Positions 1 through 64,000 of a stretch of 64,000 nucleotides of DNA are shown here, in pieces. This stretch comes from Fidelibacterota bacterium (GTDB taxonomy: Bacteria; Fidelibacterota; UBA8477; JABMPR01): the NCBI GenBank assembly GCA_018673925.1, contig JABHBL010000037.1, positions 33,566-97,565 on the forward strand, in the 5' to 3' direction. Below the pieces are notes generated by a model, which was not told the DNA's origin, did no database searches, and saw only the letters and a program-made list of their open reading frames with translations. The first letter of the stretch is position 1, and each line of letters starts with the position of its first letter. Made by a program: the position numbers and the translations under genes.

Positions 1-330
1 ATCGGCTACCTGGAAACTAAAACCACCAAGATATAACCATCTGGCAGGATGTCTCAATCCCATTGACTTATTATAGATAAGTACTCCAACCAGCAATAAA
101 TACATACCGATAAGAATGAAGTAGCGGAGATGTCTGAAATATTGATGCGGAAATCTGGAAAAGATGATACCCAATATGACAGCAATGGTACCATTCATCA
201 GGTGGCGTTTTAGATAATGCGATGAATCAGCATGCTGAGATGTGGAAGCTGAGTACATCACTACAGAGCCGGCAACAAAAAGTATAATGACTATAATAAA
301 CAATACTTTATCTAGATGAAAATATTTCAC
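1..330 (-). CDS. ftsW: cell division protein FtsW/RodA/SpoVE family, N-terminal part (truncated by window edge)
   Basis: Own translation from GTG at 330: (M)KYFHLDKVLFIIVIILFVAGSVVMYSASTSQ...SMGLRHPARWLYLGGFSFQVAD. VMYSAS and ARWL..G.F.Q are FtsW hallmarks; GTGA overlap with the murD stop. Not in supplied ORF track. Confidence 0.9.
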   Translation of the reverse strand, partial: MKYFHLDKVLFIIVIILFVAGSVVMYSASTSQHADSSHYLKRHLMNGTIAVILGIIFSRFPHQYFRHLRYFILIGMYLLLVGVLIYNKSMGLRHPARWLYLGGFSFQVAD

Positions 331-1703
331 ATTGTCCACCCTTCATGGGCTTGAATGAGGCTGCGGAAATGATCGCCACGGACTTCAAAATTTTCAAATT
401 GATCAAAACTTGCGCAGGCTGGTGATAGGAGCAGAACATCACCATCTTCACCATGATCGAGACAATAATTGATGGCTGATTCAATGGTATCAACTTTACG
501 AGTTGGTAAGGCTGGGCTGATCTGAGTCTCAATGATATCGGAAGCTGCTCCCACCAGGAGAACTTCTCGAGTTGATGCTCCTAACTGGGAAATCAGGGTT
601 GTGAAATCACCACCCTTGTCCTTGCCACCCAGGATAAGCCATAGAGGCTGAGGAAAGCTGTGAATTGCCACTTCAGTTGAAGCAATGTTGGTAGCTTTTG
701 AATCATTGTAACAGCGGATGCCCTTGATTTTACCTACATACTCAATTCGATGGGGAACTGCAGAAAAAGTCATGAGTCCTTGAGCCAATATTTCTGGATC
801 GGTGATAAAATCCATGACTGAAGCGACAGCGGCCAGGGCGTTGCTTAAATTGTGCTTTCCTGGTAGAGGTAGTGCTTTGGCAGGTAGAATAGGGCTCCAT
901 TCGCCATCCTGCATGATACCGATAATACCTTCTGCTAGCATGGCATCACCACCGGAGGGACTGGAAACTGAAAAATAACGGCTTTCATCGACAATGAGGT
1001 CATGACGAGACAATTCTGGATCGTCCCTGTTGATAACGGCAGTACAGGTTTCGTCTAAATTTCTCAACATCCCCAGTTTTGATTCATAATAGGCCGTCAG
1101 ACTTGGATACCGGTCAAGATGATCGGGTGTAAGATTCAGAATCACGGCGACATTTGGTTTGAAGGTGTCGATATTGTCTAACTGAAAACTACTGACCTCT
1201 AAAACAAAGATGGGTTTTGTCGATTCTTGTTTCAGACTATCTACGAGCACTTCGGACGCAGCCACACCCACATTTCCACCGAGGAAACTGTCATATCCGG
1301 CAGTTTTTAGCAGATGGTGAATAATATTTACAGTGGTTGTCTTGCCATTTGATCCAGTAACAGCAATAATTGGGGCATCGATAAACCAGGAAGTGAGCTC
1401 AATTTCGGAGTAGAGGGGAATATCCTTGCTTCTGATCTTTTGGATGATATCAGCATTTTCAGGGATACCTGGACTCACAACCACAAAATCACTTTCCAGG
1501 ACATCAGGAGAATGGTAGCCAAATTCGAATTCAGCTTCGATGTCGCTCAGAATCTGACGTTTTTCAGCATCAAACTTATCAGCATCGAATTCGCTGACGA
1601 GAACTTTTGCTCCAAAATGTCGGAGTAAACGTGCTGCACCCATGGCAGAACGTTGGCTGCCCAGGACGGTGACGTTTTTACCAGTAATGTCAGATGTATT
1701 CAT
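327..1703 (-). CDS. murD: UDP-N-acetylmuramoyl-L-alanine--D-glutamate ligase
   Basis: Mur ligase GSNGKTTT P-loop, N-terminal Rossmann domain, position in dcw cluster. Confidence 0.95.
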   Translation of the reverse strand: MNTSDITGKNVTVLGSQRSAMGAARLLRHFGAKVLVSEFDADKFDAEKRQILSDIEAEFEFGYHSPDVLESDFVVVSPGIPENADIIQKIRSKDIPLYSEIELTSWFIDAPIIAVTGSNGKTTTVNIIHHLLKTAGYDSFLGGNVGVAASEVLVDSLKQESTKPIFVLEVSSFQLDNIDTFKPNVAVILNLTPDHLDRYPSLTAYYESKLGMLRNLDETCTAVINRDDPELSRHDLIVDESRYFSVSSPSGGDAMLAEGIIGIMQDGEWSPILPAKALPLPGKHNLSNALAAVASVMDFITDPEILAQGLMTFSAVPHRIEYVGKIKGIRCYNDSKATNIASTEVAIHSFPQPLWLILGGKDKGGDFTTLISQLGASTREVLLVGAASDIIETQISPALPTRKVDTIESAINYCLDHGEDGDVLLLSPACASFDQFENFEVRGDHFRSLIQAHEGWTM

Positions 1704-1704
1704 A

Positions 1705-2814
1705 TTACCTGATCTTAAATGTTGTCAGTGTTAAAAAGGCAAACAGGATTCCCATGATCCAGAATCGAATCACAACTTTATTCTCGTCCCAACCCTTGAG
1801 TTCAAAATGGTGGTGTATCGGTGCCATGCGAAATAGACGCCGGCCTTCACCATATTTCTTTTTTGTATATTTGAAATAGCGCACTTGAATGATCACAGAG
1901 ATGGACTCAATGATGAAGACACCACCTGCAAAAGGCAGCAGGAACTCTTTCTTCAGCATGACCGCCACCGCCCCAAGTGCGGCACCAAGAGCCAGCGATC
2001 CGGTATCACCCATAAAGACCTCTGCAGGTCGGGCGTTGTACCAGAGAAAACCAAGCGAAGCTCCAATAAGTGCCGCACAAAAGACAGTGAGCTCTCCTGC
2101 ACTAGGGAGATATATGATATTTAAATATTGACTAAAATCTGCACGACCTGTGATATAGGCGATGCCAGCAAAAACCGCCGCTGCAATAGCCATAAGACCT
2201 GAAGCCAGACCATCCAGACCATCACTGAGGTTGACAGAATTGGAGGTGGCAGTAATCACAAAAATGACAAAGGGGATGTATATCCATGCAGACTGCAAAT
2301 CGAAAACCAGATCCTTGAAGAAGGGGAGGGTAGTTGCAGTTTCAACGCCGGAAAATTCAGGATGGAGAACCATCACTGCACCCAAAAATAAACCTAGACT
2401 AATTTGACCCAGAAGTTTGTAGCGGGCGATGAGACCTTTTTTAGATTTTTTAACCGCTTTCAGGTAATCATCTATAAACCCGACGATACCCATCCAAAGC
2501 ACTGAAACGACCATCATTTGGATGTATACATTGTCTAGCCTACCAAACAACAGGGTGGGTACCAGAATGGCACCAATGATTATAAGACCACCCATGGTAG
2601 GGGTCCCGGCCTTGGCAGAGTGGCTTTGAGGACCATCAGTTCGAATGGTTTCCCCAATTTGCATTCCATGCAATTTTTTGATGATCCATGGGCCCACGAT
2701 AAAGGAAAACAACACAGCGGTAATAGCGGCGCTGGCCGAGCGGAAGGAGATATAACGGAATACATTCAATGCAGAGAAATATTCTTGTAGGGGCAACAGT
2801 AAATGATATAACAT
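1705..2814 (-). CDS. mraY: phospho-N-acetylmuramoyl-pentapeptide-transferase
   Basis: GTPTMGG, NSVNLSDGLDGLASG, FMGDTGSLALG, PIHHHFE motifs. Confidence 0.97.
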   Translation of the reverse strand: MLYHLLLPLQEYFSALNVFRYISFRSASAAITAVLFSFIVGPWIIKKLHGMQIGETIRTDGPQSHSAKAGTPTMGGLIIIGAILVPTLLFGRLDNVYIQMMVVSVLWMGIVGFIDDYLKAVKKSKKGLIARYKLLGQISLGLFLGAVMVLHPEFSGVETATTLPFFKDLVFDLQSAWIYIPFVIFVITATSNSVNLSDGLDGLASGLMAIAAAVFAGIAYITGRADFSQYLNIIYLPSAGELTVFCAALIGASLGFLWYNARPAEVFMGDTGSLALGAALGAVAVMLKKEFLLPFAGGVFIIESISVIIQVRYFKYTKKKYGEGRRLFRMAPIHHHFELKGWDENKVVIRFWIMGILFAFLTLTTFKIR

Positions 2815-4181
2815 TAGATGTTTTCCTTATAGGCATTGACATAATCTTCCAGCTGCATTCCGCGAGAACCTTTTAGATAAACCAGATCACCGGGCTTCAC
2901 TTCGTCTAGAAAATGTTGGAGTGATTTTGCTTTGTTATTGTTGTAATACAGAGACCTAAAGCCTTGTTCTTTAAGATGATGAGCAGAGTTAGCAACTTCC
3001 TCACCAAATAAAATGATATGATCAAATCTGGCTTTCAGCATTTGGGCAGCAGCACTTATATGCGATTCGATACTCTGAACGCCCAATTCCAGCATGTCGG
3101 CAAAGATCAGGATTTTACGAGCGGAACTGTTTATTTCAGACATGGTTTCAAAGCCGGCTTTGGCACTTGCAGGATTGGCGTTGTAGGCATCATTGTAAAA
3201 ATGAACACCGCCAACTTCTTCGTGCTGCATACGTCCAGCTTCACCAGAATAATCTTCAAGGGCTTCCTGAAGCTGATCGAAGCGAATTCCATTTTGTAAA
3301 GAGATAGTAGCTGCAGCGGCTGCATTAAGAGCGATAGCCTTACCAGGTTGACCCAAATGAGCAGAGTATTTCCTGAATTGAAGGTCATAACATCCTGTTT
3401 TATCAGGTCCAGTCATCGTGAAACTGCGCTCGGTTTCTTTTTTAAAGCTATAGGGCACATGATTGGTGCAACCCTGACCTAATTCAGCCACCCGTTCATC
3501 ATCCAGATTCACAAAGGCGCGCCCACCATTTGCTCCCAGATATTGAAATAGTTCACCCTTGGTTGCTTGAATAGTTTCGATGTCATTGAAAAACTCAGTG
3601 TGCGCCAAACTGATATTGGTAATAGTACCTTGATCTGGCAGTGCAATATTACATAGATACCGGATGTCACCTTTTTGACTGGCGCCCATTTCAATAACTG
3701 CCATCTCGTGGGATTTATTCAATTTTAAAAGGGTCAATGGTAAACCAATATGATTATTAAAATTACCATCTGTTGAGAGCACGGAGAAGCGCTTGCTAAG
3801 AATATGCGTAAGCAAGTTCTTGGTGGATGTTTTTCCATTTGTCCCCGTAATCGCGATGAGGGGTATCTTAAAAAGTTTCCGGTGTGCAGTGGCAAGGTCA
3901 GCAAGAGATTTGACCGGATCCTCTGTCATTATCAGAGGGATGGAAGCGTCCCAATCTTCACATCCGTCCCAGGAAGTGGAGGCCATGACTGCTGAAGCGC
4001 CACGGGAAATGGCTTTTGGGATAAAGTCATGACCATCCACTTGGGAACCGATAAATGCAACGAAGAGGTCTCCGGCATTTAAGCTTCGAGTATCAATACT
4101 GACACCGGTAATGGGGGACATGATGGCCCCCTTAATGTTTACATCAGGGAGCGACGTAATGGTATTAGGCAGAATAGCCAT
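2814..4181 (-). CDS. murF: UDP-N-acetylmuramoyl-tripeptide--D-alanyl-D-alanine ligase
   Basis: GTNGKTSTKN P-loop, NDAYNANPASAKAG motif, dcw context. Confidence 0.95.
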   Translation of the reverse strand: MAILPNTITSLPDVNIKGAIMSPITGVSIDTRSLNAGDLFVAFIGSQVDGHDFIPKAISRGASAVMASTSWDGCEDWDASIPLIMTEDPVKSLADLATAHRKLFKIPLIAITGTNGKTSTKNLLTHILSKRFSVLSTDGNFNNHIGLPLTLLKLNKSHEMAVIEMGASQKGDIRYLCNIALPDQGTITNISLAHTEFFNDIETIQATKGELFQYLGANGGRAFVNLDDERVAELGQGCTNHVPYSFKKETERSFTMTGPDKTGCYDLQFRKYSAHLGQPGKAIALNAAAAATISLQNGIRFDQLQEALEDYSGEAGRMQHEEVGGVHFYNDAYNANPASAKAGFETMSEINSSARKILIFADMLELGVQSIESHISAAAQMLKARFDHIILFGEEVANSAHHLKEQGFRSLYYNNNKAKSLQHFLDEVKPGDLVYLKGSRGMQLEDYVNAYKENI

Positions 4182-5637
4182 GCTGCTCCATGAATTGATC
4201 TACAATTGTCATATCACTAAAAGGTTTGCGTTCACCCATGATTTCCTGGTAAGGCTCGTGGCCCTTGCCCAATACGGCGACGATATCGCCGGGCTCAGCC
4301 TCGAGTAAGGCAGCGTTTATGGCCTCAGTTCGATCCTGAATGATGCTATAATTTGACCGCTCTCCGCAACCTGCTATTATTTCCTGGATGATGTTGAGAG
4401 GTGCTTCCGTTCGTGGATTATCATCGGTGATAATGGCTTTGCTTGAAAGTCGAGTGGCAATTTCACCCATAATTGGTCGCTTACCCTTATCCCTGTCGCC
4501 ACCACAACCAAAAACAGTGATGAGACGATTGTCTGGATAGGATTCAGCCAGAGTAGATAGTACTGTTTTCATGGCATCAGGGGTATGGGCATAGTCCACA
4601 AAGACCTGAAATGGGGCCTGGTTAACAATCTTTTCCAATCGACCAGGTACCATGGGGAGCGATTTGGCTGAGAGCTCCACCTTTTCAATATCACACTCCA
4701 ACTCTATGGCCGCAGCATAGGCTGCCAGAAAATTATAATAGTTGAAGGTCCCAACCGTGTTTACCTGTACAACTCTTTGTCCATAGGGAGTATCCAGGGT
4801 AAGTTCAACACCGTGTCTGTTAATTGAATGGTCTAGAATTCTGTATTCAGCATTAGAGTTATAGCCATAGCGGATGATTTTCGCTACACAGACTTCGATT
4901 ATTCTTTCTGCATGGGGATCATCCATATTCACAATAGCCACAGATTCTTTTGGCAGCCCCTTGAAAAGCAATTGTTTGGCAGCAAGGTAGTCTTCCAGGG
5001 AACCATGATAATCCAGATGATCCTGAGTGAGATTGGTATAGACTGCGACATCAAAAGTGAGACCGTCTACACGGTTTTGTGAAAGTGCGTGCGAGGAAAC
5101 CTCAAGCGTCACTGCTTTGGCTCCGTGAGCCACAAATTCAGCTAAAATTTCATATAAATTAGCAGACTCTGGTGTGGTATGCATGAGATCAATGTCCACA
5201 TCATCCATCTGGGCGCCAGTAGTACCGATGCGTCCCGCTTTAGATCCACTTTTATCGAGGAGATGCTGTACAAAATAATTTGTTGTGGTTTTGCCATTTG
5301 TTCCCGTGATGGCAACCAGCTTCAAACCCTCTTCAGGGTGTCCAAAATAGGTTGAGGCGATAACAGGCAATGCCAATCTGGAATCTTGTACCAATATTGA
5401 AACTATATTTTCTGGGATGACAAAATCTGAGCGATCATATACGATGACCTGAGCACCATTTTCTATGGCTGTATAGATAAAATCATGACCATCAGTAATG
5501 AGACCACGAACTGCGATAAATAGATGTCCCTGTTGAACCTGTCTAGAATCATAGCTGATACCTGTGACTTCGGTTTTCAGATCACCGCCTGCTTCTAAAA
5601 TATCTGGAACCTGATTTATGATATTAGTCAATTGCAT
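4165..5637 (-). CDS. murE: UDP-N-acetylmuramoyl-L-alanyl-D-glutamate--2,6-diaminopimelate ligase
   Basis: GTNGKTTTNYF; DDNPRTE (DNPR motif typical of meso-DAP-specific MurE); dcw context. Confidence 0.95.
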   Translation of the reverse strand: MQLTNIINQVPDILEAGGDLKTEVTGISYDSRQVQQGHLFIAVRGLITDGHDFIYTAIENGAQVIVYDRSDFVIPENIVSILVQDSRLALPVIASTYFGHPEEGLKLVAITGTNGKTTTNYFVQHLLDKSGSKAGRIGTTGAQMDDVDIDLMHTTPESANLYEILAEFVAHGAKAVTLEVSSHALSQNRVDGLTFDVAVYTNLTQDHLDYHGSLEDYLAAKQLLFKGLPKESVAIVNMDDPHAERIIEVCVAKIIRYGYNSNAEYRILDHSINRHGVELTLDTPYGQRVVQVNTVGTFNYYNFLAAYAAAIELECDIEKVELSAKSLPMVPGRLEKIVNQAPFQVFVDYAHTPDAMKTVLSTLAESYPDNRLITVFGCGGDRDKGKRPIMGEIATRLSSKAIITDDNPRTEAPLNIIQEIIAGCGERSNYSIIQDRTEAINAALLEAEPGDIVAVLGKGHEPYQEIMGERKPFSDMTIVDQFMEQHGYSA

Positions 5638-7610
5638 TATTCACCCAAATAGATTTCTACAGATTGACCTGTTTTAAGTGTTTTTCCCGCAGCTGGTACT
5701 TGCCTGATGACTCGTCCACTTCCGTGGGGGATTGGCTTAAGTCCCATGGCATAAAGCCCTGAAAGACTCATCTTCAGGCTCATACCCTTTAAATCGGGCA
5801 TGGTGACTTGAGCAGCGTTGACTTTTAGGACTGGGAGAGAGGCGCTCAGTAACTGACCCTGAAGTGACCGTTTCGCTTCATTGATACTTTCATCTCTGTC
5901 TTTTGGTACAGAGGCCTGTAGGTAAGGCTCTGCATCTCGCCCCTTAAGATTGTATATCCGACGATAAATTTCCTTGGCTATTGGAGCTGCCACCATACCG
6001 CCGGTGTAACCGCCTGATCTGGGGTGATCCACGGTAACGATCAATGTGTATTCAGGATCATCAGAGGGATAAAAACTGGCGAATGAAGCAATATATTCAC
6101 TTACGTATTTGCCATTTTTCAATTTTTTAGCAGTACCAGTCTTGCCAGCAATTTTCAGGTTGGGCAGAAATGCTTTATTCCCTGTCCCTTGTGAGACAGC
6201 TTTCTCAAGAATATCAGACATGGTATGCATGGTCTTTTCCGAGGCGACACGGCGCAATGCATCCATACGGTCAATTTTTTGCTCATGACCTTTAGGTGTT
6301 TTGAGTTTTTGGATAAGCTGTGGTTTCATAAGTACACCACCGTTTCCAATGGCGGAGTAGGCCATGGCCATCTGAAGTGTTGTCACAGAGACTTCATAGC
6401 CGATAGCGATTTCTGATTTTGATAATTCAGACCAGCTCTTATTGTTTTTAAGAGAACCGCTGCTCTCATAGGGGAATTGAATGCCACTTTTTTCGCTGAA
6501 TCCAAATTTCCTGGCAGTATTAAACATTTTTGATTCATCAAGGACTTGAACTGCTTTAATGATTCCGATATTGGATGAATTTTGCAGAACTTCTGCAAAG
6601 GTCAGGTTGTCAAAAGATTTCCAATCCTTTACATCTATCCCATGAATTGAGTATTTGCCACCCTCACAATCAAAAACGTCCATGGGGTGGACTTTGTTTT
6701 CTTCAATCAGCGCTGTAGCACCAACCACCTTGAATGTGGAACCTGGTTCAAAGGCTGACATGATTGGGTGGGCAATCAGGGATGCTTCAGTGATTTTTGC
6801 TCGAGAATTGGGATTAAAGGTCGGTATGTTGGCCAGGGCCAGGATTTCGCCCGTATTTGGATCAACCAGAATTGCTTCAGCTTTATCTGCTTTATGCTTT
6901 TCTACTGCCTCACGCAATTCTTCTTCGATAATAATTTGTATGTCTACATCAATTGTGAGAAAACAATCATCACCATTAATGGGTTTTTGTTCCCTAAATC
7001 CACCCCTGATTCTGGTGTTTCCATGACCATCAGAACCAAGTTCTCTCCAACCATCAATTCCAGCCAGTTGATGATTGTAATGATCTTCCAGGCCCGATAA
7101 TCCATGGTTTTCAGTTCCGACAAAACCAAGTAAGGGGGCCGCTACATCACCATAGGGATAATAGCGTCGCACGTTGGACTGAACCTGGACACCAATAGGG
7201 AGGGGACTCTGGCTTAATTCGCGACCAATTAACGGATTCACGTCTTTCTCCAGATAGACAAATGACTTTTTGGTTTTGAGTTTGTTTAGATAGTAGCGTT
7301 TAGATTTGTTGAATGTTTTACTAAACAGTCTGGCGACGGCATCCTTATCCTTCACTTGAGCAGGGTGAGCTGCAAATGTGAAATGCTCTATGTTATCGGT
7401 GAGTTTTTTGCCGTTCCGATCATAAAAATTTCCACGTAATGGTGATATAGCTACCTTGTCTTCAAATTGAGATTGGAGAGCCGTACCAAGATTGTCAGGA
7501 TCAATCACTTGGATATAAAACATCTTGAGCACCAGGGCAGCCCAGACCATGATGGAGGTAACCACTACGAAAATGTAGCGTCCTCGAAATTTTTTATAGG
7601 TCATACTCAT
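5637..7610 (-). CDS. ftsI: peptidoglycan D,D-transpeptidase FtsI / PBP2-like with C-terminal PASTA domain
   Basis: SxxK (GSTFK), SSN, KTGTAKK active-site motifs; C-terminal VTMPDLKGMS...VIRQVPAAGKTLKTGQSVEIYLGE PASTA-like; dcw context. Confidence 0.93.
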   Translation of the reverse strand: MSMTYKKFRGRYIFVVVTSIMVWAALVLKMFYIQVIDPDNLGTALQSQFEDKVAISPLRGNFYDRNGKKLTDNIEHFTFAAHPAQVKDKDAVARLFSKTFNKSKRYYLNKLKTKKSFVYLEKDVNPLIGRELSQSPLPIGVQVQSNVRRYYPYGDVAAPLLGFVGTENHGLSGLEDHYNHQLAGIDGWRELGSDGHGNTRIRGGFREQKPINGDDCFLTIDVDIQIIIEEELREAVEKHKADKAEAILVDPNTGEILALANIPTFNPNSRAKITEASLIAHPIMSAFEPGSTFKVVGATALIEENKVHPMDVFDCEGGKYSIHGIDVKDWKSFDNLTFAEVLQNSSNIGIIKAVQVLDESKMFNTARKFGFSEKSGIQFPYESSGSLKNNKSWSELSKSEIAIGYEVSVTTLQMAMAYSAIGNGGVLMKPQLIQKLKTPKGHEQKIDRMDALRRVASEKTMHTMSDILEKAVSQGTGNKAFLPNLKIAGKTGTAKKLKNGKYVSEYIASFASFYPSDDPEYTLIVTVDHPRSGGYTGGMVAAPIAKEIYRRIYNLKGRDAEPYLQASVPKDRDESINEAKRSLQGQLLSASLPVLKVNAAQVTMPDLKGMSLKMSLSGLYAMGLKPIPHGSGRVIRQVPAAGKTLKTGQSVEIYLGE

Positions 7611-7906
7611 TTGAGCTTGACCCTGACTTCCCGTGTTTCAGGGTCTGGCTGGATAAGGCCCAGCTTTTCCCGAGCAAGTTTGGAGAGTTTATCTGGTCGA
7701 TGAAGGCGATTCCGCTCGCTTTGCACCAGATTGTATTCGCCACGTAGTTTGATTTCACTGGTACGAAGTGAATCCAGCTTCAATTCGCTGGCTCTAACCT
7801 CTTCACCAAGCCATATATAGAGAAAGAGTAAACTTGCTACCACAGGGATCATTCCGATATAGAGAATCGTCTTAAGGATTTCGCTACGAGTTTCAGTCTG
7901 CCGCAT
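7607..7906 (-). CDS. ftsL: FtsL-like septum protein (ORF to 7981; likely start Met26 MRQTETRSEILK)
   Basis: Short bitopic protein (one TM plus coiled coil, ...KLSKLAREKLGL) between rsmH and ftsI; start re-chosen because the upstream part lies inside rsmH. Confidence 0.75.
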   Translation of the reverse strand: MRQTETRSEILKTILYIGMIPVVASLLFLYIWLGEEVRASELKLDSLRTSEIKLRGEYNLVQSERNRLHRPDKLSKLAREKLGLIQPDPETREVRVKLK

Positions 7907-8843
7907 GCGACGTCCTTTCAGCAACCCGAAGTTTTGCACTGCGTGCCCGTGGATTTGATTCGGATTCCTCCTTGCTGGCAATAACTGGCTTCCCAGAAAT
8001 TCGCTTGAGGAGGGGGATTTTTATTTCGCTATCATGCATGCCAGGTTGTCGTGGAATATCCTGAGACAGATCGCGGAAATGGTTTTTCACCATGCGATCT
8101 TCCAATGAGTGGTAGGAGATAACTGCAAGACGACCGCCAGGGGCCAATACTTGAATTGCCGTATTCAGAACGGTCTCCAAAACTTCCATTTCTCGATTGA
8201 CTTCTATTCTGAAGGCCTGGAATACGCGGGCGAGAGACTTATTTCGAAACCGTGGATCAACACAACCTGCTACCGCCTCGCGGAGCTCATCAATTTGCGT
8301 CAATCTCTTATTGGTTCTCATATCCACAATTTTTCGCGCAATCCTGCGGCTATTCCTTTCCTCTCCAAAGCGGTACATGATGTCTGCAAGTTGTTCCTGC
8401 GAGTATTCATTAATAACCGTTTCAGCGGTAAACTCATTTGATCTGTCAAAGCGCATATCCAGTGGACCATCAAGACTGAAAGCGAATCCCCTTTCTGGAT
8501 CATCCAGAGAGAATGAATTCAGTCCAAGATCAAGAAGGATCCCATGGACTTGCGTGAGTTTCAGGTCGTTTAGTACCTGATCCAAATTCTCAAAATTTGT
8601 GCACCTCAGGTGCAGGGTTTGCTTAATTAGGGAAGTGTCGAATTGTGCGAGGGCAGATTCATCCTGATCGATACCGATCAGTGTTGCATCAGCATTTAAC
8701 AGTAAGGATATAGCTTTGGAGTGTCCACCGAGACCGAAGGTGCCATCTATGTATACGCCAGATCGATCGTTGATCATCAGCGCGCAAACCTCGTCCACCA
8801 GTACTGGTGTGTGACGAAATTTCGGCTGATTTACCTGATTCAC
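7893..8843 (-). CDS. rsmH: 16S rRNA (cytosine(1402)-N(4))-methyltransferase
   Basis: FRHTPVLVDEV, DGTFGLGGHS, LDLGLNSFSLDDPERGFAF, SYHSLEDRMVKNHF. Confidence 0.97.
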   Translation of the reverse strand: MNQVNQPKFRHTPVLVDEVCALMINDRSGVYIDGTFGLGGHSKAISLLLNADATLIGIDQDESALAQFDTSLIKQTLHLRCTNFENLDQVLNDLKLTQVHGILLDLGLNSFSLDDPERGFAFSLDGPLDMRFDRSNEFTAETVINEYSQEQLADIMYRFGEERNSRRIARKIVDMRTNKRLTQIDELREAVAGCVDPRFRNKSLARVFQAFRIEVNREMEVLETVLNTAIQVLAPGGRLAVISYHSLEDRMVKNHFRDLSQDIPRQPGMHDSEIKIPLLKRISGKPVIASKEESESNPRARSAKLRVAERTSHAAD

Positions 8844-9301
8844 GATGATCGAGTGTACTTGTCAATGGCTTCTATATCCTCAGCATCAAGTTGGAACTCA
8901 GTTTCCTCATAGCGTTTGAGAATGTCCGGATCCCAAATTTCGATTTCGTCGATCATCCCAATAATCACGACTTCTTTGTCAACCCCTGCATGCTGCAGGA
9001 GGTTTGCCGGTATCGCAACGCGACCCTGGCTATCGAATTTCAGGGGGGTGGCAAATCGAGTAGCCTGTCGTTTGTAGGCTCTGTGTGCTCGAAGTTTAGA
9101 AGAAAGCGTTAGTAACTCTTGTTCCTTCTCGCGCCATTTGTCAAGTGAGTATACTGCAATATTCTCTTCTCCCCCTCGTGTCACCACGAAGGTGTCCTCA
9201 CTTGTCTCCGGTAACGCTTTGCGAAATTTCGCAGGAATGTTCAATCGACCTTTTGCATCAATTGAATAACGAAATTCGCCTGTAAATGTGTTAGTTCCCA
9301 T
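8840..9301 (-). CDS. mraZ: transcriptional regulator MraZ
   Basis: Two AbrB/SpoVT-like MraZ halves (F.GEFRYSIDAKGRLNIPAKFR; KFDSQGRVAIPANLL); first gene of dcw cluster. Confidence 0.96.
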   Translation of the reverse strand: MGTNTFTGEFRYSIDAKGRLNIPAKFRKALPETSEDTFVVTRGGEENIAVYSLDKWREKEQELLTLSSKLRAHRAYKRQATRFATPLKFDSQGRVAIPANLLQHAGVDKEVVIIGMIDEIEIWDPDILKRYEETEFQLDAEDIEAIDKYTRSS

Positions 9302-9324
9302 TTCCCGTTTCAGCTTTCTAATAG

Positions 9325-9372
9325 TAGGGATTATTACCCACTATTAACCATAAGTTAGGGATGACAACCCAC
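9325..9372 (-). promoter_or_regulatory. putative MraZ operator: two direct copies of GTGGGT-N4-ATCCCTA, 31-bp period
   Basis: On + strand TAGGGAT-TATT-ACCCAC (9325-9341) and TAGGGAT-GACA-ACCCAC (9356-9372), 24 bp upstream of the mraZ ATG. MraZ is known to bind TGGG-type direct repeats upstream of its own gene. Confidence 0.65.
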
Positions 9373-9538
9373 AAATCAAGAAAAAATGGTAAAATTATAC
9401 GATATAATTCAGTGTGTAGGGTGGAGAAGGTGATGTTTACAGTGCCAAATTATACACTTGAAAAAATGCATAAATATATAAATAACAACATAATACAAAT
9501 TGTTTATGATGAAAAGAATTTACGAGTTGGAGAAGACT

Positions 9539-9566
9539 GTGGGTGAGTTGTGGGTTAAAAACCCAC
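9539..9566. promoter_or_regulatory. distal GTGGGT box cluster with inverted repeat
   Basis: GTGGGT (9539-9544), GTGGGT (9550-9555, 11-bp spacing), perfect inverted repeat GTGGGTT-AAA-AACCCAC (9550-9566). Confidence 0.45.
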
Positions 9567-9615
9567 GCTTTTCCCTTAGATAAGGGTGCTAATTACAAAA
9601 AAAATGGGTAGCGAA

Positions 9616-10410
9616 CTACAGGGTTGGATAGGTTTGTAAATGTCCACCAGTAGAATCTGCTGTAACCACAAGCCAGGAATTACTAAATGGTGATCCAGGT
9701 AAAGTATCTCCATTTACTGAAAGCAGCGCAGCCTCACCGGGATATAACTTCAACTCGGTTGAATCAGTGAGGAGAATGCCCATGGATAGACCTGGTTCCT
9801 GGAACAAAGTGTCTGAGTGAACTAGACCATCATTACGGATGATAGAAAGAAAGTCAGTAGATGTGACTGTCAAACTATCTGAATTGGCAGAGAGGAGTGA
9901 ATCAGAAATGTTCATAGATTCCAGGCTCTCTGTAAGATTCATAGGGGGTAATAGTGAGGAAAGAGCATTGGATTCAATAGGATTATCTGGTTGCAAAAGA
10001 CTTTTTCCGACAATGATGACGATAATCATGACAATCACAACACCTACCAGACGGATAAGATTGCTCTGAGAACCTTTTTCCATCTCTAACAAGTTCTGAG
10101 CTTCAGAAAGTGTGGCACCACTCATATCAAGGGAAGCACCTGAATCTGAAGAAATATTGCCTGAAACACCCTGTTCACCTGTCAATTTGAGCTCATTCTC
10201 AAGTCCACGTAAAATATCCTCAACTGGATAATCGATGGCCTGGGCATAGGCTTTCATAAACAATCTGACATAGGGAACGGGGAGAATATGATAGTCACCC
10301 TGTTCAAGTGCCTGCAGGATGCGAACATTGATTTTTATATCCTCAGAGATCTCCTCCAGGATAAGTCCTTTTTTCAGGCGATGGTTTCTTAAGTCCTCAT
10401 GAAATGCCAC
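9616..10410 (-). CDS. RodZ-like helix-turn-helix membrane protein
   Basis: N-terminal HTH (LRNHRLKKGLILEEISEDIKINVRILQALEQGDYHILPVPYVRLFMKAYA), single TM, extracytoplasmic C-terminal domain. Confidence 0.8.
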   Translation of the reverse strand: MAFHEDLRNHRLKKGLILEEISEDIKINVRILQALEQGDYHILPVPYVRLFMKAYAQAIDYPVEDILRGLENELKLTGEQGVSGNISSDSGASLDMSGATLSEAQNLLEMEKGSQSNLIRLVGVVIVMIIVIIVGKSLLQPDNPIESNALSSLLPPMNLTESLESMNISDSLLSANSDSLTVTSTDFLSIIRNDGLVHSDTLFQEPGLSMGILLTDSTELKLYPGEAALLSVNGDTLPGSPFSNSWLVVTADSTGGHLQTYPTL

Positions 10411-10534
10411 GATTGTTCCTCTTCGCTAAGTGCTGATGAGTTTAAGTATTTTTCCACGTAAATCAAGACCGCAGAAGTTGAGGGGGTGGCTTTTATGAAT
10501 GATATTCCCAACAAAAAGGGAAATGTTTATAAGA

Positions 10535-11128
10535 TTATTTAAGGGTAATGGAGTGGTGACCAAGGAGCTTGTTTAAATTCTCATTAAAATCAGAAAGTGG
10601 TAATCCCACAACATTATAAAAACAGCCTTCAATGCGATCCACAAAGACACTGGAGTAATCCTGTATACCATAGGCTCCAGCTTTATCAAATGGAGCTCTC
10701 GATTCTATGTAATGGTTTATTTCATCCTGGCGGAGTTGCTTGAAATGAACCTGTGTCAACACATGATGAACCTGATTGATGCTACAGCTCTTCAATTGAA
10801 AACTGTAGGCGGTGATCACCTGATGATTCTTTCCTGAAAGCTGTCTAAGCATTTTATGGGCAGATGCTTCATCTTCAGGTTTTCCTAAAACTTCTTCACC
10901 TATGACAACGATAGTATCAGCACCCACCACAAGTGCGCCTGGATATTTATCGGATATCTCTGTAGCCTTGAGAGTTGCGAGATTTGACGCGTAATGTGCC
11001 GGATCGTGACCCACATAGGGTGGTTCATCCATATGACTGGGGATTACCTTGAATGAATAGCCAATCTGTTCCAGGAGATGTTTTCTGCGGGGAGAGGCGC
11101 TGGCTAGAATGAGCTGGGATTCAGGCAT
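10535..11128 (-). CDS. maf: Maf-family nucleotide pyrophosphatase
   Basis: LILASASPRRKHLLEQIG, VGADTIVVI, IEGCFYNVVGLPL. Confidence 0.93.
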   Translation of the reverse strand: MPESQLILASASPRRKHLLEQIGYSFKVIPSHMDEPPYVGHDPAHYASNLATLKATEISDKYPGALVVGADTIVVIGEEVLGKPEDEASAHKMLRQLSGKNHQVITAYSFQLKSCSINQVHHVLTQVHFKQLRQDEINHYIESRAPFDKAGAYGIQDYSSVFVDRIEGCFYNVVGLPLSDFNENLNKLLGHHSITLK

Positions 11129-14100
11129 TAACGCGTGATGACAATCTTTTGCATACTTTGGGCGGGCTCACTGAAATCATCACTAACTGCTTCGATAACC
11201 AGGATGTAGACACCATTGGCTATCTGATTTCCAAAACGATCTCGCCCATCCCAGGGGAATGAGTTAAATCCCTGATTTTGAAAACCCTGTGCATCAGATA
11301 TTATTTTGCGTCCTGCCAGCGTATAAATAGCATATTCCACATCGGCTGGATGCGAAAGCATGTAAGTGACGTCCGTTTGATCCTGCATGGGATTTGGGAA
11401 ATTGAAGAGATCATATATACGGAAGTCATTGGCGGCAAAAAACTCAAGTCGAACGCTTGCTTCACTAGGATTGTTTTGGCTATCCCAGGCTTTAGCAGAA
11501 ATGAGGTGCTCGCCCGGTGGAATCTCAGAAAGGAAGGCTAAAAGACGACCCAGGTCAGAATGATCCAGGTCATATTCAAATAATTCAGTCACATCGAATG
11601 CATTTTCCCAGTCCTCATCTATGGCAAGCGTGATACCGTGTCCTGCTACCCCAGTCAGGTTAATGCCCTGCTCATCACTTATTTCTATTTCCAGAGCCTC
11701 ATTTGCAGAAAAATGATCTCCATTGAGAAGTACCATGTTGTCAGAAATAAACAGAATCTCTGGACCTTGGTTGTCCAGTGCTGTGGAGTCCGTCCCCATA
11801 AAACTTAGTGTGTCAATGTAAGTGCTACCATCCAGCCCTGTTTCATCCCAGTACTGAACTCTGAGGATACCACCGGTGCCTGAATATTTGATATCCTTTG
11901 GCAGGGTAAAACTCCCAGAGAAATCACTATCATCCACAGAAATTAAACCTCGAAAAATTCGTTTGCCAGGTAGGACATAAGAAATACTACCAGTAGTATT
12001 ATTGTAACTGTTGTAAAATGATCTGGTCACAGGAGTTGGTGTATCGAAAACTGTGACGGCCGCTCTAGCCTCCGCTGAGAGAATGGTATCAGCTACTCCA
12101 GCGTAATTGACAGTACCCATAGCTTGAAAGACAGAAGGTGAAACCGTATCAATATGTCCTTTTCGCACTGGCGAAGCTAATCGTAGGGCTGGATCCGAGA
12201 ACAAAATGTATTTCTCATTGTTTGGATCAGATCCTGCTGTAATATTTTTTGCCATCATGACTGCATCACCTACGGTGAGTGATCTACCTGCATCCAATTC
12301 AGGAAATAGAAAATCAAAAAAGTCGGAAAGCAGAATCTCATTAAATACTGCATATGTCTTGCGCGTCGTTGATAAAATTCCAACTGCACCATTGTTTTCC
12401 ATGAGCATGAGCTCTTCAGGAACGCAAGATGAGTTCACATCATCATATTTTGCCCAGTCGCAGGTTCCAGCCACCCAGAAGGGGAGACGCATGCCTGTTT
12501 TGACCAGACCAAGATCGGAGGCAGTAAAAACCTCTTCCTGAGCCCATACCGTTGGGGAACCATGACCCAAATAATTCACCATCAGTGTTCCATTATACAA
12601 TTGTTGGAGAAATGCGTCGCGAGCTTTGGGCTTTTTGATATAGGGGGAATTAGGGTCTTGAACTTCTGGATACTCCGTGAGGTATACCTTGTTTACATGC
12701 ATGCTCGAAGGCAAAATATTGGCCAGGCCCTCTGTATCCCTGATATGCTCATATTCCACTCTAGTGCGACTAGGCCGGAGCGGGTCATCTGCCACCAGGG
12801 TCACTGAATTACGCCAGATTCCTGGCTCTGGGGTCAGCTCATAACTGATAATCTTATCTATCATTACCGCTAGTTGATCAGTTGTCTGTGCCGGCAATCT
12901 ACCAATGGCAATATCTGGTAAACGATCAAATTCACCAGATGCAATATGTGTATATCGATCATCCGTGGCATAGGAACTCACATCTGTGTTTCCATTTTTT
13001 TGAAAAGTGGGTATAATCATCTTGCTCTGACCAGTAATATTCCGGAAATCATAATCAGTATCACCGAGAAATAGAACATACCTGAGCTGGGGTGATGCCC
13101 AGTTAAAGTATACATAATGCAAAAAATGCTTGATGGCAGCAGGATCTTGAGTTCCAGCTGAAAATTCATTATAGATATCATCGATATAGACAATTTCAAC
13201 GTCAAGTTGCTCGTCAACAGGGACTTGTTCTTCACGCAGGGATTTGATCCTTTGGGCTTCACCTTCAAATACGTTGGGTGTGATGATGAGGTATTCAGCC
13301 TGCATGCCGGTGTGGCGTAGCTTTGGTTCACCCAGATTGGGGGCTTCAGTAAGTACCACGAGTTCAGGTTGGTCATCAGTAAATCCAATCAGTTCACGGA
13401 GACCATTTTCGGCCAATGTGAATTGATTGTTAGCTATTTGCCATTCCTGGACGACGGTTGGATTTGTGACATCCCATAAATGAAATGTGGGGGTAGTATC
13501 GTGGAAAATCACTTTACTCACACCACTGGGAAGGTCGACGGTTCCAAAGAGATAATCTGAAGATGGGGCAAGCTGCCTATTGTAGATCAATCTCAGGCTG
13601 TCTAAATATAAAATAGAGGCACTGGAATTACTACTGTACCCTATACTCAAGGTATTGATTCCATCTCGTAACATGTTTTCACCCGCTGTGCCACTAAGGA
13701 GAATTTGCTTGTAAGATCCAGGCCTGTCGCTCACGTTAAAGGGCACACCGTTCAACTCAACATCAAGAATATGTTGGAAATTTCCAGCATCGTAATCAAT
13801 AACCATGGTTGCATTAAACTTTATTTCTGAACCAAAATCGAGATAATTATCAGTAAAGTTGAGACTGAATTGATCCGAGCTTCCAGTAAGTTTTTCTCCG
13901 ACCCAGTTCACACCAGAATGCAGTTGATTGTGCAGCTCAGATTCATGGTAAATGCGTTTCTCATACGAGGTGATAGTGTTTGTTGCATCCAGGGTTGATT
14001 CTTGTAGTAAACTGACATTGTTGGCAGCCTGTGTATCCTGATCAGGGATACATAGCCAATAGTAGCGTTGAATACCATAGAGATGAGTGAAGCTATTGCT

Positions 14101-14994
14101 TTTAAAATTGCCATTCAGGGGTTGGGCGAAAAAGAGGATCTCATCATCACCACTCATTACGCCGTCTTCCAGTCCTTGAGTCTTTAAGCTGATAGCTTTC
14201 AGGTTCTCTGGATTGGGTGCGGTATTACTCAACTCAAAAGGGAGTGATTGACCTTCATAGAAGGGGGCATACACCTGCCAGCTCAATGGATTTGAATCAG
14301 GTATTGTCGCGGGGAAAGAGTTGGCATTAATTCGTTGGATACCCATCTCATTGATGGGGAATTGATACCATTGGCCTGCAGGTAGGGCACTGGCAGTCCG
14401 CTTTAAACTTTTAGGGCTAATTTTTGCCCAGTTTGATGCCATGTCCGAATTCAGGTAGGTAGAAATTATGTCAGTATCTTGCCGTTTTCCCCTGATTGAG
14501 CTTTTTGAAAAGGTCAATCGAAAAGTCAGATTTTCCAGGCGTTGACCTGATTCTGCGTAAGGCATGACCAGAATTCTTGCAGTATTGTAAGCGCGAAAGT
14601 CTTCCCCAGGAATGACATCTATAATTTGTGAAGATTGTACAATTGGCAGCTCCATATCTTCATGCAGCATATTGTTGCCAATTTGACCAGAAAGTTGATG
14701 ATCCTGACTGGATTGGGTATATAAAATCTCAATCTCAGGTAGCGTTCCATCTGGAGGTACGAGAATGGGGATAGTAAAAACGGGGAATATTTTTTCCTGC
14801 TCAGGATCATATGTAAAAGTAGCATCTGACCAGCGGGGAAGTTGAATACTTTCTCCACCAATCTCGTATTCATACAATTCAGGAGATTCAATCTCTATTC
14901 CGACTGTCATGCTTTGCGACTTCGCCTCAAACACAGTAATGTCCATCGCAGTGAGAGAGGTGGTGAGTATGATAAATGCAATTAGTTTATTCAT
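11128..14994 (-). CDS. PorU-type gingipain-family (C25) type IX secretion sortase with C-terminal FlgD-like/T9SS sorting-like domain
   Basis: Caspase-like/C25 signature VNYLGHGSP...AGTCDWAKYDD; C-terminal YDLFNFPNPMQDQT...WDGRDRFGNQIANGVYIL. Confidence 0.85.
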   Translation of the reverse strand: MNKLIAFIILTTSLTAMDITVFEAKSQSMTVGIEIESPELYEYEIGGESIQLPRWSDATFTYDPEQEKIFPVFTIPILVPPDGTLPEIEILYTQSSQDHQLSGQIGNNMLHEDMELPIVQSSQIIDVIPGEDFRAYNTARILVMPYAESGQRLENLTFRLTFSKSSIRGKRQDTDIISTYLNSDMASNWAKISPKSLKRTASALPAGQWYQFPINEMGIQRINANSFPATIPDSNPLSWQVYAPFYEGQSLPFELSNTAPNPENLKAISLKTQGLEDGVMSGDDEILFFAQPLNGNFKSNSFTHLYGIQRYYWLCIPDQDTQAANNVSLLQESTLDATNTITSYEKRIYHESELHNQLHSGVNWVGEKLTGSSDQFSLNFTDNYLDFGSEIKFNATMVIDYDAGNFQHILDVELNGVPFNVSDRPGSYKQILLSGTAGENMLRDGINTLSIGYSSNSSASILYLDSLRLIYNRQLAPSSDYLFGTVDLPSGVSKVIFHDTTPTFHLWDVTNPTVVQEWQIANNQFTLAENGLRELIGFTDDQPELVVLTEAPNLGEPKLRHTGMQAEYLIITPNVFEGEAQRIKSLREEQVPVDEQLDVEIVYIDDIYNEFSAGTQDPAAIKHFLHYVYFNWASPQLRYVLFLGDTDYDFRNITGQSKMIIPTFQKNGNTDVSSYATDDRYTHIASGEFDRLPDIAIGRLPAQTTDQLAVMIDKIISYELTPEPGIWRNSVTLVADDPLRPSRTRVEYEHIRDTEGLANILPSSMHVNKVYLTEYPEVQDPNSPYIKKPKARDAFLQQLYNGTLMVNYLGHGSPTVWAQEEVFTASDLGLVKTGMRLPFWVAGTCDWAKYDDVNSSCVPEELMLMENNGAVGILSTTRKTYAVFNEILLSDFFDFLFPELDAGRSLTVGDAVMMAKNITAGSDPNNEKYILFSDPALRLASPVRKGHIDTVSPSVFQAMGTVNYAGVADTILSAEARAAVTVFDTPTPVTRSFYNSYNNTTGSISYVLPGKRIFRGLISVDDSDFSGSFTLPKDIKYSGTGGILRVQYWDETGLDGSTYIDTLSFMGTDSTALDNQGPEILFISDNMVLLNGDHFSANEALEIEISDEQGINLTGVAGHGITLAIDEDWENAFDVTELFEYDLDHSDLGRLLAFLSEIPPGEHLISAKAWDSQNNPSEASVRLEFFAANDFRIYDLFNFPNPMQDQTDVTYMLSHPADVEYAIYTLAGRKIISDAQGFQNQGFNSFPWDGRDRFGNQIANGVYILVIEAVSDDFSEPAQSMQKIVITR

Positions 14995-15117
14995 GAATTC
15001 CTAAACGTAAATCCCGCCGGATTGTTCCTCAGTCATATTTGGTAATAATAATTGAAATGTCCCTTCCACAAAGGGAAATGATACATATAGAGATTTTCAA
15101 AATGGGTAAACAATTAT

Positions 15118-15825
15118 CTAGAGCGATTGAACCAGTGATGCTCCAATGAAAATTTCTACACGGCGATTAATTTCTCGACCCGCCTGGGTTGTGTTATCGC
15201 CAATGGGTTGAAATTCTCCAAATCCCCCGATAGCAAAAATAGATGCTGATAGCTCGGTCCGTTCCTGGAGCTGTATCATGATTGACTGAGCCCTGGCTGC
15301 GCTCAATTCCCAATTGTCACGATATAGAGCATTTCTGGTAAGCGGCATATTATCTGTGTGTCCCTCAATTCGAATTTCTACCAACCAACGTAATCCCGAA
15401 GATTCAAGCTCTTTCAAGAAGGAGGCATGTTCGGTGTCGAGGAGGTGAAAGATATGTAGGTTTCGAATGGAAGTAGCCACTGCATCTAACTGGTAGAGGT
15501 GAGTATTCCGTGGTTGAGCAGAAGCGACCTCGAAAAGTCTCGGGTCATCTAGAGTAATCTGTACACCCTTTGAATTGCGTGAGACTGAAATTTCTTCAAT
15601 ACCAGCACTGTTCATGACTTCTTGCACTTCCGTTGCAGCTTCGTCGAGTCGATCGTTCACCCAGGCATGTACCTTATTGATCTGGCCGGCCCGAACGGTG
15701 ATCATCATGATAAAAAAGCAGATTAATAGGGTGACAGTATCACCGTATGAGAGCACCCAGCTTGAGCGGGCATTACCGGCAACCTTAGCTATACGTTCTG
15801 CTCGGTTAGCCATTATCGATCTCAA
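15118..15825 (-). CDS. MotB-like/OmpA C-terminal domain protein (second copy)
   Basis: N-terminal TM with WVLSYGDTVTLLICFFIMM; C-terminal OmpA-like IEGHTDNMPL...RDNWELSAARA...NRRVEIF. Confidence 0.85.
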   Translation of the reverse strand: MRSIMANRAERIAKVAGNARSSWVLSYGDTVTLLICFFIMMITVRAGQINKVHAWVNDRLDEAATEVQEVMNSAGIEEISVSRNSKGVQITLDDPRLFEVASAQPRNTHLYQLDAVATSIRNLHIFHLLDTEHASFLKELESSGLRWLVEIRIEGHTDNMPLTRNALYRDNWELSAARAQSIMIQLQERTELSASIFAIGGFGEFQPIGDNTTQAGREINRRVEIFIGASLVQSL

Positions 15826-16498
15826 TCAGTTGAATATCTAAATAAATTTCTACACGGCGATTTTCATCATAATTGCGTTCATCCACGAGGGGGTGAAAGG
15901 GACCATATCCGGAAATGGAGAAAAAAGATTCAGGAATTGTCGTTTCATTGATCAGGTATTGGGCTACTTGGTGGGCTCTGGCAGTGGATAAATCCCAATT
16001 GTCCCGGAATCGGGAAGATCGTCCCAGAGGTACTGCATCAGAGTGTCCTTCGATACGAACATTAATTATAATGGTTTTTCCCGTAGCCTCCAGTTTTGCA
16101 AAAATATCTTTGTTACGAATGGGGATCTTTTCCAGCTCCAACCCACCGATGATCTGGGCCACAGTTCTCAGATAAAATATAAAATTGATGACAATCTGAT
16201 CTTCACCGGATTGAAAAAAGGTTTGATCACCAATCTCCGAGGGAATGAGGAGTTTGATACCCTTTGGACCAGCATGTTCCACGTATAGCCAATCCAATTG
16301 GCGTACCTGCTTCTCGTTCATGACCTTGGCATAGATGACATCTTTCATCTGGTCGGCGAATTTGAAGGTGGTGTTGGCATCCTGCTCAGCTTTGATAATC
16401 AGAAGCAGAAAGAAAGCCAGCAAACCAGTTAGAAGATCACTATATGTAACCTTCCAGGAGTTGGATGCCCGTTCAGCGATTAATGAGATGTCAGGCAT
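15806..16498 (-). CDS. MotB-like/OmpA C-terminal domain protein (first copy)
   Basis: SWKVTYSDLLTGLLAFFLLLI with conserved TM Asp; OmpA-like IEGHSDAVPL...RDNWDLSTARA...NRRVEIYL. Confidence 0.87.
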   Translation of the reverse strand: MPDISLIAERASNSWKVTYSDLLTGLLAFFLLLIIKAEQDANTTFKFADQMKDVIYAKVMNEKQVRQLDWLYVEHAGPKGIKLLIPSEIGDQTFFQSGEDQIVINFIFYLRTVAQIIGGLELEKIPIRNKDIFAKLEATGKTIIINVRIEGHSDAVPLGRSSRFRDNWDLSTARAHQVAQYLINETTIPESFFSISGYGPFHPLVDERNYDENRRVEIYLDIQLIEIDNG

Positions 16499-16504
16499 AT
16501 AAAG

Positions 16505-17332
16505 TTAGTCTGTGGCTTGTCTTGCAGCCTTCCGTGTATCCTTGTCAACAAAAGTAAGCAGCTTTTCACGCATGATCAGTGGATGTTCTTTGGAGTGGAT
16601 ACTTAGAATTCCAGCTTTGATAATATTGAGACCATGAACCTCAGCATCAGAACGTGCTTTCAACTTACCGGCAATAGGAATAAAAAGGAGATTGGCCAGC
16701 AACACACCATAAAAGGTGGTCACCAGGGCGATACCCATACCCTGCAACAGAGCTGACATGGAATCCTGAGCACCTGTAGCATAGCTGTCAACTGTGGAGG
16801 TGGCAGCTTGACGAGTCATCATGAGGATTAAACCCATCACGGTTCCAAGGAGACCGAAAGCGGGGGCATATGAACCCATATTATAGAAGATTTCCTGACC
16901 ATTTGAGTGTCGATCAATCATGGAGTTGAGCTCATTGTTGAGAAAATTTTCGAGTTTTTTTGGGTCTCTTTCAAGAATTGCATTCTCTAGTCCCATCTGG
17001 AGATAGTGGTTATCGACACCGTCTAGAATAGTCTCCAGGGAAGGAAGACCTTTTTTTCTGGCCTGCTCACTATATTGAGCTAATTCATCGATGACTTCCA
17101 TATGATTAAATGCAGTTCCATTGGAAAATGCCTGGAGGGAAACCTTGAGCATACCAATGACATTCTTCAGAGGATAGTTCACAAGAGTTGCAGCGAAAGT
17201 ACCACCTAAAACAATAGCCAGACCACGCAGATTGAAGAATGTTTCTGGAGGTGTAAAGGTGCCTGGTTCTGACATGCCAAAGAAGACCAGGAACAAACCG
17301 AAAAGTAAACCAATAATGGTTGCAATATCCAT
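16505..17332 (-). CDS. motA: MotA/TolQ/ExbB-family stator protein, MotA-like
   Basis: GTFAATLVNYPL, GSYAPAFGLLGTVMGLI, GMGIALVTTFYGVLLANLLFIPIAGKL. Confidence 0.9.
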   Translation of the reverse strand: MDIATIIGLLFGLFLVFFGMSEPGTFTPPETFFNLRGLAIVLGGTFAATLVNYPLKNVIGMLKVSLQAFSNGTAFNHMEVIDELAQYSEQARKKGLPSLETILDGVDNHYLQMGLENAILERDPKKLENFLNNELNSMIDRHSNGQEIFYNMGSYAPAFGLLGTVMGLILMMTRQAATSTVDSYATGAQDSMSALLQGMGIALVTTFYGVLLANLLFIPIAGKLKARSDAEVHGLNIIKAGILSIHSKEHPLIMREKLLTFVDKDTRKAARQATD

Positions 17333-17372
17333 ATTTTCCCCTTGGGATTATTTCAATAATTCGTGAATCAAA

Positions 17373-17825
17373 TTACTCTGAATACAATGTTTCTGCCCAG
17401 CCCGTGAGCGTTTCTATTTGGCTATCACTCAAACTAGCACCTGGGTGCAATAGTAGATAAGGTAAGATGGGCATTTCACCCTCTTCTAAAACTTCCAGTA
17501 TCTCGTCTGCAATATCAGTGCTATCAAATGCATCCAAATCAGAAAATTCTGAAAAATTAAGATGTTTTCTGCCTTCAACAACATCACGTGTGATCAAGAA
17601 TGATCCCGGGGCGATACGGCTATACCAGGGCCATTCAGTTTCATTTGAATGACAGTCATAGCACGAGGTTTTAAGTATTAATTTTATTTCTGAAGGCGCG
17701 GAAGCATCCTGAATAATCGGTGGGTTTGTCTGATTAAGGGGAACGAGCTGCATAATAATGAACAATCCAACAATAACGATCAGTACTATTTTTGTTCGAG
17801 TCACAAAATCCTCCTTTAAAATCAA
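17373..17825 (-). CDS. haem-binding domain protein (c-type, single CxxCH)
   Basis: Signal/TM N-terminus, TSCYDCHSNETEWPWYSRIAP. Confidence 0.8.
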   Translation of the reverse strand: MILKEDFVTRTKIVLIVIVGLFIIMQLVPLNQTNPPIIQDASAPSEIKLILKTSCYDCHSNETEWPWYSRIAPGSFLITRDVVEGRKHLNFSEFSDLDAFDSTDIADEILEVLEEGEMPILPYLLLHPGASLSDSQIETLTGWAETLYSE

Positions 17826-17905
17826 TTATGACAACATAATTAATGAGGAGGAAATATAAAGTCTTATTTGGGTGAGAATCGGCGTGTAAGCTCTACTGAG
17901 AAATA

Positions 17906-17933
17906 AAAAACGGGAAGCAAGCTCCCCGTTTTT
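17906..17933 (-). terminator. Rho-independent terminator for the ppiD-like gene or the adjacent minus transcript
   Basis: AAAAACGGG...CCCGTTTTT inverted repeat with U tract on minus strand. Confidence 0.6.
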
Positions 17934-17956
17934 AGAAAAAATATTTATGTCAAATT

Positions 17957-19774
17957 TTATAGCATTCTAAGACGATTATCCATGACATCGGCATTTTCCC
18001 GGAGTGACAATAGATATTCACTCCAGACTTCATTCTGTCGTGTTTTAGTCAGGCTATCGTACAGACCATCATACTGGGTTGCGAAGTCTTCTTCACTAAA
18101 GTCTGAGCGTGCATTTAATCTGACGACAATAGCTCCACGGGGTGTGTCAAAGACGGGTGAAATTGAACCTGCCTTGGCATTTTCCAGAAAACCGAAAATC
18201 TCATAGACTCGACCCAGTCCTTTGAGGCTGGTATTGCCCTTTGCACCTTCGACTGTTTCGTGTGTCAGACCATCACGATCATCCAATTTTATGCTGGCCC
18301 AATCGTTCTCAGGATCCAGTTGAGTGAGGAGGGCAGAAGCGGCATCATTTGCCAGTGACTGCTTTTTCTCATTCATCAATTTACGTTTGATGCTGACTTT
18401 AGCATTGTCATAAGGTCTGGCACCAGCAGGATTGATTTCTGAGAGCATGAAAATTGCAAAATGGGTCTCATTCTGCATCACGCTACTATGAGCACCAACT
18501 TCTGAGAGATAGGCAAAACGGACAGCAGACTGAAAAGATCCAACGCCAGAAACAAAGGTGTCCTTCTGATTCAGCTTGTTGCTGGTGGTGGTTGACATTT
18601 CGAGAGAATCAACGGCTTTTTCAAATCCTAGTTCATCGGCCAAAAATTCAAGATTTTTCAAATTTCTTCTGATATGATCACGCGTGGTCTCACTGGGACG
18701 AATTTCTATGAGGATATGGCGAGCTTCTACTTCAGGCTGGCCCTCCACTTCTCTGGCAGACTCAACTTTGATGAGGTGAAAACCAAACTGAGTCAACACG
18801 GGACCTACAACTTCACCTATTGGAGCAGCAAAGGCTGCTTCTTCAAATGGTTTAGCCATTTTACCTTTTCCAAACCAACCAAGAAATCCACCATTTGGAG
18901 CTGAAGGACCTTCAGATTGAATTTGAGCCGTAGCCTCAAAGGAGGCTCCTGCCATAAGTTCAGACTGGATGTCCTTAATAAGGTTCAGGGCTCTGGCTGT
19001 ATCTGATGGTGTTGCCTTGATTTCAGTTGAAATCAGATTTAGAACCCGAGATTCTTGTTGTTGGTAATCATCAATATTCAGATCATAAAAGTTTTGGATC
19101 TCAGCTTCTGAGATTTCTGCCTCACCATCCTGATAAAGCGAGCTTTTTACAAAGAGATAGTCTAGATCAAAGGAAATATTGTTCTTCATATACTCTGCAC
19201 GGACTTCAGCATCTGATACTTGAGTGGTGGAGAGTACTTTTTGCTGCAATTTTTCAACGGGAACTATGGAAGCAACTTGCTGACTCATTGCCGTCCAGAA
19301 AGTAGCGGCTTCAGGTGAATTTACCGCTTCCTGATAGGCGTTATAATCGAATTCACCTGCTTCTGAAACAAAATATTGACGAACACTGGGATGGATGTTT
19401 TCGGAGAAATAATACTTAAGCTCATCGTTGGAAACAGTAATACCCTGATTCTTAATCTCCTGCTGAATCAGAATTTGAGTCACCATGGTTTCCCAAACTT
19501 GATCAGTCAATTGAACCATTTGCTGCTCGGTTGGCTCACTTCCATTACGTTCTCTATAGTTTTCTCGTTCATTCTGAAGGGAACGCATAAAAACTTCTCT
19601 GGTAAGCTCCTGATCATTGACCATGGTAAAGGCATTGGGTTGATTGCCACTGAGCAGGTCCGTGATATCGGCACCTCCAACCAAACCACCGACAGACATG
19701 GTCAGTACGAAGACAATAACCAGAAATATCATGATCCCGGCCATGTTGTCCCGCATTTTATTCATCACACCCAT
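17957..19774 (-). CDS. SurA/PpiD-like periplasmic peptidylprolyl isomerase
   Basis: N-terminal TM (MNKMRDNMAGIMIFLVIVFVLTM), SurA_N region, parvulin FLGWFGKGKMAKPFEEAAFA...GFHLIKVE and second ARHILIEI segment. Confidence 0.88.
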   Translation of the reverse strand: MGVMNKMRDNMAGIMIFLVIVFVLTMSVGGLVGGADITDLLSGNQPNAFTMVNDQELTREVFMRSLQNERENYRERNGSEPTEQQMVQLTDQVWETMVTQILIQQEIKNQGITVSNDELKYYFSENIHPSVRQYFVSEAGEFDYNAYQEAVNSPEAATFWTAMSQQVASIVPVEKLQQKVLSTTQVSDAEVRAEYMKNNISFDLDYLFVKSSLYQDGEAEISEAEIQNFYDLNIDDYQQQESRVLNLISTEIKATPSDTARALNLIKDIQSELMAGASFEATAQIQSEGPSAPNGGFLGWFGKGKMAKPFEEAAFAAPIGEVVGPVLTQFGFHLIKVESAREVEGQPEVEARHILIEIRPSETTRDHIRRNLKNLEFLADELGFEKAVDSLEMSTTTSNKLNQKDTFVSGVGSFQSAVRFAYLSEVGAHSSVMQNETHFAIFMLSEINPAGARPYDNAKVSIKRKLMNEKKQSLANDAASALLTQLDPENDWASIKLDDRDGLTHETVEGAKGNTSLKGLGRVYEIFGFLENAKAGSISPVFDTPRGAIVVRLNARSDFSEEDFATQYDGLYDSLTKTRQNEVWSEYLLSLRENADVMDNRLRML

Positions 19775-20020
19775 TTTGTTATTCCTCCTGCGCTACTTGT
19801 AGCGTATAAAAATTTTGGATTTAAAAAAAGCCGCCCAATATAGTTTGACACACATGGGGTTGCAAGGGTGGCTGGTCTTGTATTCGAGATGTAATTAATG
19901 TGAGGTGAGGACAGTTTTCCCAAACCTTCCCCAGGCACTGCCAACACTTCTAAATATCTCAGTCCCGACAATTGTGACAATATCAATCGCATTAATTCAG
20001 GTCGTGAATATATTGCTCAC

Positions 20021-22192
20021 ATGTTAGATCTAATGTTTAGATTCAATCGATCTCGTAACATCATGTTATTTATTAGCATATTTATGCTTATCATATCCTG
20101 CCAAGGAGATTCAATGCAAGGATCACATCCCCACACAAATAGACTCACAAAATCGTCAAGTCCCTACTTGCTACAACATGCTCATAACCCTGTTGATTGG
20201 TATCCGTGGGGTGAAGAAGCCTTTGAAAAAGCACGTCTTGAAGACAAACCAATCTTTTTGTCAATTGGTTATTCGACTTGTCACTGGTGCCATGTGATGG
20301 CTCATGAATCATTTGAGGATGAGGCTGTGGCCAAACTGATGAATGAGAATTATGTCTGTATTAAAGTCGACCGCGAGGAACGCCCTGATATCGATCAAAT
20401 CTATATGGCCGCTGCCACCACATTGATCGGGAGGGGTGGGTGGCCCCTTACCATCGTGATGAGCCCGGATAAGCGACCTTTCTTTGCTGGAACCTATTTC
20501 CCCAAAACATCCAAGCCCGGTAGGGTAGGGATGCTCGATCTATTACCCAGGATTACAGAAGCCTGGAAGACCCAGAGAGATGAAATTGAAGACACCGCAG
20601 ATCAAATCATAAATGCCCTCCAACAAAAACGACCTGAACAGGCAGGTGAATTACTGGATGGAGATGTCCTGGTCAAGGCCAGTTCTGATTTCAAACGAAA
20701 TTATGATGCTTCAATGGGTGGGTTTGGTGCTGCCCCTAAATTTCCATCACCCCACAATCTGGTATTTTTACTCAGAGAAGGCTATCGAACTGGTGATTCG
20801 ACTATTTCGAATATGGCACTTCATAGTCTCAAACAGATGAGGTTAGGAGGTATCTTTGATCATATCGGATTCGGTTTTCATCGATATAGTACCGATGCAA
20901 ATTGGCATGTCCCTCATTTCGAAAAAATGCTTTATGATCAAGTCAATCTCATGCTGGCTTATACTGAAGCCTGGGAACTAAGCCGAGATCCGCTATTTCT
21001 CCAAACCGTAGAAGAGATTTTTGTGTATCTCTCAGATAAACTGAAGTCCCACTCCGGAGCCTATTATTCAGCTGAAGATGCCGATAGTGAAGGTGAGGAA
21101 GGCAAGTTTTATGTATGGTCCTGGAAGGAACTCCAGAGCGTAATGAGCGAGGAGGAGCTGACTAGATATGCACCCATTTTTGGTCTCAGGAATGAAGGCA
21201 ATTTCGATGATGAAGCCACCCGATCACCATCAGGAATGAATATTTTTGATATAGATTCTGATTCAGAGTACAGTGATCTTGTAAATAACAGGGAGTGGGC
21301 TGAGCTCCGCGAAAAATTGTATCAGATTCGGGAGGAGAGAATTCACCCCGGTCTGGACAATAAAATTCTGGCTGACTGGAATGGATTAGCACTATCGGCA
21401 CTTTCCCGTGCTGCAACTGCGTCTGGTGAACAACGTTATCTCCAGGCGGCATCTGATCTGGCGAAATATCTTAGAGATGAAATTATTCAGGAGGATGCAC
21501 AACTATTACATATGCCTGCATCCGGCGAGGATAAAATTGAAGGATTTCTTGATGACTATAGCTTTATGATTCAGGGATTTAGAAACTTCTACGAAACCAC
21601 ATTTGAAGCAGAATATCTGAACCTTGCCGTTGAATTGCAGAAAACGCAGCTTGCTAAATTCTGGGATCAAGAAGGTGGTGGATTTTTCTTTACAGAAGCC
21701 GGTGATAGCGATTTGTTTATGCGCCAGAAGGAAATTTATGATGGAGCCATTCCCTCTGGAAATTCTGTGGCAGCTGAAAATTTGTACTATCTGGGACGTC
21801 TCTCAGAGAATCCAGAATGGGAGCTGCTATCCAGGAAGATCGGAGAGACCTTCTCTGAGCAGGTCAATCGTGCACCGCGTGGATTTTCGGCACTATTGCA
21901 GAGTGCACAGAATCATGTGAATGGTACACGGGAAATCGTTATTGCAGGAGACCTCAAGGATCTTGCTGCTGCTCGAGACGTTCTTCGGAAATTTTATGAT
22001 CCTTTTAAACTCACGTTATACCGGCCCAATCAGGACTTTGATCTCATTGAGGATATTTCAGGATTTTTGTCTTACCAAAAAGCTATTGATGGGGGATTGA
22101 CCGTTTATATTTGCGAGGACTATGCCTGTCAATATCCTGCCACTGATTTGCAATCACTGGAGAAAATCCTCCAGGAGACGATTCGAGATTAA
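20021..22192 (+). CDS. thioredoxin domain-containing protein, DUF255/YyaL (spermatogenesis-associated protein 20-like), lipoprotein
   Basis: [29 protein letters not shown]...[19 protein letters not shown]; lipobox LIISC. Confidence 0.93.
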
Positions 22193-22195
22193 GCG

Positions 22196-22786
22196 ATGAA
22201 TGCTTCGAAGGCTTCCCCATGTAATTCCTGCACAGCGATAATTCTCGCTGGGGGTAGCGCCAAGCGCATGGGAAAAGATAAACGCTTTCTCAAAGTGGGT
22301 AATGAACAGCTACTTGACCGACAGGTTAGAATCTTAAAGAATTTTTTTGAAGATGTTATCATCTCAGCCAATGATCCTGAAAAACTAGCCTATCTCAATA
22401 TACCTGTTGTAAAAGATGAGAACCAGGGGCGTGGTCCGTTGGAAGGGCTTACTTCTGTCCTGAAAGCATCACGAACCGAATATAATTTTGTTGTGGCAGT
22501 AGATATTCCCACCATTGACATGAGTCTGGTTGAGAAAATGCGATCCCATCTGGATCATGTCTCAGCTGTGATACCAACATGTATTGATGGGCGACAGGAA
22601 CCATTGTTTGCTTTTTATAGTAAAAACTGCATCCCCATCTTCAGGTCAGCGATGGATGAGGGAGAATATGCCATTCATCGAGCCCTAAAGCGATGTCCTG
22701 TTTATTTCTTCCCCATGAAAGACGAGACGCCTCTTAAGAATCTAAATCGTGAAGAGGACTACGAATCTTATCTCAGGGGACAATAA
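22196..22786 (+). CDS. mobA: molybdenum cofactor guanylyltransferase-like nucleotidyltransferase
   Basis: AIILAGGSAKRMGKDKRFLKV, VVAVDIPTI; MobA family. Confidence 0.85.
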   Translation: MNASKASPCNSCTAIILAGGSAKRMGKDKRFLKVGNEQLLDRQVRILKNFFEDVIISANDPEKLAYLNIPVVKDENQGRGPLEGLTSVLKASRTEYNFVVAVDIPTIDMSLVEKMRSHLDHVSAVIPTCIDGRQEPLFAFYSKNCIPIFRSAMDEGEYAIHRALKRCPVYFFPMKDETPLKNLNREEDYESYLRGQ

Positions 22787-23252
22787 CCAGCCCCTTTTGA
22801 ATTGCTTTATCAAGATCTGTCCATAGTTCAAGTTCCCGTTTTTCAAGAAGTAAATGTAAATCCAATCCTGATAGACGTCCCCAGATTAATTGACCCTTGG
22901 GACTGATGTGCCTCTCACCTTGAATACACTTGACGAAGATTCGGATTGCCCTGGCCTGCAAAGTCTCTCCTTCGCTGGATTTATCGAGAGCCATTTTTAT
23001 TTCAGCCCTTGCGAGTAGAAGTTCCACATACGCTTCCACCAATTTTGAATCACCGAGCAGGGTTAGGGCAGTTGTTTCATCCACCATTTCAACGAGATCG
23101 GCATGCTCAGGCATTATTGTCTGAAGTGCATTGGTAAGACTCCGATCTGCTTCTGAAGTTTGTCCCAATGTTTTTAGGTGCAAGGCAGCAGTAATCACTT
23201 CTCCCATCATCTGAATCATTCGTAGGATATAGTCTTCTTGAATGGTGGACAC
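22773..23252 (-). CDS. DUF6483-like helical protein
   Basis: QEDYILRMIQMMGEVITAALHLKTLGQTSEADRSL; tail-to-tail overlap with mobA. Confidence 0.6.
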   Translation of the reverse strand: MSTIQEDYILRMIQMMGEVITAALHLKTLGQTSEADRSLTNALQTIMPEHADLVEMVDETTALTLLGDSKLVEAYVELLLARAEIKMALDKSSEGETLQARAIRIFVKCIQGERHISPKGQLIWGRLSGLDLHLLLEKRELELWTDLDKAIQKGLVIVP

Positions 23253-23426
23253 ATTTCACCTTGATTGAAGTTTTAAAATTTCTTAGAATGTAGACAAACA
23301 ATAGTCAGTTGGGTAGACCAAGTTCAATTCGGGAGGTGTAAACCAAGACCTTCAGCATTGGAATTGTCTGACAATTAAAATTAATTAAACTGTTCCCCGA
23401 GCACTAGCAGGAAGGTAGTTTCTTAC

Positions 23427-24404
23427 ATGAAAGCCAAAATCACCCGGATAAAAAACTTTCGCAAAAATTCTCTGATTCAAGGGTTTTTTCTAGTCAGAGA
23501 AAAACATCTCAGAAGCACCCGCACAAATCATCCTTATTTGCAGCTCGATTTGCAGGATAGCACCGGTACAATCGAGGCAAAGGTATGGGAAAATGTACCT
23601 GCGTTTGAAAAATCTTTTGATGTTGGAGATGCAGTGGTGGTAAAAGGCCGGGTGAGTCTTTATAGAGAACAGTTACAGCTTGAGGTCGAAGATATTGGCA
23701 AAGCTTCCCCTGAGAAGCATGCTGAGTATGGGTTTGATCTTTCTAAGCTGATCCCCAGTACCAAACATAATGTGAACCAGATGTGGCGTGCATTGGCCAA
23801 AATTATTAAAGACATGCAGAATAAGCATCTCAAGTCTCTAATTAGTAGCATATACAAAGAAAATGCGGACGTCATTAAGCAGCATCCAGCCTCGATGAAG
23901 TTACATCATGCCTGGCTAGGGGGGTTTCTGGAGCACGTTTTATCCATGGCTAAGCTGGGTGTCCACCTGGGCAAACACTATGATGTCGATGGAGATCTAC
24001 TCCTGACAGGAATACTTTTGCATGATATTGGCAAAATCGTTGAGCTAAATCCGGCTCAGCAACCAGGCTACACCGATGAAGGTCAGCTTTTAGGACATAT
24101 TGTTCTGGGCCGTGACATTGCCAGGGATGCCATATCACAGATTGATGATTTCCCAAAAGAGCTTCAACTCAAGGTTGAGCACATGATTCTCTCTCATCAG
24201 GGCAAATATGAATGGCAGTCTCCCAAGCGTCCAAAATTCAAGGAAGCACTGCTGCTACACCATATTGATGAATTGGATGCCCGTATGAATATGATGGAGG
24301 AGGTTCTGGAAAAAGATGGTGAACCAGGTGCCTGGACCAATCGATTTAATTATTTTCGCATCCCGCTTCTAAAGGGTGACCTAGAAGATGATGAGGATGT
24401 CTAA
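23427..24404 (+). CDS. 3'-5' exoribonuclease YhaM family (OB-fold plus HD domain)
   Basis: OB-fold SLIQGFFLVREKHLRSTRTNHPYLQLDLQDSTGTIEAKVW; HD HHAWLGGFLEHVLSMAKL...LLHDIGKI. Confidence 0.92.
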   Translation: MKAKITRIKNFRKNSLIQGFFLVREKHLRSTRTNHPYLQLDLQDSTGTIEAKVWENVPAFEKSFDVGDAVVVKGRVSLYREQLQLEVEDIGKASPEKHAEYGFDLSKLIPSTKHNVNQMWRALAKIIKDMQNKHLKSLISSIYKENADVIKQHPASMKLHHAWLGGFLEHVLSMAKLGVHLGKHYDVDGDLLLTGILLHDIGKIVELNPAQQPGYTDEGQLLGHIVLGRDIARDAISQIDDFPKELQLKVEHMILSHQGKYEWQSPKRPKFKEALLLHHIDELDARMNMMEEVLEKDGEPGAWTNRFNYFRIPLLKGDLEDDEDV

Positions 24405-24411
24405 ATAATTA

Positions 24412-24993
24412 ATGGAAATGTCATTGCTTGAATATCGTCGAATTGCCCTCATGTCTCTCTGGACTGGTCTCATTGTAACGGTTGGAATGGTTTTCGCGCT
24501 CATTCCCAACATCGAATTATTAATTCTATCAGCCTTTCTTGGTGGGGTGGCACTGGGTCCCAGACGTGGATTTATTGTTGCCGTAGTTGGCGAAGCTATC
24601 TTTTCGGCTTTAAATCCAATTGGCTCCGGATTAGGTTTCCCCATTCTATATATTTTTCAAATCCTTAGCGTGGGTATTAGTGGGCTGACTGGGGGGATAT
24701 TGTCCAGTTATTTAGCACGTCACCACAACTATTTGAAAACTACTATTATTCTTAGTATGGTTGGTTTTCTGTTGACCCTGATTTATGATGCTCTTACAGC
24801 GTTGAGTTTTCCAATCAGCTCAGGGATGACGGAGGGAACTATCTGGGCAACACTCACTACTGGATTGATATTTTTTGTCCTGCACCTCGTTTCAAACACG
24901 GTTTTATTTGGTCTTTTTGGTCCGGGCCTGGTACAGTTGGTTCATCGACAGCTTGAGATGCATGGGTTGATGAGGGGGCAACATGCGAGTTAG
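24412..24993 (+). CDS. ECF transporter S component-like membrane protein
   Basis: Multi-TM; LGGVALGPRRGFIVAVVGEAIFSALNPIGSGLGFPILYIFQILSVGISGLTGGIL is S-component-like. Confidence 0.75.
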   Translation: MEMSLLEYRRIALMSLWTGLIVTVGMVFALIPNIELLILSAFLGGVALGPRRGFIVAVVGEAIFSALNPIGSGLGFPILYIFQILSVGISGLTGGILSSYLARHHNYLKTTIILSMVGFLLTLIYDALTALSFPISSGMTEGTIWATLTTGLIFFVLHLVSNTVLFGLFGPGLVQLVHRQLEMHGLMRGQHAS

Positions 24994-26581
24994 AATGTTG
25001 CTCATACATCTGGTGGTCCTCTGCTCCCCACTGATCTCATTTGCACAATTGGATCAATTCGCCAGTGTTGGCAATAACTATCCTGATTTCGGTGCCATCA
25101 GCGGAACCTGGGGACATCTACAATTCTATCGTCCTTTTGGTGTAAGGGGCATCGTGGTGGATGATTGGCGGGATTTGACTGTCATCTCTCCACTCAGTGG
25201 AGAACCCTTCAATACTGATCGCCAGGGGTGGATACCTCACGACCCAGGAGCCAGTCTGTGGAGGCAAATGCATCCCTCACTTACAGCTCCAGCTGATACC
25301 TTAGCTCCTTCAACCCTGGTTAATTACAGACAAGGGGATGGTGTTTTTAAAGATTTTACGCTCTGGTATCACAATAGTCTGGACACTGAGACTCGATATG
25401 GTTGGACCTCAAAACTGAGATCACACCCCCGTGTATTGGATGCGACTGTGTACGATGAACAAAGGCATCGGTTTCAAGTCAATACCTCTAAACTTGGCAA
25501 TTATTTCCAGATCGAAGCTGGGTATGATCATAAAGTGAATCCGCTGTATATGTTAGCTCAGGATAGCCTGTTCGCGTGGTATTATGATGATGATCCCCAA
25601 ATACACACTAATCGGTGGGATGGAAGTTTTGAATGGAATAACCTGGACTCCAATTCACGGGGATCCGAGCTTTTTGCCTGGGTTCAGGGAGGTCTCTGGG
25701 AATGGTCTGGAGGAGAGCGAAGATCGCTATCCCAAATGGCATATCTGAGTCATCGATTCGATTTGCTTGGTCTGAAATCGGTTGCGATGAAAATGGGTTA
25801 TGTTTCCAAGGAATATGGTGGCAATAAACGTGCATACCAATTTTCAGAGTTGAGTTTGCCTGAGTGGAGAGGGAACCACCATTCGCTAAAAGTAGGGTTT
25901 AGGACTGTTGGTCACTCTCATTTTGTGCCCATTGTCAATGCTCATTTTGGAGCGGGACCCCTATCCATCCAATTCGATACGCATCAGCATATTAAGGAAA
26001 GCATCTGGGATGCAAATTTCTCAAATTCTCTCATTGAAAAGTGGTCAGCTGGTCTCAATTTTAATCATGTGAATCTATTAGTGAACACCTGGAGGGGCAG
26101 TGTTGATGAAACACTCATAGTAGGTCATGCAGGTGAGGGTAGAATTCGCCTTCCCTGGCAAATGACTGCCATGTTTGGGGGGGGCATCATGGATATGACC
26201 CACGATTGGATTTTCTCAAAACAGTATATCAATTGGGAAGTGAATCAGGAGGTTAGCCTGTTTAAGGAGGCCCTCCATGGCAAATTAAAAGTCTGGGGGA
26301 AACATTGGTTTAATACACAACCTGGATTGCTGGATTCAGAGAATTTTCAAACTGAATATTCAGGTTTTGAGGGGGAGGAAGTCCTTCATCTCCTGAATTA
26401 TACTATTTCAGGCCAGGTGAGTACCGTCATTGTAAGTTTCACTGACCAAAATATGCTCCAGGACGAACTGTGGTCGCAATATGGCTCCACTACCTGGAAC
26501 CCTCATTATTCAATTATGGCCAATCAGACACCTAATTCTCGGTTTCGTTATCTGTCAATTGTCTGGACTTTTGATAACTAA
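24983..26581 (+). CDS. predicted outer-membrane beta-barrel protein of unknown family
   Basis: Signal peptide (LLIHLVVLCSPLISFA), alternating amphipathic aromatic-rich sequence, C-terminal ...YLSIVWTFDN. Confidence 0.55.
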   Translation: MRVRMLLIHLVVLCSPLISFAQLDQFASVGNNYPDFGAISGTWGHLQFYRPFGVRGIVVDDWRDLTVISPLSGEPFNTDRQGWIPHDPGASLWRQMHPSLTAPADTLAPSTLVNYRQGDGVFKDFTLWYHNSLDTETRYGWTSKLRSHPRVLDATVYDEQRHRFQVNTSKLGNYFQIEAGYDHKVNPLYMLAQDSLFAWYYDDDPQIHTNRWDGSFEWNNLDSNSRGSELFAWVQGGLWEWSGGERRSLSQMAYLSHRFDLLGLKSVAMKMGYVSKEYGGNKRAYQFSELSLPEWRGNHHSLKVGFRTVGHSHFVPIVNAHFGAGPLSIQFDTHQHIKESIWDANFSNSLIEKWSAGLNFNHVNLLVNTWRGSVDETLIVGHAGEGRIRLPWQMTAMFGGGIMDMTHDWIFSKQYINWEVNQEVSLFKEALHGKLKVWGKHWFNTQPGLLDSENFQTEYSGFEGEEVLHLLNYTISGQVSTVIVSFTDQNMLQDELWSQYGSTTWNPHYSIMANQTPNSRFRYLSIVWTFDN

Positions 26582-26634
26582 CTTTTTCTGCTTTCTTAAC
26601 CTTTTGATACTCACAAGCATCTAAACCCCCAGCG

Positions 26635-27189
26635 ATGAATAAGAATCCTGATACTGTGCTATTTGAAAAGGTTCAAAGCCGTGATTCCAGGGCTTTTGAT
26701 CAACTCATGCGTGAATATTCACCGGAGTTATATAACTTCATATTGCGTATCGTGTCCAATACGGAGGATGCCCAGGACATCTTGCAGGACACTTTTGTAA
26801 GGGTTTGGGAAAAGAGCTATCAATTCAAAGGAAATTCAAGTGTTAAAACCTGGATTTTCAGAATTGCCATCAATCTTTCATACACGCATCTGAAGAAGAG
26901 AAAACGGTGGGGTTTATCCATCCTGGATGAGGTGAAGGCGCTCATATCCGGATCTGATCCAGCTCGTGATACAGAATACAAGTTTAATGCTGATCTCCTG
27001 GAAAAAAGTCTGGCATATTTAACTCCCAGACAACACGCCGTAGTCATAGCACGATTATATCAGGATTTGCCCTTTGCTCAGATATCAGAAGCGCTGGGTT
27101 GTTCTGAGAACGCGGCGAAAGTGCATTTTCATGAAGGTAAAAAGAGAATTGAATCATATATAAAAAAGCAGGTGGGCCAAGATGGATAA
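26635..27189 (+). CDS. ECF-type RNA polymerase sigma factor
   Basis: Sigma2 DAQDILQDTFVRVWEKSYQFKGNSSVKTWIFRIAINLSYTHLKKRKR; sigma4 LPFAQISEALGCSENAAKVHFHEGKKRI. Confidence 0.95.
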   Translation: MNKNPDTVLFEKVQSRDSRAFDQLMREYSPELYNFILRIVSNTEDAQDILQDTFVRVWEKSYQFKGNSSVKTWIFRIAINLSYTHLKKRKRWGLSILDEVKALISGSDPARDTEYKFNADLLEKSLAYLTPRQHAVVIARLYQDLPFAQISEALGCSENAAKVHFHEGKKRIESYIKKQVGQDG

Positions 27190-27601
27190 AACAGAGAAAT
27201 TCATCAGAGACGAACTTTCAAGTGATGAAGAAGGAATCCAGTTTGAAATTGATGATATCATTGCTGGAACTCATTCCCGCATCAAAAAGAGAGCCGCTCA
27301 GCGTAAAACATTATATTCGAGTCCCATTGCTATCCTGTTGGTTGTGGTGGGGATAATGCTATTTCCCAGGACTGATGAGAGTTCAGTCCTAACCGGCGGT
27401 GAATTGTTTATAGCGGGATGGGAGTATTCCTGGATCGAAACCCAGGATTTTGATATTGAAGATACTGAAGCAGGTGTTTTTTATGATCAGACCGTTGATT
27501 ATTTAATTGATGATAATTATTTCACATATTCAGATGATACTGAATCATTACTGGATGAAAGTGATCTTGAGGCCCTCATGGGCTTTTTAATGGAGGCATA
27601 A
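27182..27601 (+). CDS. putative anti-sigma-like single-TM protein
   Basis: Overlaps sigma gene by 8 nt; cytoplasmic N-terminus, one TM (SPIAILLVVVGIMLF), acidic extracytoplasmic tail. Confidence 0.55.
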   Translation: MDKTEKFIRDELSSDEEGIQFEIDDIIAGTHSRIKKRAAQRKTLYSSPIAILLVVVGIMLFPRTDESSVLTGGELFIAGWEYSWIETQDFDIEDTEAGVFYDQTVDYLIDDNYFTYSDDTESLLDESDLEALMGFLMEA

Positions 27602-27602
27602 C

Positions 27603-28094
27603 ATGCGAACAAAACTATTACTTCTAACACTTATCCTCATTGGGACCTCATTGGGGCAACCACCGCAAATGGATGGCCGGATGAATAAGCAAAACATGGA
27701 TGCAATTCGAATCTGGAAGTTAACTGAGGTCTTAGAATTAAGTGAAGAACAGGTTGTCACTTTTCTTCCCCTGGTTCAAATCCATGAACGTAAACTCAAG
27801 GAAATCCAGAGTGAAATCAAGGTGCTTGCCAAAGAGGCATATGCTCTCAGAAAAAAAGGCGATGTGACTCAGAAACAAGTTGATGTATACATAAGGAAAT
27901 ATGCTGAAAAACAGAGCGAAGTACATAAAATTAAAAATGATTTTGTGCAATCCCTGTCAGACCATTTAACTCCTGAGCAACAACTCATTTATCTTGGTTT
28001 TGAAACCCGATTTAGGAGTGACTTGCGGGAGTATATGAAAAATGAACGCCGAGGTATGAAAAATCCTGGCAAGCGCGCAGAAAAACGTCAATAA
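27603..28094 (+). CDS. Spy/CpxP-like periplasmic helical protein
   Basis: Signal peptide, LTEVLELSEEQVVTFLPLVQIHERKLKEIQSEIKV...DHLTPEQQLIYLGFETRFRSDL. Confidence 0.7.
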   Translation: MRTKLLLLTLILIGTSLGQPPQMDGRMNKQNMDAIRIWKLTEVLELSEEQVVTFLPLVQIHERKLKEIQSEIKVLAKEAYALRKKGDVTQKQVDVYIRKYAEKQSEVHKIKNDFVQSLSDHLTPEQQLIYLGFETRFRSDLREYMKNERRGMKNPGKRAEKRQ

Positions 28095-28115
28095 TAGTCA
28101 TTTGGAGGTTTAGCT

Positions 28116-29099
28116 ATGAAAAAGTATTCAATTATCCCCATAAGTTTTCTCATACTGGGAATCATTTTTTCGTGCGGAGTATCTGAAAGCAATAATGGGA
28201 TTATCGATATTGAATCTGCAATTCTCAAAGTGATTGCTGCAGATGATAGCACATACGGCATTGAGGGTTTGGCTGATATTGAAGATGAGGATTACTCATT
28301 AGGAAAAGCTCCCGATTCAGATCAATCCGATGGTTCGTTCAGTATAACCATGAGAGATTCCAACTATGTGTGGAGATTTGCGCGCAGAGGAATGGCAGTA
28401 GAACGAGTGGTTACGGTTGAAGTCGAAGACGATAGCTCGGCTCAGGCATTAATTTCCCACCACATTACAGGCACCTTTTATGTGAAACAGTTTGCACGGG
28501 TATGGACCAGCTTAGATACCTGGGAGAGAGGCGATTCCATTCGATTTAGTGAGAAGCCTATTGACATGGGGGCCACTCGTCGAGTCGCATTCAGAAAACG
28601 TTTGGATGATGCAGGTGAAACGCATTGGAAGCCAGTAGCCATGACCTTGCTCAGTGGCCATTCAGGAGAATCACTGGATATTGAAGCTTTGGAATGGGTA
28701 GCAGAAGATTCTACTTTGGTTTTGACCGATTTTGGCAACGTGTTCTATAGCCGTAGAAATCCACTTCTTCTTTCTCAAATGGGTGTCAATCACATGAATG
28801 TTGTGGTGAGTAATGATGCTGATGGTGAAATGGAAAAGGTGATTGGTCGTTTGGGATATAATCCTCGTGTTGGAAATCCTGATTCAAGGTCACGCTTTCA
28901 TTTTTTCTTTGTAGAGACCCTTGATACTGGGGACAAAGTCTATAGTAGGCGTATTATCCCCAACAGACTCCATCGTAGACATTTTAAAGGGTTTGTGGAG
29001 GTGATTGATTACCGGACCCTATTTGATCATAATTATGAAAACTACTCCTCAGCGACAGTGGGGTTCATTTATACGACTAGAGAACATATAAGACCATAA
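28116..29099 (+). CDS. secreted lipoprotein of unknown function
   Basis: Lipobox LILGIIFSCG; co-directional with sigma operon. Confidence 0.65.
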   Translation: MKKYSIIPISFLILGIIFSCGVSESNNGIIDIESAILKVIAADDSTYGIEGLADIEDEDYSLGKAPDSDQSDGSFSITMRDSNYVWRFARRGMAVERVVTVEVEDDSSAQALISHHITGTFYVKQFARVWTSLDTWERGDSIRFSEKPIDMGATRRVAFRKRLDDAGETHWKPVAMTLLSGHSGESLDIEALEWVAEDSTLVLTDFGNVFYSRRNPLLLSQMGVNHMNVVVSNDADGEMEKVIGRLGYNPRVGNPDSRSRFHFFFVETLDTGDKVYSRRIIPNRLHRRHFKGFVEVIDYRTLFDHNYENYSSATVGFIYTTREHIRP

Positions 29100-29118
29100 T
29101 CTTGAATATATCAGATAT

Positions 29119-29150
29119 AAAAAAAGGCCGGTGAATAACCGGCCTTTTTT
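29119..29150. terminator. bidirectional intrinsic terminator between convergent genes
   Basis: AAAAAAAGGCCGGT-GAATA-ACCGGCCTTTTTT. Confidence 0.85.
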
Positions 29151-29170
29151 GTTGGAAGAAAATGAACAGA

Positions 29171-31159
29171 CTAAAAATGTAAACTGCTGCTCAAACCAAA
29201 TCCGATTCCCTTGGCATCAGTATTGAGACCATTGATAAAGGATAGTGTAAATCCAGTTTCCAGGAATCCTAAATGCAATCCACTTCCAAAGGTATGTACG
29301 GGATCACCAAATTGATTTTGCTTGTAGTAGCTAAAATCCAACCAGGGTGTTGCATATAAATTGAGCTGGTAATTCAGTTCAAGATCGGGACTGTATCCTA
29401 GTTGTACGTCTTCTGTGAAAGCTTTCTCAATTCCAATTCCCACCATGACTTGGGGAATGGGTTGATAAATGGCATTCAAGCTGAAGACCGTAGGTACATC
29501 TATTGTGACTTCAGCATGGGTAGACAAGGTGGTATCAGTTGTAGTCTGATATTGCTCGATATCCAGGGTGTCCAATTCCCCAGCTGAAAGCACTGGCAGA
29601 ACCATATCCATTGTCCAGGCTGAATGGGTCACATCAGACCATTTGTATTTTGCACCAAGATTTTTCAGCGCAACCTGAACTTCTACTTCCTGATGTAGAT
29701 AGCTTTGAAGATCCATGATGGCTCCAATATCAAAACCAACACTGATGTTAGACGCAGCATCCATTGGTTCAAAGTCATCAAAATTGGGCTCATCATCAGC
29801 ACGTTTAACACCGGCCTCAGTTGCCCAACCTTCACCAGAGGCAGTTACAACTGTAGAATCTCGTGTCATAATGATGGTGAAGTCGTCACTCACGACATTC
29901 ATATAACCTACCGCTTCGTAAAGATTCACACCAAGACCTACTTGAATTTCACCCAGAGGAGTCTGCACTGGCTGTGCGTAGGAGAGGGAAGTTTTACCTA
30001 CAAATGGGATAACCTCCATCTCAAGACCACCATTCTCTAGTGGTTCATCAAATAGAATGTCCTGCATGGGTAATCCGAGAGTATTCCCTGGCAGTACCAT
30101 TTTGATATGGGATTTTCCAGAAAGATTAAAAGCGAATCTTCCAATTCTAAAGCCCAGGAGTGAATGAAAATCAGGAGCAACATTTAGGGCTAATTCCTTA
30201 TCCATAATTGTAGATAAATAATCAGCTTTCATGGCTGCATCCCAGACACCACCCGTGGTCCACCATTCACTATACCAACCTGGGGTCAACAGTGAATTAT
30301 GGATGCTGAATTTGAAGTCAGGCAAAAGATTGAGACTAACATGATTCTCGAAATCTCGGGCAAGGTTTGCAGGATTGCTGGAGATATCATTGAGCTCACG
30401 GAACTGACGGTTCCGGATTTTCATGGTCTTCATTTTGACAGCTTGGCGAGCCAGTTCATCTTGATCAACGAAGAATACCGGCTCTACTGCAGTGGTATCT
30501 TCCGTCACGACAGCGAGATATTCCGACCCTGCAATTTCCTTAAGATAGGTATCCAGCGCTGCCACGATGGAGTCAGCTGGAGCTTCAATGGCAACTACTT
30601 TGGTTACTGTATTATATATCTGGACATTGCTGCTGTCATCTTTGGTTACAACCACATAATTAACCCCACTGCCATCACTGGCCAGGAGGTGACAGACTAT
30701 ATCAAGACAGTCATTGGCGCTGATGGCTATCATGGTAGGATCCACTATGGAAATATAGGAGAGAGAAGTAAAATCCATCCCTTCCAGCACATCGTTGCTC
30801 CAAAAATACAGATTGCCTTCGTTTACCAATCCAGCCAGGGCTGCGGGGGCAGGATCATTCTGCACCCAACCCATCTCTGGTTCAGGAACAACCAGAGTGT
30901 CTTCAGCAACGAAAGCAGTTGTATCTGTAGCCATAGAATCAAGTTCAGCTACCTCCATTGAGGTGCTGTCCATTTCTACCACGTCGGCTTCAACCATTTC
31001 TTCAGTTTGAGTTTCAGTTGTATCAGCAACTTCAACGACAGGTTCTACTGCTTCTACAGCTGCTTCCTCGAGGGGTGCTTCTGTAGTGGTACTATCGGTT
31101 TGAGCCAGTAAAAAACTTGAAAGGCTCAGGACTACGAGGATATAAATTAGAGTTTTCAT
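29171..31159 (-). CDS. DUF5723-like outer-membrane barrel protein with acidic low-complexity N-terminal extension
   Basis: Signal peptide; Glu/Thr/Val-rich linker; NDISSNPANLARDFENHVSLNLLPDFKFSIHNSLLTPGWYSEWW then barrel-like region. Confidence 0.6.
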   Translation of the reverse strand: MKTLIYILVVLSLSSFLLAQTDSTTTEAPLEEAAVEAVEPVVEVADTTETQTEEMVEADVVEMDSTSMEVAELDSMATDTTAFVAEDTLVVPEPEMGWVQNDPAPAALAGLVNEGNLYFWSNDVLEGMDFTSLSYISIVDPTMIAISANDCLDIVCHLLASDGSGVNYVVVTKDDSSNVQIYNTVTKVVAIEAPADSIVAALDTYLKEIAGSEYLAVVTEDTTAVEPVFFVDQDELARQAVKMKTMKIRNRQFRELNDISSNPANLARDFENHVSLNLLPDFKFSIHNSLLTPGWYSEWWTTGGVWDAAMKADYLSTIMDKELALNVAPDFHSLLGFRIGRFAFNLSGKSHIKMVLPGNTLGLPMQDILFDEPLENGGLEMEVIPFVGKTSLSYAQPVQTPLGEIQVGLGVNLYEAVGYMNVVSDDFTIIMTRDSTVVTASGEGWATEAGVKRADDEPNFDDFEPMDAASNISVGFDIGAIMDLQSYLHQEVEVQVALKNLGAKYKWSDVTHSAWTMDMVLPVLSAGELDTLDIEQYQTTTDTTLSTHAEVTIDVPTVFSLNAIYQPIPQVMVGIGIEKAFTEDVQLGYSPDLELNYQLNLYATPWLDFSYYKQNQFGDPVHTFGSGLHLGFLETGFTLSFINGLNTDAKGIGFGLSSSLHF

Positions 31160-34158
31160 TAGAATTCCTCCCCATTGACCGTGTACGATATGCTACCCCA
31201 GGTTCGCAAGGTCAGGGAATCAGTTGTAAAGAATCGAGATGGTATATTATTTCCACCCGCATCGGTTCTTCCGAGGAGGGTGACTTCAGGTTTCAGGAAT
31301 AACTTTTCTTCCAGAAGCTCTAGTTTATCGCTGGTCATTTCGATGGTGGTAATCTCATGTTCAGCAGCATCTACATTCTCAAGTGGCAGTAATTCCAACG
31401 TCATCAGTGTATCGGCATCGGGTGCAGTTCCAGCTTCAATAGCCAGGCTATCAAATGCCAGACTATCATTACTGGCCAGCACAACTACGGTGGCGCCAAA
31501 TTCGAACATATTGATCACATCCGCATAAAGCGCAAATTCTTCCAGAGTCACTGTGCCTTCTTCTGGCAAGGGAGAGTCCAGAGATGTGACATCCATATCC
31601 AGAGCCGGGGGATCCTCAATAATTAAGGACAGAGGCACGTTGATGTACATAATGGGACTCATACTTTGACCCTTGGCAATGGTGGCTGGTGAGGTACCAT
31701 CGCTGATGATGGCCTGACCACTTGATATGATGGACTCAGGATGAATATTGAGCAGGTCTGCTGCATCAATGTGAACCACATCATCATCGGGAGTCAGATC
31801 GTGTAGAATTTCAATTTCTTCTGAATTCCCTAAAGAATCAGTTCCTGAGAGCAGGAGTGATAGCTGAATAGGAATATCAAAGGTACTGTTAAAATCAATA
31901 TCAATATTGACATGCTCAAACATGAGATCAGATACCATGTCAGGCATTTCAAATGTCACGGTATCAGCATCAATAACCAGGGTATCAGGCTCGATGATTC
32001 CTCTGACACTTTCCATGGCAAGATTGGTGATATTGACATCAATTAGTATTGAATCCCCAAACGTAAGCGTCATCTCTTCAGTGGAAGGTAGAGCAACAGT
32101 TGAGGTATAGTGTATGCCCTGATCTACACCAGGCATGACAGAGCCAGCATCAAAGGCGAGTTTGTATTCCGACAAATCAAGAGTAGAAACTTGTGGTGTT
32201 GCCAAATTCTCCAGGCGGAAATCCATCTGAAGTGTGTCACCGCTGGTCTTGTGAATAAACTCATCTATCTGGAAATTCACATCAGCCACCACGCCAATAC
32301 GATTGGTCATGGAGAGCTGAAAATCACCAGTTTCAAAGTTTGCTTCAATAAGTTTAGTAGCCTCTTCCAGGATGATTTCGTCTTCTGTTACGATTGCATC
32401 CTGGGAGAAATAACCAGTTACTTCGGCAAACTCCATATCAGAAACATCAATGTCCACAATGATGGAATCTTCGAGACCATATTGACCAAGCTCGCCAGAA
32501 GGTGTAGTTACCACAGTAGTGTAGGTAAGCACCTGACCAGCAGCAGTGGTATCGCTAAATACCAAATTGTACTCTGAGAGGTTAAAATTCAAGGTGTTAA
32601 CCGTTGTGAAGGGTTCCAGAGTTAGGCTACCAGATAAGGGATTATTGTCGGCATCTTTCAATTCTGGGATAGTCAGAACGATGGTAGGGAGTCCGTCAAA
32701 TCCAGGCTTGTTAATTCTATTTTCAATATCAATGTTGATACTTCCTGAGGAAATGTCTGCATTGAGTAATTTTGAATCAGAGGTGATTTCAATATCACCT
32801 GCTTCTTCGATAAGCTGAGATTCAATCTCACCGGTGATTTCGTCAAAAAATAGATCAGCACCTGCGGTCTCACCGTAGAGGGCGATGGTCACAGAAACCT
32901 GGTTAGTCTCAGCAAGGGTCACCAGATTATCTCCCGTATCTTCAGTATTAATCTGGTAGCTATAGGTGACCTGCTGTAGATCAACATCCATTACCAGGCT
33001 ATATCCGGTAATATTGTTTTCATCTGTCGTGGTCAGGTTAGCTGGAATAGGAATTGTTTTGGTGAAGGCATCGTCAGAAGGATCTTCAAGAGAAGTAATC
33101 TCGATAACCAACTGTGAAGCTACGGCCATACTATTTACAATTTCAATTTTCAATGTCCCTGCACTGATCCGGGCATCTTGAATTTTGTTCGCTGATGCGG
33201 CCAATGCGATATTGCCATCTTCCGTGATTGACTGGGAAGGCACTTTGGCAGTTGCGCTACTCACCACCAAATTGGAACCAGAGATGGCGATGTTAAAGCT
33301 TGAAGCCCTCGCATTGTCATCTATTGGAACCAACGCGCCATTAGAACCATCCGAATTTCCAGTAACCAAAACCAAAATGTTAGCTGGTAAAGTAATGCCA
33401 TTGAGGTCTAAACTTCTTGTGCTGCTGGTACCAGTTGGTATAGCAGCAGACCAGGAAACATTTCCTCCGGCAATATCAGTCGTGTCAGTACCCACGACCT
33501 GCTGTAACTGAATATTAATGGGTGCACCAAGGGGAATCACCATGTCGTTGTTAATAGTGATATCAAGACTTCCGCCTGAGAATACTGCGGAAGAGAAATC
33601 AGTAAAGGAAAAATCTTTGTAGACTGGTGCGAGAGGACCACCAGGAACTTCTGAATTACCATCAGGTACGCTCTCAACGCCAGGAAAAATCTCGTTTAGT
33701 TGGAAAGGATCTGTTGTATCGGCAGGTATATCTGCAAGTTCAATTGGACCCAGTGTGGATTCAACGATTTCCTCAATGGGGTCCACACCCACAGCATCAA
33801 AAGCACTGGTCTGATTGATACTTGAACCAGTCACGGTGACATCGTCAACCGATTGAGCAAAGCTTTGATTAATATCACCAAATGCAAGCTGATCACTTAC
33901 TTCCTGGGAAGCCATTTCAGTGGTATCACTGTAGGCAAAAATGGTTTTTTCCCCATTGTCACCATAGAGTTGACTACTGATGTTATCCTCATCTTCAAGA
34001 TCTTTCAGGTCAACACTTTCTTTGACAAGTGGGAACTCAATTTTATTTGTCCAGGTTGGCGGTTTAGCTTCTTGCTTGAGATCGCAAGAGACTACGGCAA
34101 AGATTACCATTAGGAGCAATCCAAGTTGTAGTTTTCGTGATGGTGACTTTTGAATCAT
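31159..34158 (-). CDS. giant (~999 aa) repeat-containing lipoprotein, unknown function
   Basis: Lipobox FAVVSC; at least four or five internal repeats with core (I/F)xxGxxx(I/L)x(I/M)xNx(I/M); stop overlaps next start (31159). Confidence 0.65.
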   Translation of the reverse strand: MIQKSPSRKLQLGLLLMVIFAVVSCDLKQEAKPPTWTNKIEFPLVKESVDLKDLEDEDNISSQLYGDNGEKTIFAYSDTTEMASQEVSDQLAFGDINQSFAQSVDDVTVTGSSINQTSAFDAVGVDPIEEIVESTLGPIELADIPADTTDPFQLNEIFPGVESVPDGNSEVPGGPLAPVYKDFSFTDFSSAVFSGGSLDITINNDMVIPLGAPINIQLQQVVGTDTTDIAGGNVSWSAAIPTGTSSTRSLDLNGITLPANILVLVTGNSDGSNGALVPIDDNARASSFNIAISGSNLVVSSATAKVPSQSITEDGNIALAASANKIQDARISAGTLKIEIVNSMAVASQLVIEITSLEDPSDDAFTKTIPIPANLTTTDENNITGYSLVMDVDLQQVTYSYQINTEDTGDNLVTLAETNQVSVTIALYGETAGADLFFDEITGEIESQLIEEAGDIEITSDSKLLNADISSGSINIDIENRINKPGFDGLPTIVLTIPELKDADNNPLSGSLTLEPFTTVNTLNFNLSEYNLVFSDTTAAGQVLTYTTVVTTPSGELGQYGLEDSIIVDIDVSDMEFAEVTGYFSQDAIVTEDEIILEEATKLIEANFETGDFQLSMTNRIGVVADVNFQIDEFIHKTSGDTLQMDFRLENLATPQVSTLDLSEYKLAFDAGSVMPGVDQGIHYTSTVALPSTEEMTLTFGDSILIDVNITNLAMESVRGIIEPDTLVIDADTVTFEMPDMVSDLMFEHVNIDIDFNSTFDIPIQLSLLLSGTDSLGNSEEIEILHDLTPDDDVVHIDAADLLNIHPESIISSGQAIISDGTSPATIAKGQSMSPIMYINVPLSLIIEDPPALDMDVTSLDSPLPEEGTVTLEEFALYADVINMFEFGATVVVLASNDSLAFDSLAIEAGTAPDADTLMTLELLPLENVDAAEHEITTIEMTSDKLELLEEKLFLKPEVTLLGRTDAGGNNIPSRFFTTDSLTLRTWGSISYTVNGEEF

Positions 34159-34589
34159 GTGACCCTCGATGTTTTCGGTTCATCATCTAATATTTGTCAT
34201 GAAGTGTCTGAAATATCTAGCACTTCGCCAGCGCTTTATGAGGAATATTCCCCCTCTTTAGCCATTGAATCTAAACAAGCTCGGCCTTATCAAAGTATAA
34301 AATATTACTACCTTATAGTCTAAAGGGGATGAATATTATCGTAATTATATCAAGACCCCAGCGAAAATGGTCACGTAAATATTGAAATAACAGGCATTTA
34401 TCATTCATAGCATATAACTATTTCAAAATCATGATTTGAAGCAATATTGTGAGACTTATCACAGTGAAAGGGCTGACTGGCTTTGCGATTGGATGGATAA
34501 AACGATTTCCACATGGATATGAAGCGTTCGGGAGTAATTTAATATCGTCGCAATTTGGTCGGCTTAAGATGGAGAAAAACTCACTCAAG

Positions 34590-35378
34590 ATGACAAATAA
34601 AGTTGGAAAAATTATCATCGGAACCTCTGGTTTTTCCTATCCCGACTGGAAAGGTGTGTTTTATCCCCCAGGCTTGAAGAAAGAGGATTGGTTGAAGTTT
34701 TATGCCGAGCACTATGAGTTTTGTGAGTTGAATTTCAGCTACTATCGTATGCCTCAGGTGCAACAGATGGAAAAGTTCCTTAGTTATCCTCTGAAATTTG
34801 CTGTGAAAGCCCATAAGTCAATGACCCACGATAGACTGACTGCGAAGGCTGCTCGGCAAGATTTCTTTGAGGCAGTCAAAGTACTACAGCAGGATGATCA
34901 CCTTGCTGCGGTCCTGCTCCAGTTCCCATTTTCATTTGCATATACACCTGAGAATCGAAAGTATCTGCTTGAGTTGCTTGAGGACCTCGATACCTTGCCT
35001 CTTGTGGTTGAGTTCAGGCATCCCGACTGGGTTAGGAATTCGGTTTTTGAAGAATTGACAAAACACTCCTGGGGGATATCTATGTTGGATTCTCCTCAAA
35101 TCTCTGGAGGTATGCCTGAATTTGATTCAGTCACATCTGATATTGCCTATTTGCGATTTCATGGCCGGAATAAGGAAAACTGGTGGCAGGGTGATAACGT
35201 GAGTCGCTATGATTACGAATATCATCAGAAGGAATTGGAAGCCTGGCTTCCAAGAATTTCCAGTATGGCACAACAGGCAAAAACATCGTATATTTCTTTT
35301 AACAATCATGCCCGGGGTCAGGCAATTAAAAATGCAAATCAGCTCAAGACCATACTGAAAAGAGCTGAACTCATATAA
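34590..35378 (+). CDS. DUF72 (YecE-like) family protein; ORF opens at 34449 but homology begins at MTNKVGKIIIGTSGFSYPDW
   Basis: IIIGTSGFSYPDWKGVFYP, VEFRHPDWV, YLRFHGRN, YISFNNHARGQAIKNA. Confidence 0.9.
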   Translation: MTNKVGKIIIGTSGFSYPDWKGVFYPPGLKKEDWLKFYAEHYEFCELNFSYYRMPQVQQMEKFLSYPLKFAVKAHKSMTHDRLTAKAARQDFFEAVKVLQQDDHLAAVLLQFPFSFAYTPENRKYLLELLEDLDTLPLVVEFRHPDWVRNSVFEELTKHSWGISMLDSPQISGGMPEFDSVTSDIAYLRFHGRNKENWWQGDNVSRYDYEYHQKELEAWLPRISSMAQQAKTSYISFNNHARGQAIKNANQLKTILKRAELI

Positions 35379-35394
35379 ATAAAGGGGGAATCCC

Positions 35395-36210
35395 ATGGCG
35401 GATTTATCACTGAATGCAGTCGTTTCTCAAAAAATTGAGGTATCACCAGGCTTAATTATTCTAAGAGTGGTCCCACAAGGTTGGGAGCTCCCGGATTATA
35501 AAGCGGGTCAATTTACTGTCCTGGGTCTACCAGGGACCTCAGCCAGACATCAATTTTCGGATGAAGAAGTACCGCTCGTGGCTCCTGAAAAACTAATTCG
35601 CCGGGCTTATTCGGTCTCCTCAGCATCGGTCAATAAGGAATATATTGAATTTTATATTACCATGGTACGTTCTGGTGCGCTGACACCGCGTATCTTTGCT
35701 TTGGAAACTGGTGATAAGATATTTCTTTCTAAAAAGTTTTCTGGTGTATTTACTTTGGAAATGACTGAACCTAGTTCAAACATAATAATGCTAGGTACTG
35801 GAACAGGTTTAGCTCCTTATATGAGCATGCTACGAGAAGATTTACCCTGTAACTCGGATCGGAAGTATATTATTGTTCATGGCGCTCGCCACAGTTGGGA
35901 TCTGGGGTATCGGTCTGAACTAAATACCATCGCAAATGTGTGCTCCAATTTCACTTATATACCGGCTATTACCCGTCCCAATCTCGAGCATATTGAGTGG
36001 GGAGGAGAGAGTGGGTATATTCAAGAATTGTGGGAGCGTAAAGTAATTCAGACAAAATCAGGTCTTGAACCTACACCCGAGAATACCCACATCTTTTTGT
36101 GTGGAAATCCCAGCATGATTGACACCATGGTCGAGGTTTTGGAGCTTGAAGGATACAAAGAGCATAGCAAGAAATCTCCAGGTCAGATTCACCTCGAGCG
36201 TTACTGGTAG
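35395..36210 (+). CDS. ferredoxin--NADP+ reductase-like flavoprotein
   Basis: RRAYSVSSASVN, MLGTGTGLAPYMSMLRE, FLCGNPSMID, C-terminal ...IHLERYW. Confidence 0.93.
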   Translation: MADLSLNAVVSQKIEVSPGLIILRVVPQGWELPDYKAGQFTVLGLPGTSARHQFSDEEVPLVAPEKLIRRAYSVSSASVNKEYIEFYITMVRSGALTPRIFALETGDKIFLSKKFSGVFTLEMTEPSSNIIMLGTGTGLAPYMSMLREDLPCNSDRKYIIVHGARHSWDLGYRSELNTIANVCSNFTYIPAITRPNLEHIEWGGESGYIQELWERKVIQTKSGLEPTPENTHIFLCGNPSMIDTMVEVLELEGYKEHSKKSPGQIHLERYW

Positions 36211-36252
36211 GTGTAGAGCTAATTGCCACAACCCTACCCGGATATTGTATAC

Positions 36253-36283
36253 AAAAAGCCCCCATCGAAGACAGGGGCTTTTT
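36253..36283. terminator. bidirectional intrinsic terminator
   Basis: AAAAAGCCCC-CATCGAAGACA-GGGGCTTTTT between convergent genes. Confidence 0.8.
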
Positions 36284-36306
36284 AATTTAATGTTGAGCCA
36301 GGCGTT

Positions 36307-37125
36307 CTATTGTTCGATTTGGGTATAATCCAATTCTGAACCTAAAGCGCTGTGGGGGATGAGATAAACTGCCAAAGTGATCACAGCTGCAGAGATGATC
36401 CAGGCTTTTGCATTCCCGGTTTTATGCTGTCTCCAGACCGCCAGTATCCAGGCAATAAAAGCCACCGCAGTCTTATTGTCGGTGAGATCCGTTCCCCAGG
36501 GCCAACCAGTCCAGTAGGCGTCAAATGCGTACTTCTGAACGATGGGACCCAATATCATGCCACCAAGGGTTAGACAGATCGTCGTGATGATGGTATAGCG
36601 TAATGTCATGGAACTCTCAACCCAGGCTGCCATACCGGTTCTGGTAGCCAACAACATTGCAGTGAACATAAAGAGAATGTGGGGGATCAACACGGCAGCA
36701 GGGACGGCTCCCTTAAACCTTATTATAGTGGATTCATCTACCAACGAATGGGTTCTACCGTCAGCCGTTAGAAGATTTACCTCGTAGATGATTTTACCTG
36801 CAGGAGGTTGAGAAGGAAGATAGGCTTTCAGATGACCATCCACCATCATGAAGGGAGTAAGCCGCCAATCATCATGACTCTTGTAGCGTTTCCACTTCAG
36901 GGTTGCATTAAATTCAGGTTTTGAAGCTCCCAGATCAATTTCAGCATTTTCACCGGTATTTTGTGAGCGCATGAGATGATAAGTCACAGTTTTTCCATCT
37001 ATGGTGACTTCGCCAGTAACCGGGTAGGTTGGACCTGTTTTTCGCTGGTAAACCACAGAAGATAGTGTAATGACAATAGCCAGGATCCAGAGTATCCAGG
37101 CTTGTTGCTTTGTGTTGTTTGACAT
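36307..37125 (-). CDS. multi-TM membrane protein of unknown function (start likely Met9)
   Basis: N-terminal anchor, extracytoplasmic beta domain, four or more TM, WTGWPWGTDLTDNKT segment. Confidence 0.65.
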   Translation of the reverse strand: MSNNTKQQAWILWILAIVITLSSVVYQRKTGPTYPVTGEVTIDGKTVTYHLMRSQNTGENAEIDLGASKPEFNATLKWKRYKSHDDWRLTPFMMVDGHLKAYLPSQPPAGKIIYEVNLLTADGRTHSLVDESTIIRFKGAVPAAVLIPHILFMFTAMLLATRTGMAAWVESSMTLRYTIITTICLTLGGMILGPIVQKYAFDAYWTGWPWGTDLTDNKTAVAFIAWILAVWRQHKTGNAKAWIISAAVITLAVYLIPHSALGSELDYTQIEQ

Positions 37126-37135
37126 GGAGATACCC

Positions 37136-38920
37136 TTAAAGTTGTACAATGAGAATTAATTTTTCATCGCCACGCATGACTTCGACAGTGACTCGGTCTC
37201 CAGGCTTTACTTCGGCCATACGACTCATATAGTCATATACATTCATGACTGAGAGACCTTCCAGAGCGATCATGACATCACCTGATTCCATACCAGCAAT
37301 TGCCGCTGGACCACCAGGCACCACACCACCTAAGAGAAATCCAGTTGTTTTTGCAGCAGCAAAATCGGGGATGATCCCCATTTTTACCTTGCCACGCTTA
37401 CCACCCTTGGGTGGACCTTTTGGACCAGCCTCCTGGAATGTGAAAGTTTCCTTTCTTGATCCCAAGTCAGCAATTAGATCATAGGCATAATCTGCAATGG
37501 CTTTTTCACCTGAAATATTGATGGTTTCCAAATCATCTTGAGGTGTGTGGTATTCTTCAGTAATGCCAGTAAAGAAAAACAGGACGGGGACATCTTCAAC
37601 ATAGAAGGCTGCATGATCGGAAGGACCATAGCCATCTGGTGTTGTGGATAATTGGAAATCACGATCGATAGCATGATCCAATAAAAAAGCTTCCATACCC
37701 AAACCAGTCCCAGTCCCACCCACAGTGAGGGATGGTTTCGAGGGATTAAGACGACCTACCATATCCAGATTAAACATTTGCTTGATATGGGATTTGTCAA
37801 TTAGGGGATTTTTTGTGAAAAATTTTGAACCCAATAATCCCATTTCCTCAGCGCCAAAAGCCATAAATAAAACGCTTCTTTTAGGAGCAAGTTTGCCCAG
37901 TGCTAGTTTCTCAGCGATTTCAAGTACTGCCGCAACACCAGACGCATTGTCATCTGCGCCATTATGAATCGCTGTTGTATCTGGTCGACGAGAACCAGAT
38001 CCCTTACCACCCCATCCTAAATGATCATAATGAGCTCCGACAACGATGTATTCATCGTTCAAAGCTTCATCTGTACCAGGGAGAAGGGCAATCACATTTT
38101 GAGTAGTGACTTCCTGTTGGATAATTTCAGTGGTAGCTGACAGAACAATATCCAAATCCAGGCTGGCAGGCTTTAAGTCTGCATCCAGGGTTGTCTCAAG
38201 CTCTGATATAGTTTTTGAGGATTCAGTTAGAAGCTGATCGGCTAATTCCCTTTTGATGTGCAGAACCGGGAGGGTAGCCTGGGAAAGATTGCGTTCAATT
38301 CGGAGATCTATAAGTTCGTCTTCCGCTTCGAATTTACTACCACTCACAAAGATTACGCCAGCTGCATCATGATCACGTGCTACCAATAATTTATGCCGCA
38401 ATGATGAGTATTTATCGAATTTACTAGAGCGAGCTTCATTTTCTGGAGTCCCGCGCAGGATCATGACCCACCTGTCTTTGACATTCACACCTTCATAATC
38501 ATCCCAATTCAGGGTGTCACTCTCAATGGTGAAACCATAGCCAACAAAACTTACTCCAGCCTCTACACTCACACTTGATGAAAACGCAGTGGGTGTATAG
38601 TTTTCTCCAGCGACTCCTTCAAGACCAGGTGCATTGAGACTATTGTTTAGACCCAGTGCAACTGAGGTAACCACCTCAAAAAATTGTTTCCCGTCTTCAC
38701 CGAGTAGGGTGAGACCGATTTGGTTAAAATGATTGGCGATATAGTCTGCAGCCTGATCACCAGTGGGGGTTCCAGGCTTGCGGCCTTCAAGTTCATCTGA
38801 AGCCAGATAAGCGATATGATCGTATATTTCTTTTTCGCTGATGGAGGCTTGTTCATTCTGAATGGGAATGGCACAATGGAACAACATGAGGCTAGTAATT
38901 GATATAAGTATGAGTTTCAT
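37136..38920 (-). CDS. M28-family peptidase with PA-like region and C-terminal PDZ domain, lipoprotein (start re-chosen at MKLILISITSLMLFHCA)
   Basis: VGAHYDHLG, NGADDNASGVAAVLEIAE, FGAEEMGLLGS, SDHAAFYVEDVPVLFFF; PDZ GGVVPGGPAAIAGMESGDVMIALEGLSV. Confidence 0.93.
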   Translation of the reverse strand: MKLILISITSLMLFHCAIPIQNEQASISEKEIYDHIAYLASDELEGRKPGTPTGDQAADYIANHFNQIGLTLLGEDGKQFFEVVTSVALGLNNSLNAPGLEGVAGENYTPTAFSSSVSVEAGVSFVGYGFTIESDTLNWDDYEGVNVKDRWVMILRGTPENEARSSKFDKYSSLRHKLLVARDHDAAGVIFVSGSKFEAEDELIDLRIERNLSQATLPVLHIKRELADQLLTESSKTISELETTLDADLKPASLDLDIVLSATTEIIQQEVTTQNVIALLPGTDEALNDEYIVVGAHYDHLGWGGKGSGSRRPDTTAIHNGADDNASGVAAVLEIAEKLALGKLAPKRSVLFMAFGAEEMGLLGSKFFTKNPLIDKSHIKQMFNLDMVGRLNPSKPSLTVGGTGTGLGMEAFLLDHAIDRDFQLSTTPDGYGPSDHAAFYVEDVPVLFFFTGITEEYHTPQDDLETINISGEKAIADYAYDLIADLGSRKETFTFQEAGPKGPPKGGKRGKVKMGIIPDFAAAKTTGFLLGGVVPGGPAAIAGMESGDVMIALEGLSVMNVYDYMSRMAEVKPGDRVTVEVMRGDEKLILIVQL

Positions 38921-39108
38921 GGGGTTTCCTTGAGTTGAAATATTTTTTCCACGAGATGCACTGGAGGAGTATAATTCAGGCACTCCTCAATTCAACAGTT
39001 TTCATATGTAGACAAGGGCACATAAATCCAGAATTTAATGGATGGCATCATTCTATTCTTGTTCGGCAAAAAGTGCGAGATAGATTGGGTTGAATCAGGA
39101 GGAAGAAC

Positions 39109-40614
39109 ATGAGTCTATCAGTAGCAACTATTCTTGGCATCAGCCCTAAAAATCTGCAAAGAAGTGATCTGCTAAATTTTATAAATCAGAATGATCTAAA
39201 ACGGATCACTTTTCACTACACGGCAGGTGATGGACGACTGAAACAACTCATTGTTCCAATCAACTCCATGAATTATGCCGAACGCATTCTGGCTGCTGGC
39301 GAAAGAGTAGATGGGTCCAGTCTGTTTAAGGGAATGGTAGGGACTTCATCTTCTGATCTTTATGTCGTACCAGTCTATGCTTCAGCATTTATCGATCCTT
39401 TTGATGACAAGGGAATTTGTTTTCTCTGTCGCTTTCTTGATAAAGATGAAAAATTAGCTGAGTTTTGTCCTGACAACATCCTGATGAAAGCTGCAGATTC
39501 TCTGAAGGCAAAACACAATTATGATCTGTGGGCTCTTGGCGAATTGGAATTTTATTTAATTGGTGACCAGGAGGATGAACTATATCCAATGCCTCCACAA
39601 GGCGGTTATCACGCTTCAGGACCATTCTCACGGTATATAGAAGTTGTCAAAGAAATGTTGGAAATCATAGCTGATATCACTTCACACGTGAAGTATGGGC
39701 ATTCCGAAGTGGGGACAATTCGAAACATTGAGAGCAAGGAAGAAGTATTAAACGGCAAATATGCTGAGCAATTTGAAGTGGAGTTTTTACCTGCTCCCAT
39801 TGAATGGGCGGCCGATTATCTCAGCCTGGCCAAATATGTTGTCCGTCATGTGGCAGCACAGTATGATCTGCTAGCTACTTTTGCACCTAAATTGGAAGCC
39901 GGTTTTGCAGGGACAGGTCTGCATTTTCATGTCGAGTTATTGCAAGAGAATAATAATGTTATGACCAATGCTAAAGGCGAGCTGTCTACAGTTGCTAAAC
40001 AGGCCATAGGTGGGCTCTTGCGATATGCGCCGTCTCTGACTGCTTTTGGCAATACCATTGCAGCCTCACATTTACGATTGGTTCCTGGACAGGAATCACC
40101 TACCAAACTTTTCTGGAGTGATTTTAATCGTGCAGCTCTTATTAGAGTGCCCCTGGGTTGGCGTCATGGTGAAGACATGGCCTCTGTGATCAACCATCGA
40201 CTTAAGGATCGTTATATTTCGCCCTTTAAACGGCAAACCATCGAGTTGCGAAGTGCAGATGGGTCAGCCTTTATTCACCTGCTGTTAGCAGGTATGACCA
40301 TGGCAATTCAATACGGGCTGGATCATGGGGATATGTCTCTCAAATTGGCCAATAAGCGACGAATCCATCAAGATGAGGACATCAGCAAGGACATTCCTGA
40401 ATTACCTCCCAGCTGTTATCAGTCGGCGCAGTATCTTAAGGAAGAGGCTGAACTATATACGAGTTTGATCCCCGATTATATCATTGCTCATGTTAGCAAT
40501 ATGCTGGAAGCCGAGGATGATGAAAAATTATTCAAAGAATTGAAAAAATTATCAGAAAAAGATAGCCAGCAAAAAACTCAGGAAGTTATGCACCGCAGCA
40601 TTCATGTTGGGTAG
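39109..40614 (+). CDS. glutamine synthetase family protein, divergent
   Basis: GTGLHFHVELL, RLVPGQESPTKLFWSDFNRAALIRVP, IELRSADGSAFIHLLLAGM. Confidence 0.85.
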   Translation: MSLSVATILGISPKNLQRSDLLNFINQNDLKRITFHYTAGDGRLKQLIVPINSMNYAERILAAGERVDGSSLFKGMVGTSSSDLYVVPVYASAFIDPFDDKGICFLCRFLDKDEKLAEFCPDNILMKAADSLKAKHNYDLWALGELEFYLIGDQEDELYPMPPQGGYHASGPFSRYIEVVKEMLEIIADITSHVKYGHSEVGTIRNIESKEEVLNGKYAEQFEVEFLPAPIEWAADYLSLAKYVVRHVAAQYDLLATFAPKLEAGFAGTGLHFHVELLQENNNVMTNAKGELSTVAKQAIGGLLRYAPSLTAFGNTIAASHLRLVPGQESPTKLFWSDFNRAALIRVPLGWRHGEDMASVINHRLKDRYISPFKRQTIELRSADGSAFIHLLLAGMTMAIQYGLDHGDMSLKLANKRRIHQDEDISKDIPELPPSCYQSAQYLKEEAELYTSLIPDYIIAHVSNMLEAEDDEKLFKELKKLSEKDSQQKTQEVMHRSIHVG

Positions 40615-40617
40615 TTT

Positions 40618-40680
40618 CGAATTACGAATTACGAATTACGAATTACGAATTACGAATTACGAATTACGAATTACGAATTA
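40618..40680. repeat. 9 perfect tandem copies of 7-bp CGAATTA
   Basis: Direct reading: 63 nt exact period 7, starts 4 nt after the GS stop codon; followed by degenerate tGAATTt. Confidence 0.98.
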
Positions 40681-40744
40681 TGAATTTGGTGGAGGGAAGA
40701 GGGCTGGACATAAGCCTGATGAGTGTTTGTGTTTAAGTGTAAGC

Positions 40745-41452
40745 TTATTGAAGGGGAAGGTCTACCAGAACGATTTCAGCATGTGAGCTTGCCGTGATGA
40801 CCAGCTCATGCTCATCTTTGATATAGACTCCATCACGTTCGTTCACGATATGTCCGTTCACATCTACATTTCCTTCTGAAACAACTAGATATACATGACG
40901 CCCAGGCTCTACCATCTGGGTGAATGTATGATCCTCACTAATAACTCCTGCAAATATGGCTGCATCCTGATAAATGTGAAGTGGGTCTTGATCTTTATGG
41001 ATTTCCCTGCCACTCACCAATGGAATAAGGGTATTGCTGGTTTTTTTGGGAAAAGCTCTCGCCTCCCAACGAGGGGATACATCTCTTTGCGCAGAATGTA
41101 TCCAAATCTGAAAAAGAACTGTGTCCTCTAATTCTTCATTGTGTTCACTATGGAAAACACCTGTGCCTGCGGACATCACCTGGACGTCTCCTGCTGCTGT
41201 ACGACCCTCACTGCCAATATTATCACGGTGGGTGATCGCGCCCTTTCGCACATAGGTAATGATTTCCATGTTATCATGGGGGTGCATGTCAAATCCAGTT
41301 CCAGCCTGAATTTCATCATCATTCCAAACCAGTAGTGGGGGATAACCCTGACGATCTGGATTGTAATACCTGGCAAAACTGAAATGGTGTCTGGCCGTTA
41401 GCCAGCCGTGTTTTGCAAGTCCAAGTGACTGGAATGGAATGACGTCAATCAT
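40745..41452 (-). CDS. pirin family protein (YhhW-like)
   Basis: HFSFARYYNPDRQGYPPLLVWNDDEIQAGTGFDMHPHDNMEIITYVRKGAITHRDNIG. Confidence 0.94.
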   Translation of the reverse strand: MIDVIPFQSLGLAKHGWLTARHHFSFARYYNPDRQGYPPLLVWNDDEIQAGTGFDMHPHDNMEIITYVRKGAITHRDNIGSEGRTAAGDVQVMSAGTGVFHSEHNEELEDTVLFQIWIHSAQRDVSPRWEARAFPKKTSNTLIPLVSGREIHKDQDPLHIYQDAAIFAGVISEDHTFTQMVEPGRHVYLVVSEGNVDVNGHIVNERDGVYIKDEHELVITASSHAEIVLVDLPLQ

Positions 41453-41468
41453 TTATAAGCCTCCTCTG

Positions 41469-41828
41469 CTAATCCTGCTTATAATTTGATGCGAGCATCA
41501 AGGCTCCACCAGCTAGTCCAATATCCTTGAGCAGTCCACTCATGGCCATCATATCGCCACCGATCATGGCTGGTAAATGAATGGTAAGCACGAAGACAAA
41601 CATCAAAGCGGCTGTCAATAAACCGGCAAGATAGGTATGCTTTTGTATCACAAAACTCACTGCTGCTGCGATAAGGGCCAGACCCATTAGGTATACCCAG
41701 AAAACGCCTCCTGGAAGCCAATTGGGAACCAAGCTAACCATATCATTGCCCATCATCATGTGCATAAGACCAAAGAGAGCAAAGGGTACAGTGAATAGGT
41801 AGCGACCTATAGAGTTAAAGTTTTTCAT
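41469..41828 (-). CDS. DoxX-like membrane protein
   Basis: Four-TM small protein; YLFTVPFALFGLMHMMMGNDM..., ends SGLLKDIGLAGGALMLA. Confidence 0.75.
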   Translation of the reverse strand: MKNFNSIGRYLFTVPFALFGLMHMMMGNDMVSLVPNWLPGGVFWVYLMGLALIAAAVSFVIQKHTYLAGLLTAALMFVFVLTIHLPAMIGGDMMAMSGLLKDIGLAGGALMLASNYKQD

Positions 41829-41838
41829 TTTTTTAGCC

Positions 41839-42297
41839 TTATTTTTTTGTGCTTTGATGAAGACCTAATTTTTTGCACACATCAGCCAGGGTTTCAATTT
41901 CTTCATTGCTCAGGCAATCAAAGGCTTGAACCATCTCACTAAGGTGACTCTTGAAAACGGGCTTGATAATCCGATGACCCAGTTCAGTAAGGCTTACAAT
42001 TATGGATCGACGATCTTTTGGGTTCTTTTCTCGCACGACATAACCGTCCCTCTCAAGGTTGTCAACAACCAGAACCAGGTTAGAGGGGCTCAAGAGGATC
42101 TTCTCCCCAATGACCTTTAGTGGCATAGGACCGATATGTTCGAGGATTTCCATGACACCAAATTGTGTACCAGTGAAGCCATGGGTGTCCATGTTGGTTT
42201 TTAGGACATGCCCAACAGAAACATAGGCTCGATTGAATTTAATCCAGCAATTGAGAACGTCTTGTTCAATTGGTGTACCTTTATAATGTGTGCTCAT
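41839..42297 (-). CDS. MarR-family transcriptional regulator
   Basis: LTGTQFGVMEILEHIGPMPLKVIGEKILLSPSNLVLVVDNLERDGYVVREKNPKDRRSIIVSLTELG-type wHTH. Confidence 0.94.
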   Translation of the reverse strand: MSTHYKGTPIEQDVLNCWIKFNRAYVSVGHVLKTNMDTHGFTGTQFGVMEILEHIGPMPLKVIGEKILLSPSNLVLVVDNLERDGYVVREKNPKDRRSIIVSLTELGHRIIKPVFKSHLSEMVQAFDCLSNEEIETLADVCKKLGLHQSTKK

Positions 42298-42406
42298 AGC
42301 AATAATTAAATGTCAAATAAATGGATATCAAAGAGAAATATTGTCACCAATAATATTTTTTCTATGATATAGGGAAATGGGGGGAGGGAAGTTTTGAATA
42401 GGAGCA

Positions 42407-43165
42407 ATGGATTCTATATTCCATGCTATGGCCGGAAACACATTTCCCATTGACCGTTTTGATCGAGACAGTCACGTCGTCTTTTTTACAGGAGCTGGCA
42501 TCTCAGCTGAAAGTGGTATATCCACATTTCGTGATCCAGATGGTCACTGGTCAAAATATGATCCTATGAAGCTAGCCAGCCAGGCTGGTTTTCAGGAAGA
42601 TCCCGAGCTGGTACTTAATTGGTATGCAGATAGACGTGAAATCATACTTCAGGCCAAACCCAATGCTGCGCATACAAGTATTAGCAATTTTCAGAAACTA
42701 TTTAGACATTCCGTTGTAATAACTCAGAATGTTGATGGATTGCATGAACGGGCAGGCAACCAATCCATTTATGAGTTGCATGGGAATATTCACCGTCATA
42801 AATGCAATAGCTGTGGAAAAATTATTGATCTGGCTGGAAAAAACGTGAGAACATTGAATAGATGTGACTGTGGGGGAGCTATAAGACCTGATGTGGTCTG
42901 GTTTGGTGAATCGTTGCCCTTAGGGACTATCAATGAAGCTTTCGAGACCGCTCAAAATTGTGACCTGATGTTTAGCATTGGCACATCAGCTCAGATTTAT
43001 CCGGCTGCCCAACTACCAATTGAGGCACAAAACCGAGGTGCTTTTGTGATTGAAATTAACCCAGAACCAACACCCTTTAGCCCACTTGCTGACATGAGTG
43101 TCCGCGATGATGCCGGTTCCGCCTTGCCTAAATTTTATAAGGATTTCCATGCTCAGCTCAAGTGA
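42407..43165 (+). CDS. cobB: Sir2-family NAD-dependent protein deacylase
   Basis: FFTGAGISAESGISTFRD, ITQNVDGLHERAG, HKCNSC...RCDCGG zinc ribbon, VWFGESLP. Confidence 0.94.
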   Translation: MDSIFHAMAGNTFPIDRFDRDSHVVFFTGAGISAESGISTFRDPDGHWSKYDPMKLASQAGFQEDPELVLNWYADRREIILQAKPNAAHTSISNFQKLFRHSVVITQNVDGLHERAGNQSIYELHGNIHRHKCNSCGKIIDLAGKNVRTLNRCDCGGAIRPDVVWFGESLPLGTINEAFETAQNCDLMFSIGTSAQIYPAAQLPIEAQNRGAFVIEINPEPTPFSPLADMSVRDDAGSALPKFYKDFHAQLK

Positions 43166-45122
43166 TATCACGAAGTATTTGAAGCCCATTGTCTTGCTGA
43201 TTTTTATCAGTTTGCATTCATGTGCCTACTATAACACCTTCTACAATGCCGAGGAGTATTTCGCTGAGGCCCAGAAACTTACGCGGGAAAATCAGACTGA
43301 AACTGTAAGCCGTGATGAGATTAATCTATATTCCAAGGCAATTGAAAAATCTAAAAAACTGCTCACAAAATTTCCCGAGAGCAAATATCGTGATGATGCC
43401 CAATTCATTATTGCCAAAGCCTACTATTTCAAGGGTGATTTTCTACTGGCAAAGCGCCATTTTGAAGAATTGAGTTCAGTTTACTCAAATTCTCCACACA
43501 CCATTGAGGTTCCGCTATGGATTGGTAGATGTCTTATGAAGACTGGAGATCTGGAAATGGCCAGGTACGAAGCTTCAAGGGTACTGAAGGGTGATAAAGA
43601 TCGTGGGCTGCAGGCTGATGCCCTGTTGCTTATGGGAGAAATAGCCGTGCTACAGGATAGTCTTGGTTTAGCAGAAAATTATCTGGAGCAGGTCATCGAC
43701 CGCTCACCCGATGGATTCACCAAGGCCCAGGCGCAATTCCAAGTAGGAAAAATGCGGGAGAATGAAAAGGACTACGAAGGTGCCCTTACGGCTTATAGGA
43801 CCGTTTCAAAGTATAAACCTTCTGAATCCCTCAAAGTGGAAGCCATCATCAGACAAACCAGTATGCTCAAGGCCTTGAACCGTGATGAGGATGCTGTGGA
43901 AATGATTCAAGACATGCTCGTTAGTGACAAGTTTGTTGAAATTCGAGGTCAATTGGAGGTAGAGTTGGGGAAACTATTTCTAGTTATGGGTAAAATAGAT
44001 CGAGCAGAAACAAAATTGACTGGGATTGTCGAAGACTATAATCGGACTGAGGTTGCTGCTGAAGCCAGCTTTTATCTTGGCGAATTGTATCTTACAGAGC
44101 GTTTAAATTATAATGAAGCTAGGATGGCTTTTGCCAATGTAAAAACCCAATCAGCCCGATCACCTCTTGTGAATAAGGCAACCTTAAAGAATAAACAGAT
44201 AGGTCGATACGAAAAAATTCAACTGGATTATCAAAACTATCACAGAGAGTTAGCAGGACTCCCTCCCCTTGAGAAAGCGAAAAAGAAAACTTCAAAAAGT
44301 AGAAGTAGTCGCAGTACGAATCAACGGGGACGCTCCCGGTCTGGAAAACCGGCCAACCAGGAACAAGCCGCCGCCAGTAGCTTTGACACCAATAAGAGAG
44401 TTGTGATTGAGACAGTAGAAGTAAGTGCTAAAGACTCTATCAGGGTAAAAGTATTAATGGATGAGAATCGATATTTACTGGCTGAGTATATGTTATTCGA
44501 ATTCACCAGGGTAGATACCACGCTTGAGATCTTAGCAGATCTTGAGATGAGCACACCTGATTCTTCCCTGAAGCATCAATGTGCATATATGCAATATTAT
44601 GCCATTGAGTCCATTCGAAGAGATGATGAGGGGGGACGTTATGCTCTGGAACAGATTGAAAAAAAATATCCAATTTACTATAACACGATTATAAACAAAG
44701 CTGCCGAGGCTGAAGTCGAGTCAGATCCCAACGAAGAAAGATTTCTTCAAATTGCATCTCTATTTGAATCTGGCCAACACAAAGCTGCCAGCTCAGAGTA
44801 CTATTCTTTGAAAGAAGATACAACTATTTCAGCGGATATCAGGGGTAAGTCCTGTTTTAACCATGCCTGGCTAAACGATCATTTTCTCTTCGATAAAACC
44901 TCAGCCGTGGAGTCCTACGGCTATATGGTGGCTCATTTTCCAGAAGATCCTCTCGCCAAGACTGCCAGAAATCGCTTAAATGCCTTGACACAGGATCCCG
45001 TTCAGCAAAAAGAACAAGAACAACAAGAAGAACCAGATAAAGAGGTTAGGGAAGATGAGCAGGATGCAGGTCGAAAATCGAATAAGCCTAAAGATGCCAA
45101 AGAGAGTGAGATTGAAAAATAA
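43149..45122 (+). CDS. TPR-repeat lipoprotein (start re-chosen at MLSSSDITKYLKPIVLLIFISLHSC)
   Basis: Lipobox LHSC; TPR-like repeats; charged QKEQEQQEEPDKEVREDEQ C-terminus. Confidence 0.8.
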   Translation: MLSSSDITKYLKPIVLLIFISLHSCAYYNTFYNAEEYFAEAQKLTRENQTETVSRDEINLYSKAIEKSKKLLTKFPESKYRDDAQFIIAKAYYFKGDFLLAKRHFEELSSVYSNSPHTIEVPLWIGRCLMKTGDLEMARYEASRVLKGDKDRGLQADALLLMGEIAVLQDSLGLAENYLEQVIDRSPDGFTKAQAQFQVGKMRENEKDYEGALTAYRTVSKYKPSESLKVEAIIRQTSMLKALNRDEDAVEMIQDMLVSDKFVEIRGQLEVELGKLFLVMGKIDRAETKLTGIVEDYNRTEVAAEASFYLGELYLTERLNYNEARMAFANVKTQSARSPLVNKATLKNKQIGRYEKIQLDYQNYHRELAGLPPLEKAKKKTSKSRSSRSTNQRGRSRSGKPANQEQAAASSFDTNKRVVIETVEVSAKDSIRVKVLMDENRYLLAEYMLFEFTRVDTTLEILADLEMSTPDSSLKHQCAYMQYYAIESIRRDDEGGRYALEQIEKKYPIYYNTIINKAAEAEVESDPNEERFLQIASLFESGQHKAASSEYYSLKEDTTISADIRGKSCFNHAWLNDHFLFDKTSAVESYGYMVAHFPEDPLAKTARNRLNALTQDPVQQKEQEQQEEPDKEVREDEQDAGRKSNKPKDAKESEIEK

Positions 45123-45217
45123 AGTTCTCACATTTCTTGCTCTTATCGGATAATATTACCACTTGCCGAAAACATGTTGGTGTTTGGGGGGGCGCCCAAT
45201 AATTTCAGCGCTCTAAT

Positions 45218-46048
45218 ATGTCATTGACAAATATTATAAAACGCGCCCCTGTAGTCATAATTGGCATCCCTGCTCTCATCGGGATCACCCTTTATACTCA
45301 CGATATATTTATGGTATTCTTTACCATTGCAGGCTTACTCATTCTTAATGAAGTTTATCGTATGTCACGTCCAAATGGTACTGAGCCGAATGTCTGGGTC
45401 GGGTACCTCGTTTACCTTAGCCTTGTTGGGGATCAACTTTTGGGGGAGGGTAATAATCTAGGTGCCGTTTTAATTGTCTCTATTCTCATACTTCTGACCT
45501 GGGAAATGTTTCGGAAAAAACCTCATGTGATGGAAAACGTCGCCTCTTCCTTTTTTGCCGCGACTTTTGTTGCACTGGCCATGTCCTACTTTATTTCACT
45601 TCAACAATTGGGTTTTAATGGGCAGGGGGGACACCTCGGTGGATATGCGGTTTTGACCGTTTTCATTGGTGTCTGGACTTGTGATACCATGGCCTATTTT
45701 ATAGGCTCCGCGATTGGTAAACACAAAATTTTCCCACGGGTCAGCCCAAACAAAAGTTGGGAAGGATCCATTTCTGGTTTGATTGGCTCCTTGATAGCTC
45801 TCGTGCTCATCGTACGCGCGGATTGGTTACCTGGCCTGGATTACACCGATGCCTTGATACTGGGTCTGATTACCGGTGTTGCTGGTCAACTTGGTGATTT
45901 TGCTGAATCCCTGGTAAAACGTGATGTGGGTGTTAAAGATTCGTCCAACCTGCTACCTGGACACGGCGGAGCTTGGGATCGTTTCGATTCCATATTGTTT
46001 GCTGCACCACTGAGTTACTTGTATTTAACCCTAGTTGTCGGGCTATAG
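45218..46048 (+). CDS. cdsA: phosphatidate cytidylyltransferase
   Basis: CDTMAYFIGSAIGKHKIFPRVSPNKSWEGSISGLIGS; QLGDFAESLVKRDVGVKDSSNLLPGHGGAWDRFDSILFAAP. Confidence 0.97.
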   Translation: MSLTNIIKRAPVVIIGIPALIGITLYTHDIFMVFFTIAGLLILNEVYRMSRPNGTEPNVWVGYLVYLSLVGDQLLGEGNNLGAVLIVSILILLTWEMFRKKPHVMENVASSFFAATFVALAMSYFISLQQLGFNGQGGHLGGYAVLTVFIGVWTCDTMAYFIGSAIGKHKIFPRVSPNKSWEGSISGLIGSLIALVLIVRADWLPGLDYTDALILGLITGVAGQLGDFAESLVKRDVGVKDSSNLLPGHGGAWDRFDSILFAAPLSYLYLTLVVGL

Positions 46049-47896
46049 ATGAAAAAATCTTTTCTTATTCAATTCTCCATTCTGATCTTACTTATCATCT
46101 TTGCCAATCTCGGCTTGAGAAGCCTTGAGAGTTATGATGATGATGAACTGGGTAATGCAGGTGGAATCCGTATCGATCTGACTGGTTCTGAGACCGTATT
46201 TGAAAGCAGCCCCAAAGACATGTCTCCCCGAGAGGGAGGGACTCTTGTCCTGGCCGAATCCGCAGAGCCCGAACACTTGAACACTTATACTTCAACCTCT
46301 GCTGCTGCCACTAGAGTACTGGATTATATTTACGAAACTTTACTTGATTATGACTATGAGACCTGGCGTTTTGATCGTCCCTTGCTCGCAGAAAGTTTTA
46401 CCATCAGTGAAGATGGATACACCTTTACTTTTAAAATTAGAGAAAACGTGTACTGGCATGATGGTCAGCAACTTACGGCAGACGATGTATTGTTTTCAAT
46501 CAAGGCTGTACTAAATCCCTTTGTTGATTGTGCGCCCATGCGCAGCTCTTTTTCAAAGGTTGTAAGTGCCCATACTAATGGACAGTATGAATTCGTGATC
46601 AGTAGCTCCGAGACCTATTTCAGGAACCAGGAAATCCTAGGTGGATTTCATATCATTCCCAAGCATATCTGGGATCCAAGGGGTTTGCTGGATCGCTATT
46701 CAGTTGAAGACCTTTTGAACTCAACTGTTACACGTGAGGAAGCTGCTATCAAAGAGTTTGCCGACGCCTTCAATACTCACCCACAAGGTAGACCAGTTGG
46801 GGAAGACGCTGAACCCATCATTGGTTCAGGTCCATGGGTCTTTGACAAGTGGATTACCGGTGACTATATCTCCTATGCCCGGAATGACAACTATTGGAAT
46901 GATGATCCTACCTATATCGAAGGCTATTCAGAGGATGGTGCCTATCTGGATAAGGTGATTGTCAAGGTTATCACCGATGCAACGGCTCGGTTGACTGCCC
47001 TCAAGGCTGGCGAAATAGATTTTATTCCCCGTATGCGCGCTGTTCAGTACTTTACCCAGACCAATACACCGGACTTTCTTGAGAAATTTCAGAAGGTCAG
47101 CTATGTAGTCCCTGCCTATAGTTATATCGGATGGAATAACGACAAACCCTATTTTAGTGATAAACGGGTACGTCAGGCTATGACCATGCTCATTGACCGG
47201 GACTCCTATAATAAATACGTAGCCTATGGGCTGGGCATCCCAACCATCGGACCATTCTATATTTATGGCGAACAGTACAATCACAATATTGAGCGGTGGC
47301 CCTACGATCCTATTAGAGCGGTTGAGCTCATTGAGGAAGCTGGCTGGATTGATCATGATGGAGATGGTATTCGTGATAAGGATGGCGTCCCCTTTAATTT
47401 TACTTTCTCTGTATCAGCAGGTTCTACCAGTTCAAAGTATATGGCTCTCATGCTGAAAGAAGATTTGCGTAAAGTCGGTATCGTTGTGAATATCAGGCAG
47501 TTAGAGTGGTCGGTTTATGTAGAAAACCTGCGAGATCGACAGTTTGATGTTGTCTCACTCCTATGGATCGGCGGTCTGGAATCTGATCCCTATCAGATTT
47601 GGCATTCCGACAATATTGGAGATCGAGGATCCAATTATATGGGGTTCCGTCATGCTGAAGCTGATTCTCTTATAGAAACGGCCAGGTTTGAGATGGACAA
47701 GGAAAAGAGAAATGCCATGTATTTCCGTTTACAGGAAATATTTCATGAGGAGCAGCCATATACATTCATGTTTTATCAGCGTGACCCTGGTGCCTATTTG
47801 AAAGAGTTTCATGGCGTGAAATGGATTCCTATCCGCCCTGGCTATAAGTTGTATAGCTGGTGGCGCAATACCTCCATGGCAGGAGAGTCCTCATAA
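46049..47896 (+). CDS. peptide ABC transporter substrate-binding protein (SBP family 5)
   Basis: LAESAEPEHLNTYTSTSAAATRVLDYIYETLLDYD; DKRVRQAMTMLIDRD; QLEWSVYVENLRDRQFDV. Confidence 0.94.
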   Translation: MKKSFLIQFSILILLIIFANLGLRSLESYDDDELGNAGGIRIDLTGSETVFESSPKDMSPREGGTLVLAESAEPEHLNTYTSTSAAATRVLDYIYETLLDYDYETWRFDRPLLAESFTISEDGYTFTFKIRENVYWHDGQQLTADDVLFSIKAVLNPFVDCAPMRSSFSKVVSAHTNGQYEFVISSSETYFRNQEILGGFHIIPKHIWDPRGLLDRYSVEDLLNSTVTREEAAIKEFADAFNTHPQGRPVGEDAEPIIGSGPWVFDKWITGDYISYARNDNYWNDDPTYIEGYSEDGAYLDKVIVKVITDATARLTALKAGEIDFIPRMRAVQYFTQTNTPDFLEKFQKVSYVVPAYSYIGWNNDKPYFSDKRVRQAMTMLIDRDSYNKYVAYGLGIPTIGPFYIYGEQYNHNIERWPYDPIRAVELIEEAGWIDHDGDGIRDKDGVPFNFTFSVSAGSTSSKYMALMLKEDLRKVGIVVNIRQLEWSVYVENLRDRQFDVVSLLWIGGLESDPYQIWHSDNIGDRGSNYMGFRHAEADSLIETARFEMDKEKRNAMYFRLQEIFHEEQPYTFMFYQRDPGAYLKEFHGVKWIPIRPGYKLYSWWRNTSMAGESS

Positions 47897-49281
47897 TGTG
47901 GCGCTATTTCCTAAAACGTATCCTGTTGATTTTTCCAACCCTGTTTGGGATTTCCATCATCACGTTTATCATTATCAAGCTTGCACCTGGCGATCCCACT
48001 GCCTTTAAGATGGGGAATCAACAGTCGGGTATGTCCTCAGATCAAAATCTAGCCAAGCAAGTCATTGAGCAAACCCGGGAAATCTATGGCTTAGATAAAC
48101 CACTATTGCTCAACTTTGTCATTTTTAATGTTGAGGATAATTGGGAAGCTGTCCAAGACTATCTTGCTGAAGGACAGGAACTTAGCGGCAGGGCCTATGA
48201 TGATATTGTAGAGCCCCTGAAGCAGGCAGACGAAGTTGCAGTGCCCTATTTAGTTGGGTTGTTAGAATCCGATGATCTCACTGCAGATGAGACCACAGTA
48301 GTACTTGAAATCCTGACCATCAAGCAAAAGCTGAGTATTAGTGCTGAGATGAGCCTGGACAAGCAATTGGAATACATTCAGAACTGGTGGTATGGCGGCA
48401 CAGACTCCACTGGTGTGGTTCGGAATGCTGCCAAGGACACATATCAATTCACCGGAATTCAAAAATTTAAAAAGATCTTCACCGAAGCCCAATACCCACG
48501 ATGGTTGGTGAATATGATGACTCTTGATTTTGGTACATCCATCAAGGACAATAGGCCAGTTTGGGATCACATCAAAGAAAGTGTGCCTGTATCTCTTATT
48601 TTCACACTCACTTCATTTATTCTGGCATATCTGATTGCCATACCACTGGGTATATATTCAGCAACGCATCAATATTCCACAGGGGATAAGGTCACCACGG
48701 TCATTCTCTTTATTCTATATTCTCTCCCAAACTTTTGGGTAGCTACTATGGCCATTGTCTTTTTCGGGGGTGGTGACTTCTGGGATGTCTTTCCAGTAAC
48801 AGGGCTACATAGCCTTGGGGCAGAGGACATGAGCACCTGGGAATACCTACTTGATTTGGGACACCATGTTGCCCTACCTCTGATTATCTGGACCTATGGC
48901 TCATTCTCAGCACTCTCACGTTATATGCGTGGATCTATGTTGGAAGTGATTCGTCAGGACTATATCAGAACAGCACGGGCCAAGGGTCTCAGTGAGCGTG
49001 CAGTGACTTACAAGCATGCTTTGAGAAACTCCCTGATTCCCATTATCACAATGTTGGCTAATCTGTTGCCTCTAGCTATCTCAGGTTCAATTATCATCGA
49101 ATCGATTTTTTCTATCCCGGGGATGGGACAATTGAGTTTTAATGCTGTATTGTTCAGGGATTATCCCATTATCATGGCTGTTACGACCATAAGTGCTATG
49201 CTTACCCTGTCAGGGATATTGCTTTCAGATTTACTGTACGCCATCGTCGACCCACGAATTACCTTTGAGGAGAAGCGCTAA
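47896..49281 (+). CDS. peptide ABC transporter permease (DppB-like) with ~120-aa inserted loop
   Basis: MWRYFLKRILLIFPTLFGISIITFIIIKLAPGDP; RTARAKGLSERAVTYKHALRNSLIPIITML. Confidence 0.94.
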   Translation: MWRYFLKRILLIFPTLFGISIITFIIIKLAPGDPTAFKMGNQQSGMSSDQNLAKQVIEQTREIYGLDKPLLLNFVIFNVEDNWEAVQDYLAEGQELSGRAYDDIVEPLKQADEVAVPYLVGLLESDDLTADETTVVLEILTIKQKLSISAEMSLDKQLEYIQNWWYGGTDSTGVVRNAAKDTYQFTGIQKFKKIFTEAQYPRWLVNMMTLDFGTSIKDNRPVWDHIKESVPVSLIFTLTSFILAYLIAIPLGIYSATHQYSTGDKVTTVILFILYSLPNFWVATMAIVFFGGGDFWDVFPVTGLHSLGAEDMSTWEYLLDLGHHVALPLIIWTYGSFSALSRYMRGSMLEVIRQDYIRTARAKGLSERAVTYKHALRNSLIPIITMLANLLPLAISGSIIIESIFSIPGMGQLSFNAVLFRDYPIIMAVTTISAMLTLSGILLSDLLYAIVDPRITFEEKR

Positions 49282-50315
49282 TGTCAGAGATGGCACCAGC
49301 ACGCACCTATTCGCAGATCGTCGGCTCTCAGTTCCGTAAGAACAAGCTGGCGGTAATCTCCCTACATATCATATATATACTGCTCTTCGTCTTTATTTTT
49401 GCTGATTTTCTGGCCAATGACAAACCAATCGTGATGAGATATCAAGGCAGCACATACTTTCCTGTATTCAGGGAATATGGGGTAAAATGGTTTGGGTTGA
49501 ATTGGCAGGATGCCTTTAAAAGTCAGCAATTCAAGATTTTAGAGGATAAGTATGAAGAAGGGGACTGGGCCATTTATCCAGTAATTCCCTATTCCTCCAC
49601 TGAGTATAATCTGCAGGTGAAGCTCCAGCCACCCAGCCGAGCACATATTTTTGGAACTGATGAATTAGGTCGAGATGTATTGTCTCAGATGATTCATGGG
49701 GCCCGGGTAAGTTTATTGGTGGGATTTGTTGCTGTAGCCATCTATGTGTTTATTGGGGTCATTCTGGGAGCGCTGGCAGGATTCTATGGCGGCCTCATCG
49801 ATATTATCATCCAGAGAATGATTGAAATAATGATTACCTTTCCTCGGATGTTTCTTATCATTACCATTGTTGCAGTGATGGAGACCCAGTCCATTATCAA
49901 TATCATGATTATTTTAGGATTGACTGGCTGGACGGGGGTCGCTCGTTTCACTCGGGGTGAATTTTTGAAAGTTAAGAATGAAGATTATGTGGTCGCTGCT
50001 AAAGCACTGGGCTACAGGGACTTTCGCACTATTTTCAGACACGTGTTGCCCAATACGTTGACACCTGTGCTCGTTACTGCAACTTTTGGTGTGGCAGCTG
50101 CAATCCTGATTGAGTCCGGGCTCAGTTTTCTTGGTTTTGGTGCACCTCCAGAACAGGCAACCTGGGGATCATTACTCAGTAGTGCCAGGGATACATTACC
50201 TACCGGTTGGTGGTTGACCACATTTCCGGGTCTGGCAATTTTTATTACCGTGACGGTGTACAATCTTGTGGGTGAGGGTTTACGAGATGCATTGGATCCT
50301 CGTCTGAAGCAATAA
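49281..50315 (+). CDS. peptide ABC transporter permease (DppC/YejE-like)
   Basis: HIFGTDELGRDVLSQMIHGARVSLLVGF; VAAKALGYRDFRTIFRHVLPNTLTPVLV. Confidence 0.95.
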   Translation: MSEMAPARTYSQIVGSQFRKNKLAVISLHIIYILLFVFIFADFLANDKPIVMRYQGSTYFPVFREYGVKWFGLNWQDAFKSQQFKILEDKYEEGDWAIYPVIPYSSTEYNLQVKLQPPSRAHIFGTDELGRDVLSQMIHGARVSLLVGFVAVAIYVFIGVILGALAGFYGGLIDIIIQRMIEIMITFPRMFLIITIVAVMETQSIINIMIILGLTGWTGVARFTRGEFLKVKNEDYVVAAKALGYRDFRTIFRHVLPNTLTPVLVTATFGVAAAILIESGLSFLGFGAPPEQATWGSLLSSARDTLPTGWWLTTFPGLAIFITVTVYNLVGEGLRDALDPRLKQ

Positions 50316-50363
50316 ATCGCTCCATAATCGGAGTTTACAAATCTTAAATGAAGGACCGAAATA

Positions 50364-52208
50364 GTGGCTGGTAACAAACTTAAAACTATTCTGGCAACAG
50401 ATTGTGGTTCAACCACAACCAAAGCTATCCTGATCGAATTGACCGATCAGGGGTATCGCTTGAAAACAAGAGGAGAAGCTCCTACAACTGTGGAAGCCCC
50501 TTTTGAAGACGTTACCAAGGGTGTGCTCAATGCTATTATGGAAGTTGAAGAGCTTTCAGGCTTGAAGATACTGGATGGTGATCAGATAATTCACCCGATG
50601 AAAGACGACAACACTGGTGTAGACGTTTATGTGTCCACATCATCTGCTGGTGGCGGATTGCAAATGATGGTCGCCGGTGTGGTGAAGGCGATGACTGGAG
50701 AGAGTGCTGAACGAGCCGCATTGGGCGCAGGCTCCATTGTAATGGATGTGCTGGCCTCAAATGATGGTAGACTTCCTCATCAAAAAATTGAACGTATTCG
50801 TCAGCTTCGTCCAGATATGATCTTGCTGTCAGGTGGAATCGATGGCGGAACTGTTTCCCACGTTGTTGAATTAGCTGAAATCCTGGCTGCTGCCAATCCC
50901 AAGCCTCGTCTTGGACAGAATTATAAGCTTCCTGTTATCTATGCTGGTAACAATAAAGCTCAGGATAACATTGCTGAAACTTTGGGTGAGATTACTGATT
51001 TAGATTTGATTGAAAATATCCGACCTGTTTTAGAGGTTGAAAATCTGGGACCAGCTCGAGATAAGATCCATGATCTATTTATGGAGCACGTCATGGCACA
51101 GGCACCTGGGTATAAGAAATTAATGTCCTGGACAGATGCACCCATTATGCCTACACCAGGAGCTGTTGGCTCCCTGATTGAGATGGTTGCCCGCCAGGAA
51201 AATATCTCTGTTGTTGGTGTTGATATTGGTGGTGCGACTACAGATATTTTCTCAGTTTTTCAGGGACAATTCAATCGTACGGTAAGTGCGAATCTGGGAA
51301 TGAGCTACTCAGTCTGCAATGTTTTGGCTGAAGCTACTCTGGAGAATGTCTTACGTTGGGTCCCCATCGATATTGATGAAGGGACACTTACCAATCGGAT
51401 TGGTAACAAGATGATCCGACCGACCACCGTTCCTCAATCCCTGGAAGAATTAATCATTGAACAGGCCATTGCCCGTGAGGCATTAAGGCTATCTTTTATA
51501 CAGCATAAATCATTTGCTGTAAGCCTGAAAGGTGTTCAATCACAACGAACTATTTCAGATGCCTTTGATCAATCTGGTTCAGGTGAGACACTGGTTGATA
51601 TGATGGAGTTGGATTTGCTGGTTGGATCTGGTGGTGTGCTATCCCACGCCCCTCGGAGAGAGCAGGCTATGCGTATGATGATAGATGCCTTTGTCCCTGA
51701 GGGAATTACGCAACTGGCTGTTGATTCAATTTTTATGATGCCACAATTGGGTGTCATGGCCAATATCGAACAAGCTGATATGGCTGAGGATGCGCGCAAG
51801 GCCGCAGTAGAAGTATTTGAGAAGGATTGTTTGATCCGTCTGGGTACATGTATTGCTCCAGTTGGAAAACCTGCCAAATCTGGCACCGTAATTCTGACCG
51901 CAGAATTTGACCTTCCTGGTGAAGGCAAACAGGTAATCGAGTTGAAACAGGGTGAAATCATCGTGATTCCTGCTCCATATGAGCCTATTAGTGCCAAATT
52001 GACACCTTCAAAAACCATGTCCATTGGTAAAGACAAAGGTGAGTCTCATCAGACAGATATCTATGGCGGCACCGTCGGGTTAATTTTTGATGGTCGCGGA
52101 CGACCCTTTGAACTCAGCACCGAGAAATCAAAACGAATTGAAAATCTGAATAAGTGGTCCAAGGCAACCAATGAATATCCGGACACTGAATTACTGGGAG
52201 GAGCATAG
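50364..52208 (+). CDS. MutL/GlmL-like ASKHA-fold protein (glutamate mutase L family), GTG start
   Basis: LATDCGSTTTKAIL, VGVDIGGATTDIFSVFQGQFNRTVSANLGMSYSV; no mutS/mutE-like genes adjacent. Confidence 0.9.
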   Translation: MAGNKLKTILATDCGSTTTKAILIELTDQGYRLKTRGEAPTTVEAPFEDVTKGVLNAIMEVEELSGLKILDGDQIIHPMKDDNTGVDVYVSTSSAGGGLQMMVAGVVKAMTGESAERAALGAGSIVMDVLASNDGRLPHQKIERIRQLRPDMILLSGGIDGGTVSHVVELAEILAAANPKPRLGQNYKLPVIYAGNNKAQDNIAETLGEITDLDLIENIRPVLEVENLGPARDKIHDLFMEHVMAQAPGYKKLMSWTDAPIMPTPGAVGSLIEMVARQENISVVGVDIGGATTDIFSVFQGQFNRTVSANLGMSYSVCNVLAEATLENVLRWVPIDIDEGTLTNRIGNKMIRPTTVPQSLEELIIEQAIAREALRLSFIQHKSFAVSLKGVQSQRTISDAFDQSGSGETLVDMMELDLLVGSGGVLSHAPRREQAMRMMIDAFVPEGITQLAVDSIFMMPQLGVMANIEQADMAEDARKAAVEVFEKDCLIRLGTCIAPVGKPAKSGTVILTAEFDLPGEGKQVIELKQGEIIVIPAPYEPISAKLTPSKTMSIGKDKGESHQTDIYGGTVGLIFDGRGRPFELSTEKSKRIENLNKWSKATNEYPDTELLGGA

Positions 52209-52211
52209 ATC

Positions 52212-53339
52212 ATGGCCCATTCGTATACTCCCGGACTAAAAGTCCTACACGAAACCAAAGTTAGAAAAGATAGAATTTTACCCCTTAAGGGGGATGTGGT
52301 GGTTGAAGCCAAAGCTTCTGTTACCCCGGATGATATTGTTGCGCGCACGCATCTGCCAGGTAATGTGCAGATGATGAATGTGGGAAATTTATTAAACATA
52401 GATCCTACAGATGTGGAAGCAGTGATGCAAAAGCCAATTGGCTCAGAATTCGCGAAAGGTGAGCTTATTGCTGAAACCAAAGGACTTTTTGGATTTTTTA
52501 AATCCAATGTGATGGCTCCCATCGACTGTACTTTGGAATCCATTTCCTCAATTACAGGACAAGTGGTCCTTCGGGATGCACCTATACCTGTTGAGGTGGA
52601 TGCCTACATTCGCGGAGTTGTAGCTGAAGTTGTACCAGAAGAGGGTGTAATCATTGAAACAGAAGCGGTCTTTATCCAGGGTATTTTTGGAATTGGCGGT
52701 GAGAGCAGGGGAGAGCTTGTTGTAGTGACTGATGGTCGCGAGGATGAACTTACTGCAGATTTGATTAAACCTGAACATGCTGGGAAAGTACTGGTAGGTG
52801 GATCATTTATCAGTTTGCCCGCCTATAAAAAAGCTCTCAGCATGAAGGTTGCTGGTGTGGTAGTTGGTGGCTTCAATTATTTTGATCTGGAAGAGATTCT
52901 GGGTTACACACTGGGTGTGGCTATTACTGGCTCTGAGGATCTGGTTACTTCATTAGTACTCACAGAAGGTTATGGTGAGATTCGAATGGGATCCAGAACT
53001 TTTGATCTACTCAAGCGACATCATGGAAAATTCACATCTATCAACGGTGCTACCCAGATTCGAGCTGGTGTTATTCGTCCTGAAATTGTTATTCCATTGA
53101 ATCCAGATGACATCAAAGGTGATGTGCACGCCATTCAAATCAACGAGGGTATACAGGCTGGAAGCCTGGTCCGTGTTATTCGTGCACCCTACTTTGGTAG
53201 AATTGGAACCGTAGTTTCATTACCACCTGAATTACAGAAGATGGAATCTGAAACCATGGTACGAGTCGCTGAAATTAAGATCGATGATCAAGTTATGGTC
53301 ATACCACGTGCTAATCTGGAGATGGTCGAAACTGATTAA
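52212..53339 (+). CDS. conserved protein with barrel-sandwich-like segment and C-terminal KOW-like motif
   Basis: MAPIDCTLESISSITGQVVLRDAPIPVEVDAYIRGVV; C-terminal QAGSLVRVIRAPYFGRIGTVVSLPPE; 3-nt gap from the MutL-like gene. Confidence 0.7.
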   Translation: MAHSYTPGLKVLHETKVRKDRILPLKGDVVVEAKASVTPDDIVARTHLPGNVQMMNVGNLLNIDPTDVEAVMQKPIGSEFAKGELIAETKGLFGFFKSNVMAPIDCTLESISSITGQVVLRDAPIPVEVDAYIRGVVAEVVPEEGVIIETEAVFIQGIFGIGGESRGELVVVTDGREDELTADLIKPEHAGKVLVGGSFISLPAYKKALSMKVAGVVVGGFNYFDLEEILGYTLGVAITGSEDLVTSLVLTEGYGEIRMGSRTFDLLKRHHGKFTSINGATQIRAGVIRPEIVIPLNPDDIKGDVHAIQINEGIQAGSLVRVIRAPYFGRIGTVVSLPPELQKMESETMVRVAEIKIDDQVMVIPRANLEMVETD

Positions 53340-53349
53340 GACGAAGGAA

Positions 53350-53655
53350 GTGCCCAGCGAAACCACACAGTCAGCTGAAGACCTGGCATTCATTGAGCGC
53401 ATTGCTAAACGAATATATGATACTGGTTTTATAACACCTGCAGTCTTTGCACTGGAAATGGTTAAACCTTTAGCTTTGTTAGGTAGCCATACCATGATAT
53501 TTTTTGGACCGATAGTCAGCGCATTTATCAAAGCCGATGGGTATTATAAAGCTGCCGAGTTGTTTGAAGAACCGAGTAATGTAGAATTATTGATCTCAAG
53601 ACTTGAACAACTGGAACAAGAGCATAAAAAACAAACAAACGGAGAAGCACAGTGA
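53350..53655 (+). CDS. small conserved protein of the DUF6754 cluster (start uncertain: GTG 53350 or upstream alternative)
   Basis: AEDLAFIERIAKRIYDTGFITPAVFALEMVKPLALLGSHTMIFFGPIV; GTGA overlap with next gene. Confidence 0.65.
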   Translation: MPSETTQSAEDLAFIERIAKRIYDTGFITPAVFALEMVKPLALLGSHTMIFFGPIVSAFIKADGYYKAAELFEEPSNVELLISRLEQLEQEHKKQTNGEAQ

Positions 53656-54515
53656 AAGATAAACAATTCTGGTCTGTTGCCGGCATCATCTTCGTCCTAT
53701 TCATGATTTACTGGGTTGCAGGACATCCATATTTTGTCTCTGAACGTAGTGTCATGTTTTGGTCAATCCTTATTGTCGGAGGCGTGTTGATCTATTCGAC
53801 CCGCATGGCAAAACGAGGTGAGAAGATTTTCCTGCGTACTATCCCCGGTCTTAAAGCCGTGGAAGAAGCTGTTGGGCGTTCCACCGAAATGGGGAAACCT
53901 GTACTCTATGTTCCAGGAATTATGGATATGGATCAAGTTGAAACTGTGGCAGGAGTTGTTGTACTCGGTCATGTAGCCAAGATGACAGCGCGCTATGAAA
54001 CCAGTCTGAATGTCCCTGTTTCTCGAGCTATTGTTATGAAAGCTGCACGAGAATCTTGCCGTGAATCCTATCTATTAGAAGGTCGCCCAGACCTCTTTCA
54101 CAATGACATGGTTCACTATCTCACCGATGATCAGTTTGCCTACGCTGCTGGTGTGAACGGAATCATGCTGCGCGAAGAACCGGCGGCTTGTCTGTATATG
54201 GGTAAATTTTATGCTGAATCCTTGTTATTGGCTGAAACGGGTAACTCCATTGGAGCCATCCAGATAGCTGGGACTGCCTCACCATCACAGATTCCATTCT
54301 TTGTAACCGCTTGTGATTATACACTGATTGGTGAAGAGTTTTTTGCAGCCAGTGCTTATCTATCACAGGAACCAGAGTTGATCGGTGGAGTCAAAGGGCA
54401 GGATACTCTGAAGATAATGGCTGTCGCCGTAATGCTTCTTGCCACTCTTTTTAACTTTTTTCATGATCTGAACATGATCTCCTGGGATGTCCTGGGATTT
54501 CTGACAGTGCAATAG
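53652..54515 (+). CDS. DUF6754-like membrane protein, GTG start
   Basis: Two N-terminal TM, LRTIPGLKAVEEAVGRSTEMGKPVLYVPGIMDMDQVETVAGVVVLGHVA..., C-terminal TM. Confidence 0.75.
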   Translation: MKDKQFWSVAGIIFVLFMIYWVAGHPYFVSERSVMFWSILIVGGVLIYSTRMAKRGEKIFLRTIPGLKAVEEAVGRSTEMGKPVLYVPGIMDMDQVETVAGVVVLGHVAKMTARYETSLNVPVSRAIVMKAARESCRESYLLEGRPDLFHNDMVHYLTDDQFAYAAGVNGIMLREEPAACLYMGKFYAESLLLAETGNSIGAIQIAGTASPSQIPFFVTACDYTLIGEEFFAASAYLSQEPELIGGVKGQDTLKIMAVAVMLLATLFNFFHDLNMISWDVLGFLTVQ

Positions 54516-54525
54516 GAGGTTATCC

Positions 54526-55554
54526 ATGTTCATGAAAAGACAATTACCAATTGCTATTGCTGCAATTATTGGTTTTCTAACACTCTTTGGCTGGTTCGTT
54601 GATGAACCAAATATCAAATCATTCGTGGATGATGATGCGACGCAATGGTTTGACATTCTAGCCAGTTTCGCAATATTTTTAGGTGCATTGAACCTCTTGA
54701 AATTGCAAGCTTTGAAGATAATAAAAAAACAAAAGGGTTGGCCTTATGCAGCCCTGGCAATCGTCGGATTTACATTTTCATTCACAGCAGGCTTTATCTT
54801 GCTGGGATCATACAACGTTGAGATCAGTCAATACGATGATCCAGCCAAGGTGGCCACCGTATTGGCCAGTGAAATCAATCTTGATGAAAAAAGCGCTGAA
54901 AACATTCTAATAGCTATGCCTGAAGGGGATACCTACACCATTGATACGCCCTATTTCACAAAAAGTGGAGCTGACGATGTAGTTGAAAAGATCAACGCTG
55001 CTGGCGGAACTGCGAACATGCGGGCTACAGAATGGGGATCTCATATTTCCACACGAGGCTCACTGTTTAACTGGATGTTCAGATTTATTTTTACGCCACT
55101 TTCTGCAACTATGTTCGCGCTGCTGGCTTTCTTTGTGGCCTCGGCATCTTACCGAGCCTTCAAGATTCGCAATTTTGAAGCCACACTTCTCCTCATTTCA
55201 GGAATTATTATCATGCTAGGGCGTGTGCCTATAGGTGGCAACATTTCTTCCTGGTTCATTATGTACATTATCGTACTCAGCCTATCAGCAGGTGTCAATA
55301 CCTGGTTCAAGAATCGCAAATATACACTTGCCAGTGTGATTGGTGGGATCCTTATCGTGACGATTGCCGGAATGATTACGGGGTGGCCTGTGGATCAACC
55401 AGCTATCTTTTATCTTCCAGTGCTTCAGGATTGGATTTATAACGTGCCCAATGTAGCAGGCGCCCGTGCCATCATGATTGGTATTGGTCTTGGAATATTC
55501 GCAACTTCAATACGCTATATCCTGGGTATTGAAAAATCATATATCGGAGAATGA
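54526..55554 (+). CDS. polytopic membrane protein with internal soluble domain
   Basis: About seven TM; insert DPAKVATVLASEINLDEKSAENILIAMPEGDTYTIDTPYFTKSGADDVVEKINAAGGTANM; RBS aggagg at 54513-54518. Confidence 0.7.
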   Translation: MFMKRQLPIAIAAIIGFLTLFGWFVDEPNIKSFVDDDATQWFDILASFAIFLGALNLLKLQALKIIKKQKGWPYAALAIVGFTFSFTAGFILLGSYNVEISQYDDPAKVATVLASEINLDEKSAENILIAMPEGDTYTIDTPYFTKSGADDVVEKINAAGGTANMRATEWGSHISTRGSLFNWMFRFIFTPLSATMFALLAFFVASASYRAFKIRNFEATLLLISGIIIMLGRVPIGGNISSWFIMYIIVLSLSAGVNTWFKNRKYTLASVIGGILIVTIAGMITGWPVDQPAIFYLPVLQDWIYNVPNVAGARAIMIGIGLGIFATSIRYILGIEKSYIGE

Positions 55555-56402
55555 TCATGGAAAAATTCTTAGATTTTATCGTTCGTGCCGGTAGCCTTGA
55601 TAGACGCTATATCTTTGTGGTGATTGCCCTGGTGGTAATGTTACCTCTTTTCTTCCCACTGAATCTACCTATTCGACCAACGGTATCCTCTCAAACTATT
55701 TATGATACGGTTGAGAAGTTGGAATCAGGAGACAAGGCACTCGTATCATTTGAATATGGTCCTAGCACTAAACCTGAAATTCATCCCATGGCAATTGCCT
55801 TGCTCAGACACCTATTTGAGAAGGATGTGAAAGTTTACATCACCTGTCTGTGGCCAGATGGTCAATTCATGGCCATGGAAGCAATACAGCAAGTGGCAGT
55901 AAATCAGTACCAAAAAGTTTATGGTGAAGACTATGTACTTTTGGGTTTTCGCCCTGGGAATGAGGCTGTTATCAAAGGTCTCGTTAGTAATTTTCGGAAA
56001 GTCTATACTGTAGATGCTCAAGGAAATTTTCTTGATGACATTCCCATGATGAATGGAATTAACAAGGTTGCTGATTTTGACTACCTCTTTTCTGCTTCTG
56101 CAGGTTATCCAGGAACGGTGGAGTGGGTACAGTATGCTGCGGATCCAACTGGAGTTACCATGGGAACCGGGACGACTTCAATTCAAGTGAATGAAGTTAT
56201 GCCTTATGTCCAGGCTGGTCAAATCAAAGGAATTCTAGGTGGGATGCCTGGAGCTGCAGAGTATGAAAAGCTCATTGGACAGCCAGGGATTGGAACCAGT
56301 GGTATGGATGCACAATCCGTTGCGCACATTGTCATCGTTGGGTTCATCATTTTCGGAAACATCTCGTTCTTTGTTGAACGCAGACGTTCCAAGAAATATT
56401 AG
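55551..56402 (+). CDS. membrane protein with large soluble domain between N- and C-terminal TM helices
   Basis: N-terminal TM, TIYDTVEKLESGDKALVSFEYGPSTKPEIHPMAIALLRHLFEKDVKVYI, C-terminal TM AHIVIVGFIIFGNISFFVERRRSKKY. Confidence 0.7.
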   Translation: MIMEKFLDFIVRAGSLDRRYIFVVIALVVMLPLFFPLNLPIRPTVSSQTIYDTVEKLESGDKALVSFEYGPSTKPEIHPMAIALLRHLFEKDVKVYITCLWPDGQFMAMEAIQQVAVNQYQKVYGEDYVLLGFRPGNEAVIKGLVSNFRKVYTVDAQGNFLDDIPMMNGINKVADFDYLFSASAGYPGTVEWVQYAADPTGVTMGTGTTSIQVNEVMPYVQAGQIKGILGGMPGAAEYEKLIGQPGIGTSGMDAQSVAHIVIVGFIIFGNISFFVERRRSKKY

Positions 56403-56413
56403 GAGGTTGAATA

Positions 56414-57256
56414 ATGAACGGTTCTGAAATTTTTGGAGCGTGGGTCGCTGTTTTTCTGACCCTGGGCATATTCTCCTACTTATATAAAGATAATCCCTTT
56501 TACAAAATAGCTGAACATGTATTTGTAGGTGTTTCTGCAGGTTACTGGATGTCCATGTTTTTCTGGACACAGATCCAACCAAATCTGTTCGGCCGACTTT
56601 GGCCAGTGCCTGAAGGCGCCATTTCTGGTTTTTTCATGCGCACCTGGTACGGTATTTATAATTTTTTTGGCGTCCTTTTACCAAGCGTATTTCCAGATGG
56701 AGGTATCGATAAGGGACACGGGACCCATCCGCACTTCATTTATATCATCCCTTTTATTTTAGGAGTGATGATGCTTTTGAGTGTGGTCTCTAAATGGAGC
56801 TGGTTTGCCCGATTAGGTATTGCCTATACTGTTGGAATGGCTGCGGGTCTTAGAGCTTATGCATTTTTAAATTCAAATGTACTGGTCCAGCTAAAGGGAT
56901 CTGCGGTTTCATTCGTTGGATTGGACTGGTTCAGTCTTACAGATGCCAGTATTATCAACAACGTGATCATTTTGATAGGTACAATCACGGGTTTGCTATA
57001 TTTCTACTTCTCAAAGGAGCATAAAGGCACTTTTGGGAAAGTAACCCGAGTTGGAATTTATTTTCTCATGATCAGCTTTGGAGCTTCATTTGGTTTTGCT
57101 GTCATGGGCCGTATCTCACTCTTGATTGGTCGATTTACAGATCTCATTACCTATGGTAGCTCAACTTATAACTATGCGTCACTCTGGGTACTTCTGCTGA
57201 TGATTGGCTTGTTGGCCGTATGGACCTTTAAAGGTGATAAGAAGGTGGCAAGCTAA
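56414..57256 (+). CDS. polytopic membrane protein of the DUF6754 cluster
   Basis: Multi-TM; VFLTLGIFSYLYKDNPFYKIAEHVFVGVSAGYWM; aggagg RBS immediately after previous stop. Confidence 0.7.
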   Translation: MNGSEIFGAWVAVFLTLGIFSYLYKDNPFYKIAEHVFVGVSAGYWMSMFFWTQIQPNLFGRLWPVPEGAISGFFMRTWYGIYNFFGVLLPSVFPDGGIDKGHGTHPHFIYIIPFILGVMMLLSVVSKWSWFARLGIAYTVGMAAGLRAYAFLNSNVLVQLKGSAVSFVGLDWFSLTDASIINNVIILIGTITGLLYFYFSKEHKGTFGKVTRVGIYFLMISFGASFGFAVMGRISLLIGRFTDLITYGSSTYNYASLWVLLLMIGLLAVWTFKGDKKVAS

Positions 57257-57300
57257 GCCACGAGCAATTTTAAACGTTTTTGTAGGGAGAAAAGGCTGAT

Positions 57301-58227
57301 ATGGCCGTTTCAATTACGCTGAGAAATATCATCAAGAAATATGATGAGAAGGCAGCATTAAATAATGTAACCCTGGGTGTTGAAAAAGGGCATATCCATG
57401 CTCTGATAGGGACAACAGGTTCAGGCAAGTCGACCTTGCTGAGAGTGATAGCAACTTTGTGTGCCCCAACACTTGGCTCAGGCTATATCAACGGTCTCAA
57501 TCTGGGGGCCAGACAGAATCAAATTCGCCACCAGATTGGCTATATGTCTCAGGACAGCCGTTTTGAACAATCAATGACTTTGATGGAGAACCTGACGCTG
57601 CACGGTAAATTGCATGGAATCGCTCAGGCAGATCTGATAAATCGCATCTCTGGATTTGTCCGGCGTTTTGAAGTGTCTGATAGTCTGCATGCTTTCCCCA
57701 GAGAAGTGAGCTATGGTACCCGCAGGAAAATGGAGTTTATACGCGCAGTATTGCACAATCCATCTATTCTCTTGCTTGATGAACCGACAGCTTCACTTGA
57801 TCAAAGTTGTAAGGAACTCATGGAAGCCTTTCTCCGTGAACAAAAGCTAAGATTCACCACTGTCATGGTTTCCAGTAACATTGATCAGGTTGAGCGGATT
57901 GCCGATAGAATCTCCATTCTCGATGATGGCCGTCTGGTAGCTGATGGAACCCTGAAAGAGTTAAAAGAGACAGAACGGGAAAACCGTATTCTAGACCTCA
58001 TTTTGTCAGAAACACATGAAAGGGATTTTAATATCCTCGATGCATCGCCCCATGTGGTCTCCTATACAGTACAGGGGAATCACTATGAAATAATTACAGA
58101 AGTAGATATCCCACCGGAGAAAATTACTGCCCTCTTTCACGAGAGAGTTGTCGAGGCCACACCTCGCTTACCTGCACTGTCCGATATATTCAAACGGATG
58201 ATCAGGGTGGAGGCTCTGCATGAATAA
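57301..58227 (+). CDS. ABC transporter ATP-binding protein (ABC-2 type exporter)
   Basis: Walker A GTTGSGKST, SYGTRRK signature-like, Walker B SILLLDEPTASLD; overlaps permease. Confidence 0.92.
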   Translation: MAVSITLRNIIKKYDEKAALNNVTLGVEKGHIHALIGTTGSGKSTLLRVIATLCAPTLGSGYINGLNLGARQNQIRHQIGYMSQDSRFEQSMTLMENLTLHGKLHGIAQADLINRISGFVRRFEVSDSLHAFPREVSYGTRRKMEFIRAVLHNPSILLLDEPTASLDQSCKELMEAFLREQKLRFTTVMVSSNIDQVERIADRISILDDGRLVADGTLKELKETERENRILDLILSETHERDFNILDASPHVVSYTVQGNHYEIITEVDIPPEKITALFHERVVEATPRLPALSDIFKRMIRVEALHE

Positions 58228-58978
58228 TGTATTAGCAGCTCTCTGGCACCGCGAATTGACCATTTATAAGCGACAATTCACAACCATGGGTCTCATGCCT
58301 GTACTCACAGGATTGATCTTCTTTTTTATGTTTTTTCTGCCATACAAATCACTCTTGCCAAAAGCAGAGATGGTGGTTGTCATGCCAGCTCTGGTTCTTG
58401 ATTCGCTACTTTTGACACTTTTGATCACGATATATGAAACGACAGCACGCTTTTATTGGGAGACCCAGAGAAGCAATGGCATGGCCAGTCTGTATGAGAT
58501 GGGTCGTTTTCATCGACAACCCTCATTTTTTATTGCTCAGGGGATTATAAGTCTCACAAAAGGATTCACACATCTCGCAGTGGTTTGGGCTATCCTGGCC
58601 TTTGTTACAGAGATGTCTTTTTCAGCTATAAATTTTCAGGCAAGTATTGTTTTCATTCTTCTGGGTGCACTCCAAATTGTGGCCTTAAGTAAGATAATTG
58701 GTCTGCTTGCAAAGCATGTTGACAGCCTCAGTAAGCTGCTTTACATCGGGCTTCTTCCCATCATGATGATTAGTGGATTGTTCCTTACCAAAGGGGCACC
58801 CATGGACAAATTCGCCGAAATCGCCTTCTACTTGCCTCCATACAATTGGATGGCCGGTCTTGATATTGCCTTCCTCAATGGATTGATAGATTATGGTTTT
58901 TTACTTGTCTGTTTAATTGAGACAGCCTTCCTCATATGGCTTTCAGCAACGTTTTTCCACCTGGATGGAGATAGTTGA
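58220..58978 (+). CDS. ABC-2 type transporter permease
   Basis: Six-TM ABC-2 permease pattern; overlaps the ATPase gene by 8 nt. Confidence 0.85.
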   Translation: MNNVLAALWHRELTIYKRQFTTMGLMPVLTGLIFFFMFFLPYKSLLPKAEMVVVMPALVLDSLLLTLLITIYETTARFYWETQRSNGMASLYEMGRFHRQPSFFIAQGIISLTKGFTHLAVVWAILAFVTEMSFSAINFQASIVFILLGALQIVALSKIIGLLAKHVDSLSKLLYIGLLPIMMISGLFLTKGAPMDKFAEIAFYLPPYNWMAGLDIAFLNGLIDYGFLLVCLIETAFLIWLSATFFHLDGDS

Positions 58979-59451
58979 AAATCTATCTGGCTGGGGCAAT
59001 TGAAGCTGCTCCTGATGATGGAAAGACCTGGCGTGCTGAGATCGCACAATTTCTTGATAGTGAATTCAGTATCGATGTGTTTGACCCCTCTCAACACGAG
59101 CAGGATTTTCTGACTCCTGAAGAGAAAGATAACTTTAGACAGTGGAAAAGTGTTGATACTAAACGATTTAGGCCTGTTATCAAAAAAATTATTGATCGAG
59201 ATTTAGCTCAACTCCTGGGAAAATGTGATGCTGTAATCTGCTTGTGGGATGAGCACGTAATCCATGGAGGTGGGACTCACGGCGAGCTCACGCTGGCTTA
59301 TGAGCACAAGATGCCAGTTTATCTCGTGCTGGGTATGCCGCTGGAAAAAGTATCATCCTGGATCGTTGGATGCACAACCGAAATATTTTCAAATTTTGAA
59401 GAAATGAAGCAGTTCCTGCTCGAAAAGGGATTCAATAATAATATTGAATAA
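58975..59451 (+). CDS. nucleoside 2-deoxyribosyltransferase-like protein, TTG start
   Basis: MKIYLAGAI...IIDRDLAQLLGKCDAVICLWDEHVIHGGGTHGELTLAYEHKMPVYLV; TTGA overlap with previous stop. Confidence 0.75.
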   Translation: MKIYLAGAIEAAPDDGKTWRAEIAQFLDSEFSIDVFDPSQHEQDFLTPEEKDNFRQWKSVDTKRFRPVIKKIIDRDLAQLLGKCDAVICLWDEHVIHGGGTHGELTLAYEHKMPVYLVLGMPLEKVSSWIVGCTTEIFSNFEEMKQFLLEKGFNNNIE

Positions 59452-59473
59452 CTGCTTGACTTTCAAAAAAGAC

Positions 59474-59553
59474 CCCTTACCTTTTTGACGTTATCCTAAG
59501 GTGGGTAAGGGTTTTAGCCCACTTGAGCCAATCCGCTGAGGTGCTGCTCAAGT
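59474..59553 (+). promoter_or_regulatory. three overlapping inverted repeats in the HU 5' leader (possible attenuator-like RNA)
   Basis: A: CCCTTACC/GGTAAGGG (59474-59481/59504-59511); B: AGGTGGGT/GCCCACTT with two wobbles (59499-59506/59517-59524); C: ACTTGAGC/GCTCAAGT (59521-59528/59546-59553). A excludes B; B excludes C. Confidence 0.5.
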
Positions 59554-59601
59554 CAACTGAAACGAAATAAATCAAAAATACAAAAACAAGGAGGAAACAT
59601 T

Positions 59602-59874
59602 ATGAACAAAGCTGAATTGATTGCAAAGATTGCCGATGATGCAGGGATCTCTAAAGTACAGGCTGAAAAAGCACTTGGTGCATTTACAGGCGCTGTTACA
59701 GATTCATTAAAATCCGGCAACAAAATTGCTTTAGTTGGCTTCGGAACTTTCGATGTATCAGCTCGTGCAGCTAGAGTTGCTCGTAACCCTCGTACAGGTG
59801 AACCGATCAATGTTCCTGCAATGAACGTTCCTCGTTTTAAAGCTGGTAAAGGTTTGAAAGACTCCGTCAACTAG
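59602..59874 (+). CDS. hup: HU-family DNA-binding protein
   Basis: MNKAELIAKIADDAGISKVQAEKALGAF...LVGFGTFDVSARAARVARNPRTGEPINVPA. Confidence 0.98.
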   Translation: MNKAELIAKIADDAGISKVQAEKALGAFTGAVTDSLKSGNKIALVGFGTFDVSARAARVARNPRTGEPINVPAMNVPRFKAGKGLKDSVN

Positions 59875-59899
59875 AACTCTTTGCTATACATCAATTAGG

Positions 59900-59927
59900 A
59901 AAAGGGCGTGTTTATTCACGCCCTTTT
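59900..59927 (+). terminator. intrinsic terminator downstream of HU gene
   Basis: AAAAGGGCGTG-TTTATT-CACGCCCTTTTTT. Confidence 0.9.
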
Positions 59928-59947
59928 TTGATTGGGAGAATCATCTT

Positions 59948-61024
59948 ATGGAAGCCATCTGTCAAGTTTCTCTTGAAGCCATTACTCAAAACTATACCTA
60001 TTTCCAAAAACGAGTACATCCAGCACAGGTCATCCCTGTCGTAAAGGCGAACGCCTATGGGCATGGAGCAACTGAGATCACACAGCATCTCCATACCAAA
60101 TTAGGCGTGGAAACTTTTGCTGTTGCCACAATCGAAGAGGCCCAGGAGCTAGCCGCTTTATTCCCTGAAATATCTATCTTAATTTTTAGTAGAGTATTTC
60201 CCTCAGAGCTTCACTCTGTACCAGAAAATGCCATTCTCACAGTAGGATCCATGGAAGATGCACAGGCCTTGTTAAACAGTGATGTGCCTAGGATAAGAGT
60301 TCATCTAAACATAAACACCGGGATGAACAGAATAGGTCTCTCTTCTCAAGAGGCCATAGAGCTCATATCCTCAAAAGATTCCCATCTGCAGATTGAAGGT
60401 GTCTATAGCCACTTCTCATCTTCCGATACGGTCTCAGAAATTGCATACACCAATCAAAACCGTGAGTTTCATGCCATAGCAGAAAAATTACTCACCATCG
60501 GATTTCAGGGAATGATTCATATAGCCAATAGTGCCGCTGGGTTACATGAGCAACAGAACCCATATGACGCCATTCGTCTTGGTATTGGATTATATGGTTA
60601 TGATACAACTCCTGATGGCGAGCATCAAGGCAGTCTGAAACCTGCAATGACCATAAAGGCACCCCTCATTCGGGTCGCTCGGATTCAAGCCAGCGAATCG
60701 GTGAGCTATGCTGAAAAATGGCAAACATCAATTGATACAAATATTGGAACGCTTCGCATTGGATATGCCGACGGTTACGTCCGAGCATTGACCAATAGGG
60801 GAGTCGTTTCACACCATGGCAAGATGTATCCAGTGGTTGGTACAGTGACCATGGATCATATTATGATTGACCTGGGAAATGATGAGCCACAGACCGGCGA
60901 CATGTTTGATGTGATGGGTGGCGAATTTCCCGAAGTTCAGGTCAATACCATTTCTAAAATTCTAGCGACAATACCTTATGAAATTTGTTGTGCGATTTCG
61001 CCTCGAGTGAAACGACAATATTAG
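59948..61024 (+). CDS. alr: alanine racemase
   Basis: PVVKANAYGHGA PLP lysine motif; HLNINTGMNRIG; GTVTMDHIMIDLG. Confidence 0.97.
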   Translation: MEAICQVSLEAITQNYTYFQKRVHPAQVIPVVKANAYGHGATEITQHLHTKLGVETFAVATIEEAQELAALFPEISILIFSRVFPSELHSVPENAILTVGSMEDAQALLNSDVPRIRVHLNINTGMNRIGLSSQEAIELISSKDSHLQIEGVYSHFSSSDTVSEIAYTNQNREFHAIAEKLLTIGFQGMIHIANSAAGLHEQQNPYDAIRLGIGLYGYDTTPDGEHQGSLKPAMTIKAPLIRVARIQASESVSYAEKWQTSIDTNIGTLRIGYADGYVRALTNRGVVSHHGKMYPVVGTVTMDHIMIDLGNDEPQTGDMFDVMGGEFPEVQVNTISKILATIPYEICCAISPRVKRQY

Positions 61025-61319
61025 ACATATTTAGATCTAAACGCAGCTGTTATATTTCCTCCCGCAGATGCATGACTTCATCATTTAATTCCTGTGGAAA
61101 CAAGTAATTCAACCAAGTGAATCTACAAATCAATTGGTTTTCCAAAAATAATTAACCTGTTTGTTCACATATTTTACTAATTCGCTCCATCTGTCATAAA
61201 AAATGGTTGAATTTGCTGAAATATTTCTTAACTCCATGCCAGCATCAAGGTGAAGAAATGCCCGACTTTGATGGTCTTTTTATTATGCCTTCTGTCCAAG
61301 AATGCAAAAGGAGTTTAGC

Positions 61320-62783
61320 GTGAATATTTTAGTGATTAGTGGAGAGCAAACCCACGAGCTCGTCGACTACGGAAAGACCTTTTCAGATTCCCGAATCGAT
61401 ATCGCTAACTCAGCAGATTTAACATCCAAATCATTAAGTGAAAAACTACTTAGCTTCGAAGGAGAGATGCTCCTTCTCATAGATGCACGTAGCGAAAATA
61501 TTGAATTCAAAAAATCTGCAGCTGAATTGTATAAACTGGTAGCAGAAACATCAGATGATTGGTCACTCATTTATGCAGACTATGAAGTTGATGATAATGG
61601 GCAGCTTAGTGATGAACACTTATTAGACCACCATATCGGTCGTGTCCGCGACAATACAGATTATGGCAAAGCCTGGATACTCAATCTTGAAAAACTGAAG
61701 GAAGTCCTTCCACTGGCTGATTCTACCAAACAGCATTTCTTTTATGAATTAAGACTGCGCCTCAGCGAAGTCGGAGAATTGGTGCACATTGCTAATCGCT
61801 ATGCTGGTGCGCCCTACCGAATCAACAAGGCTGTCGGGGAGCAGAACGTTTTTGATTATCTCCTGGCTAGCAAAGATTCACAACTAGAGCTAGAACAGAT
61901 TGTTACTGATCATCTAAAAAGAATTGGATCGTATCTCGCACCAGGGGCCAACTATTCTCCTGTCCCATACGCTAAAAAGCAATACGATTTAACTGCCAGC
62001 GTTATTATACCAGTAAACAATCGTCCTGAGTTTATTGGTGCAGCTATCGAATCAATCCTGGCGCAAACAATACAGGATATTGAAGTCATCGTCGTAGTGA
62101 ATGGTGGTGAGACAGATCCTACAGTTCCTGCAGTTCAGGAATATCTAGTTGGCGGAAGCAAATATGATGCTTCAAAACCTAGCGTTCAACTGGTTGTTCT
62201 TGATATTAATAATATCGGACTTTGTTTGAATGCAGGCTTGAGACGGGCAAAAGGAAAATTTTACGTTCAATTGGACTCTGATGATCAACTTATCGAAGAT
62301 GCGGTTGAAAAAGTTACCCAGGTCTACGAATCAGATGATACCATTGCCATGGTAATCGGTTCTTATGAAGTCTGGGAGAAAGATTCAGATTCTGGTGAGA
62401 TCACCCGTATGGATTCCATTCCAGTAGTGACTCATGATGAATGGACTGAAGAAAATGGTCGCAATAATTTATTACGAATCAATGGGGCTGGCGCGCCACG
62501 CTCATTCTACATTGAGGCTGCCAGGGACATTGGTTTCCTTGATATGAATACTTCGGCCTATGCCAGAAATTATGGTGAGGACTATGATTTTGTATCCCGT
62601 ATGAGCGAACACCATCGCATTGGTCGCGTTTGGGATCCAATCTATAAAGTTATCAGACACGGTGGAGGCACTGATCACAATATTGATCGTGCGACCGTAG
62701 ACCGGAATGACAATGCTAAAGATGAAATGCGTCGTGAAGCCATCTACAGACGTCAAATTATAAACGAGGTTGCAAATGGATGA
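61320..62783 (+). CDS. family 2 glycosyltransferase with N-terminal extension (likely GTG start at 61320; ORF opens at 61302)
   Basis: ASVIIPVNNRPEFIGAAIESILAQTIQDIEVIVV, FYVQLDSDDQLIEDAVEKV; aaaaggag RBS at 61307-61314 inside the ORF-track start. Confidence 0.9.
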   Translation: MNILVISGEQTHELVDYGKTFSDSRIDIANSADLTSKSLSEKLLSFEGEMLLLIDARSENIEFKKSAAELYKLVAETSDDWSLIYADYEVDDNGQLSDEHLLDHHIGRVRDNTDYGKAWILNLEKLKEVLPLADSTKQHFFYELRLRLSEVGELVHIANRYAGAPYRINKAVGEQNVFDYLLASKDSQLELEQIVTDHLKRIGSYLAPGANYSPVPYAKKQYDLTASVIIPVNNRPEFIGAAIESILAQTIQDIEVIVVVNGGETDPTVPAVQEYLVGGSKYDASKPSVQLVVLDINNIGLCLNAGLRRAKGKFYVQLDSDDQLIEDAVEKVTQVYESDDTIAMVIGSYEVWEKDSDSGEITRMDSIPVVTHDEWTEENGRNNLLRINGAGAPRSFYIEAARDIGFLDMNTSAYARNYGEDYDFVSRMSEHHRIGRVWDPIYKVIRHGGGTDHNIDRATVDRNDNAKDEMRREAIYRRQIINEVANG

Positions 62784-63969
62784 AATTGTTCTAATTGGAA
62801 TTGACGGAGGGGCTTCAAAAGTCCTGGTTCATAAAGTTGATATCCTGATTAACCCTATGCGCTTTGTAGCATTGAAACCATTTATTGAAGTGGCTTACAG
62901 CACGTCTGAATCATACAACCACAAATTCAAGCCCATTGTCTTGTCTCGTCAGCTTAAAGAGCATAATGGTGGTACCGTCGAACAAACTAAATCTGAGGCT
63001 GCTCAGGAAACTGCGTTTTTAGATAGTTTCACCAAAGCCATCCGCACCATTCTTGGAGACAGTGTCTCTCAGGATGTTATTGTGGGTATTGGACTACCCG
63101 GATTAAAGACAAAAAATGGGCGAGGTATTTCGGCCATGGCCAATGGTCCACGCATGCCAAAATTTTTGAATAAACTTGAGAAAAACCTGAAAAAAGAAGG
63201 TTATACCACACTTAATCCTATCCAGGTAATCGGGAGTGATGCAGATTATTGTGGGCTTGGAGAACAGTGGGGCGATGCCGGTGGAATGCGCGGCGTTAAA
63301 TCTGCTTACTATTTTGGAGTAGGGACGGGTATTGCCGATGCCATGTTGTTAGATAGCAAAAACGTTCCCTTCGATGCCTGTAAATCCTGGATTGCAAAAA
63401 CCTGGGAGATGATGGCAAACGAAGAAGAGAGCTATGAGAACTTGCTCTCCGCCAAAGGTATTCAATCTCGTTATGCGGCACTCACAGAAACCACAGTTGA
63501 AGAATTGGATCAGGCTGAGATCTTTCCTTGGCAGATCTACGAACGAGCCCTTATTGGTGAAGAAGCTGCCGTTGAGATCGTTGGGAGTACCGCTCAAGCT
63601 TTGTCAGACTTATTGTTCCATCGAATACAGACCCTCGCTCTAGGTGCACCTGAAACCTTTCTCAGAGATGCCAGCCGAACTCTGGAAGTCGAACATGAGC
63701 ATGTCGGTGGTGTGTTTGAGCGAATTGTCATCGGACAACGTCTTGGTGATATCTGGGAGTTTAAGAAATTTACACCCCTGTTACTTGATCCGGTGAATGA
63801 AAAATTAGGTCGCATGATTCATTCCTCAAGTCTACCTGCTGAAGTGAAGTCTCAATATTTGACCAAAACCAACCGTCTGAGGGATGACTTGATTATTCAT
63901 TCTGAATTGAGACATGCCCCTGCCTTAGGAGCTGCCGTCGATGCCTATCTCGAGTGGATTGAACAGTGA
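62776..63969 (+). CDS. BadF/BadG/ROK-like ASKHA sugar-kinase/ATPase family protein
   Basis: LIGIDGGASKVLVHKV phosphate-1-like motif, VGIGLPGLKTKNG, YYFGVGTGIADAML; overlaps GT2 stop. Confidence 0.75.
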   Translation: MDEIVLIGIDGGASKVLVHKVDILINPMRFVALKPFIEVAYSTSESYNHKFKPIVLSRQLKEHNGGTVEQTKSEAAQETAFLDSFTKAIRTILGDSVSQDVIVGIGLPGLKTKNGRGISAMANGPRMPKFLNKLEKNLKKEGYTTLNPIQVIGSDADYCGLGEQWGDAGGMRGVKSAYYFGVGTGIADAMLLDSKNVPFDACKSWIAKTWEMMANEEESYENLLSAKGIQSRYAALTETTVEELDQAEIFPWQIYERALIGEEAAVEIVGSTAQALSDLLFHRIQTLALGAPETFLRDASRTLEVEHEHVGGVFERIVIGQRLGDIWEFKKFTPLLLDPVNEKLGRMIHSSSLPAEVKSQYLTKTNRLRDDLIIHSELRHAPALGAAVDAYLEWIEQ

Positions 63970-64000
63970 GATAATCCGTGTAGGAATTGTTCTACCTGAA

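Follow-up and report, generated by a model that had tools for sequence, protein, structure and literature searches.

A conserved gene cluster pairing a MutL-family ATPase with DUF6754 membrane proteins in Fidelibacterota and other phyla resembles a cell-envelope machine

A cluster of seven genes (A to G), found in a 64,000-nucleotide stretch of DNA (hereafter the window) from a Fidelibacterota (Neomarinimicrobiota) genome of 3.4 Mb and 90% completeness, looks like a widespread cell-envelope machine, apparently without earlier description in the open-licence literature. The gene products are proposed to belong to one cell-envelope system, in which a soluble A-B ATPase unit activates or drives a membrane complex of D, E, F, and G, a reading to which we give about an even chance. 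It is based on gene conservation, A-B fusion, co-occurrence and the copy-number pattern, and the folds and membrane topology within it are predicted. The cluster is regarded as novel because no described counterpart came up in Pfam, NCBIfam or PADLOC, in searches of the PDB by sequence and by fold, or in the open-licence literature, in which no paper describing the cluster or naming DUF6754 was found. In PADLOC-DB, which models known anti-phage defence systems, 0 families were reached at E<=0.01 by A, B, and D-G of the window together with two Zixibacteria homologues.

The seven open reading frames occupy positions 50364-57256 on the plus strand, spaced by 3 to 11 nt or overlapping, and the tight seven-gene run that had been predicted was thus recovered in full. 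The first gene, A (50364..52208; 614 aa), encodes a MutL-family ASKHA ATPase and is followed after 3 nt by B (52212..53339), which encodes a soluble barrel-sandwich hybrid/KOW-like protein, named from the domain matches of its homologues. Gene C (53284..53655), recognized by its homologues and conserved patterns, encodes a small protein of about 100 aa; its true start lies somewhere from 53284 to about 53332, and it overlaps the 3' end of B and, by 4 nt, the DUF6754 membrane protein gene D (53652..54515). After 10 nt comes E (54526..55554), assigned as a multi-span membrane protein from its homologues beside D and a topology count, and E overlaps by 4 nt the gene of a two-span membrane protein with a predicted Rossmann-like domain, F (55551..56402). 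The last gene, G (56414..57256), begins 11 nt further on and encodes another multi-span membrane protein. The family assignments of A and D in the original prediction were borne out by Pfam matches to PF13941 (406.3 bits) and PF20539 (374.9 bits), respectively, each against a cut-off of 27, while C, E, F, and G reached no Pfam family over cut-off. The descriptions of the single genes stood in that all seven are present, and had to be corrected in that the membrane proteins E and F belong to no Pfam family.

Conservation within the phylum was assessed in 20 stretches around DUF6754 from other Fidelibacterota genomes, which were searched with profiles derived from the seven genes of the window. 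All seven genes were found in 18 of them (in L043 with G cut by the contig end), and the remaining two (L044, L047) hold five genes each, with a contig edge inside the cluster. The cluster is therefore not a chance arrangement, and the view of it as a conserved unit is upheld here and by its recurrence in other phyla. In three of the 20 stretches (L035, L038, L045), and also in L048 and others, A and B are fused into one reading frame. Among 149 genomes of the phylum, DUF6754 exceeded its cut-off in 91 and MutL in 96; A and D occurred together in 91 genomes, A alone in 5, D alone in 0 and neither in 53 (Fisher p 5e-35). Ten listed genomes, only 0.8-1.0 Mb in size (family f7), retain the cluster, which suggests that it is important to the cell.

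Beyond the phylum, a scan of GTDB species genomes turned up DUF6754 relatives in at least 576 stretches, of which the best 80 were kept; these come from Planctomycetota including Phycisphaerae, Zixibacteria, Eisenbacteria, and Fidelibacterota, with single records labelled Acidobacteria and Verrucomicrobia. In the resulting set of 101 stretches (L028-L127 and the window, including the best 80 of at least 576), the strand orders were CABDEFG in 39, ABCDEFG in 14 and ABDEFG in 12; partial forms were also seen, many of which are truncated where a contig ends. Six or seven of the genes recur in records of Planctomycetota, Zixibacteria, and Acidobacteriota. Only B-D were found together in L070 and L072, and in the former, from Thalassoglobus, A is distant from B-D and E-F-G do not adjoin D. 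In samples labelled by the phylum of the centre-genome record, with kinship within the samples not given, DUF6754 was present in 99/99 genomes for Zixibacteria, 49/199 for Planctomycetota and 3/149 for Acidobacteriota. MutL was found in 16 of 20 Planctomycetota genomes with DUF6754 versus 1 of 20 without it; three of the four DUF6754-bearing genomes without a MutL match are also without B. A distant second pair of MutL and barrel-sandwich proteins, with no D-E-F-G in the fetched stretch, was seen in four further stretches, fused at L130:6949-9822 and L132:4785-7409 and adjacent at L131:7391-10332 and L133:2001-5017.

The A and D trees are broadly consistent with each other: the window lineage groups with Zixibacteria, and the Fidelibacterota form with fused A and B falls among Planctomycetota, a grouping that is firmer in the A tree, the D tree having several weak branches. 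This pattern would suit a movement of the gene set between phyla, with ancient duplication as the alternative.

The copy-number pattern is most evident in Zixibacteria, where D-E-F-G occur as tandem repeats (L099, L104, L117, L118 and others). In the 23 Zixibacteria genomes checked, D is present in 2 to 6 copies and A in one copy throughout (split over two contig ends in G375), and B is single in 22 and absent from G155, counts that may be blurred by incomplete assemblies. Group II ECF transporters are shared-engine membrane systems, and the cluster is like them in that one soluble ATPase unit apparently serves several membrane cassettes; the ATPase superfamily differs from that of A and the membrane proteins are unrelated, so the likeness is an analogy only.

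In an alignment of 26 A sequences (mean column identity 69%), the ATP motifs DCGSTTTK and DIGGATTD and the segment SGGVLSHAP are invariant, and A extends at its C-terminus by about 140 aa past the GlmL-like part. B is assigned an N-terminal barrel-sandwich hybrid of the Biotin_lipoyl/RnfC_N-like type and a C-terminal KOW-like motif. Of 46 members at E<=0.1, 36 match Biotin_lipoyl, 22 RnfC_N (best 6.7e-07, the window copy not among them), 17 KOW, and 8 NQRA_N; the window B matches only KOW among these domains, and weakly. The likeness to RnfC and NqrA that these homologues suggest is confined to the N-terminal barrel-sandwich domain. In Pfam, none of the seven window proteins matched a family of further Rnf or Nqr subunits or a flavin- or iron-sulphur-binding family.

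Homologues of C were detected in 62 of the 101 stretches (E<=0.01; the set including the best 80 of at least 576) and carry the conserved patterns RPLNxxGSQ...FxP and FLExRGS. Near C, a small protein with weak matches to bacterial PH domains was observed in 27 of the 101 stretches from several phyla (L050:3335-3865, L058:4466-4906, L121:4429-5154, and 24 other stretches); the one copy checked, that of L050, has two hydrophobic helices. This protein may be a candidate eighth gene, which the window is without.

The topology of D-G was predicted by simple hydropathy and a charge count. D is a clear member of DUF6754, a family with no described function. Its AlphaFold2 model (mean pLDDT 90.0) appears Rossmann-like, as judged from its alternation of helices with strands and the helices that flank them, and its conserved domain is predicted to be cytoplasmic from the positive charges after its helix. 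The earlier description of D as a DUF6754 membrane protein was confirmed and can be extended: in many relatives the N-terminus of D bears a signal-like segment together with an fn3-like domain, an ectodomain that is absent in the window copy (fn3 was reached by 12 of 63 relatives at E<=0.01). For F, the model (mean pLDDT 94.9) likewise appears Rossmann-like by the same features, and the charges predict an extracytoplasmic domain. Neither model matched a solved structure in Foldseek at E<=0.001. The D and F models have the same order of helices and strands, which is offered as no more than a hint; in profile comparisons, neither D with F nor E with G showed significant sequence homology.

The remaining membrane proteins, E and G, have no Pfam counterpart. 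Homologues of E adjoin D in nearly all loci; six helices are counted for the family average and eight for the window copy, with an enlarged loop between helices 3 and 4 that is predicted to be extracytoplasmic. In one Zixibacteria cassette (L099:13716-15491), FG-GAP repeats are inserted in this loop. In the E homologue at L105:4594-5853 this predicted outside loop carries an FHA-like domain, and an FHA domain outside the cell would be unusual. Homologues of G were found across loci L028-L127, with a conserved DNPxYKxAE motif just after the first helix, in which D26, N27, Y30, and E34 are invariant. Sequence searches against solved structures gave nothing convincing for A, B, D, E, F, or G; a Na,K-ATPase match to D (0.052) and an antiporter match to E (0.19) were taken as chance.

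In the proposed envelope system, A and B would form a soluble cytoplasmic ATPase unit, and D, E, F, and G would assemble into an inner-membrane complex, with the conserved domain of D at the cytoplasmic face and the F domain and the variable ectodomains of D and E outside. A would bind and hydrolyse ATP, B would relay this to the membrane complex, most likely via D, and the complex would change state so that its outside part binds, moves or processes a ligand; in genomes with several D-E-F-G cassettes, a single A-B unit would serve all of them. Complex formation, the direction of energy flow and ligand handling are here what we infer. A physical role of A in energising or assembling the membrane proteins, as had been suggested, would fit the A-B fusions, the count of one A to several cassettes and the predicted topology. 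More tentatively, and with a probability clearly below even, the system may be an envelope machine of a new, ATP-powered class, in which a single ASKHA ATPase with a barrel-sandwich partner works from the cytoplasmic side on several interchangeable four-subunit membrane cassettes, and the Rossmann-like domains of D (inner) and F (outer) lie opposite one another on the two sides of the membrane. The proposed envelope system is further favoured by the invariant ATP motifs of A, the tandem D-E-F-G cassettes, the opposite predicted membrane sides of the D and F domains, the FG-GAP repeats in the large E loop of one cassette and the retention in small genomes. Several observations count against it: the four DUF6754-bearing Planctomycetota without MutL, the scattered genes of L070, the A-B look-alike pairs with no D-E-F-G nearby, and the fact that no conserved acidic residues were seen within helices to mark an ion path.

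A rather unlikely alternative is that A-B is a reactivase comparable to EutA or diol dehydratase reactivase, which would use ATP to repair or swap the cofactor of an enzyme made up of D-E-F-G; the membrane complex would then be a catalyst and not a transporter. The relatives of A characterised within its ASKHA group have enzymes as their targets, A also matches Hydantoinase_A and, weakly, EutA in Pfam, and a reactivase with one A for several targets would fit the copy numbers. Rossmann folds bind ligands at the C-terminal ends of their strands, and in F the conserved residues are enriched just past these ends, to a level reached in 1 of 202 circular shifts; invariant charged residues also run all through the D domain. 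Against this reading, no cofactor motif or known enzyme family was found in D, E, F, or G, and the same strand-end test in D was indistinguishable from circular shifts (46 of 180), since conservation extends over the whole domain.

It is improbable that A serves as an actin-like scaffold on which the membrane proteins are positioned or assembled, with ATP setting assembly and not doing work. PilM and FtsA share the ASKHA superfamily with A, and one A common to several cassettes would suit such a role, but A has no PilM or FtsA family match and D-G match no pilus or division families. There is likewise little probability that the genes are simply co-expressed under a shared condition without forming a single complex; A-B pairs without D-E-F-G beside them and the missing E-F-G next to B-D in L070 and L072 speak for this reading, whereas the very tight co-occurrence of A and D in the 149 genomes, the broadly similar A and D trees, and the overlapping genes in the window argue against it.

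The original prediction also held that the mutase-L annotation is misleading in this cluster, and this was supported. A scored below the cut-offs of all of the NCBIfam models GlmL (NF040745, 219.6 bits versus 475), Or-4, and glmL_fam, with 157.3 bits against 204.05 for TIGR01319. GlmE (PF06368) was over cut-off in 0 of the 149 Fidelibacterota genomes, that of the window giving a single 19-bit match below the 26.6 cut-off, and in 2 of 44 genomes of other phyla, selected because they carry both DUF6754 and MutL. These GlmE figures run counter to a MutL that mostly co-occurs with glutamate mutase. Both exceptions are Zixibacteria (G363, G368), in which GlmE and MutL are on separate contigs or some 190 kb apart; each genome has a single MutL, the one near DUF6754, which might also serve the mutase. 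An Rfam scan of the window showed no cobalamin riboswitch. The mutase name is, from the sequence evidence, misleading for A in this cluster, since GlmE is over cut-off in none of the 149 Fidelibacterota genomes and A falls under the GlmL cut-off. A shares with GlmL/MutL the Pfam family and the ASKHA ATP motifs, and differs from it by the sub-cut-off scores, the C-terminal extension, and the membrane-protein neighbours. That A is an ordinary accessory protein of glutamate mutase, as its strong match to the Pfam MutL domain might suggest, is exceedingly improbable in view of the NCBIfam scores and the GlmE count.

Genes of lipid metabolism were observed in the surroundings of the cluster. A CdsA-type cytidylyltransferase lies upstream of it in 20 stretches (window copy 45218-46048, a Pfam match), and PlsX/FabH-type genes, named by eye, lie near it in about a dozen Phycisphaerae loci (e.g., L116, L120, L126). 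They hint at lipid contexts and may be housekeeping neighbours.

If the envelope-system reading is right, a machine present in all 99 sampled Zixibacteria genomes and in most or many of those in other phyla has been without a name because its best-known part bears a misleading annotation, and the ASKHA ATPase fold would gain a new use. Cultured Planctomycetota (Thalassoglobus and Gimesia-like) carry at least part of the cluster and are concrete targets for its study.
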